Assembly (NCBI RefSeq): GCF_018156225.1
Contig: NZ_JAGTAR010000029.1
Coordinates: 1-64,000, forward strand
Direction: 5' to 3'
DNA: 64,000 nt
Origin: Carboxylicivirga sediminis
GTDB taxonomy: Bacteria > Bacteroidota > Bacteroidia > Bacteroidales > Marinilabiliaceae
Shown here: in pieces, positions 1 to 64,000 of the stretch
Layout: every line of letters begins with the position of its first letter
Position numbering within the stretch: the stretch's first letter is position 1
Program-made: the position numbers and the translations under genes
The notes under the pieces: model-generated
Seen by the model: the letters and a program-made list of their open reading frames with translations, nothing else
Databases searched by the model: none
What the model was told of the DNA's origin: nothing

Positions 1-61
1 AGCCCGTGCACAACTTCATAGCAGCATAGCAATAATGCAAAAGCAAATCTATTTTAAAACA

Positions 62-95
62 CAAAAAAGAGGATGTCTCAATTTTGGACACCCTC
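62..95 (-). terminator. Rho-independent terminator of tig
   Basis: Read on the minus strand just after the trigger factor stop codon. A 9-bp stem with one mismatch (69-77 with 87-95) is followed by a run of T (A residues 62-68 on the plus strand). Confidence 0.75.
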
Positions 96-129
96 AATAT
101 CTTATAAACAGGCTGGTAATTACCTGCTA

Positions 130-1485
130 TTACTTTTCAAATAATTTGTTAAAGTCGTCACGTGAAATTTCTTTCTCCTCAACCTTAACGGCTTCCTTAA
201 TGAAAGCAATCACATTTTCCTGCATAGCTCCTTCAGCCATCTGACGACGCTGCTCATCCTGCTTCAGCATCTCCTGAGCGTAGTTTTCAAGGTGCTCATC
301 AGGTACACTTGTTAAGCCATACTGCATAAACTGCATCTTAGCCGCTTTCTTAGCGTATTCAATCACATCAGCCTCTTCAACTTTAATTTCGTTGTTTTTG
401 ATGATGTTGTTACGAATCAACTGCCATTTAAGGTCTTCAAGAAAACGTGGCATTTCAGCTTCCAGTGTTGCCTCATCCAACTTCTCGTTTTCACGGTTGG
501 TAGCCAATAACCAACGCTTAAGGAAAGCCTCTGGGAACTCAACATCTACTTTACCCATCAGTTTTTCTTTAGCATCGATAGAGAAACGGTATTCCGTTTC
601 CATTTCAAGGTTCTTTGAGATATCCTCCTTGATACGTGCTTCAAATTCCTCTTCAGAGTTAACAACGCCTTCGCCGAAAGCTTTATCAAACAGCTCCTGG
701 TTTATCTCTGCGTTTACAAATTCTGTTACTTCAGTGATGGTATATTGGAAATCACCAGTCAAAGCTTCCGCTTCTTCTTTAGTGATTTTCAACATGTGCG
801 ATATTTCGCTATCGTTAGGGAATGCTTTCTTAGGATCAAATACAATTACATCACCTGCCTTAGCACCCATTAACTTCTTCTTCTCATCTTCATCTTTGAT
901 GATGGCCATAGACAATACCACATCTTCAGGTGCAATACCGTCTTCTTTTACTTCGCCATTTTCCAGCTGAGCAAAGTTACCTTTAACTAAAGCTTTCTCA
1001 GTAACTGAATCAATTACTTCTGATTTTCCAAAACGACCAGTGATAGAGTCTTTTTGCTGATTAAACATCTCATCAGAGATAGCTACCTTGTAAATTGGTA
1101 ATTTGATACGCTTACTTAAGTTAACATCCACCTCAGGGGCCAATGCCACATCAAAAGCAAAATCAAACTTCTCGGCAGTATCAAAATCAATTACTTCCTG
1201 CGATTCTGATGGAAGTGGTTCGCCTAACAGGTCAAGCTTTTCCTCAACAATGAAGTTGTGAATTTTTTCAGAAACCAGCTTGTTCACTTCATCAGCAATA
1301 ACAGCTTTTCCGTACATTTTCTTAACAACACCCATTGGCACTTTACCAGCACGGAAACCCGGCATGTTAACACGCTTACGGTAGTCTTTAAGAACATCAT
1401 CCACTCGGCCTGCGTAGTCCTCTTTCTCAACAGTTAATTTGATAACCGCGTTTAATGCATCAATGTTTTCCTTTGAAATATTCAT
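130..1485 (-). CDS. tig: Trigger factor, ribosome-associated chaperone
   Basis: Cytosolic chaperone that docks at the ribosome exit tunnel and shields nascent chains. The 451-residue length fits the family. The N-terminal ribosome-binding domain carries the GFRxGKVP signature (GFRAGKVPMGVV, about residues 43-54). The divergent middle PPIase-like region and long acidic, Lys/Glu-rich helical C-terminal arms are typical of Bacteroidetes trigger factors. Transcribed alone: its own terminator follows, and a -7-like box (1573-1580) lies upstream, overlapping the T-tract of the tRNA-Leu terminator. No clpP/clpX partner follows it, unlike in many bacteria. Confidence 0.95.
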   Translation of the reverse strand: MNISKENIDALNAVIKLTVEKEDYAGRVDDVLKDYRKRVNMPGFRAGKVPMGVVKKMYGKAVIADEVNKLVSEKIHNFIVEEKLDLLGEPLPSESQEVIDFDTAEKFDFAFDVALAPEVDVNLSKRIKLPIYKVAISDEMFNQQKDSITGRFGKSEVIDSVTEKALVKGNFAQLENGEVKEDGIAPEDVVLSMAIIKDEDEKKKLMGAKAGDVIVFDPKKAFPNDSEISHMLKITKEEAEALTGDFQYTITEVTEFVNAEINQELFDKAFGEGVVNSEEEFEARIKEDISKNLEMETEYRFSIDAKEKLMGKVDVEFPEAFLKRWLLATNRENEKLDEATLEAEMPRFLEDLKWQLIRNNIIKNNEIKVEEADVIEYAKKAAKMQFMQYGLTSVPDEHLENYAQEMLKQDEQRRQMAEGAMQENVIAFIKEAVKVEEKEISRDDFNKLFEK

Positions 1486-1572
1486 TTCCTAAAGATTTAA
1501 AGTGAACCGTTCCTCTATTGTTTACTCGAAACCAATTGAGGGATGGAATCTATTTTAATTTCACAATTTGTA

Positions 1573-1580
1573 CAAACTTA
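1573..1580 (-). promoter_or_regulatory. Candidate -7 box of tig promoter
   Basis: CAAACTTA on the plus strand reads TAAGTTTG on the minus strand, an exact TAnnTTTG Bacteroidetes -7 box, 88 bp upstream of the tig start. No clear -33 TTTG at 19-21 bp, so this is tentative. Confidence 0.4.
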
Positions 1581-1623
1581 AAAAACCGCCTCACCACCGA
1601 ATTAAATCGTAAGTGAGGCGGTT
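1579..1623 (-). terminator. Terminator of tRNA-Leu
   Basis: An 11-bp perfect stem (1584-1594 with 1613-1623), GC-rich, followed on the minus strand by a T-run. It lies 5 bp past the mature tRNA 3' end. Confidence 0.8.
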
Positions 1624-1627
1624 TGTG

Positions 1628-1709
1628 TGCGGATGAAGGGACTCGAACCCCCACGCCCGAAGGCACTAGATCCTAAGTCTAGCGCGGCTACCAATTACGC
1701 CACATCCGC
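1628..1709 (-). tRNA. tRNA-Leu (anticodon UAG)
   Basis: On the minus strand a full cloverleaf can be folded. The acceptor stem is GCGGATG/CATCCGC with discriminator A. The anticodon stem CTAGA/TCTAG encloses loop CTTAGGA with anticodon TAG, and the long variable arm (TGCC-TTC-GGGC-type) is that of a class II tRNA. The T-loop is GGTTCGAGTCC-like. CCA is not encoded. It reads CUA/CUG-type leucine codons. It is a single-gene transcript with a good promoter upstream and a terminator just downstream. Confidence 0.96.
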
Positions 1710-1728
1710 ATTTCTTAGTTTCGCGGTG

Positions 1729-1759
1729 CAAAGATAATTGCTTTTTCTTTGCCTCCAAA
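1729..1759 (-). promoter_or_regulatory. Bacteroidetes sigma promoter of tRNA-Leu
   Basis: Minus-strand -33 TTTG (CAAA at 1756-1759) and -7 TATCTTTG (CAAAGATA at 1729-1736) separated by 19 bp, an exact match to TTTG-N19-TAnnTTTG. It sits 20 bp upstream of the tRNA 5' end. Confidence 0.8.
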
Positions 1760-1771
1760 TTTTTTTTCAAA

Positions 1772-2533
1772 TTATTTTTCAGGCTGAAATTCCCGGCGAC
1801 GCAGCTCAAAATCATCACCCAAATACAGGCGCTTCACATCTTCATCCAAAGCCAGTTCTTCTGCCGTACCGGCTTTCAGTATCTTACCCTCAAACAGCAG
1901 GTAGGCACGGTCACAAATAGCCAGTGTTTCGTGCACGTTATGGTCGGTTATCAATATCCCAATATTTTTAAACTTCAGCTTGGCTACAATCTCCTGAATA
2001 TCGCGCACCGCAATCGGATCAACACCAGCAAAAGGCTCATCGAGAAGAATAAACTTAGGATTGATGGCCAAGGCACGCGCTATTTCGGTACGACGACGCT
2101 CACCACCCGAAAGCTGTATCCCAAGGCTCTTGCGTATATGCGTCAGACTAAATTCTTCCAACAATTCTTCCAGGCGCTCCTTTTGATAGTCCTTTGGAAA
2201 GTCAGTCATCTGCAACACTGCCTTAATATTATCTTCCACACTCAACTGGCGGAATACACTGGCCTCCTGTGCGAGATAACCAATTCCTTTTTGGGCACGT
2301 TTATATACCGGAGCATCTGTAATCTCCTCATCATTCAGAAAAATTTTACCGCTATTGGGCGTAATTAGGCCTACCATCATATAAAATGAGGTGGTCTTAC
2401 CGGCACCATTAGGCCCAAGCAATCCCACAATCTCTCCCTGTTGGACATTCACAGACACGCCTTTTACAACAGTTCGGCTTTTATACTTCTTGATTAAAGT
2501 ATCGGTATGCAGTTTTAAAGGTTGTTGTTCCAT
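1772..2533 (-). CDS. lptB: LPS export ABC transporter ATP-binding protein LptB
   Basis: Cytoplasmic ATPase of the LptB2FG complex, which extracts lipopolysaccharide from the inner membrane. 253 residues. Walker [10 protein letters not shown] at residues 40-48, ABC signature [15 protein letters not shown] near 142, Walker [14 protein letters not shown] near 160, and a late switch His in ITDHNVHE. The conserved [11 protein letters not shown] stretch is the LptB hallmark. Starts 3 bp after the tatC stop codon, so it is almost certainly co-transcribed with tatC. LptF/G are not in this window. Confidence 0.94.
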
Positions 2534-2536
2534 AGC

Positions 2537-3358
2537 TTAAGCATTTACAAGTGTATCGACCCGCCTTTTCTTCTCCAGTCTTTTTGCAATAATAATTCCC
2601 GACTCGTACAATATAATCAGTGGGAAACACACCAGCAACTGACTAATAACATCAGGTGGTGTAATAACAGCAGCCAATAACAGGGCCACAACAATTGAGT
2701 GCTTTCGGTACTTTATTAAAAAACCGGAAGTAACCAAACCAACTTTTGCCAGGAAATAAATAAAAATAGGCAACTCAAAGATAATGCCGCCTGCCAGTAC
2801 AATTGAAGTAATGGTACTTATATAAGAACCCAGATTGACAATATTCTCAACCTTATCACTTACCTGATAAGTTCCTAAAAAATGAACCGATAAAGGACAT
2901 ATTATATAGTAAGCAAATAAAATACCGATGGTAAATAAGGTAGATGCAAAAAAGATGGCTCCCCGCGAGTTACTAATCTCATTCTGATACAACGCAGGCT
3001 TCACAAATCGCCAGAATTCCCAGAATATATAAGGAAATGCCACAACTATACCTGCCACAAACGATACCCATATATGCGTTGTAAACTGCCCAGACATATT
3101 AATATTCTGAAAACTTAGAGGTATCTGATTGATGCACAATAAAGGCATATCTAGCAGTGAAGCCAGACGGCAAAGCAGAGCATTAGTGAAAAACTCAGGA
3201 TTAGCTGGTGCCAGAATAACTGTGTCAAAAACAAAGCCTTTAAACACAAAAGCCAGAATGGCAAAAATCAAAACACTGGCAAAGGCCCTGACAATATGCC
3301 ATCGCAACACCTCCAGGTGTTCCAAAAATGACATCTCTCTATTGGTTTCTTCCGACAT
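2537..3358 (-). CDS. tatC: Sec-independent translocase subunit TatC
   Basis: Multi-spanning receptor of the twin-arginine translocase, which exports folded proteins across the inner membrane. The chosen ATG gives 273 residues beginning MSEETNREMSFLEHLEVLRW, matching the cytosolic FLEHLEELR-type start of TatC. An in-frame ATG at 3391 would add 11 unlike residues and would overlap the candidate -7 box. About six hydrophobic segments and the conserved SFVAGIVVAFPYIFWEFWRF region and FELP motif are present. TatA/B are not adjacent. lptB follows after 3 bp. Confidence 0.92.
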   Translation of the reverse strand: MSEETNREMSFLEHLEVLRWHIVRAFASVLIFAILAFVFKGFVFDTVILAPANPEFFTNALLCRLASLLDMPLLCINQIPLSFQNINMSGQFTTHIWVSFVAGIVVAFPYIFWEFWRFVKPALYQNEISNSRGAIFFASTLFTIGILFAYYIICPLSVHFLGTYQVSDKVENIVNLGSYISTITSIVLAGGIIFELPIFIYFLAKVGLVTSGFLIKYRKHSIVVALLLAAVITPPDVISQLLVCFPLIILYESGIIIAKRLEKKRRVDTLVNA

Positions 3359-3388
3359 GCAACTAGTTATTAAAATACTTATAGCGGG

Positions 3389-3396
3389 CAAAAGTA
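3389..3396 (-). promoter_or_regulatory. Candidate -7 box of tatC-lptB promoter
   Basis: CAAAAGTA on the plus strand is TACTTTTG on the minus strand, an exact TAnnTTTG, 30 bp upstream of the chosen tatC start. The -33 element is not clear. Confidence 0.45.
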
Positions 3397-3726
3397 GATG
3401 TTCAAACTCAAGTAAAGTGTTAAAAATCTTTAAAGCAACACTACCAAGCCTGCCTTAACCCGCTTCATGCGAAGATAACATACCTATTCTTAAACACAAA
3501 CTTTTTGGTTATACCAAAGATATTATCTAACTTCATTCAACATTGCAACCAAAATCACGGATAAGCTCACAACGCATCATCCGGCCTTAAAGGGAACAAA
3601 GTATATACTACTTCCGTAATGAGGAATATCAAAAGGTTATCTTATTTTTGTTGCAAGCTAATAATCGAGGATAACAACTACTGCTTAAATACAAAATCTA
3701 GGCAGTAATGAAATAGGGAATTTGTT
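3397..3726. other. Intergenic gap between divergent tatC and recQ
   Basis: About 330 bp with no convincing gene. It holds the tatC -7 box at its left edge and a TATTTTTG candidate -7 box for recQ at 3643-3650, without a good -33. A second CAAAGATA on the minus strand lies at 3515-3522. Nothing else recognised. Confidence 0.5.
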
Positions 3727-5904
3727 ATGGCAAAGCAGGTAGATCTAAATGCTTCATTAAAAGAGCATTTTGGGTTTGATACCTTCAAGGGGAATCAAGA
3801 GGAGGTCATCAACAATGTTTTAAAAGGGAATGACACGTTCGTTTTAATGCCAACAGGAGGTGGTAAATCGCTATGCTATCAGCTACCGGCACTCATGCTG
3901 GAAGGTACTGCTATAGTAATTTCACCACTTATAGCGTTAATGAAAAACCAGGTGGATGCAATGCGCAATTTCAGTGAGGATGATGGTATTGCACACTTTC
4001 TAAACTCGTCATTGACCAAAACTGCAATCAATAAGGTAAAGGAAGATATCCTGGACGGCAAGACCAAGCTGCTTTACGTTGCACCCGAGTCGCTTACCAA
4101 AGAAGAAAATATTGAATTTCTAAAACAGGTTAAAATCTCTTTCTACGCTGTAGACGAAGCTCACTGTATATCAGAGTGGGGACACGATTTCAGGCCTGAG
4201 TACCGACGCATACGGCCAATAATCAGCGAAATAGGTGATTCGCCTGTGATTGCCCTGACTGCAACAGCCACACCAAAAGTGCAGCACGACATTCAAAAGA
4301 ACCTTGGCATGCTCAACGCCATGGTATTTAAATCATCATTTAACCGGCCAAATCTCTATTACGAGGTACGCCCCAAAATGCACACTTCTAAGGAAATAAT
4401 TAAGATCCTAAAGAACTATACGGGCAAATCATCCATCATTTATTGCCTCAGCCGCAAGAAGGTGGAAGAACTCGCTGAGACACTGGTAGTAAACGGCATT
4501 AAAGCCCTGCCTTACCATGCAGGTATGGATGCTTCTACCCGGGCAAAAAATCAGGACCAGTTTCTAATGGAAGAAACAGATGTGATTGTAGCCACTATTG
4601 CATTTGGCATGGGCATTGACAAACCTGATGTGCGTTTAGTGATTCACTACGATATACCCAAAAGCCTGGAAGGCTACTACCAGGAAACTGGTCGCGCCGG
4701 GCGCGATGGTGGCGAAGGTCGATGCATTGCTTTTTACAGCTACAAAGACATACAGAAGCTGGAGAAATTTATGCAAGGCAAGCCATTGGCCGAACAAGAG
4801 ATTGGCAAACAGCTACTATTAGAAACAGTTGCCTATGCCGAATCATCCATCTGCCGCAGGAAAACACTCCTGCACTATTTTGGTGAGAAATATGAAGTGA
4901 AAGATTGCGAAACCTGTGATAACTGTGTCAATCCAAAAGAAGAATTTGAAGCCAAAGAAAGCATTGTTAAACTGCTAAATATGGTTCAACTCCTGAAAGA
5001 GCGCTTCAAATCCGATCATATTATCAACGTATTAACCGGCAATGCCAACACCGCCATTAAATCATACAAACACCACGAACTGGATGTTTTTGGATCTGGT
5101 GATGAATATGATGATAAGCACTGGAATGCTGTCATACGACAATCATTGGTCAAAGGACTTATCATAAAAGATATTGAATCATATGGCTTGCTGCGTATTA
5201 GCAAGGCTGGCCATGAATTTCTGAAGCACCCTCAATCGGTGATGATGACCAAAGATCACGACTTTGATGTAGTGGAAGAAGAAACCAACACAGGCGGTAC
5301 AGCAGCTGTTGATACGAATCTATTTAATATGCTGAAAGATCTTCGAAAAGACATCTCGAAGAAACTCAGCTTACCGCCATTTGTTATTTTCCAGGATCCT
5401 TCCTTGGAAGCCATGTCTACCTATTACCCCATTACCATTGAGGAATTACAAAATATTCCGGGTGTTGGAACTGGCAAGGCATCTCGCTTTGGGAAAGAAT
5501 TTGTGAAACTGATTGCCAAGCATGTTGAAGAAAACGAACTGGAGCGCCCAATGGACTTGGTTGTGAAATCCGTTGCTAACAAATCGAAAAACAAAATTGC
5601 CATTATACAAGGCATTGACAGACAAATGCCTTTAGATGACATCGCCGCCTCCAAAGGCATGGAAATGGACGAACTGATTAAAGAATTAGAATCAATCGTA
5701 TATTCCGGCACACGCGTCAACATCGACTACTACATCGACCAGGTGATGGATGAGGATCACAGAGATGATATATTCTACTATTTCAAAGAAGATGCCGAAA
5801 CAGATGATATACAAGCCGCTTTGGAAGAACTTGGCGAAGATCAATATTCCGAAGAAGACGTTCGAATCGTGCGTATTAAGTTTATTTCAGAAGTTGGCAA
5901 TTAA
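3727..5904 (+). CDS. recQ: ATP-dependent DNA helicase RecQ
   Basis: 3'-5' superfamily 2 helicase for recombination and repair. 725 residues, longer than E. coli RecQ. Walker A MPTGGGKSLCYQ near residue 41, DEAH box (DEAHCISEWGHDFRPEY) near 143, motif VI TGRAGRDG near 321. The RecQ zinc-binding cysteines lie near 375 and 394-400 (CETCDNC). A winged-helix region follows, then an HRDC-like domain at about 530-610 (YPITIEELQNIPGVGTGKASRFG). The extra C-terminal roughly 110 acidic residues form another helical/WH-like tail common in Bacteroidetes RecQ. Monocistronic, followed by a hairpin. Confidence 0.95.
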   Translation: MAKQVDLNASLKEHFGFDTFKGNQEEVINNVLKGNDTFVLMPTGGGKSLCYQLPALMLEGTAIVISPLIALMKNQVDAMRNFSEDDGIAHFLNSSLTKTAINKVKEDILDGKTKLLYVAPESLTKEENIEFLKQVKISFYAVDEAHCISEWGHDFRPEYRRIRPIISEIGDSPVIALTATATPKVQHDIQKNLGMLNAMVFKSSFNRPNLYYEVRPKMHTSKEIIKILKNYTGKSSIIYCLSRKKVEELAETLVVNGIKALPYHAGMDASTRAKNQDQFLMEETDVIVATIAFGMGIDKPDVRLVIHYDIPKSLEGYYQETGRAGRDGGEGRCIAFYSYKDIQKLEKFMQGKPLAEQEIGKQLLLETVAYAESSICRRKTLLHYFGEKYEVKDCETCDNCVNPKEEFEAKESIVKLLNMVQLLKERFKSDHIINVLTGNANTAIKSYKHHELDVFGSGDEYDDKHWNAVIRQSLVKGLIIKDIESYGLLRISKAGHEFLKHPQSVMMTKDHDFDVVEEETNTGGTAAVDTNLFNMLKDLRKDISKKLSLPPFVIFQDPSLEAMSTYYPITIEELQNIPGVGTGKASRFGKEFVKLIAKHVEENELERPMDLVVKSVANKSKNKIAIIQGIDRQMPLDDIAASKGMEMDELIKELESIVYSGTRVNIDYYIDQVMDEDHRDDIFYYFKEDAETDDIQAALEELGEDQYSEEDVRIVRIKFISEVGN

Positions 5905-5910
5905 CATTAA

Positions 5911-5936
5911 AGGAACCTCTATTTAAAGAGGTTCCT
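5911..5936 (+). terminator. Hairpin after recQ
   Basis: A perfect 10-bp stem (5911-5920 with 5927-5936) and 6-nt loop 6 bp after the recQ stop. The downstream T-tract is weak, so termination efficiency is uncertain. Confidence 0.6.
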
Positions 5937-6334
5937 CCTCCATAATTACTATCCGATTTTTAAATTGTTATTTTTTACTCCTTATATTTTTAAATTGTAA
6001 GTAAAAAGGTTTGATTAACCGATACTTTTTCATCACCACATTTCACTCAGTTATACACTCGATGATTCATCCATACTATAAAAATTCACAATGAAAATCT
6101 TTATAGCATTATATTTGTGCACATTAACACTTACAACTCGAATACAACCATACCTATAAAGTTTATCTGCATGTAGCAATAGCAAAAAAATCCAACCTTA
6201 TTATTATGTTATGTTTTTGTTATTTATTGAAATAATTTAGAATAATTAACATTCTAAAACTGCTAATTTGTTATTAAATGGTCATGTATTTTTTTAAATT
6301 TGCTGCACATTCATAACTTAAAACGCGTACCAAA
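5937..6334. other. AT-rich gap upstream of the PEPCK-like gene
   Basis: About 400 bp, very AT-rich, without a convincing gene. TAAATTTG (6295-6302) is an exact -7 box 33 bp upstream of the next start codon; the nearest TTTG (6267-6270) is 24 bp away, slightly long for a -33. A second TATATTTG lies at 6110-6117. Confidence 0.45.
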
Positions 6335-9300
6335 ATGAAAGATGATATGCTAAAAAAGCAGAAACCTAGTAAAAAGGATCGCAAGGACATGATTCAGTAC
6401 ATCAACTTGCAACTGGCTTCTATAGGTCAGCCTTTATACTACGATGCATGTGACGCCGACACCAAATACTCTAATTCTAAGTTCCTTTCTTTAACCGAAG
6501 GACTTATTAATAGTTTCAAAGAGAAATCACGTTTGTTATCAGATCATCTGTCGCCAGCTGATACGCGTATTCAGAACTTTTTGAACAGCTATTTAAGCGA
6601 TGTTGACTTTGACAACTCAGAGTACCGCTTACCAAATAAAACATTCGTTCTTAACCAAAAAGGTTTGGCACGTGAGGTAAGTTTACCACCTGATGCTAAT
6701 GAATTTAAGAGTGACCTGGTAAGTTCTTACCGCCTTAAGCAGGGTATATTAAATAACCCTGATAAAGATAAACGTACTACCAAAGGAACTTTCCACATCG
6801 TTGAAGGTGGTTTGCCAGTTCCTTTAGATAAAAAAGAAGTACCAAAAGTAGCTTTTGCACATATGTTAAGAGCAGCTGTGAATCCTTCTGAAGATATGAA
6901 TATCCTGCCTTTCACTTCTACTCAGAAAGAGAAGGCCAAAACTATGGTTTCATTACTGCTTCGTCCTGTTGTTTGCCCTGAAGTACCAGGAGTAATTGCA
7001 GAGAAAAGCATGGAAGTGCGCTTCTTTGCCCCAGGTTCTTTGGTAAGTAACCTTGACTTTGTTGAAAATATTTTTGGCAATGCAGGTGATCACAACCTGG
7101 CAGAAAATGATGCAGCTCTTGATATTGATCACTGGACCGGTACAACTGGCTGTATCATCCTTGCACCACAATTAATTAAGTTGAAGAAGAAAGACATTGG
7201 CCTGCCGCACTATGACGATGCAACAGAACGTCAGCGCAACGACGGCATGTGCTGGAAAGATGAAAACGAATTATACAACGACGGTGGAGCATTCAAAATT
7301 ACCTGTCGCGACGATAGTGGTGTAGTTGTTACTTTAATTGCTGATAACTATTACGGATACTCAAAAAAGGAAATTAAAACGCAAATCAGCTACTCAGCTA
7401 ACATGATTGGTTTAGTGGAAGAAGAGCATGCTGGTGGTGCCATTGCATACCCACGCGGTATTATGAGCGACAGCGTATTTGGCGAAATTTTCTCGGCTAA
7501 GCTAAAGAACTCATATGCTTTTGATGAAGCCATGGCTTTACTTGGTGACCGTGTAACGGTATATCCTGAGGGGTATGCTGTGGATAAAAAGTTCCCTGAA
7601 ATGGTATATATCCAGGAGCATGCGGATATTGACATTGACAACAGCAAAGTACGCTGGACAAAGGATGGCAAAGAGCAATCATTACATTTATCTCCTGAAA
7701 AGATATACATTCACCCTTCAGGGCATAAGTTCCAGTTAGCTAAACACCCGACACAGCCAATGTGGCGCATCGTTAATACACAGCCTGAAGGTGTATTCTG
7801 TCACAAGCCTTGTACTGTATCAGGTGGTGGTAAATCAGAGATTTCTAAATCAATGCAGAATGCTATCCAATATGGTACGTTTAACATCGTTGACTTGGAG
7901 AAAGATTTTGCTGCAGCTGATGAAATTATCAACTACGATTTCTCTAACCGCTGGAAGCAGGTACGTCCTGATGCCAATCCGTCACGTCCGTTCCTGAGCC
8001 CAAAACGTACACTTGGTTCAGCCGTTAAGCTTCTGACACCATCTGACTCATACAGCGATGAATACAATGCGTTCTTAAACAGTATTCCTTCACACATCCG
8101 CTCTTTGGTATTATTTATCAAGCGCCTGTATCGCAACGAAAGTGAAAAAGGAAACTGGAAAGACTACATGTCGGTTGAATTTATTAATGGACGCGAAGGA
8201 ACTACTCTTCAGTACAAAAACAATAAGGTAACAGCTAGTTATGTTCGTATTGGATTTAATGAAGATGGCAACTGGTTGCTGCATAAACTGCGCTCTGACT
8301 TTGTTCCTAGCCAGAAGATTCAGATGGAAGATGATATCTCTGCATCTATTGTGTTACCAGCCAGCCAGCTAAGCAACCTGAATGCTGAATATAAAAACAA
8401 GAGCTACAAAGTAGTTACCAACTGCGAAAGCCACTTGTTCCAGCGTCCTGACGAGGCCATTATTCGTGGATACGATAAAGGTGCTGAGCGTGATATCGTA
8501 ACTGATGGTACATTCCTAACCAATTACGAGCCTTTAACCAAAAAGGATGCAATTGCGTTGTATGAAGATGCTATTAATTTTGACAAATATACACAGCCGG
8601 TTAAAGACTTGTTGATGAAAGTAATCAACAGCGACAAAGACGGTTATTTCGTAGTGCCTTCGCACACTCGTATTGTGGACGGAGAACCAACAAATAACCC
8701 ACGTTACCTGGAACGCAACATCTTTAAAGACGACATCATTGATAACTACCTGGGCGAAATAGGTGTGCGTTTACACCGCAAAATCAAGTCAGATGAACCA
8801 GTGATTGATGTAGTGAACGCCGTATTACCAGGACGTCGTAATAACCCGGCAGATAAAGCAAATGGTATTCGTCCGTTGGCAGTATATAACCCAATTCACT
8901 ACCAGGAGTTACCTGAATTATTTATGGACTTTATCTGTAGCTTAACAGGTAAATCACCATCAACAACAGGTGCAGGTACTGAAGGTGCATTGACTAAAGG
9001 GCCTTTCAACATGTTGGTGCCAACTACCGACTTGAACAATGCTTTACTGTCATACATCTTAACTGAATACCAAGGTTTCAGTTCAGCTGCTGGATATGTG
9101 GGACAAAACCGTTTCGACCACGATATCTCTATACTGATTCCTGAAATCTGGGCTCGTTTGGTTCCTGAAGATCGTGATCCGAAGTTATTGATTGAGAACG
9201 GTTCTCTTGAGAAACTGGAAGACTTCGACCATAACGGACAAAAAGTACTGGCTAGCCGCTTAGGATATCGTATCACCGAAAACTTTGCTTTCCGCTGTAT

Positions 9301-9811
9301 GAACCGTCTGTTTGACGAGCCATTGGCAGTGTTTAACGAGCAAATGCTGAAACCTGAATTACAAGGTATGGATGACTATGTTGACGGTATCAACAACATT
9401 GTGGAAGCTCAGCAAAAAGTGGCTCTTCGCTACTTCGAAGAAGGTAGTGTTGAGGGGGCAGTTCCTCCATTGAAAATCTTGTTGCACATTATGGCCTACG
9501 GTCAGTATGAAGGCAAGGAAATAAGCGATCCTGAATTACGTAAATACTTTGACCGCGACTATGTTATCAACAGCGATTGGTACAAAGAGCGTTTGAAACT
9601 GAAGCAAGAAAAGGATGTGAAGTTCCATACTGAGCAAATCGCTTATCTGGAGAAGTTTGCTGCTAAACCAGAAAATGCAGAAATAAAAGTTGACTTAGAC
9701 ATCGACAGCCGTTTAGCAAAAGCTAAAAAGTTATTAGCAAAAGCATCATCAGCCGATTACCTGAAAGAACTGGAAGGTACTATTGGTGCAGATGTGATAT
9801 ACAGAGGCTAA
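6335..9811 (+). CDS. PPi-type phosphoenolpyruvate carboxykinase
   Basis: 1158 residues, highly expressed-looking and complete. From memory of the family, the sequence closely follows the diphosphate-dependent PEP carboxykinase described from Propionibacterium and Entamoeba (about 1150 residues), which interconverts oxaloacetate + PPi with PEP + CO2 + Pi. Shared stretches include SLPPDANEFKSDLVSSYRL (about 116-135), RTTKGTFHI, NLDFVENIFGNAGD, GLPHYDDATERQRNDG (near 290) and SGGGKSEISK (near 497), the last a plausible phosphate-binding loop. It is not similar to ATP- or GTP-PEPCK. No signal peptide, so cytosolic. It stands alone with its own terminator. This assignment is by recognition, not by search. 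If wrong, it is a conserved large cytosolic protein of unknown function. Confidence 0.8.
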   Translation: MKDDMLKKQKPSKKDRKDMIQYINLQLASIGQPLYYDACDADTKYSNSKFLSLTEGLINSFKEKSRLLSDHLSPADTRIQNFLNSYLSDVDFDNSEYRLPNKTFVLNQKGLAREVSLPPDANEFKSDLVSSYRLKQGILNNPDKDKRTTKGTFHIVEGGLPVPLDKKEVPKVAFAHMLRAAVNPSEDMNILPFTSTQKEKAKTMVSLLLRPVVCPEVPGVIAEKSMEVRFFAPGSLVSNLDFVENIFGNAGDHNLAENDAALDIDHWTGTTGCIILAPQLIKLKKKDIGLPHYDDATERQRNDGMCWKDENELYNDGGAFKITCRDDSGVVVTLIADNYYGYSKKEIKTQISYSANMIGLVEEEHAGGAIAYPRGIMSDSVFGEIFSAKLKNSYAFDEAMALLGDRVTVYPEGYAVDKKFPEMVYIQEHADIDIDNSKVRWTKDGKEQSLHLSPEKIYIHPSGHKFQLAKHPTQPMWRIVNTQPEGVFCHKPCTVSGGGKSEISKSMQNAIQYGTFNIVDLEKDFAAADEIINYDFSNRWKQVRPDANPSRPFLSPKRTLGSAVKLLTPSDSYSDEYNAFLNSIPSHIRSLVLFIKRLYRNESEKGNWKDYMSVEFINGREGTTLQYKNNKVTASYVRIGFNEDGNWLLHKLRSDFVPSQKIQMEDDISASIVLPASQLSNLNAEYKNKSYKVVTNCESHLFQRPDEAIIRGYDKGAERDIVTDGTFLTNYEPLTKKDAIALYEDAINFDKYTQPVKDLLMKVINSDKDGYFVVPSHTRIVDGEPTNNPRYLERNIFKDDIIDNYLGEIGVRLHRKIKSDEPVIDVVNAVLPGRRNNPADKANGIRPLAVYNPIHYQELPELFMDFICSLTGKSPSTTGAGTEGALTKGPFNMLVPTTDLNNALLSYILTEYQGFSSAAGYVGQNRFDHDISILIPEIWARLVPEDRDPKLLIENGSLEKLEDFDHNGQKVLASRLGYRITENFAFRCMNRLFDEPLAVFNEQMLKPELQGMDDYVDGINNIVEAQQKVALRYFEEGSVEGAVPPLKILLHIMAYGQYEGKEISDPELRKYFDRDYVINSDWYKERLKLKQEKDVKFHTEQIAYLEKFAAKPENAEIKVDLDIDSRLAKAKKLLAKASSADYLKELEGTIGADVIYRG

Positions 9812-9848
9812 ACATGTAAGGTTATTCATTACAATACACAAACAAACT

Positions 9849-9879
9849 GAGGCTGCCCAATGGGTAGCCTCTTTTTTTT
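9849..9879 (+). terminator. Rho-independent terminator of the PEPCK gene
   Basis: 10-bp GC-rich stem GAGGCTGCCC/GGGTAGCCTC (one G-T pair) with a 3-nt loop, then eight T residues. Confidence 0.9.
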
Positions 9880-9977
9880 GGCGTAAATAACATATCAATA
9901 TCTTAACATTTACTTTACATGAGCGGGGTTTTGGCGAGGTAATTTTAGCCTCACAAGGGAAAACAAAAACCAACATC

Positions 9978-11780
9978 ATGCAACGAGGAACCATGCGCTT
10001 TCGATTTGCGCTGCTAACCACCTTACTCATTATTACTTTCAGTATTATTGGCCTGTACACCCACTATTCACTGCGAAGTATTCAACGCAACAACACCATT
10101 GAAAACCATATCTACGAACTGGAATCGCTCATGCTGCAGATGCGTCGCAATGAAAAGGATTTCCTGGCCCGTGCTTTTAGCGATCCAAAGTTTTACATCA
10201 CACAAGAAAATAAGTATGCCAGTTCATTTGAAATGAATATGCAGCAAGCATTGCAACTCTGCAATGAATTGTCATCAAATGCCTTCATTGTGGCCAATCA
10301 CATGCAGGAAAAAGTGGATTCCATTGAATTTCACTTAAGCAATTACAACAGCATCTTCAATCAAATCATTAACACAACACTTACCAAAGGTTTTAAAGAC
10401 TATGGATTAGTAGGCAAAATGCGGCAGGCCATTCATGAGGTAGAAAGCTCTCTGGATTTGTATGATGATAAGGAGCTGATGGTGTTTATGCTCATGGGTC
10501 GCCGTCATGAAAAAGACTTCCTGCTGCGTAACGACTTAAAATACCAACAGAAGTTCGAGGCTAATATCAGTCAGTTCATCCAAACCATTGAGCATTCGAA
10601 CTATGGTACTGCCACCAGGCAGCAACTAACCACTCTCTTGAATAACTATCAATCGACTTTTTTAAGTGTGGTTAATAAACAGATAGAGCTGGGAATAGAT
10701 GAGAAAAGCGGTCTCTTGGGACGACTTAGAGAGGAAGTACATCAAGTGGAGCCCATCATTGACCAATCCAAAACCTTGCTGTTGGAAGCCCTCAACAGAA
10801 ATACAACTAATAACCGCTGGTGGGTCATCGCCTTCATCACCATTGGTGCAGCATTGGTACTGGTATTCAGCATTATTATACTGCGCAGTGTGCGTAAAAT
10901 GTTGGGTGCTGAGCCTTATGTGGTGGCTCGTATCGCCAGTCAGGTGGCCAGGGGCGATTTAGCAATCAGTCAGGAAATAAAAGATAACGCCACAGGCGTA
11001 TTGGGTACATTTGTGGTGATGGTTGAAACACTGCAGCAACTACTGAAAAACATTTCGGAAGTAGTATTGCAGCTCAACGAAACCAGTTCGGCATTAAACA
11101 GCACTTCCAGAACTATGGCCAGCGGTGCACAATTGCAAGCCTCATCCTTTGAAGAGATTGCCACCTCTATGGAAGAAATAAACGCCAATGCCCAACAAAA
11201 CTCACTTAATTCAGAAAATACCTTTAAAGCGTCCCACGAGACAAGTACGGAACTGGAAAAAGTAAAAGGGAAGGCCGGTCAATCCTACGAAACGGTTAAG
11301 AGCATCAGCGCCCGTGTGAAAATAATAACCGAGATAGCCAACCAAACTAATATACTGGCATTAAACGCCGCTGTTGAGGCATCACGGGCCGGTGAACAGG
11401 GCAAAGGTTTTGCTGTGGTAGCGCAGGAAGTAAAAAAGCTGGCTGAACGCACACGCGAGGCGGCCAGTGAAATTGTGGCAATGGCGCATGACAGTCTGGA
11501 AATCTCTACTCTCACCACCGAAAGCTTGTTTAAGTTAATACCCAACGTGAAACAAAATGCTGGATGGGTTGAAGAAATTGCCTTAGCCAGCAACGAGCAA
11601 TCCAATGGTGTACAGCAAATTACCAATACCTTGCAGCATATCAACCATATTACACAGGAAAATGCATTGGCCTCAGAGCAAATGTCGAGTACGGTTAATC
11701 AAATCAATGAACAATCGATTAAATTAAAGGAGGTTTTAAACAGGTTTAATATAGCTGACAATCAAGACCTATTAAACTAA
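9978..11780 (+). CDS. Methyl-accepting chemotaxis protein
   Basis: 600-residue chemoreceptor. TM1 is at about residues 7-28 and TM2 at about 278-300, enclosing a roughly 250-residue helical periplasmic sensor with two [10 protein letters not shown] / [11 protein letters not shown] repeats, typical of helical-bimodular or four-helix sensor domains. A HAMP-like linker follows, then the cytoplasmic four-helix signalling hairpin with the tip [21 protein letters not shown] (about 452-472) that contacts CheA/CheW. No che genes are adjacent and no flagellar genes are in the window, so the output may be gliding/twitching or non-motility signalling. ATGs at 9978 and 9993 are both possible starts. Confidence 0.92.
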
Positions 11781-11942
11781 ACAGTTACTGAATCCCATAA
11801 AAGAAATAGTTGCTATTTTCAGCAAATCTACTTTTTAACTGTGTACTATATCATTTTAAAATTGATCTTGAACTTGATAGAACCAACAACACTCCTAAAT
11901 ACCACATATGTCGGCATTCGTATTGCTGGCATAATTTAATCC

Positions 11943-11967
11943 AAAGGCTTTGAAAGGAGCCTTTTTT
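11943..11967 (+). terminator. Terminator after the chemoreceptor gene
   Basis: AAAGGCT (11944-11950) pairs with AGCCTTT, followed by TTTT. It overlaps the promoter of the next gene. Confidence 0.6.
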
Positions 11968-11981
11968 ATTGTGTATCTTTG
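11949..11981 (+). promoter_or_regulatory. Bacteroidetes promoter of the Trm11-like gene
   Basis: TTTG at 11949-11952 and TATCTTTG at 11974-11981, spaced by 21 bp. The expected transcription start falls almost on the start codon at 11986, suggesting a leaderless or near-leaderless mRNA. Confidence 0.65.
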
Positions 11982-11985
11982 CAGC

Positions 11986-13035
11986 ATGATGAAGTATTTG
12001 ATTCTGCAGTATCCGGGCCACAACCGGGTGTATTACAACGTAGCGGCACAACTGGCTGTTTCCGAATTAAGCATTGCTGCCAAACGATTAAGTGTGAGAT
12101 GTCAGAAGATTGACTTTGAAGATGTGTGCGGTGTGCGCTACATCACCATCACCCTCGATGATGAATTGAGTCCTGAGGATGTAGCCATTTTATCACGCCT
12201 GTCGTTTGTGTTTGCCATCTTCAACCAGTTTGGCCTGCATGCCGATGATGGTTTGGCACCCATACCAATGGCCAAATACGAGTACATCGACAGCAAGATC
12301 AGCACCCTTCAGAAATACGCCGGCAAAACCAATGAACTGTTTACCAAGATGATGGTGAACGTGGCTTTACTGGCCAGTGATTTTAGTTACGATGACAACA
12401 TCAGTTTGCTCGATCCGGTTTCGGGCAGGGGGACCACGCTTAATGAAGCAACAGTATATGGCTTCAATGCTTTTGGTATTGAAATAGAGCCTAAATCGGT
12501 GCACGAGAACCAAATCTTCTTTAAGAAATACCTGCAAAACGAACGCTACAAGTTTTTAGCAGATAAGCGAATGGTGTATGGCAAAAAGAAATCGGAGGCC
12601 ATCTACATGCATGAGTTTCATTATGCCAATAGCAAAGAGGCCTTTAAAAACAAGGAGGAACAAAAACAGCTGGGCATTGTCAACGGCAATTCGCAGGATG
12701 CCGATAAATACTTTAAAAAGAACAGCTTTGAGCTCATTGTAGGCGACCTGCCTTACGGAATAGCGCACGGCAATACCGGTGCCAATAAGAGTACCACTGG
12801 CACGCGAAACCCATTGGAACTGGTTCGTACTTGCCTGCCAGCCTGGAAGGCCGTAATTAAAAAAGGAGGCACCATTGTGCTGGCCTGGAATAGCTTTGTG
12901 TTGGCCAAGAATCGCCTGGCTGAGGTGTTTGAAGAGCATGGCTTAAAGGTGCTAAATGATGCTCCTTACAATGGCTTTGAACACATGGTGGATAAATCGA
13001 TTAAGCGCGATATTATTGTGGTGAAGAAGCTTTAA
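11986..13035 (+). CDS. Trm11-like class I RNA methyltransferase
   Basis: 349 residues from the chosen ATG; an upstream in-frame ATG at 11950 lies inside the terminator and promoter and is rejected. The C-terminal half is a Rossmann SAM-methyltransferase. Motif I-like LLDPVSGRGTTLNEA is near 142 and the catalytic-loop motif GDLPYGIAHG (a D/N-PPY-type amino-methylase motif) near 253. The pattern resembles tRNA guanosine N2-methyltransferases of the Trm11/TrmG10 family, but the N-terminal THUMP region is weak. A role in tRNA or rRNA modification is inferred. Its 3' end overlaps the convergent DUF3795-like gene by 23 bp. Confidence 0.7.
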   Translation: MMKYLILQYPGHNRVYYNVAAQLAVSELSIAAKRLSVRCQKIDFEDVCGVRYITITLDDELSPEDVAILSRLSFVFAIFNQFGLHADDGLAPIPMAKYEYIDSKISTLQKYAGKTNELFTKMMVNVALLASDFSYDDNISLLDPVSGRGTTLNEATVYGFNAFGIEIEPKSVHENQIFFKKYLQNERYKFLADKRMVYGKKKSEAIYMHEFHYANSKEAFKNKEEQKQLGIVNGNSQDADKYFKKNSFELIVGDLPYGIAHGNTGANKSTTGTRNPLELVRTCLPAWKAVIKKGGTIVLAWNSFVLAKNRLAEVFEEHGLKVLNDAPYNGFEHMVDKSIKRDIIVVKKL

Positions 13036-13297
13036 ACATCTTTATTTGTGACTGATTAAAAAATAAATCCTGCCCATAATAGAGCCAGGTCGCTGCAAAG
13101 CCTTTAAACCTGCTACACGGATAGATTGGGCATTGATGGCAATACTGCAGACCACGTTTTTCGACACAACACATATAAATTCCCTTACACTTGCGTTGAG
13201 CGCAACCTGCCCTGAAACCAATACATGCATTGGTTTCGCGTGTGAAGTTTGGACATTGTTTGCAGTTAATACCGCAGGGTGGCAGTGTTTGATTCAA
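13013..13297 (-). CDS. Small Cys-rich DUF3795-like protein
   Basis: 94 residues with eleven cysteines in the first 61 (C8, 12, 15, 25, 32, 37, 43, 44, 53, 56, 61), in CGxNCxxCP / CxxCPxYPC arrangements typical of the DUF3795 zinc- or Fe-S-binding proteins. Function unknown. It starts 4 bp after the stop of the CarboxypepD-reg gene, so it is the last gene of a four-gene minus-strand operon, and runs 23 bp into the 3' end of the convergent methyltransferase gene. Confidence 0.75.
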   Translation of the reverse strand: MNQTLPPCGINCKQCPNFTRETNACIGFRAGCAQRKCKGIYMCCVEKRGLQYCHQCPIYPCSRFKGFAATWLYYGQDLFFNQSQIKMFKASSPQ

Positions 13298-13301
13298 CGT
13301 T

Positions 13302-14576
13302 TTAAAATTGGGTTTTTAATTCTTCAATCTTATTCCTGGCCACTTCATTACCTTTTTCCTGGCTATGAAACCAGTAACCAGAGTTCTTTATAAAATATTC
13401 ATCCTCAGGATAAAAATCAATGCCTAAGTCGGAATATATTGTTTGACGATTTAATGAATGGACTATGTTATATAATTTCCAGCCCATAGGATCATATTGG
13501 ATAAAAGGATTGATCTCGTAATCATTCATGCTCCAGTACTCATCCGATGTTAACTGGAAATTATTGAACTTCTGAGTTAAGGTTTTATACCGGTTTGAAT
13601 AGCTCAATCCATCCTTGTTAAAATGTGCATCAACAGAGGCGATAAAAGGTGTTGAATCGAAATAGTTAAATTCGATAGTGACATTGGCATTCACTCGCTT
13701 ATGAAAGGCATTACTCCAATATTTATTAGTTATACAGTCGATTTTTAACAATTTCATATCTGATGAATATACATGGAGTTGTCCTTCGCCTGCAGAGCCA
13801 TTAAAACCTATACAATATATTTCGCTGTCATTATAATAATAGCTGGAATCCAATCGATACCTAAACTTTTTAGAATGCTTCTCAGAAAGAATACCGTATA
13901 ACTCAAAATACCGAAGGACATTTAAATTGGCCCCTCCTGAAGGAGAGACCGTGTGTTTTAGGTGTGAACCACCGTACTTGTTGTACTCAGCCCAGGCTGA
14001 ATCCTTCACCAGGCATCGACTGTTTTCATTAAAAAATTTAAAACTAGATAGCGGTGCGGCATTTGCTTCCTTACCTGCGTACACAGCGTAGCCAATGCTT
14101 TCCATCAACATGATATAGCGGTTTGCTTTCCTGGCTGTTTCGTGGTAATGAGCAATAGCTATATGAGGTTCATCGCGGCGACTAGCATTATAATGGCGTA
14201 TAACAGACCGAACAAATTTCTCAAGATTAAACTTTTCGGATGATATCGTTATCTCACTAATATTTTGCGTTTCAGGTAGCAGGTATATATGTGCATTTGA
14301 CTGGCATGCTGATACTGTTGTTCGATGCGGTGCATAGCCTATATACGTGATGATAATACTGTCATTAATGTGCGCATCATTCAGTATAAATGAATACTGA
14401 CCATTGATATCGCTAATAGTGCCCAGCGATTGCTTTGGATACACAATGGTGGCCGAAGGTAATGATTCATTAGTGGTAGCATCATACACATGCCCTTGCA
14501 GTTTAATGCTTTTTTGGGCGCACAAAGAGGCCGAAATTGTGATAAGAATAGCTAAAATATAAAATTGACGCATCAT
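13302..14576 (-). CDS. Exported CarboxypepD-reg-like domain protein
   Basis: 424 residues from the ATG chosen because it begins a signal peptide (MMRQFYILAILITISASLCAQ); an upstream ATG at 14645 would overlap the preceding gene. After the signal peptide comes a CarboxypepD_reg-like beta-sandwich (about 22-100: GHVYDATTNESLPSATIVYP... GTISDINGQYSF). Then follows a roughly 320-residue region resembling the large Bacteroidetes family of surface or periplasmic CPD-domain proteins without a TonB receptor barrel (DUF5686-like in style, not certain). Likely periplasmic or outer-membrane. Fourth-to-last member of the DUF192 operon by position; substrate unknown. Confidence 0.75.
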   Translation of the reverse strand: MMRQFYILAILITISASLCAQKSIKLQGHVYDATTNESLPSATIVYPKQSLGTISDINGQYSFILNDAHINDSIIITYIGYAPHRTTVSACQSNAHIYLLPETQNISEITISSEKFNLEKFVRSVIRHYNASRRDEPHIAIAHYHETARKANRYIMLMESIGYAVYAGKEANAAPLSSFKFFNENSRCLVKDSAWAEYNKYGGSHLKHTVSPSGGANLNVLRYFELYGILSEKHSKKFRYRLDSSYYYNDSEIYCIGFNGSAGEGQLHVYSSDMKLLKIDCITNKYWSNAFHKRVNANVTIEFNYFDSTPFIASVDAHFNKDGLSYSNRYKTLTQKFNNFQLTSDEYWSMNDYEINPFIQYDPMGWKLYNIVHSLNRQTIYSDLGIDFYPEDEYFIKNSGYWFHSQEKGNEVARNKIEELKTQF

Positions 14577-14613
14577 TAATTCATTAATAAAATATACCTG
14601 ATAGTAAATGGTG

Positions 14614-15366
14614 TTAGTCCACCCTGCGGGCCACATAAAACCCATAGCTGTAATAGTTTTTATACCTGTTGTAAAGGACTATTTCTTCCTCTTCGGCCTT
14701 GATAATGGCTTTGGCCGCTTCAGAATGCTTGTGCCTTTTCAGGAAATCCTCAAAACGGCTTTGAACGGGTGCGTAGTAGTGATCGATCCAGCACGCAACA
14801 GGTAGAATAAAATGCCCGATGGGCTGATAGCCATTCTTCTCCAGGGTTTTTATCTTGCCAGACACGGTATCTATCTCCGGATAGGCAGCCATCCAGAAGT
14901 CCTCTAATTCTTTGGGGCGCGAATGTGTGGTCCACGATATTTCAGAAACAGCCAGGTAGCCACCGGGTTTTAAAAAGCGGCGCCATTGTTTAATCCCTTT
15001 CTCGAAGCCCATGTTGTAGATGGCTCCTTCTGACCAGATAATATCCAAGGATTCATCCTCAAACGACAACTCTTCCATGGATTGCTGCCAGGTGTGAATA
15101 CGCTGACTCAAACCAAGCTGTAATGCATTCTGGTTCAACTTATCCAGAAACTCAGGAAAGAGATCCACTGCCGTTATGTCGGCTGTGGTATTTTGCGCCA
15201 ATACAATAGTTGATGCGCCTGAGCCACATCCAATATCGGCTATCTTCAATCCATCGTTGTGTGCTGTTTCAATCAGCGCCATTGCTCTGAGCGTTTCGGC
15301 CTCACTGCCGGGCCCCTGCCGTTCGTCATCCTTGTGTAGGTCAACCAGTAGTTCCAATTCAGTCAT
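14614..15366 (-). CDS. Class I SAM-dependent methyltransferase
   Basis: 250 residues. Rossmann-fold methyltransferase with motif I IADIGCGSGAS near residue 41, an acidic strand-2 end (ITAVDLFPEF) and post-I EDESLDIIWSEGAIYNMGF. The last motif resembles the small-molecule methyltransferases (UbiE/Coq5-like superfamily). No RNA-binding domain. Substrate cannot be assigned. Only 3 bp separate it from the DUF192 gene, so they are co-transcribed. Confidence 0.85.
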   Translation of the reverse strand: MTELELLVDLHKDDERQGPGSEAETLRAMALIETAHNDGLKIADIGCGSGASTIVLAQNTTADITAVDLFPEFLDKLNQNALQLGLSQRIHTWQQSMEELSFEDESLDIIWSEGAIYNMGFEKGIKQWRRFLKPGGYLAVSEISWTTHSRPKELEDFWMAAYPEIDTVSGKIKTLEKNGYQPIGHFILPVACWIDHYYAPVQSRFEDFLKRHKHSEAAKAIIKAEEEEIVLYNRYKNYYSYGFYVARRVD

Positions 15367-15369
15367 AGC

Positions 15370-15912
15370 TTAATTATCTGAGGTTATTCGTTTAAAACTA
15401 ATTAGGTCACCCTCCTTAATCTGGTGCTTAGCGCAAAAGCCCGCTACTACTTCAACCACATATTTGGCTGGTTTAACTGAAGGAATACCTTCTTCTGAGA
15501 AACGCTTTGTGCGCTGATGAATCTTCACTATTTCGTACTGCGTATTGACATACAAAATATCGAGTGAAATATGCGTATTCTTCATCCAGAAGGATTGTGG
15601 CTCTTGGCGTTCCATGATGAACAGCATGCCCTGTTCCTCGTCCATGGTGTAACGGTGCATCAGCCCCATAGCCCGTTCATTATCATCTTTGGCCAGCTCA
15701 ATATCAATAGTGACCAGCGGTTTATCGAGCCCCTCACGAAAGAAAGAGAGTGTACCTTCCTTTTTAAATGCATACGGTCCTGCAGCCTTATAATCCTGTC
15801 TATTTTGTATGCACGACCTGAAGTTGAGCGCAATCACCGCTAATGCAATACCAAGTATAATAGTCAAGGGCAGTCGTTTAGTCCTCTTAGTTTTTAGTTT
15901 GTTCACTTTCAT
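15370..15912 (-). CDS. Membrane-anchored DUF192 family protein
   Basis: 180 residues. A basic N-terminus and one membrane segment (about 13-30) are followed by an extracytoplasmic DUF192 domain (about 50-175) with the family hallmarks ERAMGLMHR, GMLFIM, FWMKNTHISLDILYV and VVEVVAGFCAKHQIKEGD. The small beta-barrel family has no settled biochemical role. First gene of an operon of four. Confidence 0.88.
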   Translation of the reverse strand: MKVNKLKTKRTKRLPLTIILGIALAVIALNFRSCIQNRQDYKAAGPYAFKKEGTLSFFREGLDKPLVTIDIELAKDDNERAMGLMHRYTMDEEQGMLFIMERQEPQSFWMKNTHISLDILYVNTQYEIVKIHQRTKRFSEEGIPSVKPAKYVVEVVAGFCAKHQIKEGDLISFKRITSDN

Positions 15913-16089
15913 CCTTTAAAATAACTCTGTTAGCAGCATCAACCTTAAAATTCTAACTCTCCGTTGAAATTTTACTAACAATCATTCTGTTCTTTGCTGA
16001 CGATTAAGATAAACAATTCTGTTAACAGACTAATCAACCTTATACTCTTTTAGCCTAATACGCAATTAATCTACTCTTGTGAAAAGTAA

Positions 16090-17040
16090 TTACTCTGAAA
16101 GAGATGGTGTATCGGTGAATACATGAGCAGCCTTATCACCCTCCAGCATCACCCGGGTTTTGGGCAGGCTCTGTGGATAGTTTCTCTGTATAAACTCAAT
16201 CATTTTTTCGCGGATAAAAACTCTCAAATCCCAGGCTGTTGGGGAATTTTTGGCACTCACCAGAATTCGAATTTCAAGGGTTGACTGTTTGGCATCGGTG
16301 ACCTGCAGCACATTCACCTTTTTATCCCAAAGTTCGGTGCTTTCCAACAGTCGTGTTAATTCTGTGCGGAGCGCATCAAAGGAAATCGTATAGTCGGTAT
16401 AGATAAACACGCTGCCAATGATGTCGGCCGTGGTGCGCGTCCAGTTCTGAAAAGGTTTTTCAAGGAAATAGGTAGAGGGCAACACCAGGCGGCGCTTATC
16501 CCAGATGCGCACCACAATGTAAGTGAGGTTGATCTCCTCAATCCACCCCCATTCGTTCTCTACCAGCACCGCATCATCCACTCTGAAAGGCTGAGTGATG
16601 GCAATTTGAATTCCGGCCAGCAAGGCACCTACAATCTTTTGCGCCGACAAACCAATGATGATACCCACCACACCAGCAGAAGCAAATATACCTATCCCAA
16701 TCTCACGAATACTATCGATTGACATCAATATCAAACCCAATCCAATCAGGAGAATCAGGAAGACGATGACCTTTTCGAGCAGGTTAATCTGCGTATGCAG
16801 CTTGCGCGATTTAAGGTTATCTTCCTGGGTAATATCAAAACGCCTAAGCAGGTAAAACTTCAGTTTGCTAACCACTTCAATCAGCAGCCAGGTGGTACAG
16901 GCAATCAGCAATCCTTTTCTTATAATATTAAACCAGCTTAATTCCTGAAACGGTGCATCCCATAACTTTAACGAAGGATCGATGGCAATTAAGAACAATA
17001 ATAAACAGATGCTGAAGATGAGTCGAAGGTGCTTTTTCAT
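16090..17040 (-). CDS. MscS-family mechanosensitive channel
   Basis: 316 residues. Three to four membrane helices, of which the last is the pore-lining TM3 (GIFASAGVVGIIIGLSAQK, Gly/Ala-rich, about 115-135). The MscS beta domain follows (QITQPFRVDDAVLVENEWGWIEEINLTYIVVRIWDKRRLVLPSTYF). It releases solutes on hypo-osmotic shock. Monocistronic; no clear terminator. Confidence 0.92.
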   Translation of the reverse strand: MKKHLRLIFSICLLLFLIAIDPSLKLWDAPFQELSWFNIIRKGLLIACTTWLLIEVVSKLKFYLLRRFDITQEDNLKSRKLHTQINLLEKVIVFLILLIGLGLILMSIDSIREIGIGIFASAGVVGIIIGLSAQKIVGALLAGIQIAITQPFRVDDAVLVENEWGWIEEINLTYIVVRIWDKRRLVLPSTYFLEKPFQNWTRTTADIIGSVFIYTDYTISFDALRTELTRLLESTELWDKKVNVLQVTDAKQSTLEIRILVSAKNSPTAWDLRVFIREKMIEFIQRNYPQSLPKTRVMLEGDKAAHVFTDTPSLSE

Positions 17041-17226
17041 GTGTTATTCAATTTGGTTGTGAGCTATTGGTAATATCAATCTTTCAACAAAAACCTGAAG
17101 ATACTAACTGACAATTATAATCCCTTCTTTATTAACCAGACAGGTTCATTTATGTTGACAAAAAGTGCCTGCACCAGTACATTTACCTATTGCAGATGAC
17201 TCAACTAACACTTTAAAAACGCAGCT

Positions 17227-17598
17227 ATGAAAATCAATAAAGCAAACATCCCGGTGGTAATGAATGACAATGGCACTGTATTGCGTTCGCAGAAACACTT
17301 TGGCGACCTGACCGCAACATATAATGAAATACCGGCGGGAACCGATTTTGGACCACTCTTGCATGGATTGAAAAACAACCATTGCCATTGCACGCATTAT
17401 GGTACTGTGCTCGATGGGGCAATACGCATCAGCTATGATAATGGTAACGAGGAGCTCATCACCAGCGGCGACCTGTTTTATATTCCGGCCGGGCATACGG
17501 CTCGCGTAGAAAAGGATCTGAAAATTGTCATATTCAGCACCATTAAAGAACACAGCGAGGTAATTAACCATGTGGTAAAACAAATGGTAAGAATCTAA
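17227..17598 (+). CDS. Small cupin-domain protein
   Basis: 123 residues, one cupin beta-barrel (about 40-110). Metal-ligand-like motif CHCTHYGTVLDGAIRISYDNG and second motif GDLFYIPAGHTARVEKD carry the His/Glu/His spacing of cupins. Cytosolic. A single binding fold without further domains, so ligand or reaction cannot be inferred. Confidence 0.85.
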   Translation: MKINKANIPVVMNDNGTVLRSQKHFGDLTATYNEIPAGTDFGPLLHGLKNNHCHCTHYGTVLDGAIRISYDNGNEELITSGDLFYIPAGHTARVEKDLKIVIFSTIKEHSEVINHVVKQMVRI

Positions 17599-17613
17599 AC
17601 AACTGTAAGATAT

Positions 17614-17645
17614 TCTGGCTCAATAACCAGATTGACTTTTTTTTA
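17614..17645 (+). terminator. Weak terminator after the cupin gene
   Basis: 5-bp stem TCTGG/CCAGA (17614-17618 with 17627-17631) followed by a T-run at 17637-17644. Short stem, so tentative. Confidence 0.4.
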
Positions 17646-17651
17646 TATGCT

Positions 17652-17692
17652 TTTATGGAATCATCACTTTGTCTGCATCCTGATAGCAACAA
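17652..17692 (+). promoter_or_regulatory. Conserved two-block promoter motif (copy 1)
   Basis: TTTATGGAAT, 13 bp, then GCATCCTGATAGCAACAA, ending 27 bp before the DUF4139 start codon. The same blocks with identical spacing precede the SIMPL gene (19631-19671). The -35 GGAAT-like and -10-like layout suggests an ECF-sigma promoter; the sigma factor is unknown. Confidence 0.65.
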
Positions 17693-17719
17693 CTGATTAT
17701 TCACATAATTGAAAAGCAT

Positions 17720-19603
17720 ATGAGATACCTCAACCTCCTGTTTGTATGGCTAACAATGACGAGCCTTTCGGCAAGTAATCTTGCAGAAAAAGACATTATA
17801 ACAAAAGTCAATGAAGTCACTGTGTTTTTGAAAGGAGCACAGGTGAACCGCACTAAGTCCATCGAACTCAGCAAGGGCACGCAGCTGCTTCGCTTTTCGG
17901 GCCTATCGCCCTATATCGATGCCAAAAGCATACAAGTGAAAGCCAATGGCGCCCTGACCGTAATGTCCGTTAATCATCAGCAGAACTATCTGAACCAGCT
18001 AAAACACTCTGATGAAATCAAAAAACTGCAAACTCAGAAAAAAGAATTGGATGCACAACTACAGTTAATACATGCCTATCAGTCGGTGACACTTGAAGAG
18101 CTGGAGTTTTTAAAAGCTAACCGTTCGCTGGGCGGAAAAAACGAGCAACTGAGCCTGAGCAACCTGCAGCAAACATCTACCTATTATGGTAAGCGCCTGA
18201 AGGAGCTAAAACTACAAGAGATAGAACACAGTCAACAAATCAATTTGTTACAAACCGAGCTAACCAAGCTGGAGCACCAAATCAGAACGCTATCGGGCCA
18301 GAAAGAACACCCTAGCGGAGAGGTGCTGGTGAAGGTAGATGTTAAAACGCCTTGCAAAGCCCGTTTCGAGTTGTCATACCTGGTGAGTAATGCCGGCTGG
18401 TTCCCATCCTACGACATCAGGTCCAAAACCATTAGCGAGCCGGTGCAGCTCATCTATAAAGCCAATGTACAACAGGATACCAAAGTGGACTGGAACAATG
18501 TAAAGCTCACCTTTTCATCTTCTGACCCCAAAGCATCAGGAGTGGCCCCCGAATTGAAAACCTATTACCTGGATTACAACATGCTGCCACCCAACTACGA
18601 GATGGCAGTGAATGAGGTGAGCGGAAGGGTGTTGGACGATATGAACGAACCCTTGCCAGGCGTTAATGTGGTGGTAAAAGGCACTTCAATTGGCACAGTT
18701 ACCAATATGGATGGCTACTACTCCATTACCATCCCCAACAATGCGGCCTATCTGGAGTATTCGTTTGTTGGCTTTGAGCAAAAAACGCTGCCCATCACCG
18801 GGGCTAACCTCAATGTTAAGCTAACACTTGATGCAGTTGGCCTGGACGAAGTAGTGGTGACAGGCTATGGAGGTGATATCAGCTCGGCTTTACAAGGACG
18901 TGCCGCAGGTGTAAGTGTGCGACCTAAAAAAGAGAAAAGTATAAAGATAAGAGGTACATCGAGCCTTGCTCTACCTACCAGACAGGTTAGAAACCAAACA
19001 ACGGTTGATTTTCAGATAAAACAGACCTACACCATTCCTACGGATAATAAAAACTACACGGTGGATATGGATGCCTATGAGTTGGATGCCAGCTACCAAT
19101 ACTATTGCGTGCCTAAGATCGATCGCGATGCCTTTCTGATAGCCCGGATTACCGACTGGGAACAATACAACCTGCTGGAGGGAGAAGCGAACATATTTTT
19201 TGAGGATACTTACATTGGTAAAACCCTGCTGGATGTGCGCTATGCCAGCGATACACTCAACCTATCACTCGGCCGTGATAAGCAGGTGCTTGTTTCGCGT
19301 GAGACAGTTAAAAATTATACTACCAGGCAGTTTATTGGCAATAAAAAGCAGGACAGCAAAGCGTGGGAGACTACCATACGAAATAATAAGAACCAGACCA
19401 TTAACCTGATTGTGTTAGACCAAATACCTGTATCGACCCTTGAGGAGATTGAAGTAAAAATAGACGAACTAAGCAAAGGACTGCTAAACAAGGATACCGG
19501 AGAAGTGAGCTGGGAGATGAGCATGGCACCAACTGAACAGACCAGACTCCAGCTTAAATACACGGTGAAGTATCCTAAATATCGTAACTTGGTGATTGAG
19601 TAA
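17720..19603 (+). CDS. MuiA-like DUF4139 protein with embedded SusC-like segment
   Basis: 627 residues, secreted (signal peptide about 1-19). An N-terminal DUF4140-like domain (VNEVTVFLKGAQVNR) is followed by a coiled coil (about 90-195), then a DUF4139 beta-rich domain. Residues about 299-415 interrupt DUF4139 with a CarboxypepD_reg domain (VSGRVLDDMNEPLPGVNVVV), a TonB-box-like VGLDEVVVTGYG and a shortened plug-like piece (ALQGRAAGVSV ... IKIRGTSSLA), as at the N-terminus of SusC receptors. DUF4139 resumes at about 420. No receptor barrel is present. MuiA-type proteins were named for mucoidy inhibition in E. coli contexts; the role here is unknown, probably envelope. It shares a promoter motif with the downstream SIMPL gene. 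Confidence 0.85.
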   Translation: MRYLNLLFVWLTMTSLSASNLAEKDIITKVNEVTVFLKGAQVNRTKSIELSKGTQLLRFSGLSPYIDAKSIQVKANGALTVMSVNHQQNYLNQLKHSDEIKKLQTQKKELDAQLQLIHAYQSVTLEELEFLKANRSLGGKNEQLSLSNLQQTSTYYGKRLKELKLQEIEHSQQINLLQTELTKLEHQIRTLSGQKEHPSGEVLVKVDVKTPCKARFELSYLVSNAGWFPSYDIRSKTISEPVQLIYKANVQQDTKVDWNNVKLTFSSSDPKASGVAPELKTYYLDYNMLPPNYEMAVNEVSGRVLDDMNEPLPGVNVVVKGTSIGTVTNMDGYYSITIPNNAAYLEYSFVGFEQKTLPITGANLNVKLTLDAVGLDEVVVTGYGGDISSALQGRAAGVSVRPKKEKSIKIRGTSSLALPTRQVRNQTTVDFQIKQTYTIPTDNKNYTVDMDAYELDASYQYYCVPKIDRDAFLIARITDWEQYNLLEGEANIFFEDTYIGKTLLDVRYASDTLNLSLGRDKQVLVSRETVKNYTTRQFIGNKKQDSKAWETTIRNNKNQTINLIVLDQIPVSTLEEIEVKIDELSKGLLNKDTGEVSWEMSMAPTEQTRLQLKYTVKYPKYRNLVIE

Positions 19604-19630
19604 ATTTTTTCAAAAAAAATTAGAAGGGTG

Positions 19631-19671
19631 TTTATGGAATTAAACCCAATGCGGCATCCTTATAGCGACAA
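19631..19671 (+). promoter_or_regulatory. Conserved two-block promoter motif (copy 2)
   Basis: TTTATGGAAT, 13 bp, then GCATCCTTATAGCGACAA, ending 31 bp before the SIMPL start codon. Block order, spacing and distance to the ATG match copy 1. Confidence 0.65.
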
Positions 19672-19702
19672 ATAATTTATAAAACCATTTAAACAGATAG
19701 TT

Positions 19703-20422
19703 ATGAAACGTACAACCTACATTAGCCTGATGATTCTATTTATTGCCAATACCCTTGTGGCTCAAAACAGTAATCGCATCAAAGTAGAAGGGCAGGCACG
19801 CATAAGCGAGGTGCCTGAAGAAATCATTGTGTCAGTTGACCTGACGGTGAAGGACAGTCTTTATCAGGAATGCTTCAGCAAGGCCATGGAAAGCCTGAAA
19901 ACACTGAAGCACACCTTTGAAAAGAATGGTATCGACCCAAAATTTATTAAATCCAAGGCCATATCAGTTAACGAGGCCTATGAGTGGCAGCAAAATAAAC
20001 GCATTAAGTCGGGTTATGTGGCCAACATTTCTTTGGAAGTGAAGGACGCCTTTACTCAAAAGTTTTCGGATGCATTATTAAAGAGTCTGAATCGGGCTGA
20101 TTTAAACATCAACTACCGCCTGGCATTTGGCTTCAGCGAAGCACAAAAAGAGAAATTAAAAGCAAAAGCTATTGAACTGGCTGTGGCCGATGCCCAACAA
20201 AAAGCAGAGATTATAGCCAATGCAGCAGGCGTAAAGCTAACAGGCATTGCCAATATCAATTACGGAGCCGATACACCTTCTTTCCGCCCAATGGATATGA
20301 TGATGGATAAAGAAATGACACCTGCCATTACCAGAGCTGATAATTTTTCGGGTGTTGACCTGAACCCCAAAGAACAAGTGATTATAAGTGCCATTTACAT
20401 GGAGTGGACATTTGCCGAGTAA
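19703..20422 (+). CDS. SIMPL (DUF541) domain protein
   Basis: 239 residues, secreted (signal peptide MKRTTYISLMILFIANTLVAQ). A single SIMPL/DUF541 domain with IKVEGQARISEVPEEIIVSVDLTVKD near the N-terminus and the central DAQQKAEIIANAAGVKL motif typical of the fold. Periplasmic or outer-membrane associated. SIMPL proteins are linked to oxidative or envelope stress in other bacteria (family knowledge), but the biochemical role is unsettled. Sharing a promoter motif with the DUF4139 gene suggests a common envelope response. Confidence 0.9.
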   Translation: MKRTTYISLMILFIANTLVAQNSNRIKVEGQARISEVPEEIIVSVDLTVKDSLYQECFSKAMESLKTLKHTFEKNGIDPKFIKSKAISVNEAYEWQQNKRIKSGYVANISLEVKDAFTQKFSDALLKSLNRADLNINYRLAFGFSEAQKEKLKAKAIELAVADAQQKAEIIANAAGVKLTGIANINYGADTPSFRPMDMMMDKEMTPAITRADNFSGVDLNPKEQVIISAIYMEWTFAE

Positions 20423-20423
20423 G

Positions 20424-20460
20424 AAAAAAGGCTGTTCGCCAGGTAGCGAGCAGCCTTTCT
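20424..20460 (+). terminator. Bidirectional terminator between SIMPL and Cys-rich lipoprotein genes
   Basis: 13-bp stem (20427-20439 with 20446-20458, one G-T pair) with a 6-nt loop. A-rich on the left and T-rich on the right, so it can serve both converging genes. Confidence 0.8.
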
Positions 20461-20490
20461 CTCTTTCATGAGACGATTTCCTGATAAGCG

Positions 20491-20799
20491 TTATGCTTCC
20501 GTATTCTCACCCTCTGTATCTTTTCCTTCTTTTTCGCAACAAGCTTTCTTTTCAGCATCTGTGCATTCTTTAGCAGTGCTATCTTTTTCACAGCAAGCTT
20601 TCTTTTCAGCATCAGTACACTCTTTTGCTGTGCTGTCTTTTTCGCAACAAGCTTTTTCAGCTTCAGCTTCAACTGTTGCCTCAACAGTGGTTTCTACAGC
20701 TGCTTTGTCTTTAGCCTCTTCACCTTGTGCATTAGTTTTCATTCCACATGATGAAACCACCATTGCTGCTACTGCCAATACTACTAGAATTCTTTTCAT
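20491..20799 (-). CDS. Small Cys/Glu/Lys-rich repeat lipoprotein
   Basis: 102 residues. Lipoprotein signal MKRILVVLAVAAMVVSSC with lipobox VSSC, then an acidic low-complexity stretch. An 18-residue unit (KACCEKDSTAKECTDAEK) follows twice plus a partial third copy, then an acidic tail. Each unit holds a CC pair and one more Cys, giving eight cysteines after the lipobox. No family recognised; metal or thiol chemistry can be imagined but is not shown. The 54-bp DNA period proves internal duplication. It is expressed towards the SIMPL gene and ends at the shared terminator. Confidence 0.7.
   Translation of the reverse strand: MKRILVVLAVAAMVVSSCGMKTNAQGEEAKDKAAVETTVEATVEAEAEKACCEKDSTAKECTDAEKKACCEKDSTAKECTDAEKKACCEKEGKDTEGENTEA
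20541..20662 (-). repeat. 54-bp tandem coding repeat
   Basis: AAGCTT recurs at 20541, 20595 and 20649, an exact 54-bp period with a few synonymous differences between copies. Two full units and part of a third encode the CC-containing repeats of the lipoprotein. Confidence 0.85.
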
Positions 20800-21007
20800 G
20801 ATTTTGATAGTTTGAGTTAATAAATGTATGTGAATGTAGTTTATATAAAACTCTGATTAAGATAGCTCTACTTATTACGGTATTATTACTAAAGGGTTAC
20901 AATTATCTAAAAAAATACTTAATAATAAAAACAAACGCCTATATAAAACTGATAAACTGCCCGAATTTACATGATTTAGCTTTCAGATCAGCAACTATTC
21001 TGCCTTA

Positions 21008-23488
21008 CTAAAAATGCAGCTTCAAATATAACAAAGGCGTAAAAGGAACGGCTTCAGGGTTGATGTACACTGTATTAAGCTGATCGAATGGAACACGATT
21101 AAACTGGTTATATTTGATATTATCAGCATCTGTTAGATTTAATACTGATAGACCTATTTCGCCATCAAATTTTGTTGATGCGAGTCTGTACACTAGCGAT
21201 GCATCCAGTCGGTTGTAATCAGCCTCTGTATAGCTTTGATCGACATAGCTGTTATACAGAGGAAAGCCGGAACCGTATACATAGCTGGCTGATAGGTGGA
21301 AACGCCCGAGGTTAAGCAAGCCGGCCAGTTTTACTTCATGCCGCTGATCCTGAAATGCCCTTCGATACTCGTCTTTTTGATAAAACGGAAAATGATCTTC
21401 TGTTTTACTCAATGAATAGGAGGCCCATACCGAATGTCCTTTAAAATCTTTCTTAGCATAAAAATCTATACCATAAGAGCGGCTGTCGCCAATAAAAATA
21501 TAGCTCTCCTGGCGGTAACGAATAAAGCGGGTTAAGCCATCATTGGTTTTGTAATAGGTATCAATGCTGAACAGAAAATTTTTAGGTGTGTAAGCCCCTC
21601 CCAGCACATAGTGCGTTGAACTGATTACGGGTACTTCATCATTATCGGCAATAGACCAGGAGTATCGATAGTTACCACTTGCATCTTCCACCGAGCTTTT
21701 AACTAAAAACTGATGATAGCGTCCCCACGAGGCATTCAGCTTAATATTACCCGATGCCCTGAATGACAGACTCAGGCGCGGATCGAAATACAACTTGTTA
21801 AGAAAAAAGGAATGATTCATGCGTAGGCCCGCTGTCATATACAAGCGCGAAGCCAGCTTAAGTTCATTCTGGGCATATATACTCAGGCGGTTGGCCCGTT
21901 CTGTGAGGTCGATGTAGCGTGTATCAAAAGTATCTTCATACAGCACCAAATCGTTATGCACGAAATCAAGACCCATTGTCAGGCTATTTCGCTCTCCCAT
22001 CTGAAATCTATTTTCCCACTGAGCAGACAGTTCGCCCACATCATTTTGGTCCTGTTCATCAGCTCTCACTACTTTAAAGGTATTACGACGATTACTCACC
22101 TCGCGCAGCTGTGAATAGTGGGAATATAGGGCCGAATAACTGACTTTTAAATTAGATGAAAGACCATTCGCAAGTGTTTTACCATAAAAAAGTGTCGCAC
22201 CCAACTGATGATTATCTTCCCGGGTTTGTTGCTCCCAGCTACTTCTATCCCGCTCTTGTGAGGCATTAACCAAGAAGTCATCATCAGCATAGAGCATACT
22301 CATGTATAACAGGTCGCCATTATCTCCCTGTAAAGAGTATTTGATGTTGAAATCGCGAAACTCATAATCAGGAATTGCGTCAATCTGACTATTAGAATTG
22401 TTGTTGCTTTTATAACTGACATCATCCTTATCAAACATGTTGTAGTAGGTTTGTCTGAAAGCCAGCATCAGAGATGATTTCCTGAACAACGGTACTTCAA
22501 CCATACCATTGAGCGTCTGGTTATTGATGAACAAATTAACACCGGGCTTATTTAAATTACCATTCTTACCTGCAATATTAACAATGCCCCCCACCACATC
22601 ATCATTGGGCACTCCATATCCACCTTTTTGAATCTCTATGCTTTTGGCCACATAAGGGTTTACGGCACTGATGTTGTCATTAAAATTTTTCAGCCCCCAA
22701 ATGGTGAAACCATCAAACTTAACACGGCTGGTACCTTCGGGGCTGCCCCAAATAATCAGATCGTTGGGTTGCTCGCCAGCTGCCAGAATCCCCGGTTGTA
22801 AACGTAAGAGATTAAAAACCGAGTTATCACCGTTTCCGGGCAGGTAGTTGGCAATGTGGTGGTTCAGGCTTGTAAGGCCGGATGCTTCACCAATCTGTGT
22901 TGACTTCTCCACAATGTTATTGGTAATCACTACCTCTTTAATACCAAAAACCGATGGTTGTAATACAATGGTATGCTGCGCACCGGCCACCAAAACAGTA
23001 TCAAGCATATAACATCCCAAGTGCGAGGCTGTTACTTCATATACACTATCCTCCTGAAAGTTGAAACTAAACATGCCTTTGATGTCTGTCACTGTCTGCT
23101 GATCATTGGCCCTGATATGCGAAAAGGGCAATGGCTCGCCCGTTTTTGCTTCAATAATTTTTCCTACCAGCGTAAAGCTTTTCAATGGCTTGGTTTGCTT
23201 TACCGGGTAGATGATATACACCTCCCTGCTTTTTTGATAATCCAGTGGCAGCCCTTTTAAAATAGCTGAGAGTGCTTCGTCAATACTGTTAAAGCTTTGC
23301 TTTATGGTTATTTTATAGTGTGAAAGCTGCTCATCGTTAAAGGAAAACTGCAGCTGGTAGGCCTCCCGCCATTCAATGAGTAGTTCATTCAGGGGCCTGG
23401 AATGGCAATCCACCTCAATAGTTTGTGAAAAAACTGCAGAGGTGGATAAAATCCAAGTAGATATAAAAAAAACAATAATTCGTTTCAC
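21008..23488 (-). CDS. TonB-dependent outer-membrane receptor with STN signalling domain
   Basis: 826 residues. Signal peptide, then an STN (secretin/TonB short N-terminal) domain at about 25-95 that signals to FecR. A CarboxypepD_reg domain lies at about 105-180 and a TonB-dependent plug near 205-305 (TSLNHHIANYLPGNGDNSVFNLLRLQPGI, IQKGGYGVPNDDVVGGIVNI). The 22-strand-type beta-barrel runs to a terminal aromatic residue (YLKLHF). Role: energy-dependent uptake of an unknown ligand coupled to transcription. Third gene of the ECF-FecR-receptor operon, 49 bp after FecR. Confidence 0.92.
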   Translation of the reverse strand: MKRIIVFFISTWILSTSAVFSQTIEVDCHSRPLNELLIEWREAYQLQFSFNDEQLSHYKITIKQSFNSIDEALSAILKGLPLDYQKSREVYIIYPVKQTKPLKSFTLVGKIIEAKTGEPLPFSHIRANDQQTVTDIKGMFSFNFQEDSVYEVTASHLGCYMLDTVLVAGAQHTIVLQPSVFGIKEVVITNNIVEKSTQIGEASGLTSLNHHIANYLPGNGDNSVFNLLRLQPGILAAGEQPNDLIIWGSPEGTSRVKFDGFTIWGLKNFNDNISAVNPYVAKSIEIQKGGYGVPNDDVVGGIVNIAGKNGNLNKPGVNLFINNQTLNGMVEVPLFRKSSLMLAFRQTYYNMFDKDDVSYKSNNNSNSQIDAIPDYEFRDFNIKYSLQGDNGDLLYMSMLYADDDFLVNASQERDRSSWEQQTREDNHQLGATLFYGKTLANGLSSNLKVSYSALYSHYSQLREVSNRRNTFKVVRADEQDQNDVGELSAQWENRFQMGERNSLTMGLDFVHNDLVLYEDTFDTRYIDLTERANRLSIYAQNELKLASRLYMTAGLRMNHSFFLNKLYFDPRLSLSFRASGNIKLNASWGRYHQFLVKSSVEDASGNYRYSWSIADNDEVPVISSTHYVLGGAYTPKNFLFSIDTYYKTNDGLTRFIRYRQESYIFIGDSRSYGIDFYAKKDFKGHSVWASYSLSKTEDHFPFYQKDEYRRAFQDQRHEVKLAGLLNLGRFHLSASYVYGSGFPLYNSYVDQSYTEADYNRLDASLVYRLASTKFDGEIGLSVLNLTDADNIKYNQFNRVPFDQLNTVYINPEAVPFTPLLYLKLHF

Positions 23489-23537
23489 GTAATCAACTTA
23501 TGTCCAATGACGGCAAATGCCTTTATCAGTATACTAT

Positions 23538-24422
23538 CTATTGACTTACCTTATAGCCATAACTTGTTTTTTCAAGCTTTAGTCCCATCGACAGGCATAT
23601 CATGTTCATCACTTCATCGGCAGAACGGTTGCGAGAGAAGTTACCACTATACAAGTCATTCATTTGGCCCACTGTTTGGATGCGTACCCCGTACTGGCGC
23701 TCCACTTCTTCAAAAACAGTTTGAACAGGCGTTCCGGTAAAGAAGAACATATCGTTCATCCAGGAAATATTAGTTGCTGCGTCTTCCTCAACCTCACTTA
23801 CCAAGCTACCATTTGACTGGATATAGGCCTGCATATTAGGGGTAATATCGGTTGATTCGCCACTAAGCACACTCACTACTCTCACTTTACCGGTATAGCA
23901 GGTTACTTTATACTCATTTTTGCGGGCATAAATATTAAAACTTGTGCCCAATACAATGGTTCGCCCAAGTGAAGAAACCACTTCAAATGATTGACCTTTT
24001 TGAACCTTAAAGAAGCCTTCGCCTTCAAACTGCACTTCACGATTGAAACGCCACCATAAAGGTTGGTACTTGACAACTGAACCTGCATTGAGTTCAATAC
24101 TGGAACCATCTGGTAAAAGGGCGGTCAGGTGCTGACCCATAGGCGCACTCACTGTTTTGGTATACAAACGGAAGAATGCAGTTGTGGCTAATAACACCAC
24201 CAGCAAAGCGGCCACGGTCATCAGTAACGGACGTAATGTTCTGACCTTTGCAGGCATGGTTTCAGGCTGCACTCTTTCGCTGGGCGATGCTTCCATAGTT
24301 GCCTCCAGCTCTTGCCACACATCATGCTTTGAACGCGAATAGGATGGTTCAAGCTCTGGCAACGACCTTAAAAAGTCTTCATCGTTGCGCCATTGGTCGT
24401 TATGTAACTGTTCGTTCTTCAT
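23538..24422 (-). CDS. FecR-type transmembrane anti-sigma factor
   Basis: 294 residues. A cytosolic N-terminal sigma-binding segment is followed by one membrane helix (about 65-85, LLMTVAALLVVLLATTAFF). The periplasmic FecR domain shows GQHLTALLPDGSSIELNAGS, GEGFFKVQKGQSFEV and LGTSFNIYARK, and a C-terminal DUF4974/STN-like domain comes last. It relays receptor occupancy to the sigma factor encoded just upstream. Its start overlaps the sigma stop by 4 bp (ATGA-type), so the two are translationally coupled. Confidence 0.93.
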   Translation of the reverse strand: MKNEQLHNDQWRNDEDFLRSLPELEPSYSRSKHDVWQELEATMEASPSERVQPETMPAKVRTLRPLLMTVAALLVVLLATTAFFRLYTKTVSAPMGQHLTALLPDGSSIELNAGSVVKYQPLWWRFNREVQFEGEGFFKVQKGQSFEVVSSLGRTIVLGTSFNIYARKNEYKVTCYTGKVRVVSVLSGESTDITPNMQAYIQSNGSLVSEVEEDAATNISWMNDMFFFTGTPVQTVFEEVERQYGVRIQTVGQMNDLYSGNFSRNRSADEVMNMICLSMGLKLEKTSYGYKVSQ

Positions 24423-24907
24423 TGTACTGCCAGTGCTTCTCTTAGAAATTGTAATGCGTGCTTCATCCGCTTTTCTACGGCCTTGATACTTAGTTCGAGC
24501 CGTTGGGCGATTTCATGGTACTTTAGTTCGTCGTTGCGGCTCATCAAAAATACCTCTCTTTGTTTTTCAGGCATCCGTCTAAGCGCCTTTTCATAGTTTG
24601 TTTTTAATTCTTCATAACTGACGGCCTCTTCGGGTGTTTGACTGCTGCTGTCGTCGGGTGGCCTGGCCCTGAACGATTGCTCCGTTTGGCTATGTCTGTA
24701 CTTACTAACCAAAGCATCTTTTGCCATTTTGTAGAGTAATCCAACCAATTCCTCGGGTCGTTTATCTAATTGTTTCTCCCACAATTTAAGGAATACATCC
24801 TGAACAATGTCGGTTGCCAGTTCAGCATCACCACAGCGGTAATATAGGAAATTACGCAAGTGATCAAATTGCTCATCAAACAATCGTTTAAAATCTTCCC
24901 GTTTCAA
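24419..24907 (-). CDS. ECF sigma factor (FecI-like)
   Basis: 162 residues. Sigma-70 region 2 (LFDEQFDHLRNFLYYRCGDAELATDIVQDVFLKLWE, about 9-44) and region 4 (ALRRMPEKQREVFLMSRND...YHEIAQRLELSIKAVEKRMKHAL, about 105-155), joined by a short linker. It belongs to the Bacteroidetes-expanded ECF group and is expected to direct transcription of the receptor operon when FecR is inactivated. First gene of the operon. Confidence 0.93.
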   Translation of the reverse strand: MKREDFKRLFDEQFDHLRNFLYYRCGDAELATDIVQDVFLKLWEKQLDKRPEELVGLLYKMAKDALVSKYRHSQTEQSFRARPPDDSSSQTPEEAVSYEELKTNYEKALRRMPEKQREVFLMSRNDELKYHEIAQRLELSIKAVEKRMKHALQFLREALAVQ

Positions 24908-24977
24908 AATAGTGATAATTGATGGTCTTTAGCTTAGCTAATTTACTACGAAAATATTGAATGTCATCATTGTGGTG

Positions 24978-25009
24978 AAAAAGCCGAAGAAGCACGTTTA
25001 CTTCTTCGG
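24978..25009 (-). terminator. Terminator of the DYGDG lipoprotein gene
   Basis: Perfect 9-bp stem (24984-24992 with 25001-25009), 8-nt loop, and a minus-strand T-run from A residues 24978-24982. It separates the lipoprotein gene from the ECF operon. Confidence 0.8.
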
Positions 25010-25034
25010 TCTTTATACGGAATCGGGAAATTGA

Positions 25035-25979
25035 TTATTGTCCGTTTTGATTTTGATTACGTTCTTGGCGGCGTTCACGCTTCCATTTACCTATTACAAA
25101 CTGCTCAGAACCTTCGGCTGTGGTCATGGTAGCAATGTTGTCGCATTCGCCATCGCCGTAGTTTATGGTGGCAAACTGAACACCATTCTTGTATAAAGCT
25201 ACCTCACCTGCAACAATCCAGCGGCAGCCACCTTTTTTAATCAGTCGGTTGGTGATTTCACGACGATAGCTGTTACCATCAGAATCCACGCATTCAACAT
25301 TACCCGTGATTTCAAATACATCATCAGTCGGGTCGAAAGGTGTAGCCATACCAGCTGACCAAACGCGTTCGTACTCAGCATAGCGGTCAATGGTTGTTCC
25401 GTCTTCCAATGTGAAAGTTAAGTCACGTACAATGGTCACTTTCATTTCATCAATCAGGAAGGTTTTTACAATGGTTCCTGAAATACCAACCCCATCAACA
25501 CTGAAATCCTGGAATGTGATGGTTCGGGTAGCTCCATTCACCAATCGCGAATCGGTTTGCACAATAACAATCACACCCGCAATGATACGTCCATTGGCCA
25601 GTTCAATGCCATCGCCGTAATCGAGTGTGATGGTGCGTGGCCAGCCGCCTTCTTCCTTTTCAATCAGAATACTGGGGCAAACACCCAGTTTATAACGCTC
25701 GCGGAAACGGTTGCGTGTTTGATCGCCACCTGCTTTAAGACTTGCATCTCCCTCTACCGCCATGGCTACTTCTGCAGCTTCATCGGTACCGGTAAACAGG
25801 TCAACTTCAAATTCGGCTGCTTCGGCCACATCATCCAGGGCCGCTTCGGTGGTCACAACCGATTCAGTAGTGGATTTCAGATCCACATCAGCCATTGGCA
25901 TATCGTCAATAATACTGTCGTTTTTATCGCAAGCTGCCAGGGCCGCCATAACTGCTAATGATAATAATACCTTTTTCAT
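25035..25979 (-). CDS. Lipoprotein of unknown function
   Basis: 314 residues. Lipoprotein signal MKKVLLSLAVMAALAAC, then a roughly 60-residue Asp/Glu/Ala-rich linker. A beta-rich region follows with two similar pieces (ITLDYGDGIELANGRIIAGV near 118, and INYGDGECDNIATM near 275), suggesting a duplicated domain. The C-terminus is Gln/Asn/Arg-rich (RRQERNQNQNGQ). Not recognised as a named family. It lies between two ECF sigma systems, divergent from one and upstream of the other, with a long untranslated region, so ECF control is possible. Confidence 0.75.
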   Translation of the reverse strand: MKKVLLSLAVMAALAACDKNDSIIDDMPMADVDLKSTTESVVTTEAALDDVAEAAEFEVDLFTGTDEAAEVAMAVEGDASLKAGGDQTRNRFRERYKLGVCPSILIEKEEGGWPRTITLDYGDGIELANGRIIAGVIVIVQTDSRLVNGATRTITFQDFSVDGVGISGTIVKTFLIDEMKVTIVRDLTFTLEDGTTIDRYAEYERVWSAGMATPFDPTDDVFEITGNVECVDSDGNSYRREITNRLIKKGGCRWIVAGEVALYKNGVQFATINYGDGECDNIATMTTAEGSEQFVIGKWKRERRQERNQNQNGQ

Positions 25980-26067
25980 AACTTCTTTTTTTATGTGATT
26001 AGTTAATTTCTTAGTCTGAAGAGCTGTCAGCGTTCCGTTTGAATCCTGTTTAAAACGCTCTTACACT

Positions 26068-26095
26068 GACATACCGCATTAGAAGGAAACTACCC
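26068..26095 (-). promoter_or_regulatory. Possible ECF-type promoter of the lipoprotein gene
   Basis: Minus-strand GGGTA (26091-26095), a 19-bp gap and TGTC (26068-26071), preceded by poly-T/poly-A. The layout resembles promoters I associate with Bacteroidetes FecI-type sigma factors, but that is from memory and the gap is long. Tentative. Confidence 0.25.
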
Positions 26096-26198
26096 TACCA
26101 ATAATTTGAAGTTTTTTTGAAAAAAAATTTTAAGCATCAGTGCTTATGGATGATACAAACATATTTTCCCTAATTTTACCTCAGATATAAACCATCAC

Positions 26199-26774
26199 TT
26201 GGCACCTCAAACACATATAACGCACGACTGGAAAACCCGTGCCGGCTATGAGCAACTCTTTAATATGCATTATAGTCGTATGGTGGCCTATGCCTTTAAT
26301 TTTCTGAAAGAGCAGGAGGCTTCGGAGGAAGTTTGCCAGGAGGTGTTTTTTCAATTGTGGATCAACAGAGACAAAACAGAGATTAAAACAGCCATCAGCT
26401 CCTACTTGTACCGGGCTGTGCGTAACCGTTGTATTAATTTGATTAAGCACATTGCTATACGCGAAACCTACAAGCAGTATAACAGTGAGCAAATCGAAAA
26501 AAGTGATAATGATTTCACCGATACACTCACTGTTAGTGAATTAGACCAGAAAATAAGAAGTGCCATTGACCAAATGCCCCTTCAGCGCAAGAAAATATTT
26601 ATCATGAGTCGTTATGAGGAGATGACTTATAAGGAGATTGCCGATAAAATGGGATTATCAAAAAAAACGATAGAAAACCAAATGGGCAAGGCCCTGCAAT
26701 ACCTGCGGGAAGAGCTCAAGGATTATTTGCCTTTACTGCTCATCTTTTTTCAACAAATCATCAATGGCAAATAG
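26199..26774 (+). CDS. ECF sigma factor (second system)
   Basis: 191 residues from a TTG start. The first in-frame ATG, about 22 codons later, would delete part of region 2, so TTG is preferred. Region 2 is YEQLFNMHYSRMVAYAFNFL...ASEEVCQEVFFQLW. Region 4 is IDQMPLQRKKIFIMSRYEEMTYKEIADKMGLSKKTIENQMGKAL. A hydrophobic C-terminal tail (YLPLLLIFFQQIINGK) is frequent in Bacteroidetes FecI-like sigmas. A FecR-type gene follows at 70 bp. Predicted to activate the STN/surface-repeat gene and perhaps its paralogue downstream. Confidence 0.92.
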   Translation: MAPQTHITHDWKTRAGYEQLFNMHYSRMVAYAFNFLKEQEASEEVCQEVFFQLWINRDKTEIKTAISSYLYRAVRNRCINLIKHIAIRETYKQYNSEQIEKSDNDFTDTLTVSELDQKIRSAIDQMPLQRKKIFIMSRYEEMTYKEIADKMGLSKKTIENQMGKALQYLREELKDYLPLLLIFFQQIINGK

Positions 26775-26843
26775 GGTTATGGAACTAATAAAATGTCATA
26801 TTAATAAGCTAAATGAAAGGCAAGGTCAGATTGCTTAAACTAT

Positions 26844-27848
26844 ATGCAGAATGAACCAACACATATCACCATCGACCTGTTAACCAGGTTTCTGCTTGGC
26901 GAGGTATCGCATGATGAGCAGCTGATGGTCATCAAGTGGCTGGAGGATAACCCGGCCAACCAGTCTGCGTTTGACCAATTGGAAGCTACATGGCTAAAGA
27001 GTGGTGAGCTAAATCCTGCCCCACTGCCGGTTGATGTGCCTAATGCCTGGAACACCCTTGAAAAACGCCTTGATGAGCATGACCAGAAGAAAACCATACG
27101 TCGCTTTCTGAATCCGGCAATTTATGCGGCCGCCTCCATTGCGCTGATTGTTTTACTGTTTAACATCTTCAAGCAGGAAGCTGATGTGCATCAACCATTT
27201 ATTGTCAGCAATCAAACCACCACAAGCAAAACCGACACTCTGCCTGATGGCTCCATCGTAACGCTTAACCAGGGCAGCCAACTAAGTTACCTGAGCCAGG
27301 CTGAGGACATGCACCGCCATATGGAACTGCAAGGCGAAGCCTTTTTTGATGTGGTACGCGATACCCTTCGGCCATTTATTGTGAAAGCTGGTATGGGTGG
27401 CATCCGGGTGCTGGGAACACGTTTTAATGTAAAAGTCACCAATTCAAGCAATGTAACGGTAGATGTGGAGTCGGGCTTGGTGGAACTGTTCTACCCTGTT
27501 GTATCATCAGGCGATACTTTGCGTTTAGAGCTGAAAGCCGGTGAGCGCGGCATCCTCTCGCATACGCAACAAAACCTAAGAAGTACAACATCGACACCTT
27601 CTTCACTCTTTTGGAAAGATAGAACCCTGCTGTTTAAAAACAAGCCCCTGCAAGAGGTTTTTAAAGTACTGGAGCAAAGCTACGACGTGCACATAAATTG
27701 TAACGATAACAACATAAATCTGACCAACCTGACCGCTACTTTTAAAGATAAAGAGGTACACGAGGTGCTGGATGTGATAGCCGCTACCTTTGATATTGTC
27801 TACGAACAACAAGGTCAGACCTACCGAATATACAAAGCTCAAAAATGA
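26844..27848 (+). CDS. FecR-type transmembrane anti-sigma factor (second system)
   Basis: 334 residues. The N-terminal cytosolic segment includes TRFLLGEVSHDEQLMVIKWLEDNP. One membrane helix lies at about 90-107 (IYAAASIALIVLLFNIF). The periplasmic FecR domain shows TDTLPDGSIVTLNQGSQL, LQGEAFFDVVRD and VLGTRFNV, followed by a C-terminal DUF4974 domain (NKPLQEVFKVLEQSYDVHI). Its stop overlaps the start of the STN protein by 4 bp, giving tight coupling to an unusual partner. Confidence 0.94.
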   Translation: MQNEPTHITIDLLTRFLLGEVSHDEQLMVIKWLEDNPANQSAFDQLEATWLKSGELNPAPLPVDVPNAWNTLEKRLDEHDQKKTIRRFLNPAIYAAASIALIVLLFNIFKQEADVHQPFIVSNQTTTSKTDTLPDGSIVTLNQGSQLSYLSQAEDMHRHMELQGEAFFDVVRDTLRPFIVKAGMGGIRVLGTRFNVKVTNSSNVTVDVESGLVELFYPVVSSGDTLRLELKAGERGILSHTQQNLRSTTSTPSSLFWKDRTLLFKNKPLQEVFKVLEQSYDVHINCNDNNINLTNLTATFKDKEVHEVLDVIAATFDIVYEQQGQTYRIYKAQK

Positions 27849-29626
27849 AGCAATTCCTTTTCAGCCTCCTAATATGGTTTATACCTCTGGTTATAACGGG
27901 TCAAAACTATCTGGAAATGCCTGTCACAATGCAGTTGCAGGATGAGCCTTTAGCACAGGTTTTAACTGAACTGGAGAGCCAGCTAGATTTCAATTTTTCG
28001 TATGAGGCACAGCTATTTGATGCGAATCGACGGGTAAGCATTCATGCCAACAAAAGCCCATTGAAAAAGGTACTAAAATCCACACTTGGCAATAGATACA
28101 ACTTTAAAGTAGTTGGCACGCATGTGATTATCCAAAGAACTCTGGCACCACTTGATAAGCGAGCCGATAAATTTAGCTTTTCGGGGCAGGTGGTAGGACC
28201 GGATAACCAACCCCTTGAAAATGCCATTGTATACGAAGCCAACCGCCAGCAGGCTACTTTCACCAGTACGGATGGCTACTACCAACTGAACTTTCGGGAT
28301 AAGGAGCACCCTGTGGCTTTAAGCATCAGCCACATTGGTTTTCGCGACACGGTTATTTATGTGAGTAAAGGGCAGATGCAGCAAGTACGCATCATTCCCT
28401 TACCCGAACAACGGATACTGCCCAGTAACTTTAGTCCGATGGAAACGCGCAGTACTACTACTCTGTTCGGCCAGCATCAATTAACAGGCATAAGCGATAT
28501 TGGTCTGGCTAAATTTATGGTGAATGACGAAGCCCTGTACGTTTCCAACAACCTAAACGTGTTCAACTGGCAACGAGCGCAGGTATCGCTTCTGCCCTAT
28601 GTGGGTACCAACGATTTAATGAACGGCTTAACAACCAATAATGCTTCATTTAATGTTATTGCAGGCTATACAGCCCAAATAGAAGGCGTTGAGTTTGGGG
28701 CAGTCTCCAACTTTATTCAAAACAGTGTTTATGGATTTCAGGCTGGAGGCATTAGTAATGTCGTTGGTAAGCACGTGAGTGGGCTTCAGGCAGCGGGTAT
28801 TACCAATGTTGTACTGGGTAATATGGAAGGTGGCCAGGCCAGTGGCGTTATCAACCGTGTTAAAGGGCACCACAACGGTATAATGGCAGCGGGTGTTATC
28901 AACATCACCGAAGGCAATAACCACTATCCATCATCCAAAGGCATAAACGCGCAGGTATCGGGACTGACGAACCTTCACCTCAAAGACACAGCCAACCTGC
29001 AGATTTCATCAGTATGGAATCAAGCCGAACACATCAATGGCGCTCAGATAAGCGCCCTGGTCAACTACACCAAAAAACTAAACGGCGTGCAAATTGGTAT
29101 TGTTAATATTGCCGACACGCTTGAAACCGGTGTCCCCATTGGTTTAATCAACATTGTGAAATATGGCTACCATGCCATCGAGTTTTCAACCAACGAGCTC
29201 TTCCGCTATAATGTAGCGTTTAAAACAGGTGGCAATCATCTGTATAGTTTTTTAAACGCGAGCTTTGATAACTACATCGGTGCGGGCTATGGATTTGGCT
29301 ACATCACCAACTATAATCGTAAAACATCATTTAATATAGACGTTTATGGGGCGGCCCTAATGGACCCCAATGCAGAAACAAATTCATACATGGGTACACT
29401 ATACCGTGCACAACTAGGAATTAATTACCTTGTATTTAAACACTTTACCATTTCGACTGGTCCGGCTTTTAACTTCTTTACCTTGTTTAAAGATACAGGC
29501 AGCGAGCCCCCTGCCGAATTGAACAGGCCTTCGGGGATGTATTATGGCGGCTATTTTCTTGAGAAAGCCATCAGTACTCAATCGAATCAACACTGGATTG
29601 GCTGGCATATGAGTGTCAGGTTTTAA
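27845..29626 (+). CDS. STN + CarboxypepD + surface-repeat outer-membrane protein
   Basis: 593 residues. Signal peptide about 1-19, then an STN domain at about 28-98 (MQLQDEPLAQVLTELESQL) and CarboxypepD_reg at about 112-180 (SFSGQVVGPDNQPLENAIV). From about 270 to 445 there are roughly eight tandem units of the type GxxxxGxxNxxxxxxxG (e.g. GFQAGGISNVV, GLQAAGITNVV, GGQASGVINRV, GVQIGIVNIA). A C-terminal beta-rich part ends in HMSVRF, with terminal Phe as in outer-membrane barrels. The repeats resemble the LA_2272-type surface repeat of spirochaetes (from memory). There is no TonB plug or receptor barrel. The STN domain and ATGA overlap with FecR indicate it is the sensor of this sigma system. 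Confidence 0.85.
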   Translation: MKQFLFSLLIWFIPLVITGQNYLEMPVTMQLQDEPLAQVLTELESQLDFNFSYEAQLFDANRRVSIHANKSPLKKVLKSTLGNRYNFKVVGTHVIIQRTLAPLDKRADKFSFSGQVVGPDNQPLENAIVYEANRQQATFTSTDGYYQLNFRDKEHPVALSISHIGFRDTVIYVSKGQMQQVRIIPLPEQRILPSNFSPMETRSTTTLFGQHQLTGISDIGLAKFMVNDEALYVSNNLNVFNWQRAQVSLLPYVGTNDLMNGLTTNNASFNVIAGYTAQIEGVEFGAVSNFIQNSVYGFQAGGISNVVGKHVSGLQAAGITNVVLGNMEGGQASGVINRVKGHHNGIMAAGVINITEGNNHYPSSKGINAQVSGLTNLHLKDTANLQISSVWNQAEHINGAQISALVNYTKKLNGVQIGIVNIADTLETGVPIGLINIVKYGYHAIEFSTNELFRYNVAFKTGGNHLYSFLNASFDNYIGAGYGFGYITNYNRKTSFNIDVYGAALMDPNAETNSYMGTLYRAQLGINYLVFKHFTISTGPAFNFFTLFKDTGSEPPAELNRPSGMYYGGYFLEKAISTQSNQHWIGWHMSVRF

Positions 29627-29820
29627 ACCATCGAGAACATGCTATTTCAACTGATAGTGCAAATATGTAGTACATTTTTGTCAATTAAATTGACATATCA
29701 AACACTATTACACATTTAATTATCAACCACGTAAACACACTCATCCATACTTAAAGACGTGTAGAATCTTATTAAATCAAGCCCTTCAAATAAAATTTAC
29801 TTTTTTTCATTTACCGAATG

Positions 29821-29830
29821 GGGGTACCCC
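29821..29830 (+). promoter_or_regulatory. GGGGTACCCC palindrome upstream of the free surface-repeat gene
   Basis: Perfect 10-bp palindrome preceded by T-rich sequence, 48 bp before the chosen start of the downstream gene. It may be an operator or part of an ECF promoter; unproven. Confidence 0.3.
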
Positions 29831-29877
29831 TTGTAATGCTTGTCATCCTGTTGTTAAAACAAAATAGCAACAAAAGA

Positions 29878-30990
29878 ATGATACAGATGACAACAAAACT
29901 TATGACCCTGACAGTGGCACTATTACTGATTGTAACAGGTATAAAAGCTCAGGAAGAAAAAAAGGTGGCCACCGCCCAGGTATCCTTTGCCTATCCTTTA
30001 GGAACCAATGGACATGGCTCCATGCACATTGCCAATAAATATTCATTCAACATTCTGTATGGCGTCAACGGCGGCGTTAAACAATTTGAATTGGGTGGAA
30101 TTGGCAACCAAAACATGGGCGATGTGAGTGGCGTGCAGATTGGTGGCCTGGTAAATATCACCAATGGTTCGAGCAATGGCGCCATCATTAGTGGTATTGC
30201 CAATATTACCTCTCAATCGGCCAATGGCTTGCATCTGGCAGGCATCACCAACTATACGCAGGAAAATGCCAATGGGGCTCAAATAGCCGGTATTGCAAAC
30301 GTTAATGGTGGCACATCCAATGGCCTGATGCTATCAGGCCTGGCCAATGGGGCGGTGGATGATATGACTGGTGCTCAGATTGGGTTTATAAACACAGCAC
30401 ATCAATCGATGAATGGTTTCCAGCTGGGTTTTATCAACTTCGCCAATAAAATGAAGGGCTTTCAGCTGGGATTTATTAACGTTGCCGATAGCCTGGATGG
30501 GGCAGCACTCGGTTTCATCAGCATTGCCAAAAACGGCTACTATGCTTTTGAAGCCACCAACAGTGAAGTGATGTACGCAAACCTGAGCTACAAAATGGGA
30601 AAGACACAGTTATATAATATCTATACGATGGGTTACAGCCAATACAGGCAAAAGGATGTATACAGCTACGGTGTAGGTTTAGGTACCCTCATTTCTTTAC
30701 ACAAGCGCCATGCCCTGGCCATTGAAGGCGTAACCAATCACATTGCTTACGACAACGACTGGGACGAGCTGAACCTGTTGAATAAGCTGAACCTGACCTA
30801 CCAGTTCCACATTACCAAGCGCATTTCTCTGATTGGTGGTCCGTCGCTTAACTTTTACATCACAGACCAGAAGGTAGGCAGCAAATATGGTACTCTGGAT
30901 ATGCCTTCAACCATTTGGGAACATGAGGGTAACCGCAATGGACAATATATGTGGATAGGTTATAATGTGGGTGTTAATATCCGTCTGTAA
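29878..30990 (+). CDS. Surface-repeat barrel protein, paralogue of the STN protein C-terminus
   Basis: 370 residues from the ATG that begins a good signal peptide (MIQMTTKLMTLTVALLLIVTGIKAQ); the upstream ATG at 29818 would add 20 unlikely residues. The mature protein has about nine GxxxxGxxN units (GVQIGGLVNI, GAIISGIANI, GLHLAGITNY, GAQIAGIANV, GFQLGFINFA, GFQLGFINVA). A C-terminal barrel-like region (ISLIGGPSLNFYIT ... IGYNVGVNIRL) aligns by eye with the end of the preceding protein (FTISTGPAFNFFT ... IGWHMSVRF). It lacks STN and CarboxypepD domains. Probable outer-membrane protein; function unknown. Confidence 0.82.
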   Translation: MIQMTTKLMTLTVALLLIVTGIKAQEEKKVATAQVSFAYPLGTNGHGSMHIANKYSFNILYGVNGGVKQFELGGIGNQNMGDVSGVQIGGLVNITNGSSNGAIISGIANITSQSANGLHLAGITNYTQENANGAQIAGIANVNGGTSNGLMLSGLANGAVDDMTGAQIGFINTAHQSMNGFQLGFINFANKMKGFQLGFINVADSLDGAALGFISIAKNGYYAFEATNSEVMYANLSYKMGKTQLYNIYTMGYSQYRQKDVYSYGVGLGTLISLHKRHALAIEGVTNHIAYDNDWDELNLLNKLNLTYQFHITKRISLIGGPSLNFYITDQKVGSKYGTLDMPSTIWEHEGNRNGQYMWIGYNVGVNIRL

Positions 30991-31028
30991 GCAACCCCCT
31001 AATATTACAACAAAAAAAATCTAACTGG

Positions 31029-31087
31029 GAGGAAGTACCCGCATGTATCCCAAAACACTCAACTACACCATGCTACAGTACTTCCTC
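31029..31087. repeat. Nested inverted repeat after the surface-repeat gene
   Basis: A perfect 10-bp inverted repeat (31029-31038 with 31078-31087) encloses a second one (GCATG 31041-31045 with CATGC 31069-31073). It could form a cruciform or a long hairpin. No T-tract, so it is not a classic terminator. Confidence 0.5.
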
Positions 31088-31183
31088 TTGCTCTTTGACA
31101 CTCATGAAATGAAACCTGCATAAGGAGAAGATTTGACTGGCAGCGTGGCACATACCTATATTAATGATTATAATTTTTTGATA

Positions 31184-32233
31184 TTACGGCCTCTTACCTG
31201 ATGAGTTATCGCCGCTTATAATGTTAGAAACAACTTTGTAACGCGGGAACTGGTCAAAGCATATTTTAGCAAATACAGTTAAAGGAATTGATAAGATTAG
31301 ACCCGGAATGCCCCAAATATAACCCCATAACATTAGCATAATCAGGATAACAATAACATTGACTGAGAACGTCTTACCCATAAAAACAGGTTCAAGTACA
31401 CCCCCCATCAAGCCTTGAACTGCAATTATAGACACTATAAAAAACAGCAATGTGCCACTTTGGTCCAACTCTACTAAGGCGAATAAGGCTAATAACACTA
31501 CCGAAATAATGGAGCCAATCATTTGAACAAAGTTTATGGCAAAGGCAAACAAGCCCCAAAAAATTGGGAAACTAACATTGAAAAAGACACAGGCCAAGCT
31601 AAAACCAATACCTGTGAGCAAACTGATAAAAAATTTTACTTGTACAAACTTAATGATGTCCTTCTCAACTTGGCGAAAGGCCTTTACAGATGAATACCTT
31701 ACCTTGAATAAGGTTGAATTCAAGAGTTTCTCAAAATTCATAGTTCCGGAAAGCAACAGTATGACAAAGAAGGCGGTTGTTAAGGTTAAAGACAAAGCAT
31801 TCCCAATGAAATCGATGGTCACGCCAATATTACTCAGCATGTTATTATTCTTAAAATAATGACTGAAGACTGATTCTCCTTGAACACGTGTGATGCCAAA
31901 GAAATCTTCAACCGAAACTATAACACCGACCAACTTTTCTTCAGCCGTTTTGAAAAAAGTACTATCAGCAGATAGTATCTCCTGACTGGATAATTTAATT
32001 AGCTCACCACCTACTTTGAATACACCTGTTATCACTATAATTACCAAGAGTAAACTAACAGTTTTAGGCACTCTTTTTTTGGCAAGCCAGCGCATTATTG
32101 GCAAAAATAAGAGTGAGATAAACATAGCCAATACCAATGGTATAAATATAAAAGACAGTACTTTAAGTAAGTAAAAAATAAAAGGAATGACTATAATTAA
32201 CAATAATGTGTTCGTTGTTTTAAGGTCGTTCAT
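31184..32233 (-). CDS. AI-2E family transporter
   Basis: 349 residues, seven to eight hydrophobic segments and the family pattern. The N-terminal pair of helices includes FIFIPLVLAMFISLLFLPIMRWLAKKRVP. A central extracytoplasmic loop follows, and the C-terminal LEPVFMGKTFSVNVIVILIMLMLWGYIWGIPGLILSIPLT motif region is diagnostic. The family exports small molecules; autoinducer-2 export (TqsA) and Na+/H+ antiport have been proposed for members. The substrate here is unknown. Separated from the upstream M3 peptidase gene by a terminator. Confidence 0.9.
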   Translation of the reverse strand: MNDLKTTNTLLLIIVIPFIFYLLKVLSFIFIPLVLAMFISLLFLPIMRWLAKKRVPKTVSLLLVIIVITGVFKVGGELIKLSSQEILSADSTFFKTAEEKLVGVIVSVEDFFGITRVQGESVFSHYFKNNNMLSNIGVTIDFIGNALSLTLTTAFFVILLLSGTMNFEKLLNSTLFKVRYSSVKAFRQVEKDIIKFVQVKFFISLLTGIGFSLACVFFNVSFPIFWGLFAFAINFVQMIGSIISVVLLALFALVELDQSGTLLFFIVSIIAVQGLMGGVLEPVFMGKTFSVNVIVILIMLMLWGYIWGIPGLILSIPLTVFAKICFDQFPRYKVVSNIISGDNSSGKRP

Positions 32234-32269
32234 CGTAATGCTTCTAAAATTGATTAGTAATGGTTATTG

Positions 32270-32303
32270 CAAAGATATGTTAATAAAGCATGGTTTTGAC
32301 AAA
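32270..32303 (-). promoter_or_regulatory. Promoter of the AI-2E transporter gene
   Basis: Minus-strand -33 TTTG (CAAA at 32300-32303) and -7 TATCTTTG (32270-32277) with a 22-bp gap, close to the Bacteroidetes consensus, 37 bp upstream of the start codon. Confidence 0.55.
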
Positions 32304-32313
32304 AACAAAGGGC

Positions 32314-32351
32314 GTAAAAAAAGCGGCTACCCCATTACAAAGTAGCCGCTT
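32314..32351 (-). terminator. Terminator of the M3 peptidase gene
   Basis: Perfect 10-bp stem (32321-32330 with 32342-32351), with a minus-strand T-run from the A-rich 32316-32322, 30 bp past the stop codon. Confidence 0.85.
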
Positions 32352-32380
32352 TTGTTGTTATTGATTGGATATGAGAGCGC

Positions 32381-34504
32381 TTATTCTAAACCTCGCTGAC
32401 GAAGTAATGCTTCAATCTTTGGCTCACGACCACGGAAATTTTTATACATCTCCATGGCGTCAACAGTACCACCTCTTTCCAGAATGTTCTCACGGAAAGA
32501 CTTGGCAGTAGCCTGGTCATACAAACTGGTTTCTTTGAAGGCTTCAAATGCATCGGCATCCAATACGCCCGACCAAATGTAGCTATAGTAACCAGCTGTG
32601 TAACCGCTACTGGCAAAAATATGCATGAAATAAGTTGACTTATAACGCGAAATAATTTCAGGAATCAGACCAATGCTCTTCAGGTAGTCTTCTTCAAACT
32701 GGTTGACATCAAGCTTTTGCTCTTCCTTTTGTGTATGGTAGTTCATATCTAACAAAGCAGCCGCCAGGTATTCGGTAGTAGCAAAGCCCTGATTAAAATG
32801 ACCGCTGTTTTTTAACTTAGTTACCAGCTCATCCGGAATCACTTCACCAGTTTTGTAGTGACGGGCATATTCCTTCATTACTTCAGGATCGCCGGCCCAG
32901 TTTTCCATTACTTGCGAAGGCAGCTCTACAAAGTCGCGTGGCACTGAAGTACCTGACAAGCCATTGTAAGTACAATCGCTAAACAGTTGGTGTAAGCCAT
33001 GACCAAACTCGTGAAACAGCGTTGAAGCCTCGTCAAAACTTAATAAAGCTGGCATATCACCCACAGGCTTCGAGAAGTTACATACGATGGTTACTACCGG
33101 AGGAATCTCTTCGCCACCTCGACGGCTTTGCTTGCGGTATGCACCACACCAGGCACCTTGCTTCTTGGTGGCACGCGGATGCCAGTCCATATACAGAATG
33201 CCTTTGTGTGAACCATCGGCTTCTAATACTTTAAACACCTGTGCATCGGCATGTGGTTTAGGAAATTCACCTGTAATTTCTTCAAAGGTGAGGCCCCATA
33301 GCTTAGTCGCCACGGCAAATGCTCCATCGCGCACATTGTTCAGTTCAAAATAAGGACGCACCTCATTCTCATCCAGGTTATATTTTTCCTGACGCACTTT
33401 CTCGGCATAATACCACCAGTCCCACGAGGCCAGTTTGAATCCACCTTTTTCGCGATCGATAATGGCCTGCATGGCAGCACGTTCCTTTTTAGCTACAGGT
33501 AAAGCACGGTCCCAAAGTTCGTTCAGCAATTCATATACTTTATCCGATGTTTTGGCCATACGTTCTTCCAACACATAATCGGCATAAGTTTCGTAGTCTA
33601 ACAAATTGGCTTTTTGAACGCGCAGATTAACAATCTCTTCAATAATCGCTTTATTATCAAGGCTGTCGTTATTATTACCACGCATGTAGTAGCCTTTATA
33701 AAGCTTTTCGCGCAATTCACGCTTATCGGCATATTGCAGGAATGGCAACATACTTGGCTTATGAGTGGTGAACACCCATTTGCCTTCCAATCCCATTTCC
33801 TTAGCCGTTTCGGCAGCTCCGGCAATCACTGACTCAGGTAAACCTGCCAGGTCGTCCTGCTTATCAAGAACCAGCTTGAAACTATTCGTTTCTGTTAATA
33901 CATTGGTCGAAAAGTTATTGAACAGTTCTGATAAACGAGAATTTATCTGGCGTAATTCTGTTTTCTTATCATCGGCCAAGCTAACCCCACTGCGCACAAA
34001 TCCTTTGTAGGTATCCTCCAGCAACATTTGCTGTTCGCCAGTCAGTTTCAGCTCTTCTTTTTGATTGTATACAGCTTCAACACGATTGAATAAATCAGGA
34101 TTTAAACTGATATCGTCGCTGTGTGCACTCAACTTTTTAGCCACATCTGTAGCAATTGCCATAATGCCTTCGGTTCCATCAGCCGATTTTAAGCCGAAGT
34201 ATACCGACGTCACCTCTGATAACATTTTACCAGCATCATCAAGCGCCACAATGGTATTTTCAAATGTAGCGGCCTTATTATTATTAATGATAGCTTCTAC
34301 CTCTTTCTTATGCTCTGCCATGGCCCTATCCAAAGCAGGCATGTAATGTTCTGGCTTAATTTGCTCAAACGGAGGCACATTGTAAGGGGTAGTGTAAGCA
34401 CTAAAAAACGGGTTATCTGAAGCACCCGCGCCATCTTTCTTTTGGTGTTGGCAGGCCGACAAGCCTAATACCACAACCATGGCAAGCATTAAAAAATTTC
34501 TCAT
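32381..34504 (-). CDS. M3 family metallopeptidase (peptidyl-dipeptidase Dcp-like) lipoprotein
   Basis: 707 residues. Lipoprotein signal MRNFLMLAMVVVLGLSAC, so membrane-anchored in the periplasm or outer membrane. All-helical thimet-oligopeptidase fold with the zinc motif FHEFGHGLHQLF (HExxH, about residue 495-500) and the downstream third-ligand region. YNVPPFEQIKPEHYMPALD at the start of the mature protein is the Dcp/OpdA hallmark. It cleaves dipeptides from the C-termini of oligopeptides. Monocistronic. Confidence 0.93.
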   Translation of the reverse strand: MRNFLMLAMVVVLGLSACQHQKKDGAGASDNPFFSAYTTPYNVPPFEQIKPEHYMPALDRAMAEHKKEVEAIINNNKAATFENTIVALDDAGKMLSEVTSVYFGLKSADGTEGIMAIATDVAKKLSAHSDDISLNPDLFNRVEAVYNQKEELKLTGEQQMLLEDTYKGFVRSGVSLADDKKTELRQINSRLSELFNNFSTNVLTETNSFKLVLDKQDDLAGLPESVIAGAAETAKEMGLEGKWVFTTHKPSMLPFLQYADKRELREKLYKGYYMRGNNNDSLDNKAIIEEIVNLRVQKANLLDYETYADYVLEERMAKTSDKVYELLNELWDRALPVAKKERAAMQAIIDREKGGFKLASWDWWYYAEKVRQEKYNLDENEVRPYFELNNVRDGAFAVATKLWGLTFEEITGEFPKPHADAQVFKVLEADGSHKGILYMDWHPRATKKQGAWCGAYRKQSRRGGEEIPPVVTIVCNFSKPVGDMPALLSFDEASTLFHEFGHGLHQLFSDCTYNGLSGTSVPRDFVELPSQVMENWAGDPEVMKEYARHYKTGEVIPDELVTKLKNSGHFNQGFATTEYLAAALLDMNYHTQKEEQKLDVNQFEEDYLKSIGLIPEIISRYKSTYFMHIFASSGYTAGYYSYIWSGVLDADAFEAFKETSLYDQATAKSFRENILERGGTVDAMEMYKNFRGREPKIEALLRQRGLE

Positions 34505-34788
34505 CTGTCCTTAATAATTTTATTGACTAAATAGGTTGCTACTCAAAGAGTGCCAAGATATAGAAAATAGATAGACTACTGGTATGATAAATAGCAATAC
34601 AACATATGTCGTATAACACATTGGGCCGATAAAAAGAAGGTGAACAATGTAGAAACTCTGCTGTTTTTTTACGGTATTGGCTAAATCAACACGTCTGATT
34701 CAACAATTAATTGCCAATATTGCTCATTTTTTAGACCGTAATTTTTAAGTAATATTGCCGAATTATAAAGGCTTAAATAAGTGATAAG

Positions 34789-35667
34789 ATGGTTAAGATT
34801 AGAGAAAAGAGACTAAGACAAAAACCTGACTGGCTCAAGATACAACTCCCTAATACCGGTGATTATAAATGGATGCACAACACCATTCGCGATAACGAGT
34901 TGCACACCATCTGTACAAGTGGTAAATGTCCTAATGCAGCGGAGTGCTGGGCAGCCGGAACAGCCACGTTTATGATACTGGGAGATATCTGCACCAGGGC
35001 CTGTAAATTTTGTAATGTAAAAACCGGTAAACCCGATCCGGCTGATATTAAAGAGCCTTTGCGTATAGCACGCTCAATAGAAATTATGAAACTGAAGCAT
35101 GCTGTAATTACTTCGGTAGACCGCGATGACCTGGAGGACGGAGGTGCCGAAATATGGGCTGCCACAATCCGTAAGACCAAGGAGTTAAACCCTAATACAA
35201 GCATGGAAGTGCTTATTCCCGATTTTAACGGCTTGCACCACCTTATACAGCAGGTGATGGATGCACAACCCGAGGTTATCTCACATAACCTGGAAACGGT
35301 TCGCCGATTGACACCTGTGATTCGCACCAAGGCCAAATACGATTTAAGCATCAAAGTGCTGAAGTACATTGCCGATGGTGGCATGGTGGCTAAATCGGGT
35401 ATTATGCTTGGCTTAGGCGAAACTGAAGAGGAAGTGTTTGAAACAATGGATGATTTACTGGCTGCCGGGGTAACGGTTATGACCATAGGCCAATACCTTC
35501 AACCAACGCAAAATCACTTACCAGTTTCGGAATATGTCACACCTGAACAATTCGAAAAATATAAACAAGTGGGCCTCGAAAAGGGTTTTAAATATGTTGA
35601 AAGCGGACCGCTGGTGCGCTCATCGTATCACGCCGAACAACACATTAACGCTTTAAATCAACAATAA
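34789..35667 (+). CDS. lipA: Lipoyl synthase
   Basis: Radical-SAM enzyme that inserts two sulfurs into the octanoyl group on lipoyl domains. 292 residues. The auxiliary cluster motif CTSGKCPNAAEC (Cx4Cx5C, from about residue 42) and the SAM-cluster motif CTRACKFC (Cx3Cx2C, about 68-75) are both present. The C-terminal GPLVRSSYHAEQH motif holds the conserved RSSY serine ligand. The stop codon overlaps the ATG of lipB by one base, so the two lipoate-biosynthesis genes are coupled. Confidence 0.97.
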   Translation: MVKIREKRLRQKPDWLKIQLPNTGDYKWMHNTIRDNELHTICTSGKCPNAAECWAAGTATFMILGDICTRACKFCNVKTGKPDPADIKEPLRIARSIEIMKLKHAVITSVDRDDLEDGGAEIWAATIRKTKELNPNTSMEVLIPDFNGLHHLIQQVMDAQPEVISHNLETVRRLTPVIRTKAKYDLSIKVLKYIADGGMVAKSGIMLGLGETEEEVFETMDDLLAAGVTVMTIGQYLQPTQNHLPVSEYVTPEQFEKYKQVGLEKGFKYVESGPLVRSSYHAEQHINALNQQ

Positions 35668-36374
35668 TGAATCATAGCTCAACTGTATTTGAAGACCTCG
35701 ATGTAAAAGACTACAAGGAAGTTTGGGATTATCAGGAGCAACTATTTGCTGAAGTTGTGGATGTAAAGCTGCATAACCGCGATAATCCTGATGATGAGAA
35801 AGCAATCACTAATCATCTCTTGTTTGTGGAACACCCGCATGTTTATACACTCGGAAAAAGCGGCGTGCAGAATAACCTGCTCATTAACGAGCAATTCCTG
35901 AAACAGATTGATGCTACCTTTTACAAAATCAATCGGGGAGGAGATATCACCTACCACGGACCCGGTCAGCTTGTTGGCTACCCCATATTGGATTTGGAAG
36001 CCCTCAACTTACAGGTTAAAAGCTACATTCATAAGCTGGAAGAGGCGATTATAGAAACGCTGGCTCATTACGGCATTAAAAGTGAACGACTGGATGGAGC
36101 TACGGGTGTATGGCTCGACACGGATACGCCTGGTCAATCGCGTAAAATTTGCGCCATTGGCGTTAAAGCCAGCCGTTACGTATCCATGCACGGTTTTGCG
36201 CTTAACGTAAACACAAATTTGTCGTACTTCAACCATATAAATCCCTGTGGCTTTGTCGATAAAGGTGTAACATCCATGGAAAAAGAATTGGGCCGCCAAA
36301 TTGATATGGATGAAGTAAAGGACATATTGTTAAGAAAATTAGTTGATATTTTCCATCTGCAATTAAACCAATGA
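35667..36374 (+). CDS. lipB: Octanoyltransferase
   Basis: Transfers octanoate from octanoyl-ACP to lipoyl domains, making the substrate for LipA. 235 residues. RGGDITYHGPGQLVGYPI (from about 90) and GVKASRYVSMHGFALNV, with the catalytic Lys and a conserved His, are the family signatures. A catalytic Cys is expected in the NPCGF motif (present: INPCGFVDKGVTSM). Co-transcribed with lipA. Confidence 0.96.
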   Translation: MNHSSTVFEDLDVKDYKEVWDYQEQLFAEVVDVKLHNRDNPDDEKAITNHLLFVEHPHVYTLGKSGVQNNLLINEQFLKQIDATFYKINRGGDITYHGPGQLVGYPILDLEALNLQVKSYIHKLEEAIIETLAHYGIKSERLDGATGVWLDTDTPGQSRKICAIGVKASRYVSMHGFALNVNTNLSYFNHINPCGFVDKGVTSMEKELGRQIDMDEVKDILLRKLVDIFHLQLNQ

Positions 36375-36500
36375 AGCTAAACAACATAGCCTTACTAAAG
36401 TGCTATGCACAATTAATTTTTATTAACAATTGTAAGCTAGGCTTTTGAAATAAGATAAATTTTCGAAAAATTTATGCTCTTAAATGGGCAAAATAGGGAG

Positions 36501-38222
36501 ATGGAAAAAAGGTGGAGCATAAAACCCGAGAGTGATGATGAAACAATCAATCACTTATCAGAGGTATTGAATATTAATCGCGTATTAGCAAACCTGCTCG
36601 TTCAGAGAGGTGTTACTAATTATGATGAAGCTAAAGCTTTTTTTCGCCCCAAACTGACAGATCTGCACAATCCTTTTCTGATGAAGGATATGGAGGAAGC
36701 AGTTCACCGAATAGTGAAAGCCTTTGATAACCGCGAACGCATACTTATTTACGGCGATTACGACGTTGATGGTACTACCAGTGTAGCCCTGGTTTATTCC
36801 TTTTTAAGCCTGCATTACAATCACATCGATTATTACATACCCAACCGGTACGAAGAAGGTTATGGCATATCGTATAAGGGTATTGACTATGCGGCTGATA
36901 ACGGCATAACATTGGTCATCGCCCTTGATTGTGGTATTAAGGCAGTTGAAAAAATGGAATATGCCCGAGAAAAAGGCATTGATTTCATCATTTGTGACCA
37001 CCATACTCCTGGCGATGTGTTACCAAAAGCTGCTGCCTGTTTGGATCCTAAACGACCCGACTGTAATTATCCGGATAAAAACCTGTCGGGGTGCGGTGTT
37101 GGTTTTAAGCTGATGCAGGGATTTTGCCGATTCAAAGATTATAAAGAATCACAGTTATACGATTTGATTGATTTAGTAGCAGTAAGTATTGCTTCTGACA
37201 TTGTACCCATCACTGGTGAAAACCGTATACTGGCCTATTATGGCTTAGAAAAGTTGAACTCCAATCCGGGCATCGGACTCAGTTCCATCATTAAAATAGC
37301 CGGAATGGAAGGTCGTGAGATCACTATTAGCGACATCGTCTTTAAAATTGGTCCGCGTATTAATGCGGCTGGTAGAATTGATGCCGGCAGTGATGCAGTT
37401 GATTTGTTGGTGAGTCGTGATTCGGGTAATGCAGGCCTAATGAGTAAAGATATTGATGAATGCAACGAGACGCGTAAAGATCTGGATAGAAGTATTACTA
37501 TTGAAGCCCACGATCTTATTGCAACAAACCCGGAGCAACTTGATAAGAAATCGACTGTACTTTATAATAAAGACTGGCATAAGGGCGTGATTGGCATTGT
37601 TGCATCGCGCTTAACCGAAGCCTTTTACCGTCCAACAGTCATCCTTACCGAATCGAAAGGTTTTGCTACAGGTAGTGCACGCTCTGTGGAAGGTTTCGAC
37701 CTCTATAAAGCCATCGAATCATGTAGCGATTTATTGGAGAATTTTGGCGGGCATATGTACGCCGCAGGGTTAACTCTTAAAATTGAGAACATCCCTGCTT
37801 TTCAGGAGCGTTTTGAAAAATATGTGGAAGACAATATACTGCCCGAACAATTAATTCCTCAAATAGAAATTGATGCTCACCTGCACCTGAAAGATATAAC
37901 ACCAAAGTTTTACAGGATACTTAAGCAATTCAGACCATTTGGCCCGGGCAATATGAAACCGGTTTTTGCCTCCAATCGCGTATTTGATTATGGTACCAGT
38001 AAGTGCGTTGGTAAGGATCGTGATCATCTTAAACTTGAAATCATTGAGGAACATTCTGCCGCTATCAAGCAAGGTATTGCCTTTTCAATGGGACATGTAA
38101 TTGATAATATTAAATCAAACAAGCCATTTGATGTGTGCTACACCGTAGAAGAAAATGTTTACAATGGTATTACCACACTGCAGGTCATGCTAAAAGACAT
38201 TAAATTCCCCTATTCCGAGTAA
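36501..38222 (+). CDS. recJ: Single-stranded-DNA-specific exonuclease RecJ
   Basis: 5'-3' ssDNA exonuclease of recombination and mismatch repair. 573 residues from the ATG giving MEKRWSIKPESDDETINHL, which matches RecJ N-termini; an ATG at 36474 would add nine residues. DHH-family motifs: GDYDVDGTTSVAL (near 88), CDHHTPGD (near 163), the DHHA1-domain GGHMYAAGLTLK (GGHxxAAG) and the C-terminal OB-like FGPGNMKPVF. Monocistronic. Confidence 0.95.
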   Translation: MEKRWSIKPESDDETINHLSEVLNINRVLANLLVQRGVTNYDEAKAFFRPKLTDLHNPFLMKDMEEAVHRIVKAFDNRERILIYGDYDVDGTTSVALVYSFLSLHYNHIDYYIPNRYEEGYGISYKGIDYAADNGITLVIALDCGIKAVEKMEYAREKGIDFIICDHHTPGDVLPKAAACLDPKRPDCNYPDKNLSGCGVGFKLMQGFCRFKDYKESQLYDLIDLVAVSIASDIVPITGENRILAYYGLEKLNSNPGIGLSSIIKIAGMEGREITISDIVFKIGPRINAAGRIDAGSDAVDLLVSRDSGNAGLMSKDIDECNETRKDLDRSITIEAHDLIATNPEQLDKKSTVLYNKDWHKGVIGIVASRLTEAFYRPTVILTESKGFATGSARSVEGFDLYKAIESCSDLLENFGGHMYAAGLTLKIENIPAFQERFEKYVEDNILPEQLIPQIEIDAHLHLKDITPKFYRILKQFRPFGPGNMKPVFASNRVFDYGTSKCVGKDRDHLKLEIIEEHSAAIKQGIAFSMGHVIDNIKSNKPFDVCYTVEENVYNGITTLQVMLKDIKFPYSE

Positions 38223-38555
38223 GCATTATTTTGAATCCTTATAAATTAGATATTTTAAAATACATCTCACCCAAAAACGTAAACAGGGGGGTATTTTGAG
38301 TATTTTATCTCATTTTAATCAATTAGGTTAATTTTTTAAGGGGTATAACACAAGAAAATATGTTTTAACAAACTTTCACAGTATTTTTCAAGGGGTATAT
38401 TTCGAATAATCAATATTTACAAAAAGCAAAATCTTAATTATAAGTTAATTACACGTTATATTTATTTGAATTCGAAGATTGAAGTAATACATTTTTATCT
38501 ATATTTAGGCCGAGAAAGTTAAGCCCTTTCCCTTAAATCAGATAAAATCCAGATG
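38223..38555. other. Gene-free gap with phased GGGGTA motifs
   Basis: No plausible gene between recJ and 38.55 kb. Very AT-rich except for GGGGTA at 38288, 38340 and 38392, each exactly 52 bp apart; the second and third are both preceded by a T-run and AA. A weak promoter-like TATATTTA lies at 38500-38507, followed by a possible short transcript ending at the orphan terminator at 38556-38585. Confidence 0.5.
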
Positions 38556-38585
38556 AAAAAAGGTTCGGTTAATCCGGACCTTTTT
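38508..38585 (+). ncRNA. Possible small RNA ending in an orphan terminator
   Basis: A -7-like TATATTTA (one mismatch, 38500-38507), then about 70 nt with a GAAAG/CTTTC hairpin near 38515-38531 and a strong terminator. No coding gene reads into this terminator: recJ ends 330 bp earlier. Inference only. Confidence 0.3.
38556..38585 (+). terminator. Orphan Rho-independent terminator
   Basis: 8-bp stem (38561-38568 with 38574-38581, one T-G pair), preceded by an A-run and followed by TTTT. It lies upstream of the methyltransferase gene and far from recJ. Confidence 0.75.
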
Positions 38586-38675
38586 GCGTTTATAAACTTT
38601 CTGACATCATTACCGTTATTGATATTGGAGCACACCAGCTACCCGTGTCAGTTTTAATTCATAATTAGTGGCTAT

Positions 38676-39272
38676 ATGAAAGAAATGTGGAATGAACGCT
38701 ATGAATCAAAGGATTACTTCTACGGCACAGAACCCAATTCTGCCTATAAGTCGTTTATTGATAATAATACGCCTGGAAAACTATTACTCCCAGCCGAAGG
38801 CGAAGGCCGAAATGCAGTATACGCCGCTACAAAAGGGTGGGACGTAACAGCCATAGATTTTAGTGAAGAGGCGCGTAAAAAAGCCTTAAACCTGGCAAAA
38901 TCAAAGAACACCAGCATTACTTACCATATTGGCGATGTTCAACAATTAGAATTTCAAGCACACACGTTTGATTACATAGCCTGTGTTTTTATGCACTTGC
39001 CATCAGAGCAACTCCAACTTATTTACAAAAGGTTAATGAACTTATTGAAACCCCAAGGTCTATTACTGATAGTCGGTTTCAATAAAAATCAGCTAAAATA
39101 TTCGAGTGGTGGTCCTCGCAATGAAGATTGGCTATTTTCTGCCGAAAACTTAAAAGATCAATTTAATGATTGTGTCATTATCCAAGCCAAGGATTATAAA
39201 ACTACTTTGAATGAGGGTAATGGCCACGAAGGAGTGGCAGAAATAACAATTGTTGAAATAAAAAAAGAGTAA
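38676..39272 (+). CDS. Class I SAM-dependent methyltransferase
   Basis: 198 residues. TehB/thiopurine-type small methyltransferase: WNERYESKDYFYGTEPNSAYKSFID at the start, motif I LLLPAEGEGRNAVYAATKGWDVTAIDFS, and post-motif YIACVFMHLPSEQLQLIYKRL. This family often methylates small thiols, selenium/tellurium compounds or drugs; the substrate here is unknown. Monocistronic, ending at a strong bidirectional terminator. Confidence 0.87.
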   Translation: MKEMWNERYESKDYFYGTEPNSAYKSFIDNNTPGKLLLPAEGEGRNAVYAATKGWDVTAIDFSEEARKKALNLAKSKNTSITYHIGDVQQLEFQAHTFDYIACVFMHLPSEQLQLIYKRLMNLLKPQGLLLIVGFNKNQLKYSSGGPRNEDWLFSAENLKDQFNDCVIIQAKDYKTTLNEGNGHEGVAEITIVEIKKE

Positions 39273-39292
39273 CTAACACCTGATATTCTGAG

Positions 39293-39324
39293 AAAAAAAA
39301 GACCGCTTTTTTGCGGTCTTTTTT
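39293..39324 (+). terminator. Bidirectional terminator between methyltransferase and Na/Pi genes
   Basis: GACCGC (39301-39306) and GCGGTC (39313-39318) around a T6 loop, extended by flanking A-run and T-run pairing. It serves both converging genes. Confidence 0.9.
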
Positions 39325-39347
39325 ATTTATATGTGCTTAGTTCCTAT

Positions 39348-41045
39348 TTACTGCGGATTCACTTCAGCTAATGCCTCGGTTACATTAATTGCATAGTCAG
39401 CCAGTTTTTCACATTCTGAGAATAAGTCATTAAAAATAATGCCCGCCTCGTATGTGTATACCCCATTTTTAAAGTTATCAAGGTGCTCAACTTTCAGCTG
39501 ATTACGGTAGTTATTGATTTCGTTTTCAATCTGCTTCGCTTTTGTTACGTGAATATCTTCACTACCATCATCCAGGTTGGTAACCATTACATCAAGCGCT
39601 TCATCAACCAGGTTAAACATCAACTCCAGCTTCTTCAAAATCTCATCACTAAACTTCACGTTTGCATTGCGCATACGGTTGATAGTTTTAGCCAGATTGT
39701 AGTTACAATCACCAATACTTTCTAAATCGTCAACCAGTTTCAGCATCGAACGAACACGTTTACGTCCAACATCACTTAATTTACCCTGATTAACCTGAGC
39801 GAGATAGTTAGCAATTTCCACCTCGATATTATCGCAAATACCCTCGTATTTCTCGATGCGGGCAAACTGCTTACTAAACTTACTGTCTTTATTTTGCCCC
39901 ATCAGCTTACGAATGAAACCAAACATTTTCTGGCTGTGTTTACCGAACCAATGTACTTCCTTTCGAGCTTGTAATATTGATAATTCAGAAGTAGATAACA
40001 TACCGGTTGTAATAAACTTCAGTCTGAATTCTTCCTCTTCCAATTCTGATGCAGGAATCATACGTTTCACCACCTTTTCGAATACAGGAACAAACCAGAT
40101 AAATACCAGCACGTTAATCACATTAAATGAGGTATGGAAAATAGATAACGCTGTTGGCACAGCCGCTGCCGATTGGCTAGGTGATATACCACCATTACTT
40201 TTCGATACAAAATGATCAATGGCATCAACAAACCATGGGAAAACCATCAGCATCCAGGTAACACCCATCAGGTTAAATAATAAATGTACACGAGCGGCAC
40301 GCTTTGCCGAAACATTTCCAACTGCTGCTGCAAGGTTAGCCGTAATGGTGGTTCCAATGTTTTCTCCCATCACCATGGCTGCGGCCAAATGGAAGGGTAT
40401 CCAACCTTGATTACACATTACAAAGGTTAATGCCATGGTAGCACTCGATGATTGAATAACAACCGTTAATATTGTTCCAATAAACAGGAATATAATAGTA
40501 GAGCCAAATCCAAGTTGCGTATAATTCTGTAAAAAGCTTAATACCTCAGGGCTTTCCTTAATATTAGGAACAGATCCCTTCAGGTATTCTAAACCAAGGA
40601 ATAATAAAGCAAAACCAACCAGGAATTCACCCCATGAACGGCGCGATGAATTTTTTGAGAAGATAAGTGGTAAGCCAAGTCCGATCATTGGCAGCGCATA
40701 AGCACTAATTTTCACTTTAAAACCAAGCAGGGTAATCATCCATCCAGTGATGGTCGTACCAATATTTGCCCCCATAATAACGCCAATGGATTCCACCAGC
40801 GACATCAATCCGGCGTTAACAAAACTCACCACCATAACGGTTGTAGCCGAAGATGACTGAATAATTGCGGTTACCAGAAAACCAGTTAAAACACCGAGGA
40901 AGCGGTTAGATGTCATGGCTGACAAAATCTTACGCATGCGGTCCCCTGCTACTTTCTGCAAGGCTTCGCTCATCATCTTCATCCCGAAGAGGAATAATCC
41001 TAATGAACCAATGAGGGTTAGGAAATCAAAAAATGAATAATTCAT
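39348..41045 (-). CDS. Na/Pi-cotransporter family protein with PhoU-like tail
   Basis: 565 residues. Eight or so membrane helices with the duplicated family motif QSSSATT (about residues 63-69) and QSSSATM (about 200), and GANIGTTITGW / GENIGTTITAN, typical of NptA/YjbB sodium-phosphate cotransporters. A C-terminal cytosolic PhoU-like helical domain of about 200 residues (KLVDDLESIGDCNYNLAKTI) follows. Likely imports or exports phosphate with sodium. Monocistronic. Confidence 0.93.
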   Translation of the reverse strand: MNYSFFDFLTLIGSLGLFLFGMKMMSEALQKVAGDRMRKILSAMTSNRFLGVLTGFLVTAIIQSSSATTVMVVSFVNAGLMSLVESIGVIMGANIGTTITGWMITLLGFKVKISAYALPMIGLGLPLIFSKNSSRRSWGEFLVGFALLFLGLEYLKGSVPNIKESPEVLSFLQNYTQLGFGSTIIFLFIGTILTVVIQSSSATMALTFVMCNQGWIPFHLAAAMVMGENIGTTITANLAAAVGNVSAKRAARVHLLFNLMGVTWMLMVFPWFVDAIDHFVSKSNGGISPSQSAAAVPTALSIFHTSFNVINVLVFIWFVPVFEKVVKRMIPASELEEEEFRLKFITTGMLSTSELSILQARKEVHWFGKHSQKMFGFIRKLMGQNKDSKFSKQFARIEKYEGICDNIEVEIANYLAQVNQGKLSDVGRKRVRSMLKLVDDLESIGDCNYNLAKTINRMRNANVKFSDEILKKLELMFNLVDEALDVMVTNLDDGSEDIHVTKAKQIENEINNYRNQLKVEHLDNFKNGVYTYEAGIIFNDLFSECEKLADYAINVTEALAEVNPQ

Positions 41046-41329
41046 AATTAAAAGTGTGTAAAGGCGTTAAGCCTCTGCTATTTCGATTATAGATTCTATG
41101 CTTCAATTCGAGTTCAAAGATGTGATTTTTTTTAAGTTTTAACTTTTAAATAAGATTGAAATAATGATTTTTTAACATTCTGATGTCCTCTTTAGAATAC
41201 TTCTAATTTAGAGCTCCTTTACTCAAGCTTTAAATGACTTATTAGTCGCATAAATATACCAATTTGAACCTGCGACTACCTGAAATGCACCTGAATCATT
41301 TTTACTTTGTTCTATAATTTTAAAGATGA

Positions 41330-43591
41330 ATGAGTATGATTAAACGTATTGTTTTTTTAGCCGCCATAACCGCCCTTATTTTACAAAGTTGCTCCCAAAA
41401 ACAACATGCAAGTAATGAACGATTAACCAGTTTTGTTAATCCGTTTATGGGCACCGACGGACCGGGCAATACCTATCCGGGTGCTACAGTGCCGTTTGGC
41501 ATGGTACAGTTAAGTCCGGACCATGGTCTTAGCGGATGGGACCGCATTGCAGGTTATTTCTACCCCGACACCATTATAACCGGTTTTAGTCACATGCATT
41601 TGACAGGTACTGGTGCAGGCGATTTATACGATATACTTTTAAGTCCTATCAACTCAAAAGCCACTAAAACACTGGCAGAAAATGGGAACCGTCCTTACAG
41701 CACCTTTTCCCATGGTAATGAGCATGCCGAGCCTGGCTATTACCAGGTTTACCTGCAGGATTATGGCATTAATGCTGAATTAACCACCACCGAACGAACT
41801 GGTATCCATCAATATACCTTTCCAAAAGATGATAATTCGGGATTTATTATTGATTTAGGCTATTCACTTAACTGGGATGCACCAACCGATACCTACATCA
41901 AGGTTATTGATGATTCAACTATTGAAGGCTATCGTTTTTCAACAGGTTGGGCCAGTGATCAGCGGGTATTCTTTACAGCTACTTTTTCTAAACCATTTGT
42001 TACATCTGAATTATTTCAGGATAATGAAATAATTGATGCTAAAACGGTTCAATCGAAAAACACAAAGGTAATTGTACGTTTCCCCACAAGCGATAATGAA
42101 AAGGTATTGGTGAAATTTGGCTTCTCATCTGCCAGCAATAATGGCTCTGCCAGAAGTTTAAGTGCAGAGGCCTCTCACAACAACTTTAAAGCATATCAAC
42201 AGGCTGCTTCCGACAGGTGGGAAACTGAACTATCTAAAATTAAGATAGAAACAGACAACGAAACCTGGAAAAAAAACTTCTATACCACCTTATATCAATC
42301 AATGCTGGCTCCTACATTGTTAAGTGATGTTGACGGCAACTATAAAGGTGCAGACGGACAGTACCATTCGGCTAATAACTACGATAAATACGATACATTT
42401 TCTTTGTGGGACACATTCAGAGCAGCTCATCCCTTATACACCATTATGCATCCCGAAAAAGTACAGGATTTTGTTAGCAGCATGCTTAGCCATTACGAGC
42501 AAACAGGTTTAACGCCTGTATGGTCGATGCATGGTAACGAAACCAATATGATGATTGGCTATCATGCAATTCCGGTCATAGTGGATGCCTATTTTAAGGG
42601 CCTTTTAAATGATTTTGATAGTGAGTTATTATATCAGGCCTGTAAATCAAATGCTATGGATGATGATCATGGCATTAAAGAATACAAAGAGCTTGGATAT
42701 GTTCCTGTATCTTACGACCATGAAAACTGGTCAGTATCCAAAACAGTTGAATATGCCTATGACGACTGGTGTATAGCACAATTGGCAAAAGCACTGAATA
42801 AAAGCGATGATTATGCGTATTTTATGAAACGTGCAGCAAACTGGCAGAATCATTACGACGCTGAATCATCATTTTTACGCCCTAAACATGCTGATGGGTC
42901 ATTCATAGCCGATTTCGTAGCTAAAGACTACACCGATCATTTTTGTGAAAGTAACGCCTGGCATTACTTTTGGTTTGTTCCTCATAATATTCAAGGCCTT
43001 ATTGATGTAACGGGTGGACCTAATCGCTTTGAAGAAAAGTTGGATAGTATGTTTACCTATCACCCAAAAGAAGAGGATGAATTGCCTATTTTCAGTACAG
43101 GCATGATAGGACAATATGCACATGGTAATGAGCCAAGTCACCATGTTGCCTATTTATACAACTATCTGGGAAAACCATGGAAAAGCCAGGAACGAATCAG
43201 GGAAATACTGGAGACACAATACGCACCACTGCCAAACGGCCACTGTGGTAACGAAGATTGCGGTCAAATGTCTTCGTGGTATATTTTTAGTTCACTTGGT
43301 TTTTACCCGGTCAATCCGGCTGATGGCATTTATGTCATAGGAACACCGCTTTGGAAAAATGCCACCATACAATTAGATGATAAAAAAACCTTTACCATTA
43401 GTTGTCAAAATGCATCAAATGAGAATAAATATATTCAGAAAGTAAGCTTAAATGGTAAAGAATTTGAACGTACATATATTTACCATAACGAAATAATGAA
43501 TGGTGGCCGTTTGGAATTTATAATGGGAGCTACACCTAATAAATCATTATGGGTTTCACCCGAATCTTATCCACCATCTCCTGCTAAATAA
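41330..43591 (+). CDS. GH92 family alpha-mannosidase lipoprotein
   Basis: 753 residues. Lipoprotein signal MIKRIVFLAAITALILQSC places it on a membrane surface. GH92 signatures: FVNPFMGTDGPGNTYPGATVPFGMVQLSP at the N-terminal beta-domain, SLWDTFRAAHPLYTI, WSMHGNETNMMIGYHA, and the catalytic-domain GNEDCGQMSSWYIFSSLGFYP. GH92 enzymes are Ca-dependent exo-alpha-mannosidases, mostly alpha-1,2, acting on N-glycans. No SusC/D or other glycoside hydrolase genes flank it. It has its own terminator. Confidence 0.95.
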   Translation: MSMIKRIVFLAAITALILQSCSQKQHASNERLTSFVNPFMGTDGPGNTYPGATVPFGMVQLSPDHGLSGWDRIAGYFYPDTIITGFSHMHLTGTGAGDLYDILLSPINSKATKTLAENGNRPYSTFSHGNEHAEPGYYQVYLQDYGINAELTTTERTGIHQYTFPKDDNSGFIIDLGYSLNWDAPTDTYIKVIDDSTIEGYRFSTGWASDQRVFFTATFSKPFVTSELFQDNEIIDAKTVQSKNTKVIVRFPTSDNEKVLVKFGFSSASNNGSARSLSAEASHNNFKAYQQAASDRWETELSKIKIETDNETWKKNFYTTLYQSMLAPTLLSDVDGNYKGADGQYHSANNYDKYDTFSLWDTFRAAHPLYTIMHPEKVQDFVSSMLSHYEQTGLTPVWSMHGNETNMMIGYHAIPVIVDAYFKGLLNDFDSELLYQACKSNAMDDDHGIKEYKELGYVPVSYDHENWSVSKTVEYAYDDWCIAQLAKALNKSDDYAYFMKRAANWQNHYDAESSFLRPKHADGSFIADFVAKDYTDHFCESNAWHYFWFVPHNIQGLIDVTGGPNRFEEKLDSMFTYHPKEEDELPIFSTGMIGQYAHGNEPSHHVAYLYNYLGKPWKSQERIREILETQYAPLPNGHCGNEDCGQMSSWYIFSSLGFYPVNPADGIYVIGTPLWKNATIQLDDKKTFTISCQNASNENKYIQKVSLNGKEFERTYIYHNEIMNGGRLEFIMGATPNKSLWVSPESYPPSPAK

Positions 43592-43594
43592 AAA

Positions 43595-43638
43595 AACAGT
43601 AAAGCGTAATAGGTTTCTATTGCGCTTTACTGTTTTTT
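43595..43638 (+). terminator. Terminator of the GH92 gene
   Basis: 12-bp outer stem (43595-43606 with 43623-43634), extended by an inner AATA/TATT pairing, then a T-run. Its T-tract touches the stop codon of the opposite-strand small ORF. Confidence 0.9.
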
Positions 43639-43757
43639 TAGAATACGATGGCGAGTGTTACTAATGATAGTATAACAACCTGCAATATTAAAAATCGTAC
43701 AGGTATATCAATACTCCTCATCCATTCTTTCACTGTCAATAAGCTTCGAGTCATCAT
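43638..43757 (-). CDS. Candidate 39-residue single-span membrane protein
   Basis: Reads MMTRSLLTVKEWMRSIDIPV followed by RFLILQVVILSLVTLAIVF. A basic N-terminus is followed by one hydrophobic stretch of about 20 residues, like small regulatory membrane proteins. Too short for routine gene finders. No family recognised. The stop codon lies in the T-tract of the GH92 terminator. Coding potential rests on composition alone. Confidence 0.4.
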   Translation of the reverse strand: MMTRSLLTVKEWMRSIDIPVRFLILQVVILSLVTLAIVF

Positions 43758-43951
43758 AGTTATAAGGTTTTAGCTAAATAAACTAGCAATTAATACTACT
43801 ATAACTCCCGATTCCACTTTCTAGACGCAACAAAAATAATAAAGTTGCGTCTGCGGGTAACATTTTTTTAAGGTTAAAATCAATCTAAATTAATAACGGG
43901 CTGAATATCTTTTTATTGTGCAATTTTTTAGCAAACAATTATTAGTTCCCT

Positions 43952-43982
43952 TTTGAAATTAAGAGTAAATTCTCTTTATTTG
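43952..43982 (+). promoter_or_regulatory. Candidate promoter of the metY leader
   Basis: TTTG (43952-43955), 19 bp, then TTTATTTG (43975-43982; one mismatch to TAnnTTTG). The expected transcription start lies at about the leader-peptide ATG (43989). Confidence 0.55.
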
Positions 43983-43988
43983 CATCTG

Positions 43989-44090
43989 ATGAATAACAAT
44001 TTATTCCATATTACTTCTACTAAAGTGAATGCCACAAAGGCCATTCATCCTTCTTGTCATATGATGATGTGTATGATGATGACACTTTAA
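43989..44090 (+). CDS. Met/Cys-rich leader peptide upstream of metY
   Basis: 33 codons, ending ...HPSCHMMMCMMMTL then TAA: six Met and two Cys in the last eleven residues. It sits between a candidate promoter and metY (start 44199). Such runs of the pathway product amino acid are characteristic of transcription-attenuation leader peptides (known for His, Thr, Trp and Leu operons). Here the run would sense charged tRNA-Met and tRNA-Cys, the products of the sulfhydrylation pathway. The stop codon lies in the loop-side of a palindromic hairpin (44082-44094). Confidence 0.65.
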   Translation: MNNNLFHITSTKVNATKAIHPSCHMMMCMMMTL

Positions 44091-44182
44091 GTGTTACAAC
44101 GCATCGTATCTGAAAATCAAATAAACAGTTAGTACAGACCGGTGCGTAAGGCACAGGTAGAGGTTAAAACAGAACATTAACC
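44082..44182 (+). promoter_or_regulatory. Candidate attenuator with alternative hairpins
   Basis: H1 is ACACTT/AAGTGT (44082-44087 with 44089-44094), spanning the leader stop. H2 is GTGC/GCAC (44142-44145 with 44151-44154), extended by CC/GG. H3 is GGTTAA/TTAACC (44162-44167 with 44177-44182), 16 nt before the metY ATG. ACGCA (44099-44103) can pair with TGCGT (44143-44147), excluding H2. No U-tract is seen, so the mechanism may be Rho-dependent or translational rather than intrinsic termination. Confidence 0.45.
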
Positions 44183-44186
44183 ATAA

Positions 44187-45494
<1,308 letters not shown>

Positions 45495-45499
45495 AAATT

Positions 45500-45541
45500 C
45501 AACCATCCGGTACAGTTAATGTATTGGATGGTTGCTATTTT
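45500..45541 (+). terminator. Terminator of metY
   Basis: 9-bp stem CAACCATCC/GGATGGTTG (45500-45508 with 45526-45534), then CTATTTT. The loop and stem overlap the -33 region of the hom promoter. Confidence 0.6.
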
Positions 45542-45553
45542 CATGTACATTTG
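45523..45553 (+). promoter_or_regulatory. Promoter of hom
   Basis: ATTG (45523-45526), 19 bp, then an exact TACATTTG -7 box (45546-45553), 56 bp upstream of the start codon. Confidence 0.6.
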
Positions 45554-45608
45554 TAAGGCAAAATAAAAACCAACAGACAAACCATAAGGGTTTGTAAAAA
45601 CAAAAACC

Positions 45609-46805
45609 ATGAAACAAAAACTTAACATCGGCCTTTTTGGATTTGGTGTAGTGGGACAGGGACTATATGATGTACTCAAGACAAGTCCGGCCTTTGATTC
45701 TGAGATTTCTAAAATATGTGTTAAAAACAAAAAAGAACGTTCTTTACCCGAAAGTTATTTCTGTTATAATCCTGACGAAATACTGAATGATCCGAATATC
45801 AATACGGTTGTTGAATTGATTGATAATGCAGACGAGGCTTACCGCATAGTAAAAAAAGCCCTGCAGAGTGGAAAACATGTTGTATCGGCCAATAAAAAGA
45901 TGCTGGCAGAAAACATGGCTGAAATGATTCAGTTACAGAAAGAAAATAACGTATCACTGCTGTATGAAGCTTCAGCCTGTGGAAGTATACCGGTTATCAG
46001 AAGTCTGGAGGAATATTACGATAACGACCTTCTTTTATCCGTAACAGGTATATTAAACGGATCTTCTAATTATATTCTTTCAAAAATATTTGATCACGAT
46101 CAATCCTATGATACAGCCCTAAAAGATGCACAAAAATTAGGTTTTGCCGAAAGTGATCCTACTTTTGATGTTGAAGGTTATGACTCTTTGTATAAACTCA
46201 TTATACTTACCCTGCACAGCTTTGGATCCATCATTAAACCTGATGATGTTCTAACTTATGGTATATCAAATATATCTGATTTTGATATTCAGTATGCCCG
46301 TGAGAAAGGCTATAAAATAAAGCTGGTTGGCCAGGTAGAACGGCTTGAAGGTATTAACATTACATTATTTGTCCTTCCCCGCTTTGTACGTAAGGACAAA
46401 TACATCTATAGCGTTGAGGATGAATTCAATGGCGTAGTAATCAAAGGCAAGGCCTACGATAAGCAGTTTATGTTTGGAAAAGGGGCAGGGGCGCACCCAA
46501 CAGGCTCGGCAGTACTATCAGATATTACAGCGCTGGCGCATAACTATGCATACGAGTATAAGAAAATGAAATACGCCGAGGACTTTAATTATTCAAAAGA
46601 GCACCAGGTGGAATTGTATTTAAGATATTCTGATGCATCTGTGCTCGATAAATTCAATTTTGAATCCATCACCGAAGAGTACAAAGGACCTGAATATAGT
46701 TACAAAATAGGCTTTATTAAACTAGCTGAATTACTTGAGATAAAAGACCAATTGCGCAGCCTGGATATTTTTATGGGTATTACCGGGAAATCACTCAATT
46801 ACTAA
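45609..46805 (+). CDS. hom: Homoserine dehydrogenase
   Basis: Reduces aspartate semialdehyde to homoserine, the precursor of O-acetylhomoserine used by MetY. 398 residues. NAD(P)-binding GLFGFGVVGQGLYDVL at the N-terminus, SANKKMLAENM with the catalytic-region Lys, GSIPVIRSLEEYY, and the GILNGSSNYIL motif. It is the monofunctional form without an aspartokinase domain and with only a short C-terminal regulatory remnant. Transcribed from its own promoter. Confidence 0.95.
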   Translation: MKQKLNIGLFGFGVVGQGLYDVLKTSPAFDSEISKICVKNKKERSLPESYFCYNPDEILNDPNINTVVELIDNADEAYRIVKKALQSGKHVVSANKKMLAENMAEMIQLQKENNVSLLYEASACGSIPVIRSLEEYYDNDLLLSVTGILNGSSNYILSKIFDHDQSYDTALKDAQKLGFAESDPTFDVEGYDSLYKLIILTLHSFGSIIKPDDVLTYGISNISDFDIQYAREKGYKIKLVGQVERLEGINITLFVLPRFVRKDKYIYSVEDEFNGVVIKGKAYDKQFMFGKGAGAHPTGSAVLSDITALAHNYAYEYKKMKYAEDFNYSKEHQVELYLRYSDASVLDKFNFESITEEYKGPEYSYKIGFIKLAELLEIKDQLRSLDIFMGITGKSLNY

Positions 46806-46813
46806 ATAAAACA

Positions 46814-47671
46814 TTATACATCTAACGAATCAATATGCACGGTGGCTTGTATATTGGTTCGTTTTTTTATAATCACTTCATATGCTGTTGCAATATCATG
46901 AGCGCGTTTAATACTATAATCACCCGGTAAACGAATATGTAAGGTCATCTCAGTATGATGCCCATATTGGTGTACTAAAAAATGGTGCGGATGAATGTCA
47001 AAATCAGCAACTTCTGGTGCCAGAGCAATTATTTCACCACGTAAATCATCATCAATACGTTCGCCCAGCAGGTGACTGATATTTTCCTTTAAAATAGAGT
47101 AGGTAGTATAGAACAAAAGCAAGGATACCAGAATACCTAATACGCCATCAATCCACCAATAGTATTGTCCGAAAAAAATACCCACAAGAATAACGAGCGA
47201 TGATATAGCATCAGATCGGTGATGCCAACCATCAGCCACCATGGACTTTGACTTGGTTTTATGGCCAATACGAATAGAGTATTGAGCCATAAACTCTTTC
47301 ACCAATAATGAAACAATGGTGACTACAATCGCCACCATACCATATTCTACTTCACTACGGCTTTGTAATTTAACTATGGATTCTTTTAAAAAGCTAAAAC
47401 CTATAATAGCCAACAACATACCTACAACGATGGACGCCAGCACCTCTGCACGTCCATGCCCATAAGGGTGCTCTTTATCAGCGGGCTTGGCCGACACTTT
47501 AAGGCCAATTAAAACAGCGACAGATGAAATACTATCACTTAAGGTATGCCAGGCATCAGCAATAATAGCTACCGAGGAACTAACCATGCCTGCCCAAAAC
47601 TTAATTCCAAACAGAAGAATATTGAGAATAATAGAACCGTATGTAGCTATAATGCCTTTTTTATTTTCCAT
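46814..47671 (-). CDS. Cation diffusion facilitator transporter
   Basis: 285 residues, six membrane helices. Metal-site motifs DAWHTLSDSISS (TM2) and DGWHHRSDAISS (TM5) give the HxxxD pairs of zinc/manganese/iron exporters. The cytosolic C-terminal domain carries DIHPHHFLVHQYGHHTEMTLHI. Exports divalent metal in exchange for protons. Starts 42 bp after the hemW stop on the same strand, so it is likely co-transcribed. Its 3' coding end also contains the hom terminator of the opposite strand. Confidence 0.93.
   Translation of the reverse strand: MENKKGIIATYGSIILNILLFGIKFWAGMVSSSVAIIADAWHTLSDSISSVAVLIGLKVSAKPADKEHPYGHGRAEVLASIVVGMLLAIIGFSFLKESIVKLQSRSEVEYGMVAIVVTIVSLLVKEFMAQYSIRIGHKTKSKSMVADGWHHRSDAISSLVILVGIFFGQYYWWIDGVLGILVSLLLFYTTYSILKENISHLLGERIDDDLRGEIIALAPEVADFDIHPHHFLVHQYGHHTEMTLHIRLPGDYSIKRAHDIATAYEVIIKKRTNIQATVHIDSLDV
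46824..46868 (+). terminator. Terminator of hom inside the CDF gene
   Basis: 13-bp stem with one mismatch (46824-46836 with 46851-46863) followed by a T-run. It lies within the 3' end of the opposite-strand CDF gene. Confidence 0.7.
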
Positions 47672-47713
47672 AATTCACTTTCAAAATTTTGATTAAAACA
47701 ATTATGTCAGTCT

Positions 47714-48847
47714 TTATTCTTCTTCAACGTAAAAAAAATCTGAAATAATGCGATCGGTAATCATTTTTTTATCTTCAGCCACACAACAAAACGCATTCTT
47801 AACCAATACATTACTTTTAGAGAGCTGATTAGTCAGTTCTGCTTCAAAAAATTGAATTATGGACGTATTGAATTGTTGCATCGCTTCCATCAGAAAACCC
47901 TTTGAAGTTCTTAATCCAAGCATGATTAATTCATTATAACGGTCAACTTCAGTCAGCATTTCGTCTTCATAATATGCAGAATCAGTTTCTAAAGCTTTAA
48001 TGTATTTCTGAACATGGCTGATATTCCAGCGCCTGTTGGTGCCATCAAAAGAATGCGCTGATGGTCCTAATCCAATATACTTTATTCCTGTCCAGTAGTT
48101 ACTGTTGTGCTTCGATTCTAAACCTGGTAAGGCAAAATTTGAAATTTCGTAATGGTCAAATCCTGCATTTTTCAATTCCTTCACCAGGTAGTCAAATTGT
48201 TTAACACTGGCGGCTTCGGGCACTTCTTTTAGCTTACCTTTTTTAAGATAATCGTAATATAAAGTACCTTTTTCAAAAGTAAGATGATAGGCCGAAATGT
48301 GTTGTACCTTGCTTTCAATAGCCATACGCACATTGGCTTGCCATTCATCAAACTGCATATATGGCAGACCGTATATCAGGTCAATACTCATATTATCAAT
48401 CCCATTTTCCTTGGCTATTTGAATAGCCTCAGCAGCTTGTTGTGCGTTGTGACGTCGATTCATTTGTCGCAGATGACCATCAAAAAAACTTTGAATACCC
48501 ATGCTTAAGCGGTTGACACCTAATTCAACAATGCCTTTAATGTAGGTCTCGTTCACATCATCCGGATTAACTTCCAGTGTTAGCTCAATAACCTCTTTAA
48601 GGGAGGTGTATTGATTGATATGATCTAAAATAATTTTCAGTTCTGAAACAGAAAGGGTAGACGGTGTACCACCACCAAAATAAATGGTCTCAATTCGCTC
48701 TTTTAACAAAAAAGCAGATTGATTGTCTATCTCTTTACAAAGAGCTTTAATATATTCGTCTTTGAATTGTTGATCCGTTGTTTTGTAAAAATCGCAATAT
48801 GAACAACGAGTATAACAAAACGGAACATGTATGTAAATGCCTGCCAT
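47714..48847 (-). CDS. hemW: Heme chaperone HemW (CPO-like radical SAM)
   Basis: 377 residues. Radical-SAM motif CYTRCSYC (Cx3Cx2C at C11, C15, C18), without the extra Cys of true HemN. MAGIYIHVPFC start, FGGGTPSTLS, and the C-terminal HemN_C winged domain (LTEVDRYNELIMLGLRTSKGF) are present. HemW proteins bind and insert heme into respiratory enzymes, although they are often misannotated as oxygen-independent coproporphyrinogen oxidase. The start codon lies 9 bp from a parS site. Confidence 0.9.
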   Translation of the reverse strand: MAGIYIHVPFCYTRCSYCDFYKTTDQQFKDEYIKALCKEIDNQSAFLLKERIETIYFGGGTPSTLSVSELKIILDHINQYTSLKEVIELTLEVNPDDVNETYIKGIVELGVNRLSMGIQSFFDGHLRQMNRRHNAQQAAEAIQIAKENGIDNMSIDLIYGLPYMQFDEWQANVRMAIESKVQHISAYHLTFEKGTLYYDYLKKGKLKEVPEAASVKQFDYLVKELKNAGFDHYEISNFALPGLESKHNSNYWTGIKYIGLGPSAHSFDGTNRRWNISHVQKYIKALETDSAYYEDEMLTEVDRYNELIMLGLRTSKGFLMEAMQQFNTSIIQFFEAELTNQLSKSNVLVKNAFCCVAEDKKMITDRIISDFFYVEEE

Positions 48848-48856
48848 TACTAGGAT

Positions 48857-48872
48857 TGTTTCACGTGAAACA
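48857..48872. promoter_or_regulatory. parS site (ParB binding), exact consensus
   Basis: TGTTTCACGTGAAACA, a perfect 16-bp palindrome identical to the ParB/Spo0J consensus TGTTNCACGTGAAACA. It lies between divergent hemW and the VanZ-like gene, where it does not disturb a reading frame. Confidence 0.92.
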
Positions 48873-48950
48873 TTGAAAAACAGTGTTTTATTAACGGATT
48901 ATCAACACTTTTTAAACATTAAAACCAAAGTTATTAACAAACCAACTACG

Positions 48951-49376
48951 ATGATTTACTATTTTAAAAAATACCATAAAACACTTAGTATTATTTTCAT
49001 CATTACACTGTTAAGCTTAATCAATACATCTAAAATTAAACCTGATGACCTCAGTTTAATACCACATTTCGATAAAATTGTTCATTTCTTAATGTACCTC
49101 ACCTTAGGATTTGTATTTATGTTTGAATATTACATTCATCATCATCAAACAATAACCAAAATCTCAAAAATATTGATTCTACCGTTGCTTTATGGTGGTT
49201 TAATGGAACTGCTGCAAATTTCTGCTACAACCTACAGAAGTGGTGACTGGTGGGACATGCTGGCCAATGGCTGCGGTATATTAACTGCTTATTTTATGGT
49301 AAAATCATTAAGGAATAACACCTTTTTTCGGAAATGGATGTTATTCCCACTTGAGCAACCAATGTTTAAAGCTTGA
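48951..49376 (+). CDS. VanZ-like integral membrane protein
   Basis: 141 residues from the ATG giving MIYYFKKYHKTLSIIF; an in-frame ATG at 48837 would overlap hemW and read through the parS site. Four hydrophobic segments with the family pattern PHFDKIVHFLMYLTLGFVFMFEY and YGGLMELLQISATTYRSGDWWDMLANGCGI (DxxDxxANxxG-like). The VanZ family includes teicoplanin resistance proteins, but small members like this have no known role. Overlaps the convergent Rrf2 gene by 11 bp. Confidence 0.82.
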   Translation: MIYYFKKYHKTLSIIFIITLLSLINTSKIKPDDLSLIPHFDKIVHFLMYLTLGFVFMFEYYIHHHQTITKISKILILPLLYGGLMELLQISATTYRSGDWWDMLANGCGILTAYFMVKSLRNNTFFRKWMLFPLEQPMFKA

Positions 49377-49809
49377 TATAATCCGATTTATCTTCCATAT
49401 TACTAAGAATCTTAGCAATCGTTTCAGAAGTAAAGAAATCATACATCTGCTTACGAATAGCACTGTACTGATCATGCACCGGGCAGGCATAGCCATCACT
49501 GTTATTACTTTTACAGGAATGCATACCAATCAGGCAATTAGTAAAGACATCACTGCCATCAATGATTGAAACAATATCGTAAAGAGTAATATCCTCAGCT
49601 GCCCTGCCTATACTAAATCCACCATGCGGACCTTTAGTACTTTTAAGTAACTTTTGCTTAGCCAGACTTTGTAGAATCTTTCCGAGAAATGGGGTGGGAA
49701 TATCCAAATCTTTTGATATCTGTTTAATCCCTATTTTTTTGCCATCTTCGTCATTAACAGCCAGGTAAATGACTGCACGAATAGCGTACTTACATGTATT
49801 TGATAACAT
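49366..49809 (-). CDS. Rrf2 family transcriptional regulator
   Basis: 147 residues. Winged-helix Rrf2 fold: MLSNTCKYAIRAVIYLAV, ISKDLDIPTPFLGKILQSLAKQKLLKSTKGPHGGFSIGR. Three cysteines between about residues 92 and 109 (NCLIGMHSC...YACP) resemble the Fe-S cluster ligands of IscR/NsrR-type members, so it may sense iron-sulfur status or nitric oxide. Target genes unknown. It lies 45 bp downstream of lutB on the same strand and may share its transcript. Confidence 0.9.
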   Translation of the reverse strand: MLSNTCKYAIRAVIYLAVNDEDGKKIGIKQISKDLDIPTPFLGKILQSLAKQKLLKSTKGPHGGFSIGRAAEDITLYDIVSIIDGSDVFTNCLIGMHSCKSNNSDGYACPVHDQYSAIRKQMYDFFTSETIAKILSNMEDKSDYIKL

Positions 49810-49854
49810 TTCTATTGAGTTTGTGGCTAAGGTAATAAAATCATTAAAAAACCT

Positions 49855-51225
49855 TTATCTCTTTATATGCTTTTTCCACTGAGCATTAAATGTTTTTGAA
49901 GCAAAAGGTGATAATGATTTTTGTTTACCAATAAATGAAGATCCAAACCGACGTGATAACCAGGTGTTAAAACGGCCACCAAAACCGTTCATCAGAAGCC
50001 TGTTTTTTAGTATTTTATACAAAAACACGCCAACTGACTTTTCGGATAAACCTTGGTGAGGCTGCGCCTTCTGACGATTATATACGAGTAACTTGGCAAG
50101 GGGAATTTTAACAGGGCAAACCTCTTCACACTTGCCACATAATGAAGAAGCAAAACTCAAATGATTATAGCCTTCAAAACCATTTAAGTAAGGTGAAATA
50201 ACCGAACCAACCGGACCACTGTAAGTGGTATTGTATGTATAGCCTCCAATATTTTTATATACCGGGCAGGCATTCAAACAAGCGCCACAGCGAATACATT
50301 TCAAAGCATCTTTGGCAGTCGAATTTTGATACAATTCCGTTCGCTTGTTATCCAGTAAAAAGATGACCATTCTCTCTGGTCCATCTACTTCGTCATCTTT
50401 TTTAGGTCCGAAAAACAAGTTGCTGTAAACCGTTAATTGTTGACCCGTTCCATGCGCTGCCAGTAAAGGCCAAAACAATGGTAAATCGCTGATACCAGGA
50501 AGTACTTTTTCAATACCGGTTATTACGATATGTAACTTAGGAAAAGAAGCTGACAAAAATGCATTGCCTTCATTTTCGGTAACAGCTACAGCTCCTTCGG
50601 CGGCGCATAAAAAATTAGCACCGGTAATACCAACATCCGCATTGATAAACTTTTGGCGTAACAATTGTCTTACAAAACCAGTCAGTTGTTCGGCAGATAA
50701 ATTAGGATCTGTTTTAAAATGCTGATGAAATAAATCGGCAATATCTTGCTTAGATTTGTGCATGGCCGGAGTAACAATGTGATATGGTTTTTCTCCAGCC
50801 ACCTGCACAATAAATTCTCCTAAATCGGTTTCTACAGATTCAATCCCTTCTTGACTAAGGTGCTGATTTAGTTCAATTTCTTCAGTTACCATTGATTTAC
50901 TCTTAACAAGCGTTTTACACTGCTCATTATTCAATAAATCGATTAACTGCTCAATTAACTGTTCAGTATTCTCTGCCCAGACTACTTCAGCGCCGTTATC
51001 AACCGCATTTTGTTCAAACTGCAGTAATAACTCAGGAAGGTTCTGTAACACATACTCTTTAACTGATGCGGCATTAGATTTTGCCAGTTCCAAATCTTGA
51101 TAACGCGCCTTACCAGCAGCCACAGCAGCATCATACTTCGACATATTATAGCGAATAATTTGCCGGTGATGCAAATCGGGCGCTATTCGCTCAGCATCCA
51201 GTTTAAAAGCATGGTTGTTATTCAA
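49855..51225 (-). CDS. lutB: LutB-type iron-sulfur lactate-utilisation protein
   Basis: 456 residues. An N-terminal LUD domain (about 50-290, with GITGANFLCAAEGAVAVTENEGN and GIEKVLPGISDL) is followed by a two-[4Fe-4S] ferredoxin-like region: CIRCGACLNACPVY and CGKCEEVCPVKIP (about 310-370). It belongs to the LutB/LldF family, which forms LutABC for L-lactate oxidation. lutA and lutC are not adjacent here. It starts 6 bp after rpiB, so it is co-transcribed. Function in lactate oxidation is by family; the context does not confirm it. Confidence 0.88.
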   Translation of the reverse strand: MNNNHAFKLDAERIAPDLHHRQIIRYNMSKYDAAVAAGKARYQDLELAKSNAASVKEYVLQNLPELLLQFEQNAVDNGAEVVWAENTEQLIEQLIDLLNNEQCKTLVKSKSMVTEEIELNQHLSQEGIESVETDLGEFIVQVAGEKPYHIVTPAMHKSKQDIADLFHQHFKTDPNLSAEQLTGFVRQLLRQKFINADVGITGANFLCAAEGAVAVTENEGNAFLSASFPKLHIVITGIEKVLPGISDLPLFWPLLAAHGTGQQLTVYSNLFFGPKKDDEVDGPERMVIFLLDNKRTELYQNSTAKDALKCIRCGACLNACPVYKNIGGYTYNTTYSGPVGSVISPYLNGFEGYNHLSFASSLCGKCEEVCPVKIPLAKLLVYNRQKAQPHQGLSEKSVGVFLYKILKNRLLMNGFGGRFNTWLSRRFGSSFIGKQKSLSPFASKTFNAQWKKHIKR

Positions 51226-51231
51226 AGCTGA

Positions 51232-51672
51232 TTACTTAACAGGTATTTTTTCAATACGTTTTTGATGACGACCTCCTTCAAACACAGTATTAACAAATTT
51301 ATCAACAATGTTGATAGCCTCTTCAATTGAGACGTAACGTCCTGGAACAGTGCACACATTGGCGTCATTATGCAAACGGGCCATTTCAGAGATTTCAACA
51401 TTCCAACATAAAGCGGCACGAATCCCCTGGTGCTTGTTAGCTGTCATGTTAATACCATTACCACTACCACACACAGCTATACCAATTTCATACTCTTTGT
51501 TTTCTACGGCAGTTGCCATAGGGTGCGCATAATCAGCATAATCGGTGCTGTCTTCAGAATATGTACCATAGTCTTTAACGGTAATGTTGTTTTTTTCTAA
51601 ATACTCCTTGATGGCTTCTTTAACCGGAAAACCGGCATGATCAGCTGCTAATGCTATTGTTTTGAATATCAT
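51232..51672 (-). CDS. rpiB: Ribose-5-phosphate isomerase B
   Basis: Interconverts ribose-5-phosphate and ribulose-5-phosphate. 146 residues. ALAADHAGFPVKEAIKEYL at the start, DYADYAHP with the conserved His region, and catalytic VCGSGNGINMTANK with the active-site Cys. RpiB/LacA fold. First gene of the rpiB-lutB transcript, with a Bacteroidetes -7 box upstream. Confidence 0.96.
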   Translation of the reverse strand: MIFKTIALAADHAGFPVKEAIKEYLEKNNITVKDYGTYSEDSTDYADYAHPMATAVENKEYEIGIAVCGSGNGINMTANKHQGIRAALCWNVEISEMARLHNDANVCTVPGRYVSIEEAINIVDKFVNTVFEGGRHQKRIEKIPVK

Positions 51673-51686
51673 GTTGTTTTTTTTTA

Positions 51687-51694
51687 CAAAGATA
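51687..51694 (-). promoter_or_regulatory. -7 box of the rpiB-lutB promoter
   Basis: CAAAGATA on the plus strand is TATCTTTG on the minus strand, exact TAnnTTTG, 15 bp upstream of the rpiB ATG. The -33 element is degenerate. Confidence 0.5.
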
Positions 51695-52131
51695 ATGATG
51701 CTTTAGTCATTTTAAAACATGTTAAAAAACCTCTGAATAAGTGTTAGGAACTTGTGAACTCTCATTCAATACTTTTTAAAAAATAGAATTGCTATTTACA
51801 TGAAAAATTACAATACAAGCAAGCTTTTGAATTAATCGTGTTGGTAACCAATCTTTTTTAATCTCACTTTTGAACCGTTTTTAACTTCGCTTTAAACACT
51901 ATCCACCAAAGAAATTATTAAATTTGAAGCCTATTAACAATTTGTTGATATGATCTAAAAGCTAATTAATATCAATAAATTAACAGATTTTAAACATGTT
52001 AATAAGCCGTTAGTATTGGTTTCTCTCAATCTGATAACTATTCATCCAACGATTTTTAGAAATAAATACTAACCTTTCTAACAGGATATCATTATTACTA
52101 TATTTTTTAAATTTCTTTCTATTATATAAAT
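51695..52131. other. Gene-free gap between divergent rpiB and nadA
   Basis: About 440 bp, AT-rich. Two similar near-palindromes, TTTTAAAACATGTTAA (51710) and TTTTAAACATGTTAA (51989), are the only structure noticed. No good nadA promoter box was found. Confidence 0.4.
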
Positions 52132-53127
52132 ATGAATATAAAGGATAGTTGGTTGAAAAGTGGATATGTGGACGAACCGGTTCCAACTAATATCGATATT
52201 AAAAAAGAGATTATTCGTTTAAAGGAGGAGAAGGATGCCATTATAATGGCTCATTTCTATCAAAAGAACGAAATACAGGACATCGCAGACTTTGTTGGGG
52301 ATAGTTTAGCCTTGGCACAAGAAGCGGCTAAAACAGACGCTAAAATCATTGTTTTAGCAGGTGTGCACTTTATGGGGGAAACTGCTAAAATATTGTCTCC
52401 CGATAAACTGGTATTGGTGCCGGATTTAAATGCCGGGTGTAGCCTTGCTGATAGTTGTCCGCCAGATGCCTTTAAAAGCTTTGTTGATAAGCATCCTGGA
52501 CATACGGTTTTAACCTATGTGAACACCACTGCAAAAATTAAAGCATTGTCTGATATTGTGGTTACCTCTACCAATGCTAAAAATATAGTGGATAGTTTGC
52601 CAAAGGATGAAAAGATTATTTTCGGTCCTGATAGAAATCTGGGCAATTATCTCAATAGTATTTCAGGTCGAGACATGGTATTGTGGGATGGAGCTTGCCA
52701 TGTGCATGAAAAGTTTTCTGTTGAAAAGATAGTAGAATTAAAGAAAGAACATCCGAATGCCCTGGTTCTTGCGCATCCTGAATGTAAGAAACCACTTTTG
52801 TTACTGGCCGATTATGTGGGTAGTACAGCAGCTTTGCTTAAATATTCTATTAACAGTGAGGCCAATGAATTTATTGTGGCAACTGAGTCGGGTATTATTC
52901 ACCAGATGCAAAAAGAAAGTCCGGATAAAGCATTTATTCCTGCACCGCCTAATGATTCAACTTGTGCTTGTAATGATTGCGAATACATGAAACTAAATTC
53001 TTTAGAAAAACTTTATAATGCTTTAAAATATGAATGGCCTGCAATTGACGTGGATGAGGAAATCAGGATAGAGGCTGTAAAACCAATTAATAGGATGCTG
53101 GATATTTCAAAAAAAGCCGGCCTATAA
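52132..53127 (+). CDS. nadA: Quinolinate synthase
   Basis: Condenses iminoaspartate with dihydroxyacetone phosphate to quinolinate for NAD synthesis, using a [4Fe-4S] cluster. 331 residues. The three cluster cysteines sit in NAGCSLADSC, DGACHVHEKF and CACNDCEYM. IMAHFYQKNEIQDIADFVGDS and AGVHFMGETAKIL are family motifs. nadB/nadC are not adjacent. First gene of a long plus-strand gene string; the receiver gene follows after 18 bp. Confidence 0.96.
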   Translation: MNIKDSWLKSGYVDEPVPTNIDIKKEIIRLKEEKDAIIMAHFYQKNEIQDIADFVGDSLALAQEAAKTDAKIIVLAGVHFMGETAKILSPDKLVLVPDLNAGCSLADSCPPDAFKSFVDKHPGHTVLTYVNTTAKIKALSDIVVTSTNAKNIVDSLPKDEKIIFGPDRNLGNYLNSISGRDMVLWDGACHVHEKFSVEKIVELKKEHPNALVLAHPECKKPLLLLADYVGSTAALLKYSINSEANEFIVATESGIIHQMQKESPDKAFIPAPPNDSTCACNDCEYMKLNSLEKLYNALKYEWPAIDVDEEIRIEAVKPINRMLDISKKAGL

Positions 53128-53145
53128 AAAATAACCTAACCCAGA

Positions 53146-53535
53146 ATGGAAAGACTCGAACAACCTGTATCTGTTTTATTAGTTGAAGATAATGTGCTCA
53201 ATCAGAAGCTCATTTTTCTCAATTTATCTAAGTATGGCTTTAAAATAGATATTGCCAATCATGGTAAAGAAGCCTTGGATAAATTGGAACATGGGCAGTA
53301 TGATCTGATTTTGATGGACTTGATGATGCCAATAATGGATGGATTGGAAACGACTGTGGCTATCCGTGAAAAAGAAAAGTGCAGTAACGAACACATGCCT
53401 ATTGTTGGCTTAACTGCCAATACCTATGATGCCGACCGCGAAAAGTGTTTATCCTATGGGATGGATGAGTACATGGCAAAACCATTTGATTTGCAGGAGT
53501 TTTTCGATAATCTCAAAAAATTAAATATAATCTAA
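53146..53535 (+). CDS. Stand-alone response-regulator receiver protein
   Basis: 129 residues, a single CheY-like receiver domain. Acidic pair E14-D15, phospho-acceptor D58 in DLILMDLMMPIMDG, conserved Thr in VGLTANTY and Lys in YMAKPFD. No output domain, so it works by protein-protein contact. No histidine kinase is nearby. Hybrid-sensor receiver-type sequence (MDLMMPIMDG) is common in Bacteroidetes. Between nadA and ruvB, in the same direction. Confidence 0.92.
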   Translation: MERLEQPVSVLLVEDNVLNQKLIFLNLSKYGFKIDIANHGKEALDKLEHGQYDLILMDLMMPIMDGLETTVAIREKEKCSNEHMPIVGLTANTYDADREKCLSYGMDEYMAKPFDLQEFFDNLKKLNII

Positions 53536-53541
53536 TTATAA

Positions 53542-54555
53542 ATGAGTTTCGACATCAGGGGAAATGGAGATACAGAGAAAGAACTGGAAAGGGCATTAAG
53601 ACCACTTTCTTTCTCCGATTTCAAGGGGCAGGATAAGATTGTCGAAAACCTTGAGATATTTGTGCAGGCGGCTAAAATGAGAGGTGATGCGCTTGATCAT
53701 GTTCTGTTACACGGACCTCCGGGGTTAGGTAAAACAACTTTATCCAACATCATTGCGCATCAGTTAGGTGTTGGTTTTAAGCTAACGAGCGGACCTGTGC
53801 TTGATAAACCTGGTGACTTGGCTGGTATACTTACCAGCTTAGAAGAAAACGATGTTCTTTTCATTGATGAAATTCATCGTTTGAGCCCGGTAGTAGAAGA
53901 GTATCTGTACAGTGCCATGGAAGATTTCCGCATAGATATTGTGATTGATAAAGGGCCCGGAGCTCGAAGCATACAAATCGATCTTAATCCGTTTACTCTG
54001 ATTGGTGCCACTACCCGTAGTGGATTATTAACTGCACCGCTGCGTGCGCGTTTTGGTATTAACAGTCACCTCGAATATTACAATGCAGAAACAATAGCCC
54101 ACATTATTGAGCGTTCAGCAGATATACTGGAAGTAAGGATTCACGAAAATGCCGCTGACGAAATTGCAAGACGTAGCCGTGGAACACCACGTATTGCCAA
54201 TGCGCTGTTGCGTCGTGTTAGGGATTTCGCTCAGGTGAAGGGTAATGGCATCATTGATTTACCAATTAGTAAAATGGCTCTAAATGCCTTAAACATTGAT
54301 ACGCATGGTTTAGATACAATGGATCATAAAATACTGCTGACACTAATTGATAAGTTTAACGGCGGACCGGTAGGAGTTAATACCATCGCTACGGCTGTTG
54401 GTGATGATGCTGGTACCATCGAAGAAGTGTATGAGCCATTTTTAATTATGGAAGGATTCATTAAACGTACGCCAAGGGGACGTATGGCCACAGCTCATGC
54501 CTATGAACATTTAGGTCGTGAATCGAATTTAAATCAAGGAACTTTATTCTCTTAA
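53542..54555 (+). CDS. ruvB: Holliday junction branch-migration helicase RuvB
   Basis: AAA+ ATPase motor of RuvABC. 337 residues. [19 protein letters not shown] at the start, Walker [11 protein letters not shown] (near 53), Walker [10 protein letters not shown], sensor [10 protein letters not shown], arginine-finger LRARFG, and the C-terminal winged helix ([17 protein letters not shown]). RuvA and RuvC are not in the window. Confidence 0.97.
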
Positions 54556-54559
54556 AGGT

Positions 54560-56020
54560 GTGAGTAAACTTAAAAAGCTAGCAGGTGATACAATAATTTA
54601 CGGAGTAAGCACTATTCTGGGGCGTCTGCTCAACTGGCTGTTAATGCCACTCTTTATTCGTATCATGGATAAAGCTGAAGTGGGAGGCGTTTTCAATATC
54701 TACAGTTATATCGCGGTTGTATTGGTGATTCTTACTTTTGGGTTTGAAACAGGCTATTTTCGTTTTGCTAATAAGGAAAACAGGAATGGACTGCTAAAAA
54801 GCCTAGGAATGCTGATTCTAGTTTGTTCCGTTTTGTTTAGCGTTGGTGTTTATTTGCTCCAAGGCTGCTTAGAAGTATATCTTGGCAATGAATACCTCAA
54901 AGCTGAATACTTTGTAATAGGCGCATTAATTGTCGCCCTGGATGCCATAACCAGTATTCCTTTTGCTGATTTGCGGATTAACAACCATACAGTTCGTTTT
55001 GCACTGCTGAAGTTCTTATCGGTAATTTTAAACATCCTATTTGTTACTTTTTTCCTTGTTTTATGCCCTTATCTGCTTAAACAAGGGTATGAGTTCATTG
55101 AGTATATTTATAATCCATATAACAAGCTCTATTACGTTTTTGTATCCAATCTGCTTAGTTCCGGAATTATTGCTTTATTTCTTGTACCTAAAATATTCCT
55201 TGCCAAAGCCAGGTTCAGTTGGCAATTGATAAAGCCGGTATTTATGTATTCCTATCCGATTATGATTGTCGGACTATTCGGCATGTTAATCCAACAGATT
55301 GATAAGATTTTGATGCCCCATTTAATTGAAGATAATGCTATGGAAGCATTGGCTATCTATGGCGCCAATTTTAAGATTGGTATTCTCATGGCTATTTTTA
55401 TTCAATCTTATAGATTAGCGTTTGAACCTTTCTTTTTCAAGGAAGGTAAACAAAATGCCTCCAAAGAACTTTATGCCCGTGTCCTGAAATATTTTGTCAT
55501 TTTTGGCGCTATTATTTATGTTGGGGTTCTTGTTTTCATTGATGTTGTAAATGTCCTTCTGTTGCCCGAATATTATGAAGGCAACAGCATAATTCCTTTT
55601 ATCTTGCTTGGGCAATTATTCTTTGGTATTTACTATTCATTATCGCTTTGGTATAAATTAACAGATAGAACTATATATGGTGCAATAATTAGTGGAGTAG
55701 GCGCTTGTTTATCCATTATTGGTAATATCGTTTTAGTACCATATATGGGGTATATTGGTGCAGCTGTTACTTTGTTTGTTTGCTTTCTGTTAATGTCAGT
55801 TATTTCATATGGCTTGGGTCAGAAATACTACCCGATTAACTACCCGATCGGGCGAATTGTCTTGCACATAATCATCGCCATTGTTGTTGTTCAATTAAGC
55901 CTTTTGTATAGCTCAGAAAACCTGATATTTCATTTCGCCTTCAAAGGCACTATATTTGTAAGCTATTTTGTTTTTCTTTATATCATTGAAAGAAAGGAAT
56001 TAATAAAGATATTATCATGA
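54560..56020 (+). CDS. Polysaccharide (Wzx-type) flippase
   Basis: 486 residues from a GTG start, 4 bp after ruvB. Thirteen or fourteen hydrophobic segments and a MOP-superfamily N-terminus ([33 protein letters not shown]), a lipopolysaccharide or O-antigen/peptidoglycan-type flippase. It moves lipid-linked glycans across the inner membrane. Overlaps dut by 4 bp, indicating tight coupling. The glycan substrate is unknown. Confidence 0.9.
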
Positions 56021-56454
56021 CAAACGTTCAAATCATCAATAAAAGTAAACACGAATTACCCGGTTATAGCACTGAACACTCGGCAGGTATGGACTTAAGA
56101 GCCAATATTGATGGGGCCATTATTCTGAAGCCTCTTCAGCGCGTGTTAATCCCTACCGGCCTATTTATACAATTACCTGAAGGTCATGAAGCTCAAATTC
56201 GCCCTCGTAGCGGACTGGCCGCTAAATTTGGCGTTACTGTACTTAATACGCCTGGTACAATTGATGCTGATTATCGTGGCGAAATTAAAGTTATACTGGT
56301 TAATCTTTCCAATGATGATTTCGTTATCAACGATGGGGAGCGTATTTGCCAGATGGTAATTGCTCAGTATACAAAGGCTAACCTGCTTGAAGTTGAAATT
56401 TTAGAAGATTCAGTTCGTGGTAGTGGTGGTTTTGGTCATACAGGAACTAATTAA
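56017..56454 (+). CDS. dut: dUTP diphosphatase
   Basis: Trimeric dUTPase that hydrolyses dUTP to dUMP. 145 residues. The five family motifs are visible: [46 protein letters not shown] and [10 protein letters not shown] (C-terminal arm). Overlaps the flippase stop by 4 bp. Confidence 0.97.
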
Positions 56455-56483
56455 AAGAACTTTGTAAATATCAAAAACATATA

Positions 56484-58229
56484 ATGAAGTTAAAATATAT
56501 AGGTGTATCTCTGGTAATTATAGTATTGTGTAGTTGTAGTGCTCTCAAGCCACAAACCGAGAGTCAGGTTACCAAGGAACAGATAAAAAAAGTTCAGCTG
56601 ACTGACGTACAAAAGAGGAAGTTCGATTATTTCTTTTACGAGGCGAGTCGTGAAAAGATGAAAGGAAACTATGAAAAGTCAGCCATGTACCTGACCGAAT
56701 GCCTTAAAATTGATGCAACCAGTAGTGCTGCCATGTATGAATTAGCTAATTTGCTGGTGGCTGGCAATGAAGCCGTAAAGGCACAAGGCTTATTGGAACG
56801 TGCAATTGCGATTGAACCTAATAATATCTGGTATAAATTAATGCTTGCCGAACTATATCAGAGTAACAAGATGGGATTTCAAGCCATTAAGCTATACGAA
56901 CAAATCGTTAATGATTATCCGGATAATGATGAGTACCTCTACGGTTTAGCTCAGTTATATCAACGTAACGGTGAGGAGGAAAAAGCTATCTCTACCTATA
57001 ATAAGCTTGAAAAAAGTATAGGATTAAATGAAGTTATCATACTTGAAAAAGAAAAGATCCTACTGAATATTGGGAAGAATAAGTCGGCACTGGAAGAGTT
57101 AAATAAATTGACTGCCAAGTATCCGGAAGAGGCACGTTACTATGGATTTATAGGTGATTATTACCTGTACCTGGGCGATAATGATAATGCTAAGACTTAT
57201 TACAATAAAGTACTTGATAAGGATCCAAAGAATGTAATGGCTTACTTTAGTCTTGGTAATATTGCACTGCAAGCAAATGATACTACCGGGTTTACATCAT
57301 ACTATAAGAAAGGTTTAGCCGTTAAATCTACTCCTTTCGAAGTTAAGTTCCAACGTATTTTGCCTTTCTTAATGGATAGTAAAAACATTCATAAGTATGA
57401 CAATTTTCTTACCGAGTTTATGGATGTTATCATCGAAGCTCATCCATACGAAGCTATGGCGTATGTTTATAAGGGCAATTATTACCGCAGTATTAGTAAA
57501 ACTGATTTAGCGATAGATGCCTATAAGACTGCAATAACCATTGAACCTTCAAACGAACTTATATGGCAGGATTACCTCCTATTGATGATTGATAATCCTG
57601 ATTATTCAAAAATTTATGGCAATGCAAAACTTGCCATTACACATTTCCCTGAAAACGCTTTTTTCTATCTATTAGCTGGTAGCTCTGCCGGACAGTTAAA
57701 AGATAATGATGAAGCTTTGCGTCTGCTTAATTTAGGCCTTAAGCATGTAATCGATAATAAGGCTCTTGAAGCTCAATTGCATGCCAATATTGGGGATATA
57801 TACTACGCTAATAAAGAGAGTGAAAAGGCATTTGAATCCTATAAAAAGTCTCTTGAAATTGATGAATTGAATATTGTGGTTTTAAACAACTACAGCTATT
57901 ATCTTTCTTTAGAAAATAAGGATTTAGATAAAGCAGAAAGAATGAGTAGCAAATGTGTTGAGTTGGAGCCAGGTAATTCAACCTACTTAGATACTTATGC
58001 CTGGGTTTTATTCAAGCGAGAAAGATACTTTGAAGCTAAGTATATCATCGAAAGGGCTTTGGATAATGGAGGCAATGAAAGTAGTGTTATTGTTGAACAT
58101 TATGGCGACATTCTATATAAAAACGGTGATGTTGAAGGTGCTGTTGAGCAATGGAATAAAGCTGTAGAAATGGGAACTGAAAGTGAAACTATCCTTGAGA
58201 AGATCAAACAACAAAAGTATTTAGAATAG
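56484..58229 (+). CDS. TPR-repeat lipoprotein
   Basis: 581 residues. Lipoprotein signal MKLKYIGVSLVIIVLCSC with lipobox LCSC. The rest is a superhelix of about 12 TPR units (e.g. AMYELANLLVAGNEAVKAQGLLERAIAIEP), so a scaffold or interaction protein at the membrane. Its conserved neighbours dut, DUF4292 and EnvC-like suggest a role in envelope or cell-wall assembly (inference). The stop overlaps the next GTG start by one base. Confidence 0.88.
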   Translation: MKLKYIGVSLVIIVLCSCSALKPQTESQVTKEQIKKVQLTDVQKRKFDYFFYEASREKMKGNYEKSAMYLTECLKIDATSSAAMYELANLLVAGNEAVKAQGLLERAIAIEPNNIWYKLMLAELYQSNKMGFQAIKLYEQIVNDYPDNDEYLYGLAQLYQRNGEEEKAISTYNKLEKSIGLNEVIILEKEKILLNIGKNKSALEELNKLTAKYPEEARYYGFIGDYYLYLGDNDNAKTYYNKVLDKDPKNVMAYFSLGNIALQANDTTGFTSYYKKGLAVKSTPFEVKFQRILPFLMDSKNIHKYDNFLTEFMDVIIEAHPYEAMAYVYKGNYYRSISKTDLAIDAYKTAITIEPSNELIWQDYLLLMIDNPDYSKIYGNAKLAITHFPENAFFYLLAGSSAGQLKDNDEALRLLNLGLKHVIDNKALEAQLHANIGDIYYANKESEKAFESYKKSLEIDELNIVVLNNYSYYLSLENKDLDKAERMSSKCVELEPGNSTYLDTYAWVLFKRERYFEAKYIIERALDNGGNESSVIVEHYGDILYKNGDVEGAVEQWNKAVEMGTESETILEKIKQQKYLE

Positions 58230-59080
58230 TGCTGAAACTTAAATATTCACTAGTTATTATATGTGTTATACAGCTTGTTAGTTGTAAAAGCACCAGAGAG
58301 TTCTATATAAAGGATGGTTCTTTAAAAAATATTTCTGATGCAAAATTAATCACTTCTGTAGAAGATAAATATATTGAATATAACTCACTTTTTTTCAAGA
58401 AGTTTAAAGCAGAGTTATCTTATAACGATGATACTAAATCATTTAAGGGCAATATGTTTATCTTAAAAGATACCTCTATGGTTGTTTCAGTAAATCCGCT
58501 GATGGGTATAGAGTTATTTAGAGTTAAGTTAAGTCCTGATGCAGTTGAAATAATTGATCGCACCAAGAAAACCTATTCCCACGGTGATTATGAAATACTT
58601 TGGAAAAAGTTCATGATTGAGTTGGATTACTATACATTGCAACAAATTGTTACAAACAGAATGTTTGTTTATCCAATTGAAGATGCTGAAAAAAGTTTAA
58701 AGCGCTATAAGCACTACTGCAGTGATAATATGTATCAATTTCAGTCAGTTAAAGAAGGAAAGTTTTCACGTAAATATCGTAAGGAAAAGACTGAAAATAT
58801 CATCTTCCACCAAATGTCTGTTTTACCCGATGTTTTTAAGTTAAAAAGAGCCTATATACGTGACTTTTCTGTTAATAGTGAAGTCACTATTACATACGAC
58901 CTTTTTACAAGTGATAACGGGCATTTAATGCCTTCTGTTATCGATATAAACGGTACACGGGGCAGTGATAAATTTTCTTTGCGCATTCAATTTGATAATT
59001 TTGAATTAGATGGCGATAATTCAATTGGTTTTAAAGTATCAGATAAGTATAAGCAACTAGACTTCAAAAATGGAAATTAA
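58229..59080 (+). CDS. DUF4292 lipoprotein
   Basis: 283 residues from a GTG start that shares its first base with the preceding stop. Lipoprotein signal LVIICVIQLVSC. The DUF4292 pattern is a beta-rich LolA/LolB-like fold, with residues such as FFKKFKAELSYNDDTKSFKGNMFILKDTSMVVSVNPLMGIELFRV. A lipoprotein-carrier-like role is plausible but unproven. Overlaps the EnvC-like gene by 11 bp. Confidence 0.87.
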   Translation: MLKLKYSLVIICVIQLVSCKSTREFYIKDGSLKNISDAKLITSVEDKYIEYNSLFFKKFKAELSYNDDTKSFKGNMFILKDTSMVVSVNPLMGIELFRVKLSPDAVEIIDRTKKTYSHGDYEILWKKFMIELDYYTLQQIVTNRMFVYPIEDAEKSLKRYKHYCSDNMYQFQSVKEGKFSRKYRKEKTENIIFHQMSVLPDVFKLKRAYIRDFSVNSEVTITYDLFTSDNGHLMPSVIDINGTRGSDKFSLRIQFDNFELDGDNSIGFKVSDKYKQLDFKNGN

Positions 59081-60218
59081 ACGGCTTTTCATACTATCAA
59101 TATTTACGCTGCTATTTAGTATTATCCAGGGGCAGAACTTAGCCGAACTGGAGTCTCAAAAGGAACGCATTAATCAGCGCATTGAAAATGCCAATAGTTT
59201 AATCAAGAAATACGCAAATCAACGTTCAAACAGCCTAAAAAATATTCGTTTACTGAATAGTCAGATTAAAGATAGAGAAGATCTGATTGAATTATATAAT
59301 GATCAAATTAACTTACTAGAAAATGATATTAAGGTGCTTAATATTGAAATTGAGGACAATCAAAAACAATTAGTGGCGTTAAAGGACCAGTATACCAAAT
59401 TAATTCGTGAGACCTACAGTAATAAGAAGCGTTATAACGAGTTGTCTTTCTTTTTTGGTGCCGAATCATTTAATGAAGCATATCGCCGGTATATTATGCT
59501 TAAGGAATACAACAAATTTAGGCATAACCAAGGTATTTTAATCCAACAAAAGTCTACTCAATTAGATGAAGCGAATAGTCTATTAAATACGAAGCTAAAG
59601 GTGCAAAATAACGCCTTAAATAACATTAAAACGCAATACGAACAATTAGTAGTTGATAAACGCAAAATAGATTCCAATATTAAATCACTTCAGCAGAAGG
59701 AAAGTAGTCTTAGACGGAAAGTAAGGCAAGATACGAACGCTTTAAAAAAGCTGGAGGATACTATTTTAAAATTGATTGCTGAATTAAATAAGGAAGCTGT
59801 TGAACCTTCTGATTTTCATCTAGCTAAAGGTAAACTTTCATGGCCAATCAGTAATGGAGTTATTGTAAGTCAGTTTGGTGAACATCAACACCCTGTTCTT
59901 AAGTATGTTAAGGTTAAAAACAATGGAGTTGATATTCAAAGTAATACTGATTCTAAAGCCAAGGTAGTATTTGGAGGTAAAGTTAGTCGGGTTGTTCCTA
60001 TTCCTGGTTATAATAATGCTGTTTTAGTCAGACATGGAAGATTTTTAACCGTTTATGCTAATTTAGACAACGTTAGTGTAAAAGCTGGCGAAAACGTAAC
60101 TAAAAATTCTGTAATTGGTACAATATACAGCGGAAATGGTGAAAATTCGGGTGTATTACACTTTGAAATATGGGAAGAAAGTGAGAAATTGAACCCTGAG
60201 TTTTGGCTTTTAAAATAA
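59070..60218 (+). CDS. EnvC-like murein hydrolase activator with degenerate LytM domain
   Basis: 382 residues. Signal peptide, a long coiled coil (about 22-245), then a C-terminal LytM/M23 domain (about 265-375). The zinc ligands are largely lost: the HxGxD motif reads NNGVD, YxHL reads YANL, and the final HLH reads VLH. Like E. coli EnvC, it is therefore predicted to activate amidases rather than cut peptidoglycan itself. Overlaps DUF4292, so the dut-TPR-DUF4292-EnvC string is coupled. Confidence 0.9.
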   Translation: MEIKRLFILSIFTLLFSIIQGQNLAELESQKERINQRIENANSLIKKYANQRSNSLKNIRLLNSQIKDREDLIELYNDQINLLENDIKVLNIEIEDNQKQLVALKDQYTKLIRETYSNKKRYNELSFFFGAESFNEAYRRYIMLKEYNKFRHNQGILIQQKSTQLDEANSLLNTKLKVQNNALNNIKTQYEQLVVDKRKIDSNIKSLQQKESSLRRKVRQDTNALKKLEDTILKLIAELNKEAVEPSDFHLAKGKLSWPISNGVIVSQFGEHQHPVLKYVKVKNNGVDIQSNTDSKAKVVFGGKVSRVVPIPGYNNAVLVRHGRFLTVYANLDNVSVKAGENVTKNSVIGTIYSGNGENSGVLHFEIWEESEKLNPEFWLLK

Positions 60219-60335
60219 AAGAATTAAATTTTATAACTATCTGCAACGTTCTACGTATAAACAGATTGGTTATCATTTATAAGTAATTGTTAAAGCTCAA
60301 AAATGAGCTGTTTGTTGCTTTTTAAGAGATGTAAA

Positions 60336-60743
60336 ATGGAATTGATTGTGAACAAAATAGAATTCAACTCCGAAACAAAAAATATTAATATTGTTGAAAA
60401 GTTGATCGATGATTTATCAGCCCAATATTCTCTCCATAACGATATATATGGTAAGTTGCTATTAGCTGTTGTTGAAGGTGTCAATAATGCTATTGTTCAT
60501 GGCAACAAACTAGATAAAGAAAAATTAGTTGTAGTAGAATATCTCTTGGATGATACACGTGTGGAGTTTACCATCAAAGATGAAGGAACTGGATTTGATT
60601 ACACTGAAGTGCCTGATCCTACAAAACCTGAAAACCTTGAAAAAACTCATGGTAGAGGTATTTTCCTGATGCATCATTTAGCTGATGAGATAGAGTTTGA
60701 AAATGAAGGAAGTATTGTTAAAATGACTTTTAATATTGATTGA
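60336..60743 (+). CDS. RsbW-like serine kinase/anti-sigma ATPase
   Basis: 135 residues from the ATG giving MELIVNKIEFNSETKN; an ATG at 60303 would add eleven residues. HATPase_c fold with N-box VVEGVNNAIVHGNK, G1 IKDEGTGFD and G2 THGRGIFLMHHLAD. RsbW-type proteins bind or phosphorylate anti-anti-sigma partners. The partner is not in the window. Overlaps ybeY by 4 bp. Confidence 0.9.
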   Translation: MELIVNKIEFNSETKNINIVEKLIDDLSAQYSLHNDIYGKLLLAVVEGVNNAIVHGNKLDKEKLVVVEYLLDDTRVEFTIKDEGTGFDYTEVPDPTKPENLEKTHGRGIFLMHHLADEIEFENEGSIVKMTFNID

Positions 60744-61165
60744 TGATCACATTTCATAATGAAGATGTAAGCTTACCTGAAGAAATTAGTGACAATGCAA
60801 AATTTTGGATTAATGAAGTTATCAATCAATACGATTATCTACTAGATAATTTAACATATATTTTCTGCTCAGATGAGCATATTCTTAAAATTAACACTAA
60901 TTATCTAGATCATAACTACTATACAGATATTATAACTTTTGATTATTGCAAAGGGAAACGTATTTCTGGGGATCTCTTTATTAGTATTGATACAGTTAAG
61001 TCCAATTCTCAAAAATATAACTGTAATTACAATGATGAATTACATCGTGTAATGATTCATGGTGTCCTGCATCTTCTTGGATTTAAAGATGCCAGTGAAC
61101 AAGAGAAGTTGATTATGCGTAAACGCGAAGATGATGCTTTATCATTGTTAGCAACTTTTCATTAA
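60740..61165 (+). CDS. ybeY: Endoribonuclease YbeY
   Basis: rRNA-maturation RNase. 141 residues. The zinc-motif core HGVLHLLGFKD matches H-G-x-L-H-L-x-G, but the usual third His of HGxLHLxGxxH is Asp here. YYTDIITFDYCKGKRISGDLFISIDTV is the family signature. I recall the His-to-Asp change as common in Bacteroidetes YbeY, but I could not check. The gene is translated from an overlap with the RsbW-like stop codon. Confidence 0.93.
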   Translation: MMITFHNEDVSLPEEISDNAKFWINEVINQYDYLLDNLTYIFCSDEHILKINTNYLDHNYYTDIITFDYCKGKRISGDLFISIDTVKSNSQKYNCNYNDELHRVMIHGVLHLLGFKDASEQEKLIMRKREDDALSLLATFH

Positions 61166-61206
61166 TTTTGCTGTTTATCTTACAGTAAAAGAGTAACATT
61201 AATTTT

Positions 61207-63084
61207 ATGGATTTTAATTACGATGTAATTGTCGTAGGTGGTGGACATGCTGGTTGTGAAGCTGCTGCCGCTTCGGCTAATTTGGGTAGTGAGGTACTTC
61301 TGATTACAATGGATATGGGACGTTTTGCTCAAATGTCATGTAATCCTGCTATTGGAGGAATTGCCAAAGGGCAAATTGTTAGGGAGATTGATGCATTGGG
61401 TGGATATACCGGAATTATTACAGATAAGTCCTCCATTCAGTTTCGTATGTTAAATCGATCCAAAGGACCTGCCATGTGGAGTCCGAGAGCACAATGTGAT
61501 CGTATGGTGTTTTCTTCAGAATGGCGAAAACAACTTGAACAAATTCCTAATGTATCTTTCTGGCAAGATGCTGTTGTTGAATTTGTAATTGAAGATAACA
61601 TAATTAAAGGTGTTAGAACGGCAAATAATGTTACGTTCTTATCTAAGGCCGTGATTTTAACTACTGGAACGTTCTTAAATGGTCTAATGCACATTGGCTC
61701 AGTGCGTTCTGAAGGAGGTCGGGTTTCTGAGCCAGCTTCAAAAGGTATTTCAGAGCAACTTTTAAGCCGAGGTTTTACTGTTGGCCGTATGAAAACTGGT
61801 ACGCCTGTGCGAATTGATGAAAGAAGTATTAATTTTGATAAATTAGAGGAACAAAAAGGTGATGAAGGAAGTTATCGTTTCAGCTATTTGCCTTCTGATG
61901 ATAATGGCCTTGTTAAACGTAGCTGTTTCATTACATATACGAATCCAGATGTTCATAAGGTGTTAGAGACCGGTTTGGATGAATCGCCTATGTACAACGG
62001 AACTATTCAAAGCATTGGTCCACGATATTGTCCAAGTATAGAAACAAAAATTGTTACGTTTACTGAAAAGGATCGGCATCAGTTGTTTTTAGAGCCAGAA
62101 GGTGAGTCAACTATTGAATATTATTTAAATGGTTTTAGTTCATCATTACCTCTACAAACACAAATTGATGCATTGAAGTTAGTTCCTGGTTTAGAAAATG
62201 TTAAGGTTTTTAGACCAGGATATGCGATTGAGTATGATTTCTTCGATCCTACACAATTGCACCATACTCTTGAAACAAAAACTATAAGTAATTTATATTT
62301 CGCAGGGCAGGTTAATGGAACTACCGGCTATGAGGAAGCAGCAGCACAGGGTTTGATGGCTGGCATTAATGCTCATCAAAAAGTTATGAATAAAGACGCT
62401 TTTATTTTGTCAAGGGATGAGGCTTATATAGGAGTGTTAATTGATGATCTTGTAACAAAAGGAGTTGATGAACCTTATCGTATGTTTACTTCTAGAGCAG
62501 AATTTCGAATTTTACTGCGACAAGATGATGCAGATGCTCGTTTGACCCCAAAGAGTTTCGAACTTGGTTTAGCTAAAAAAGAGCGTGTTGATTATTTGAA
62601 TGAAAAACTTGCTCTACGTGATGAAGTGATTGAGTACTTGAAGAATTTTAGTGTAAAAGCAAATTTGGTAAATGATTGGTTAGTTAGTAAAGGTACATCT
62701 GCATTAAAACAGGGTGTAAAACTTATTGACTTACTAATGCGTCCACAATTAACTATTCATGATTTAATAGAGGGTATAAATCCATTTTATGAATTTGTAA
62801 ATACGTTGCCTGATTCAAGAAGGGAAGAAGTGTTAGAGTCTGCTGAGATTATTTTAAAGTATTCAGGCTATATAAACCGTGAACGATTATTAGCTGATAA
62901 ATTTAAACGACTCGAAAATCTTCAAATATCAGGTAAGTTTGATTATGCTTCTATAAAATCACTTTCAACAGAAGCGCGTCAAAAGTTAGGAAAATTGCAA
63001 CCTTCTACAATAGGACAGGCGAGTCGGATTTCAGGTGTATCACCAAGTGATATAAATGTTCTTTTAGTATTAATGGGACGCTAG
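61207..63084 (+). CDS. mnmG: tRNA uridine-34 carboxymethylaminomethyl modification enzyme
   Basis: FAD enzyme that, with MnmE, modifies the wobble uridine. 625 residues. FAD-binding VVGGGHAGCEAAAASA (about 10-25), SCNPAIGGIAKGQIVREIDALGG, GTFLNGLMHIGSVRSEGGR, FAGQVNGTTGYEEAAAQGL, and the C-terminal GidA-associated helical domain (PSTIGQASRISGVSPSDINVLLVLM). mnmG (gidA) is often near oriC; the adjacent parS site agrees. Confidence 0.98.
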   Translation: MDFNYDVIVVGGGHAGCEAAAASANLGSEVLLITMDMGRFAQMSCNPAIGGIAKGQIVREIDALGGYTGIITDKSSIQFRMLNRSKGPAMWSPRAQCDRMVFSSEWRKQLEQIPNVSFWQDAVVEFVIEDNIIKGVRTANNVTFLSKAVILTTGTFLNGLMHIGSVRSEGGRVSEPASKGISEQLLSRGFTVGRMKTGTPVRIDERSINFDKLEEQKGDEGSYRFSYLPSDDNGLVKRSCFITYTNPDVHKVLETGLDESPMYNGTIQSIGPRYCPSIETKIVTFTEKDRHQLFLEPEGESTIEYYLNGFSSSLPLQTQIDALKLVPGLENVKVFRPGYAIEYDFFDPTQLHHTLETKTISNLYFAGQVNGTTGYEEAAAQGLMAGINAHQKVMNKDAFILSRDEAYIGVLIDDLVTKGVDEPYRMFTSRAEFRILLRQDDADARLTPKSFELGLAKKERVDYLNEKLALRDEVIEYLKNFSVKANLVNDWLVSKGTSALKQGVKLIDLLMRPQLTIHDLIEGINPFYEFVNTLPDSRREEVLESAEIILKYSGYINRERLLADKFKRLENLQISGKFDYASIKSLSTEARQKLGKLQPSTIGQASRISGVSPSDINVLLVLMGR

Positions 63085-63100
63085 TGTTCCACGTGAAACA
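63085..63100. promoter_or_regulatory. parS site (ParB binding), exact consensus
   Basis: TGTTCCACGTGAAACA matches TGTTNCACGTGAAACA at all positions. It fills the 22-bp gap between the mnmG stop and the adenine deaminase start. Confidence 0.9.
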
Positions 63101-63106
63101 ATGTGT

Positions 63107-64000
63107 ATGAAAATTTCTGGTAATATTGTTGATGTTATAAATAATGAAATATTCCCTGGTGTTATTGAGGTTGTAAATAATACCATTATTTCTATTTCTA
63201 AAAATACCAATACTTATTCTAATTATATTTTACCTGGACTCGTTGATAGTCATGTACACATCGAAAGTAGTATGTTAACTCCTTCTCGATTTGCTCAACT
63301 AGTTGTTCCACGTGGAACGGTTGGAGTGGTTTCTGACCCACATGAGATAGCTAATGTAATGGGGGTGAAAGGTGTGGAGTATATGATACAGGATGCCAAA
63401 AATGTACCTCTCAAGTGTTATTTTGGTGTGCCTTCATGTGTTCCAGCAACCAATTTTGAAACATCAGGATATGAGATTACGGAGAAGGATGTAGAATATT
63501 TATTAGAAAATGGAGCTCCTTTTTTGGCTGAAATGATGAATTTTCCCGGTGTTATTCACGATGATAAATCTGTGTGGAACAAGTTAAAATTAGCTCAAAA
63601 ATTCAAGGTACCCATCGATGGACACGCTCCAGGTTTGCGTGGAGAGGAGCTGAAAAAGTATGCTTCAGGTGGCATAACAACCGATCATGAGAGTTTTAGT
63701 ATTGATGAGGCGCTGGATAAAATTAAGTATGGTATTAAGTCTCAAATAAGAGAGGGGAGTGCTGCTCGTAATTTTGAAGCATTACATCCGCTTATTACCA
63801 AAGAACCCTTCAATACAATGCTCTGCACTGATGATAGTCATCCTGATTTGATATTAGCAAAAGGACACATTGATCGCCTCGTACGTTTAGGTTTAACTAA
63901 AGGATACTCTATTTTTGAAATGTACCAAGTAGCCGTGGTGAATCCTGTTAAGCATTATAATTTGCCAGTTGGCTTACTGCAAGAGGGAGACTCGGCTGAT
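63107..64000 (+). CDS. ade: Adenine deaminase (truncated by window end)
   Basis: Starts MKISGNIVDVINNEIFPGVI (or at 63101 with MC before it) and runs past the right edge, so only about 298 codons are present. Metal-site motif GLVDSHVHIESSML, PRGTVGVVSDPHEIANVMG, CYFGVPSCVPA, IDGHAPGL and CTDDSHP are the signatures of the amidohydrolase Ade/YfdR-type adenine deaminase, which converts adenine to hypoxanthine with NH3 release. Its 5' end is preceded by a parS site, and a second parS-like site lies within its coding region. Confidence 0.93.
   Translation, partial: MKISGNIVDVINNEIFPGVIEVVNNTIISISKNTNTYSNYILPGLVDSHVHIESSMLTPSRFAQLVVPRGTVGVVSDPHEIANVMGVKGVEYMIQDAKNVPLKCYFGVPSCVPATNFETSGYEITEKDVEYLLENGAPFLAEMMNFPGVIHDDKSVWNKLKLAQKFKVPIDGHAPGLRGEELKKYASGGITTDHESFSIDEALDKIKYGIKSQIREGSAARNFEALHPLITKEPFNTMLCTDDSHPDLILAKGHIDRLVRLGLTKGYSIFEMYQVAVVNPVKHYNLPVGLLQEGDSAD
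63304..63319. promoter_or_regulatory. parS-like site inside adenine deaminase gene
   Basis: TGTTCCACGTGGAACG, with the perfect palindrome GTTCCACGTGGAAC. 14 of 16 positions fit the ParB consensus (differences at 12 and 16). It lies in codons for VVPRGTVG, 219 bp from the exact site, so it could be a weaker secondary site or codon coincidence. Confidence 0.6.

Follow-up and report, generated by a model that had tools for sequence, protein, structure and literature searches.

An ECF sigma–FecR cassette of Bacteroidota whose STN sensor has no TonB plug or barrel: a possible monitor of the outer membrane

The locus and its proteins

The window, by which is meant the whole stretch of 64,000 nucleotides analysed here (contig NZ_JAGTAR010000029.1 of Carboxylicivirga sediminis), contains a cassette of four genes for an ECF sigma factor, a FecR-type regulator, a protein with an STN domain and repeats (the "sensor" below) and a free-standing paralogue of the C-terminal half of the sensor. 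The features, of which the promoter sites and the limits of the domains are predicted, are:

26199..26774, + strand: ECF sigma factor of the TIGR02985 type, with a TTG start
26774..26797, + strand: promoter-like site between the sigma and FecR genes, GGGTTA-N14-TGTC, which differs at one position from the motif described below
26844..27848, + strand: FecR-type anti-sigma/regulator with FecR and FecR_C domains; residues 91-109 form a hydrophobic segment
27845..29626, + strand: sensor, with signal peptide, STN, CarboxypepD, linker, beta-solenoid and 8-stranded outer-membrane barrel (profiles and model)
27914..28144, + strand: STN domain, sensor residues ~24-100 in the model (the profile matches 49-96)
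28166..28408, + strand: CarboxypepD or SusC N-terminal-extension-like domain of the sensor, residues ~108-188 (profile and comparison with 9hfj)
28565..29164, + strand: beta-solenoid of the sensor with ~16-residue coils, residues ~241-440 (model; predicted periplasmic)
29165..29623, + strand: 8-stranded OmpA-like barrel of the sensor, residues ~441-593, with a C-terminal F (model, loop lengths)
29821..29844, + strand: ECF-type promoter motif GGGGTA-N14-TGTC, 5' of the paralogue (motif scan)
29887..30990, + strand: paralogue, with signal peptide, solenoid and 8-stranded barrel but no STN (listed ORF start 29818; 29887 likelier)

In the ORF list of the window, the four genes lie where an earlier note on this DNA had placed them, and the sensor ORF does overlap that of FecR by a 4-bp ATGA (FecR ends at 27848 and the sensor starts at 27845). 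The ORFs and the profile searches together confirm the composition proposed in that note: sigma, FecR, an STN/CarboxypepD protein that has neither TonB plug nor TonB barrel, and a protein paralogous to its C-terminal half. Scans of 25900-31300 for sigma-70 promoters and terminators gave no excess over shuffles, and an Rfam search of the same interval gave no match.

The sigma factor is FecI-like, matching TIGR02985 with 166.4 bits (cut-off 126.4). The regulator scores 55.9 bits against the FecR profile PF04773 (cut-off 24) and 54.3 bits against the C-terminal FecR_C profile PF16344 (cut-off 24.4), and thus has, with its hydrophobic segment, both the membrane segment and the C-terminal domain expected of a FecR regulator.

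The sensor matches CarbopepD_reg_2 just above the cut-off (33.2 versus 32.2 bits), and STN below it (20.6 bits, E 4e-4, versus 28.4). Its residues 8-183 align to the N-terminus of a 1250-aa frame with 32% identity (E 1.1e-15). Homologues were compared in a set of 76 sensors made up of that of the window and those of 75 of 80 loci (L077, L105, L116, L122 and L139 were left out as cut, short or split; in L105, the repeat and STN are on separate ORFs). In this set, STN is matched at E<=0.01 by 71 of the 76 and CarboxypepD is found in all 76, so that the STN of the window's sensor appears better supported via its relatives than by its own profile score. The profile search that could have overturned the claim of a sensor without a TonB plug or barrel bore it out: the Plug and TonB barrel models gave no match at E<=1 in the window's sensor and matched none of the 76 homologues. 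The repeat region scores 24.0 bits against the NCBIfam LA_2272 repeat (NF047436, cut-off 25), or 29.5 bits in a six-frame search, and this model is matched at E<=0.01 by 71/76 sensors and 16/33 paralogues (the latter set being the window plus 32 loci, without the short or cut paralogues of L095, L098, L108, L110, L119, L126, L127 and L144).

The paralogue itself reaches 46.9 bits against the LA_2272 repeat (cut-off 25), and only 26.6 bits against the VC2662 equivalog NF047437, below the whole-protein cut-off of 140 bits, which leaves it outside that family. The earlier note was right that it corresponds to the C-terminal half of the sensor without STN. The listed start at 29818 does not hold up so well: 29887 (or 29878) is the most likely point of initiation, because the listed ATG precedes the conserved promoter motif and the L025/L072 relative starts at the later Met.

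Predicted structure and topology of the sensor

The sensor and the paralogue were both modelled (pLDDT 82.9 and 86.5, pTM 0.68 and 0.64, respectively). In the sensor, the model shows the CarboxypepD domain, a beta-solenoid with coils of 16 residues and an 8-stranded barrel resembling OmpA; the paralogue has the solenoid and the barrel. Plain Foldseek gave weak matches. Structure comparison, which was confined to the CarboxypepD domain, the solenoid and the barrel, aligned the barrel, with its strands in order, with OmpA (1qjp; Z 13.6, 2.7 A, 113 residues) and OprF (4rlc; Z 13.6, 2.7 A, 119 residues), and the CarboxypepD domain with 9hfj (Z 12.2, 1.8 A, 80 residues). The barrel-like C-terminal region of the earlier note is modelled as an 8-stranded barrel. 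The repeats that it had described as about eight GxxxxGxxN units are also present, and it is their number that has to be revised: the unit is of about 16 residues, and reading the strands of the model gives some ten to twelve coils.

On which side of the membrane does the solenoid lie? In the 76 sensors, the loops s2-s3, s4-s5 and s6-s7 have a near-constant length (sd 0.0-0.3), whilst the loops s3-s4, s5-s6 and s7-s8 vary (sd 1.2-2.6), with s7-s8 reaching 17-34 aa. The C-terminal residue is F or L in 67/76. Given eight strands in the OmpA order, short and constant even-numbered loops and a long s7-s8 loop, both termini of the modelled barrel are expected in the periplasm, and the solenoid with them. 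One loop counts against this topology: s1-s2 should face outwards, but it matches the inner loops in its shortness and constancy (sd 0.2).

Another possibility, which was implicit in the "surface repeat" sensor of the earlier note, is that the solenoid lies on the cell surface as a ligand-binding or adhesive part. This would agree with the NCBIfam label "surface repeat" and with the resemblance of the solenoid, in the structure comparison, to HxuA and the tapirins, which are secreted or surface proteins. We nevertheless consider it very unlikely: eight strands in the sequence order of OmpA put the N-terminal side in the periplasm, most loop lengths agree, STN, being part of the same polypeptide, has to lie in the periplasm if it is to reach FecR, and the threading of a solenoid through so narrow a barrel is improbable. 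The "surface repeat" label is, therefore, probably wrong, and a surface location of the repeats is not supported.

Neighbourhoods and a promoter motif in relatives

Matches were found in 67 other genomes, ten of which were left out of the locus set; the sensor is patchy even within the genus, being full-length in 4/13 other genomes. Loci were chosen by the sensor or the repeat, never by FecR or sigma. The 101 loci L069-L169 were reduced to 93 distinct Bacteroidota loci by removing seven without an ORF carrying both STN and the repeat (L077, L105, L139, L149, L150, L151 and L168) and one duplicate (L152, identical to L087). The direct order sigma-FecR-sensor is found in 88 of the 93, and two more end at a contig edge, which excludes a chance arrangement. 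The order, whose absence from relatives had been named as a refutation, thus recurs in many families. By contrast, none of the 43 repeat loci without STN that were fetched has a FecR (43/43).

A predicted promoter motif, GGGGTA-N14-TGTC, is present at <=1 mismatch 5' of 37/39 cassette-linked paralogues, versus 0-6 at six other spacings and a background of 5/335 other genes. It is also found, at the same stringency, 5' of 38/91 sigma genes and of 10/93 FecR genes in relatives. Exact sites number 55 at spacing 14; none of the other spacings between 6 and 29 gives more than 4. This sequence-based promoter prediction is strong, and the position of the motif 5' of the paralogues makes the paralogue look like the main conserved output of the sigma/FecR unit and its regulatory target.

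These findings bear on the simplest reading, namely that the sensor is an ordinary annotated feature in which a known repeat has been joined to an STN/CarboxypepD protein, with no special role. Library models do exist for both parts, and a table in PMC12893687 uses the name "STN and carboxypeptidase regulatory-like domain-containing protein". Nevertheless, the order kept in 88/93 loci and the single fixed spacing of the motif 5' of the paralogue require selection, which makes this reading highly improbable.

Motif sites were also counted across genomes. In 22 cassette genomes, spacing 14 gave 57 sites versus 44 in the reversed control, 17 of the 57 being at cassettes and 40 elsewhere; 22 genomes without a listed sensor match gave 18 versus 30. 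Spacing 15, used as a negative control, gave 25 sites versus 44 in 21 cassette genomes, none of them at a cassette, and 8 versus 40 in 22 other genomes. The window's own genome has 17 sites at <=1 mismatch versus 54 in the control, two of the 17 being in the cassette. A large regulon was rejected on these counts relative to control. A promoter private to the cassette sigma was also rejected: in the same genome, 3/20 FecR genes of cell-surface signalling (CSS) units with TonB receptors have a site at <=1 mismatch, which makes crosstalk possible (the sigma genes of such units have 0/18).

Genes linked to the cassette in relatives were grouped by BLAST single linkage. A lipid A acyltransferase cluster is present at 11 loci, six of them of Dyadobacter, and lies on the same strand within two genes of the paralogue in 11/11; PF03279 was found in all of those scanned with Pfam (4 of 11). 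A cluster of fatty-acid hydroxylase-DUF4833 fusions (3/14 members being shorter than 250 aa) occurs at 14/93 loci, all 14 of Pedobacter. The motif at <=1 mismatch precedes 2/9 acyltransferase genes and 0/14 hydroxylase-cluster genes, and it precedes 8/27 of the DUF2807 genes that are also among the cassette-linked genes. Since the window's cassette contains no lipid gene, and since the exact motif occurs only twice in its genome (one copy within a galE-like ORF), an output in envelope lipids can be inferred only from the neighbourhoods of relatives, mainly in two genera.

Units that join FecR to an STN receptor are usually read as nutrient sensors, and the cassette could be a split version of these, in which the STN-solenoid-barrel protein relays for a separate TonB-dependent transporter and what is sensed would remain a substrate taken up by the cell. 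In favour of this, a TonB-receptor-like gene lies near the cassette at 25/93 loci, none with an STN match, and 13 of the 19 testable ones have the motif at <=1 mismatch. (In this cluster, 7/25 distinct members are shorter than 600 aa, some being cut at the stretch end; of five scanned with Pfam, those of L080 and L132 have Plug above the cut-off, that of L090 has the TonB barrel model above it, that of L162 has Plug just below it and that of L081 has neither.) Against it, 68/93 loci have no such gene within the flanks covered, and the one TonB receptor near the window's cassette, at 21008-23488, comes with its own sigma and FecR. We regard this explanation as unlikely, if less so than the two considered above. 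The proposal of the earlier note that the unit senses without import, consequently, survives as far as a sensor without a transporter is concerned; the TonB-like genes, with their motif, weaken the rest.

A signalling unit without a transporter and its known counterparts

Our preferred reading, which we hold to be rather likely, is that the cassette encodes a CSS unit without a transporter that tunes the composition of the outer membrane. In the model, the small 8-stranded barrel in the outer membrane would hold the beta-solenoid as a stalk reaching into the periplasm, beyond which would come a flexible linker, the CarboxypepD domain and then STN. By analogy with known units, the STN would signal to FecR through a putative contact and so free sigma; for FoxA and FoxR, PMC11637429 describes a contact of STN with FecR that shields FecR from proteolysis. 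The freed sigma would read T[AG]GGGGTA-N14-TGTC promoters, predicted for its own gene in many relatives, for FecR in the window (with one mismatch) and, above all, for the paralogue. The linked or motif-bearing genes of relatives, namely the lipid A acyltransferase, the fatty-acid hydroxylase fusion, the DUF2807 proteins and the TonB receptors without STN, may be further targets.

We think that the unit monitors the outer membrane and adjusts the proteins and lipids of that membrane in response to its state; as to what the signal is, we can only guess, and the guess is more apt to be wrong than right. A broader and only tentative idea is a Bacteroidota-wide envelope-sensing pathway built from CSS parts, with a role like that of sigmaE or Rcs in enterobacteria. 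The barrel and solenoid stalk might report the lipid or assembly state of the outer membrane via STN and FecR, and the response might include the production of another barrel-solenoid protein that lacks the signalling end and could act as a competitor or in feedback. Acylation of lipid A and, in Pedobacter, hydroxylation of fatty acids might accompany it. The TonB-like receptors at 25/93 loci fit a nutrient signal equally. No sigmaE/RseA-type envelope pathway is well known in the Bacteroidota. How such a phylum monitors its outer membrane becomes a testable question with a unit that, in many families, couples the signalling arm to another outer-membrane component and has a predicted promoter and target.

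Like the FecIRA, FoxIRA and FpvA systems, the cassette has an ECF sigma, a FecR with a C-terminal domain and an STN-bearing outer-membrane protein, in the order sigma-FecR-sensor. It differs from them in that the partner is not a TonB-dependent transporter (0/76), the plug and large TonB barrel giving way to a solenoid with a small barrel of eight strands, and in that its conserved, motif-bearing neighbour is a paralogue of the barrel half. A precedent for a CSS sensor without a transporter is, by analogy, VreA of the PUMA3 unit (VreA-VreI-VreR) of Pseudomonas aeruginosa, an STN protein without a TonB barrel; VreA, as described in PMC2729926, is small and mostly soluble with a TolA/TonB-like C-terminal domain, whereas the cassette sensor has an 8-stranded membrane barrel, with a solenoid, in the model. 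SusC/RagA receptors with STN and an N-terminal extension share the succession of STN and a CarboxypepD-like domain (9hfj), but the cassette sensor has no plug or TonB barrel. A link to the FecR system of Leptospira was also sought: PMC12155086 states that none of the TonB receptors of Leptospira has the N-terminal extension, and the term "surface repeat" is absent from that text.

The LA_2272 and VC2662 repeat proteins (NF047436, NF047437) have the same repeat of about 16 residues, and the cassette differs in fusing one copy to STN and CarboxypepD. Literature searches turned up no function for the LA_2272 repeat, and no description of a sigma-FecR-STN-solenoid-barrel unit stood out in them; VC2662 is called an uncharacterized hypothetical protein in PMC10865864. 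The cassette suggests, for these unexplained LA_2272 repeat proteins, a location (the outer membrane, with a periplasmic stalk) and a mode of regulation.

In the window's genome, all of the 20 large STN-type receptor frames examined have an adjoining FecR. Whether the cassette FecRs share one origin was addressed with a tree of 67 FecR sequences: 46 of the 92 cassette FecRs (every second one), that of the window's cassette and 20 from TonB units (one of them the window's, the other 19 from genome searches). On this tree, the labels "cassette" and "TonB unit" require 3 changes versus 17.5 when shuffled, none of 500 shuffles being as low. The starred branches force at least two label changes, and a very long branch leads to the FecR of the window's TonB unit, which falls among the cassette sequences.

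Genes, domains and predicted fold

The four genes lie where the earlier note had placed them, according to the ORF listing: sigma at 26199-26774, FecR at 26844-27848, the sensor at 27845-29626 and the paralogue at 29818-30990 (likelier start 29887). The profile search of the sensor gave the STN and CarboxypepD matches that had been proposed, without a TonB plug or barrel. The sigma factor and FecR scored far over the curated cut-offs, and the LA_2272 repeat model matched the 29818 ORF at 46.9 bits (cut-off 25). In line with the proposal that this ORF is a paralogue of the C-terminal half of the sensor, it aligns with sensor residues 244-566 at 28% identity (E 2.7e-25). All three repeat-model matches in this genome are within the sensor and paralogue ORFs. 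The sensor has another 25 matches in the genome: 24 cover its first ~210 residues and lie in receptor-sized frames (836-1250 aa), and the remaining one is a 382-aa frame (E 0.008).

Structure prediction and fold search, two of the checks suggested in the earlier note, gave a solenoid and a barrel in both proteins. The AlphaFold2 model of the sensor (76 sequences) had a mean pLDDT of 82.9 and a pTM of 0.68, and that of the paralogue (33 sequences) 86.5 and 0.64.

Predicted domains of the sensor and their structural matches
Residues 108-193: CarboxypepD/SusC-extension domain; 9hfj, Z 12.2, 1.8 A, 80 residues
Residues ~241-440: solenoid; HxuA 4i84, Z 11.8, 2.9 A, 164 residues
Residues 441-593: 8-stranded barrel; designed barrel 6x9z, Z 14.5, 1.6 A, 106 residues

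GlmU-type helices reached Z ~12.5 against the solenoid, but with an rmsd of ~10 A; OprF and OmpA matched the barrel at Z 13.6 and 2.7 A. The modelled strand-helix order at the sensor N-terminus is compatible with that of the STN fold, a part that the structure comparison hardly covered. The paralogue showed the same solenoid and barrel. Plain Foldseek E-values were weak (below 0.001, one match for the sensor and none for the paralogue), so the fold assignment depends on the second-look aligner together with secondary structure. Among homologues, solenoid lengths fall mostly in ~16-residue steps (161, 176-177, 191-194, 207-209, 222-226, 239-240, 255, 269), with exceptions off these steps that include the window's clade at 200, 217, 228 and 302; this is as expected from the gain or loss of whole coils plus some insertions.

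In an 8-stranded barrel such as OmpA, both termini are periplasmic, as established for that family. Of the barrel loops, s2-s3, s4-s5 and s6-s7 are short and hardly vary in length, and s3-s4, s5-s6 and s7-s8 are variable (s7-s8 has 17-34 residues); s1-s2, though predicted outside, is short and constant. The C-terminal residue is F or L in 67/76 sensors and 32/33 paralogues. Since eight strands put both barrel ends in the periplasm and most loop lengths agree, the modelled solenoid is most likely periplasmic, hanging between the barrel and STN. With the ~4.8 A rise of a solenoid coil, ten to twelve coils would form a rod of 5-6 nm; the variable coil number speaks against a strict ruler.

Distribution and gene order in relatives

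A sensor search, limited to a single genome for each species, yielded 187 stretches that encode a relative. The best 80 of these 187 include Carboxylicivirga, Chitinophagaceae, Pedobacter, Dyadobacter and Emticicia, the closest named relative among them being Carboxylicivirga mesophila (90% identity). A second search, with the repeat half alone and STN not required, covered 395 genomes of the phylum and matched 68 at E<=1e-15, the window's own included; 57 of the remaining 67 supplied 60 regions. Every one of the 17 matching same-class genomes encodes STN and repeat in one ORF; FecR lies immediately 5' of this ORF in 16 of the 17, and sigma is ahead of FecR in 15. Such an ORF is absent from 43 of the 60 regions, and in these, FecR was never found and a sigma match only once.

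The sigma-FecR-sensor order noted in the window recurs: in 88 of 93 distinct loci from both sets, it is direct and on one strand. Two of the five exceptions end at a contig edge before sigma; in L148, a small ORF separates sigma from FecR, and in L155, no sigma is next to FecR-sensor. The fifth, L161 (genome G375), is an orphan sensor, an STN-CarboxypepD-repeat gene with neither FecR nor sigma beside it. CarboxypepD was present in 76/76 full-length sensors and STN in 71/76, and plug or TonB barrel profiles matched 0/76. The cassette is patchy within the genus: of 13 other genomes, four have a full-length sensor, and a further two have a free-standing repeat gene alone.

By eye, two distant sensors (L015:736-2541; L017:1387-2991, - strand) have FecR-like ORFs ahead and no CarboxypepD domain; in each, a signal-peptide-like hydrophobic stretch sits in the middle of the protein, ahead of the repeats, which makes it look like a fusion of two secreted proteins. 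Repeat-barrel genes without STN occur in other families of the phylum (L170-L208), with no FecR in the flanks examined.

Promoter-like motif and neighbouring genes

Reading upstream of the paralogue revealed GGGGTA and TTGTC blocks. Counted on both strands of L069-L208, exact GGGGTA...TGTC pairs occur 55 times with spacing 14, and no other spacing between 6 and 29 gives more than four.

Motif sites in the window
29821-29844: exact site, ahead of the paralogue
26774-26797: one-mismatch site, between sigma and FecR

With one mismatch allowed, sites in the 93 loci precede 37/39 paralogues, 38/91 sigma genes, 10/93 FecR genes, 1/93 sensors, 13/19 TonB-like genes, 8/27 DUF2807 genes, 2/9 acyltransferases and 0/14 hydroxylase-cluster genes. 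Control spacings (11-13 and 15-17) gave 0-6 for paralogues, 0-1 for sigma, 0-2 for TonB-like and for DUF2807 genes and 0-5 for other genes, whose 5/335 is thus at chance level. The counts are biased upward because the motif was first noticed in part of the same loci, yet the control spacings use identical blocks. In L074 and L076, acyltransferases too near the stretch end to be counted have a site close to their start. Paralogue-type genes remote from STN cassettes had an exact site in 0/44.

The window's genome holds two exact sites in total, the second within a galE-like ORF. A similar site precedes 3 of 20 FecR genes of its TonB-receptor units, so the motif is probably a FecI-type promoter class partly common to other sigmas. 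Two divergent exact sites ~100 bases apart, remote from the cassette (L255/L270; genome G108, contig C7, 45267-45412), may mark another target of the sigma.

Flanks to ~4 kb past the sensor, shorter at contig ends, contain a paralogue in 44 of the 93 loci, a DUF2807 cluster in 36, a TonB-like cluster without STN in 25, a hydroxylase-DUF4833 cluster in 14 and an acyltransferase cluster in 11. Pfam checks on examples found PF03279 in 4/4 acyltransferases, DUF2807 in 5/5, and both hydroxylase-cluster domains in L092, the shorter L083 gene being DUF4833 alone. In all 11 acyltransferase loci, a paralogue is at most two genes away on the same strand, and the two listed ORFs overlap in six (L109, L114, L118, L120, L125, L146). 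These six are Dyadobacter and all 14 hydroxylase-cluster loci are Pedobacter, so the counts are not independent. In L070 and L072, nearer relatives of the window, an acyltransferase with its own exact site lies between sensor and paralogue; none lies there in the window, L069 or L071.

Proposed mechanism and surroundings

With its gene order, domain content and motif read from the sequence and its barrel, solenoid and topology predicted, the cassette would work like cell-surface signalling of the FecA type, but without the TonB-transporter feature that defines this type. By analogy with the named families, STN would bind the FecR C-terminal domain and control FecR proteolysis; in the part of the FoxA/FoxR study consulted, contact shields FecR from proteolysis while the signal is absent (PMC11637429). 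Judging from the gene neighbourhood, the response may alter outer-membrane proteins and lipids. The STN-less paralogue could provide feedback by competing with the sensor over a shared ligand or partner; alternatively, it could be the effector.

VreA, the STN protein of a Pseudomonas aeruginosa signalling unit, is a precedent without a TonB barrel and, in the portion consulted, is described as mostly soluble (PMC2729926). No account of a sigma-FecR-STN-repeat unit was found in the searched literature, which omits most subscription papers; a name from the two N-terminal domains, 'STN and carboxypeptidase regulatory-like domain-containing protein', is in use in the section consulted of one paper (PMC12893687).

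At 21008-25979 (- strand), back to back with the cassette, stand a complete TonB-receptor signalling unit, made up of sigma, FecR and a receptor of 826 aa, and a lipoprotein-like ORF of 314 aa that has no Pfam match; in L069 and L072, the sigma and FecR of this unit and a similar-sized ORF reappear next to the cassette. A short secreted-looking protein at 20491-20799 (- strand) has near-perfect repeats, CCEKDSTAKECTDAEKKA, and the opposite strand is also open. At 17720-20422, an ORF with a CarboxypepD-like insertion, which we take to be DUF4139-like, is followed by one resembling by eye the SIMPL/DUF541 gene that L070 has upstream of its cassette.
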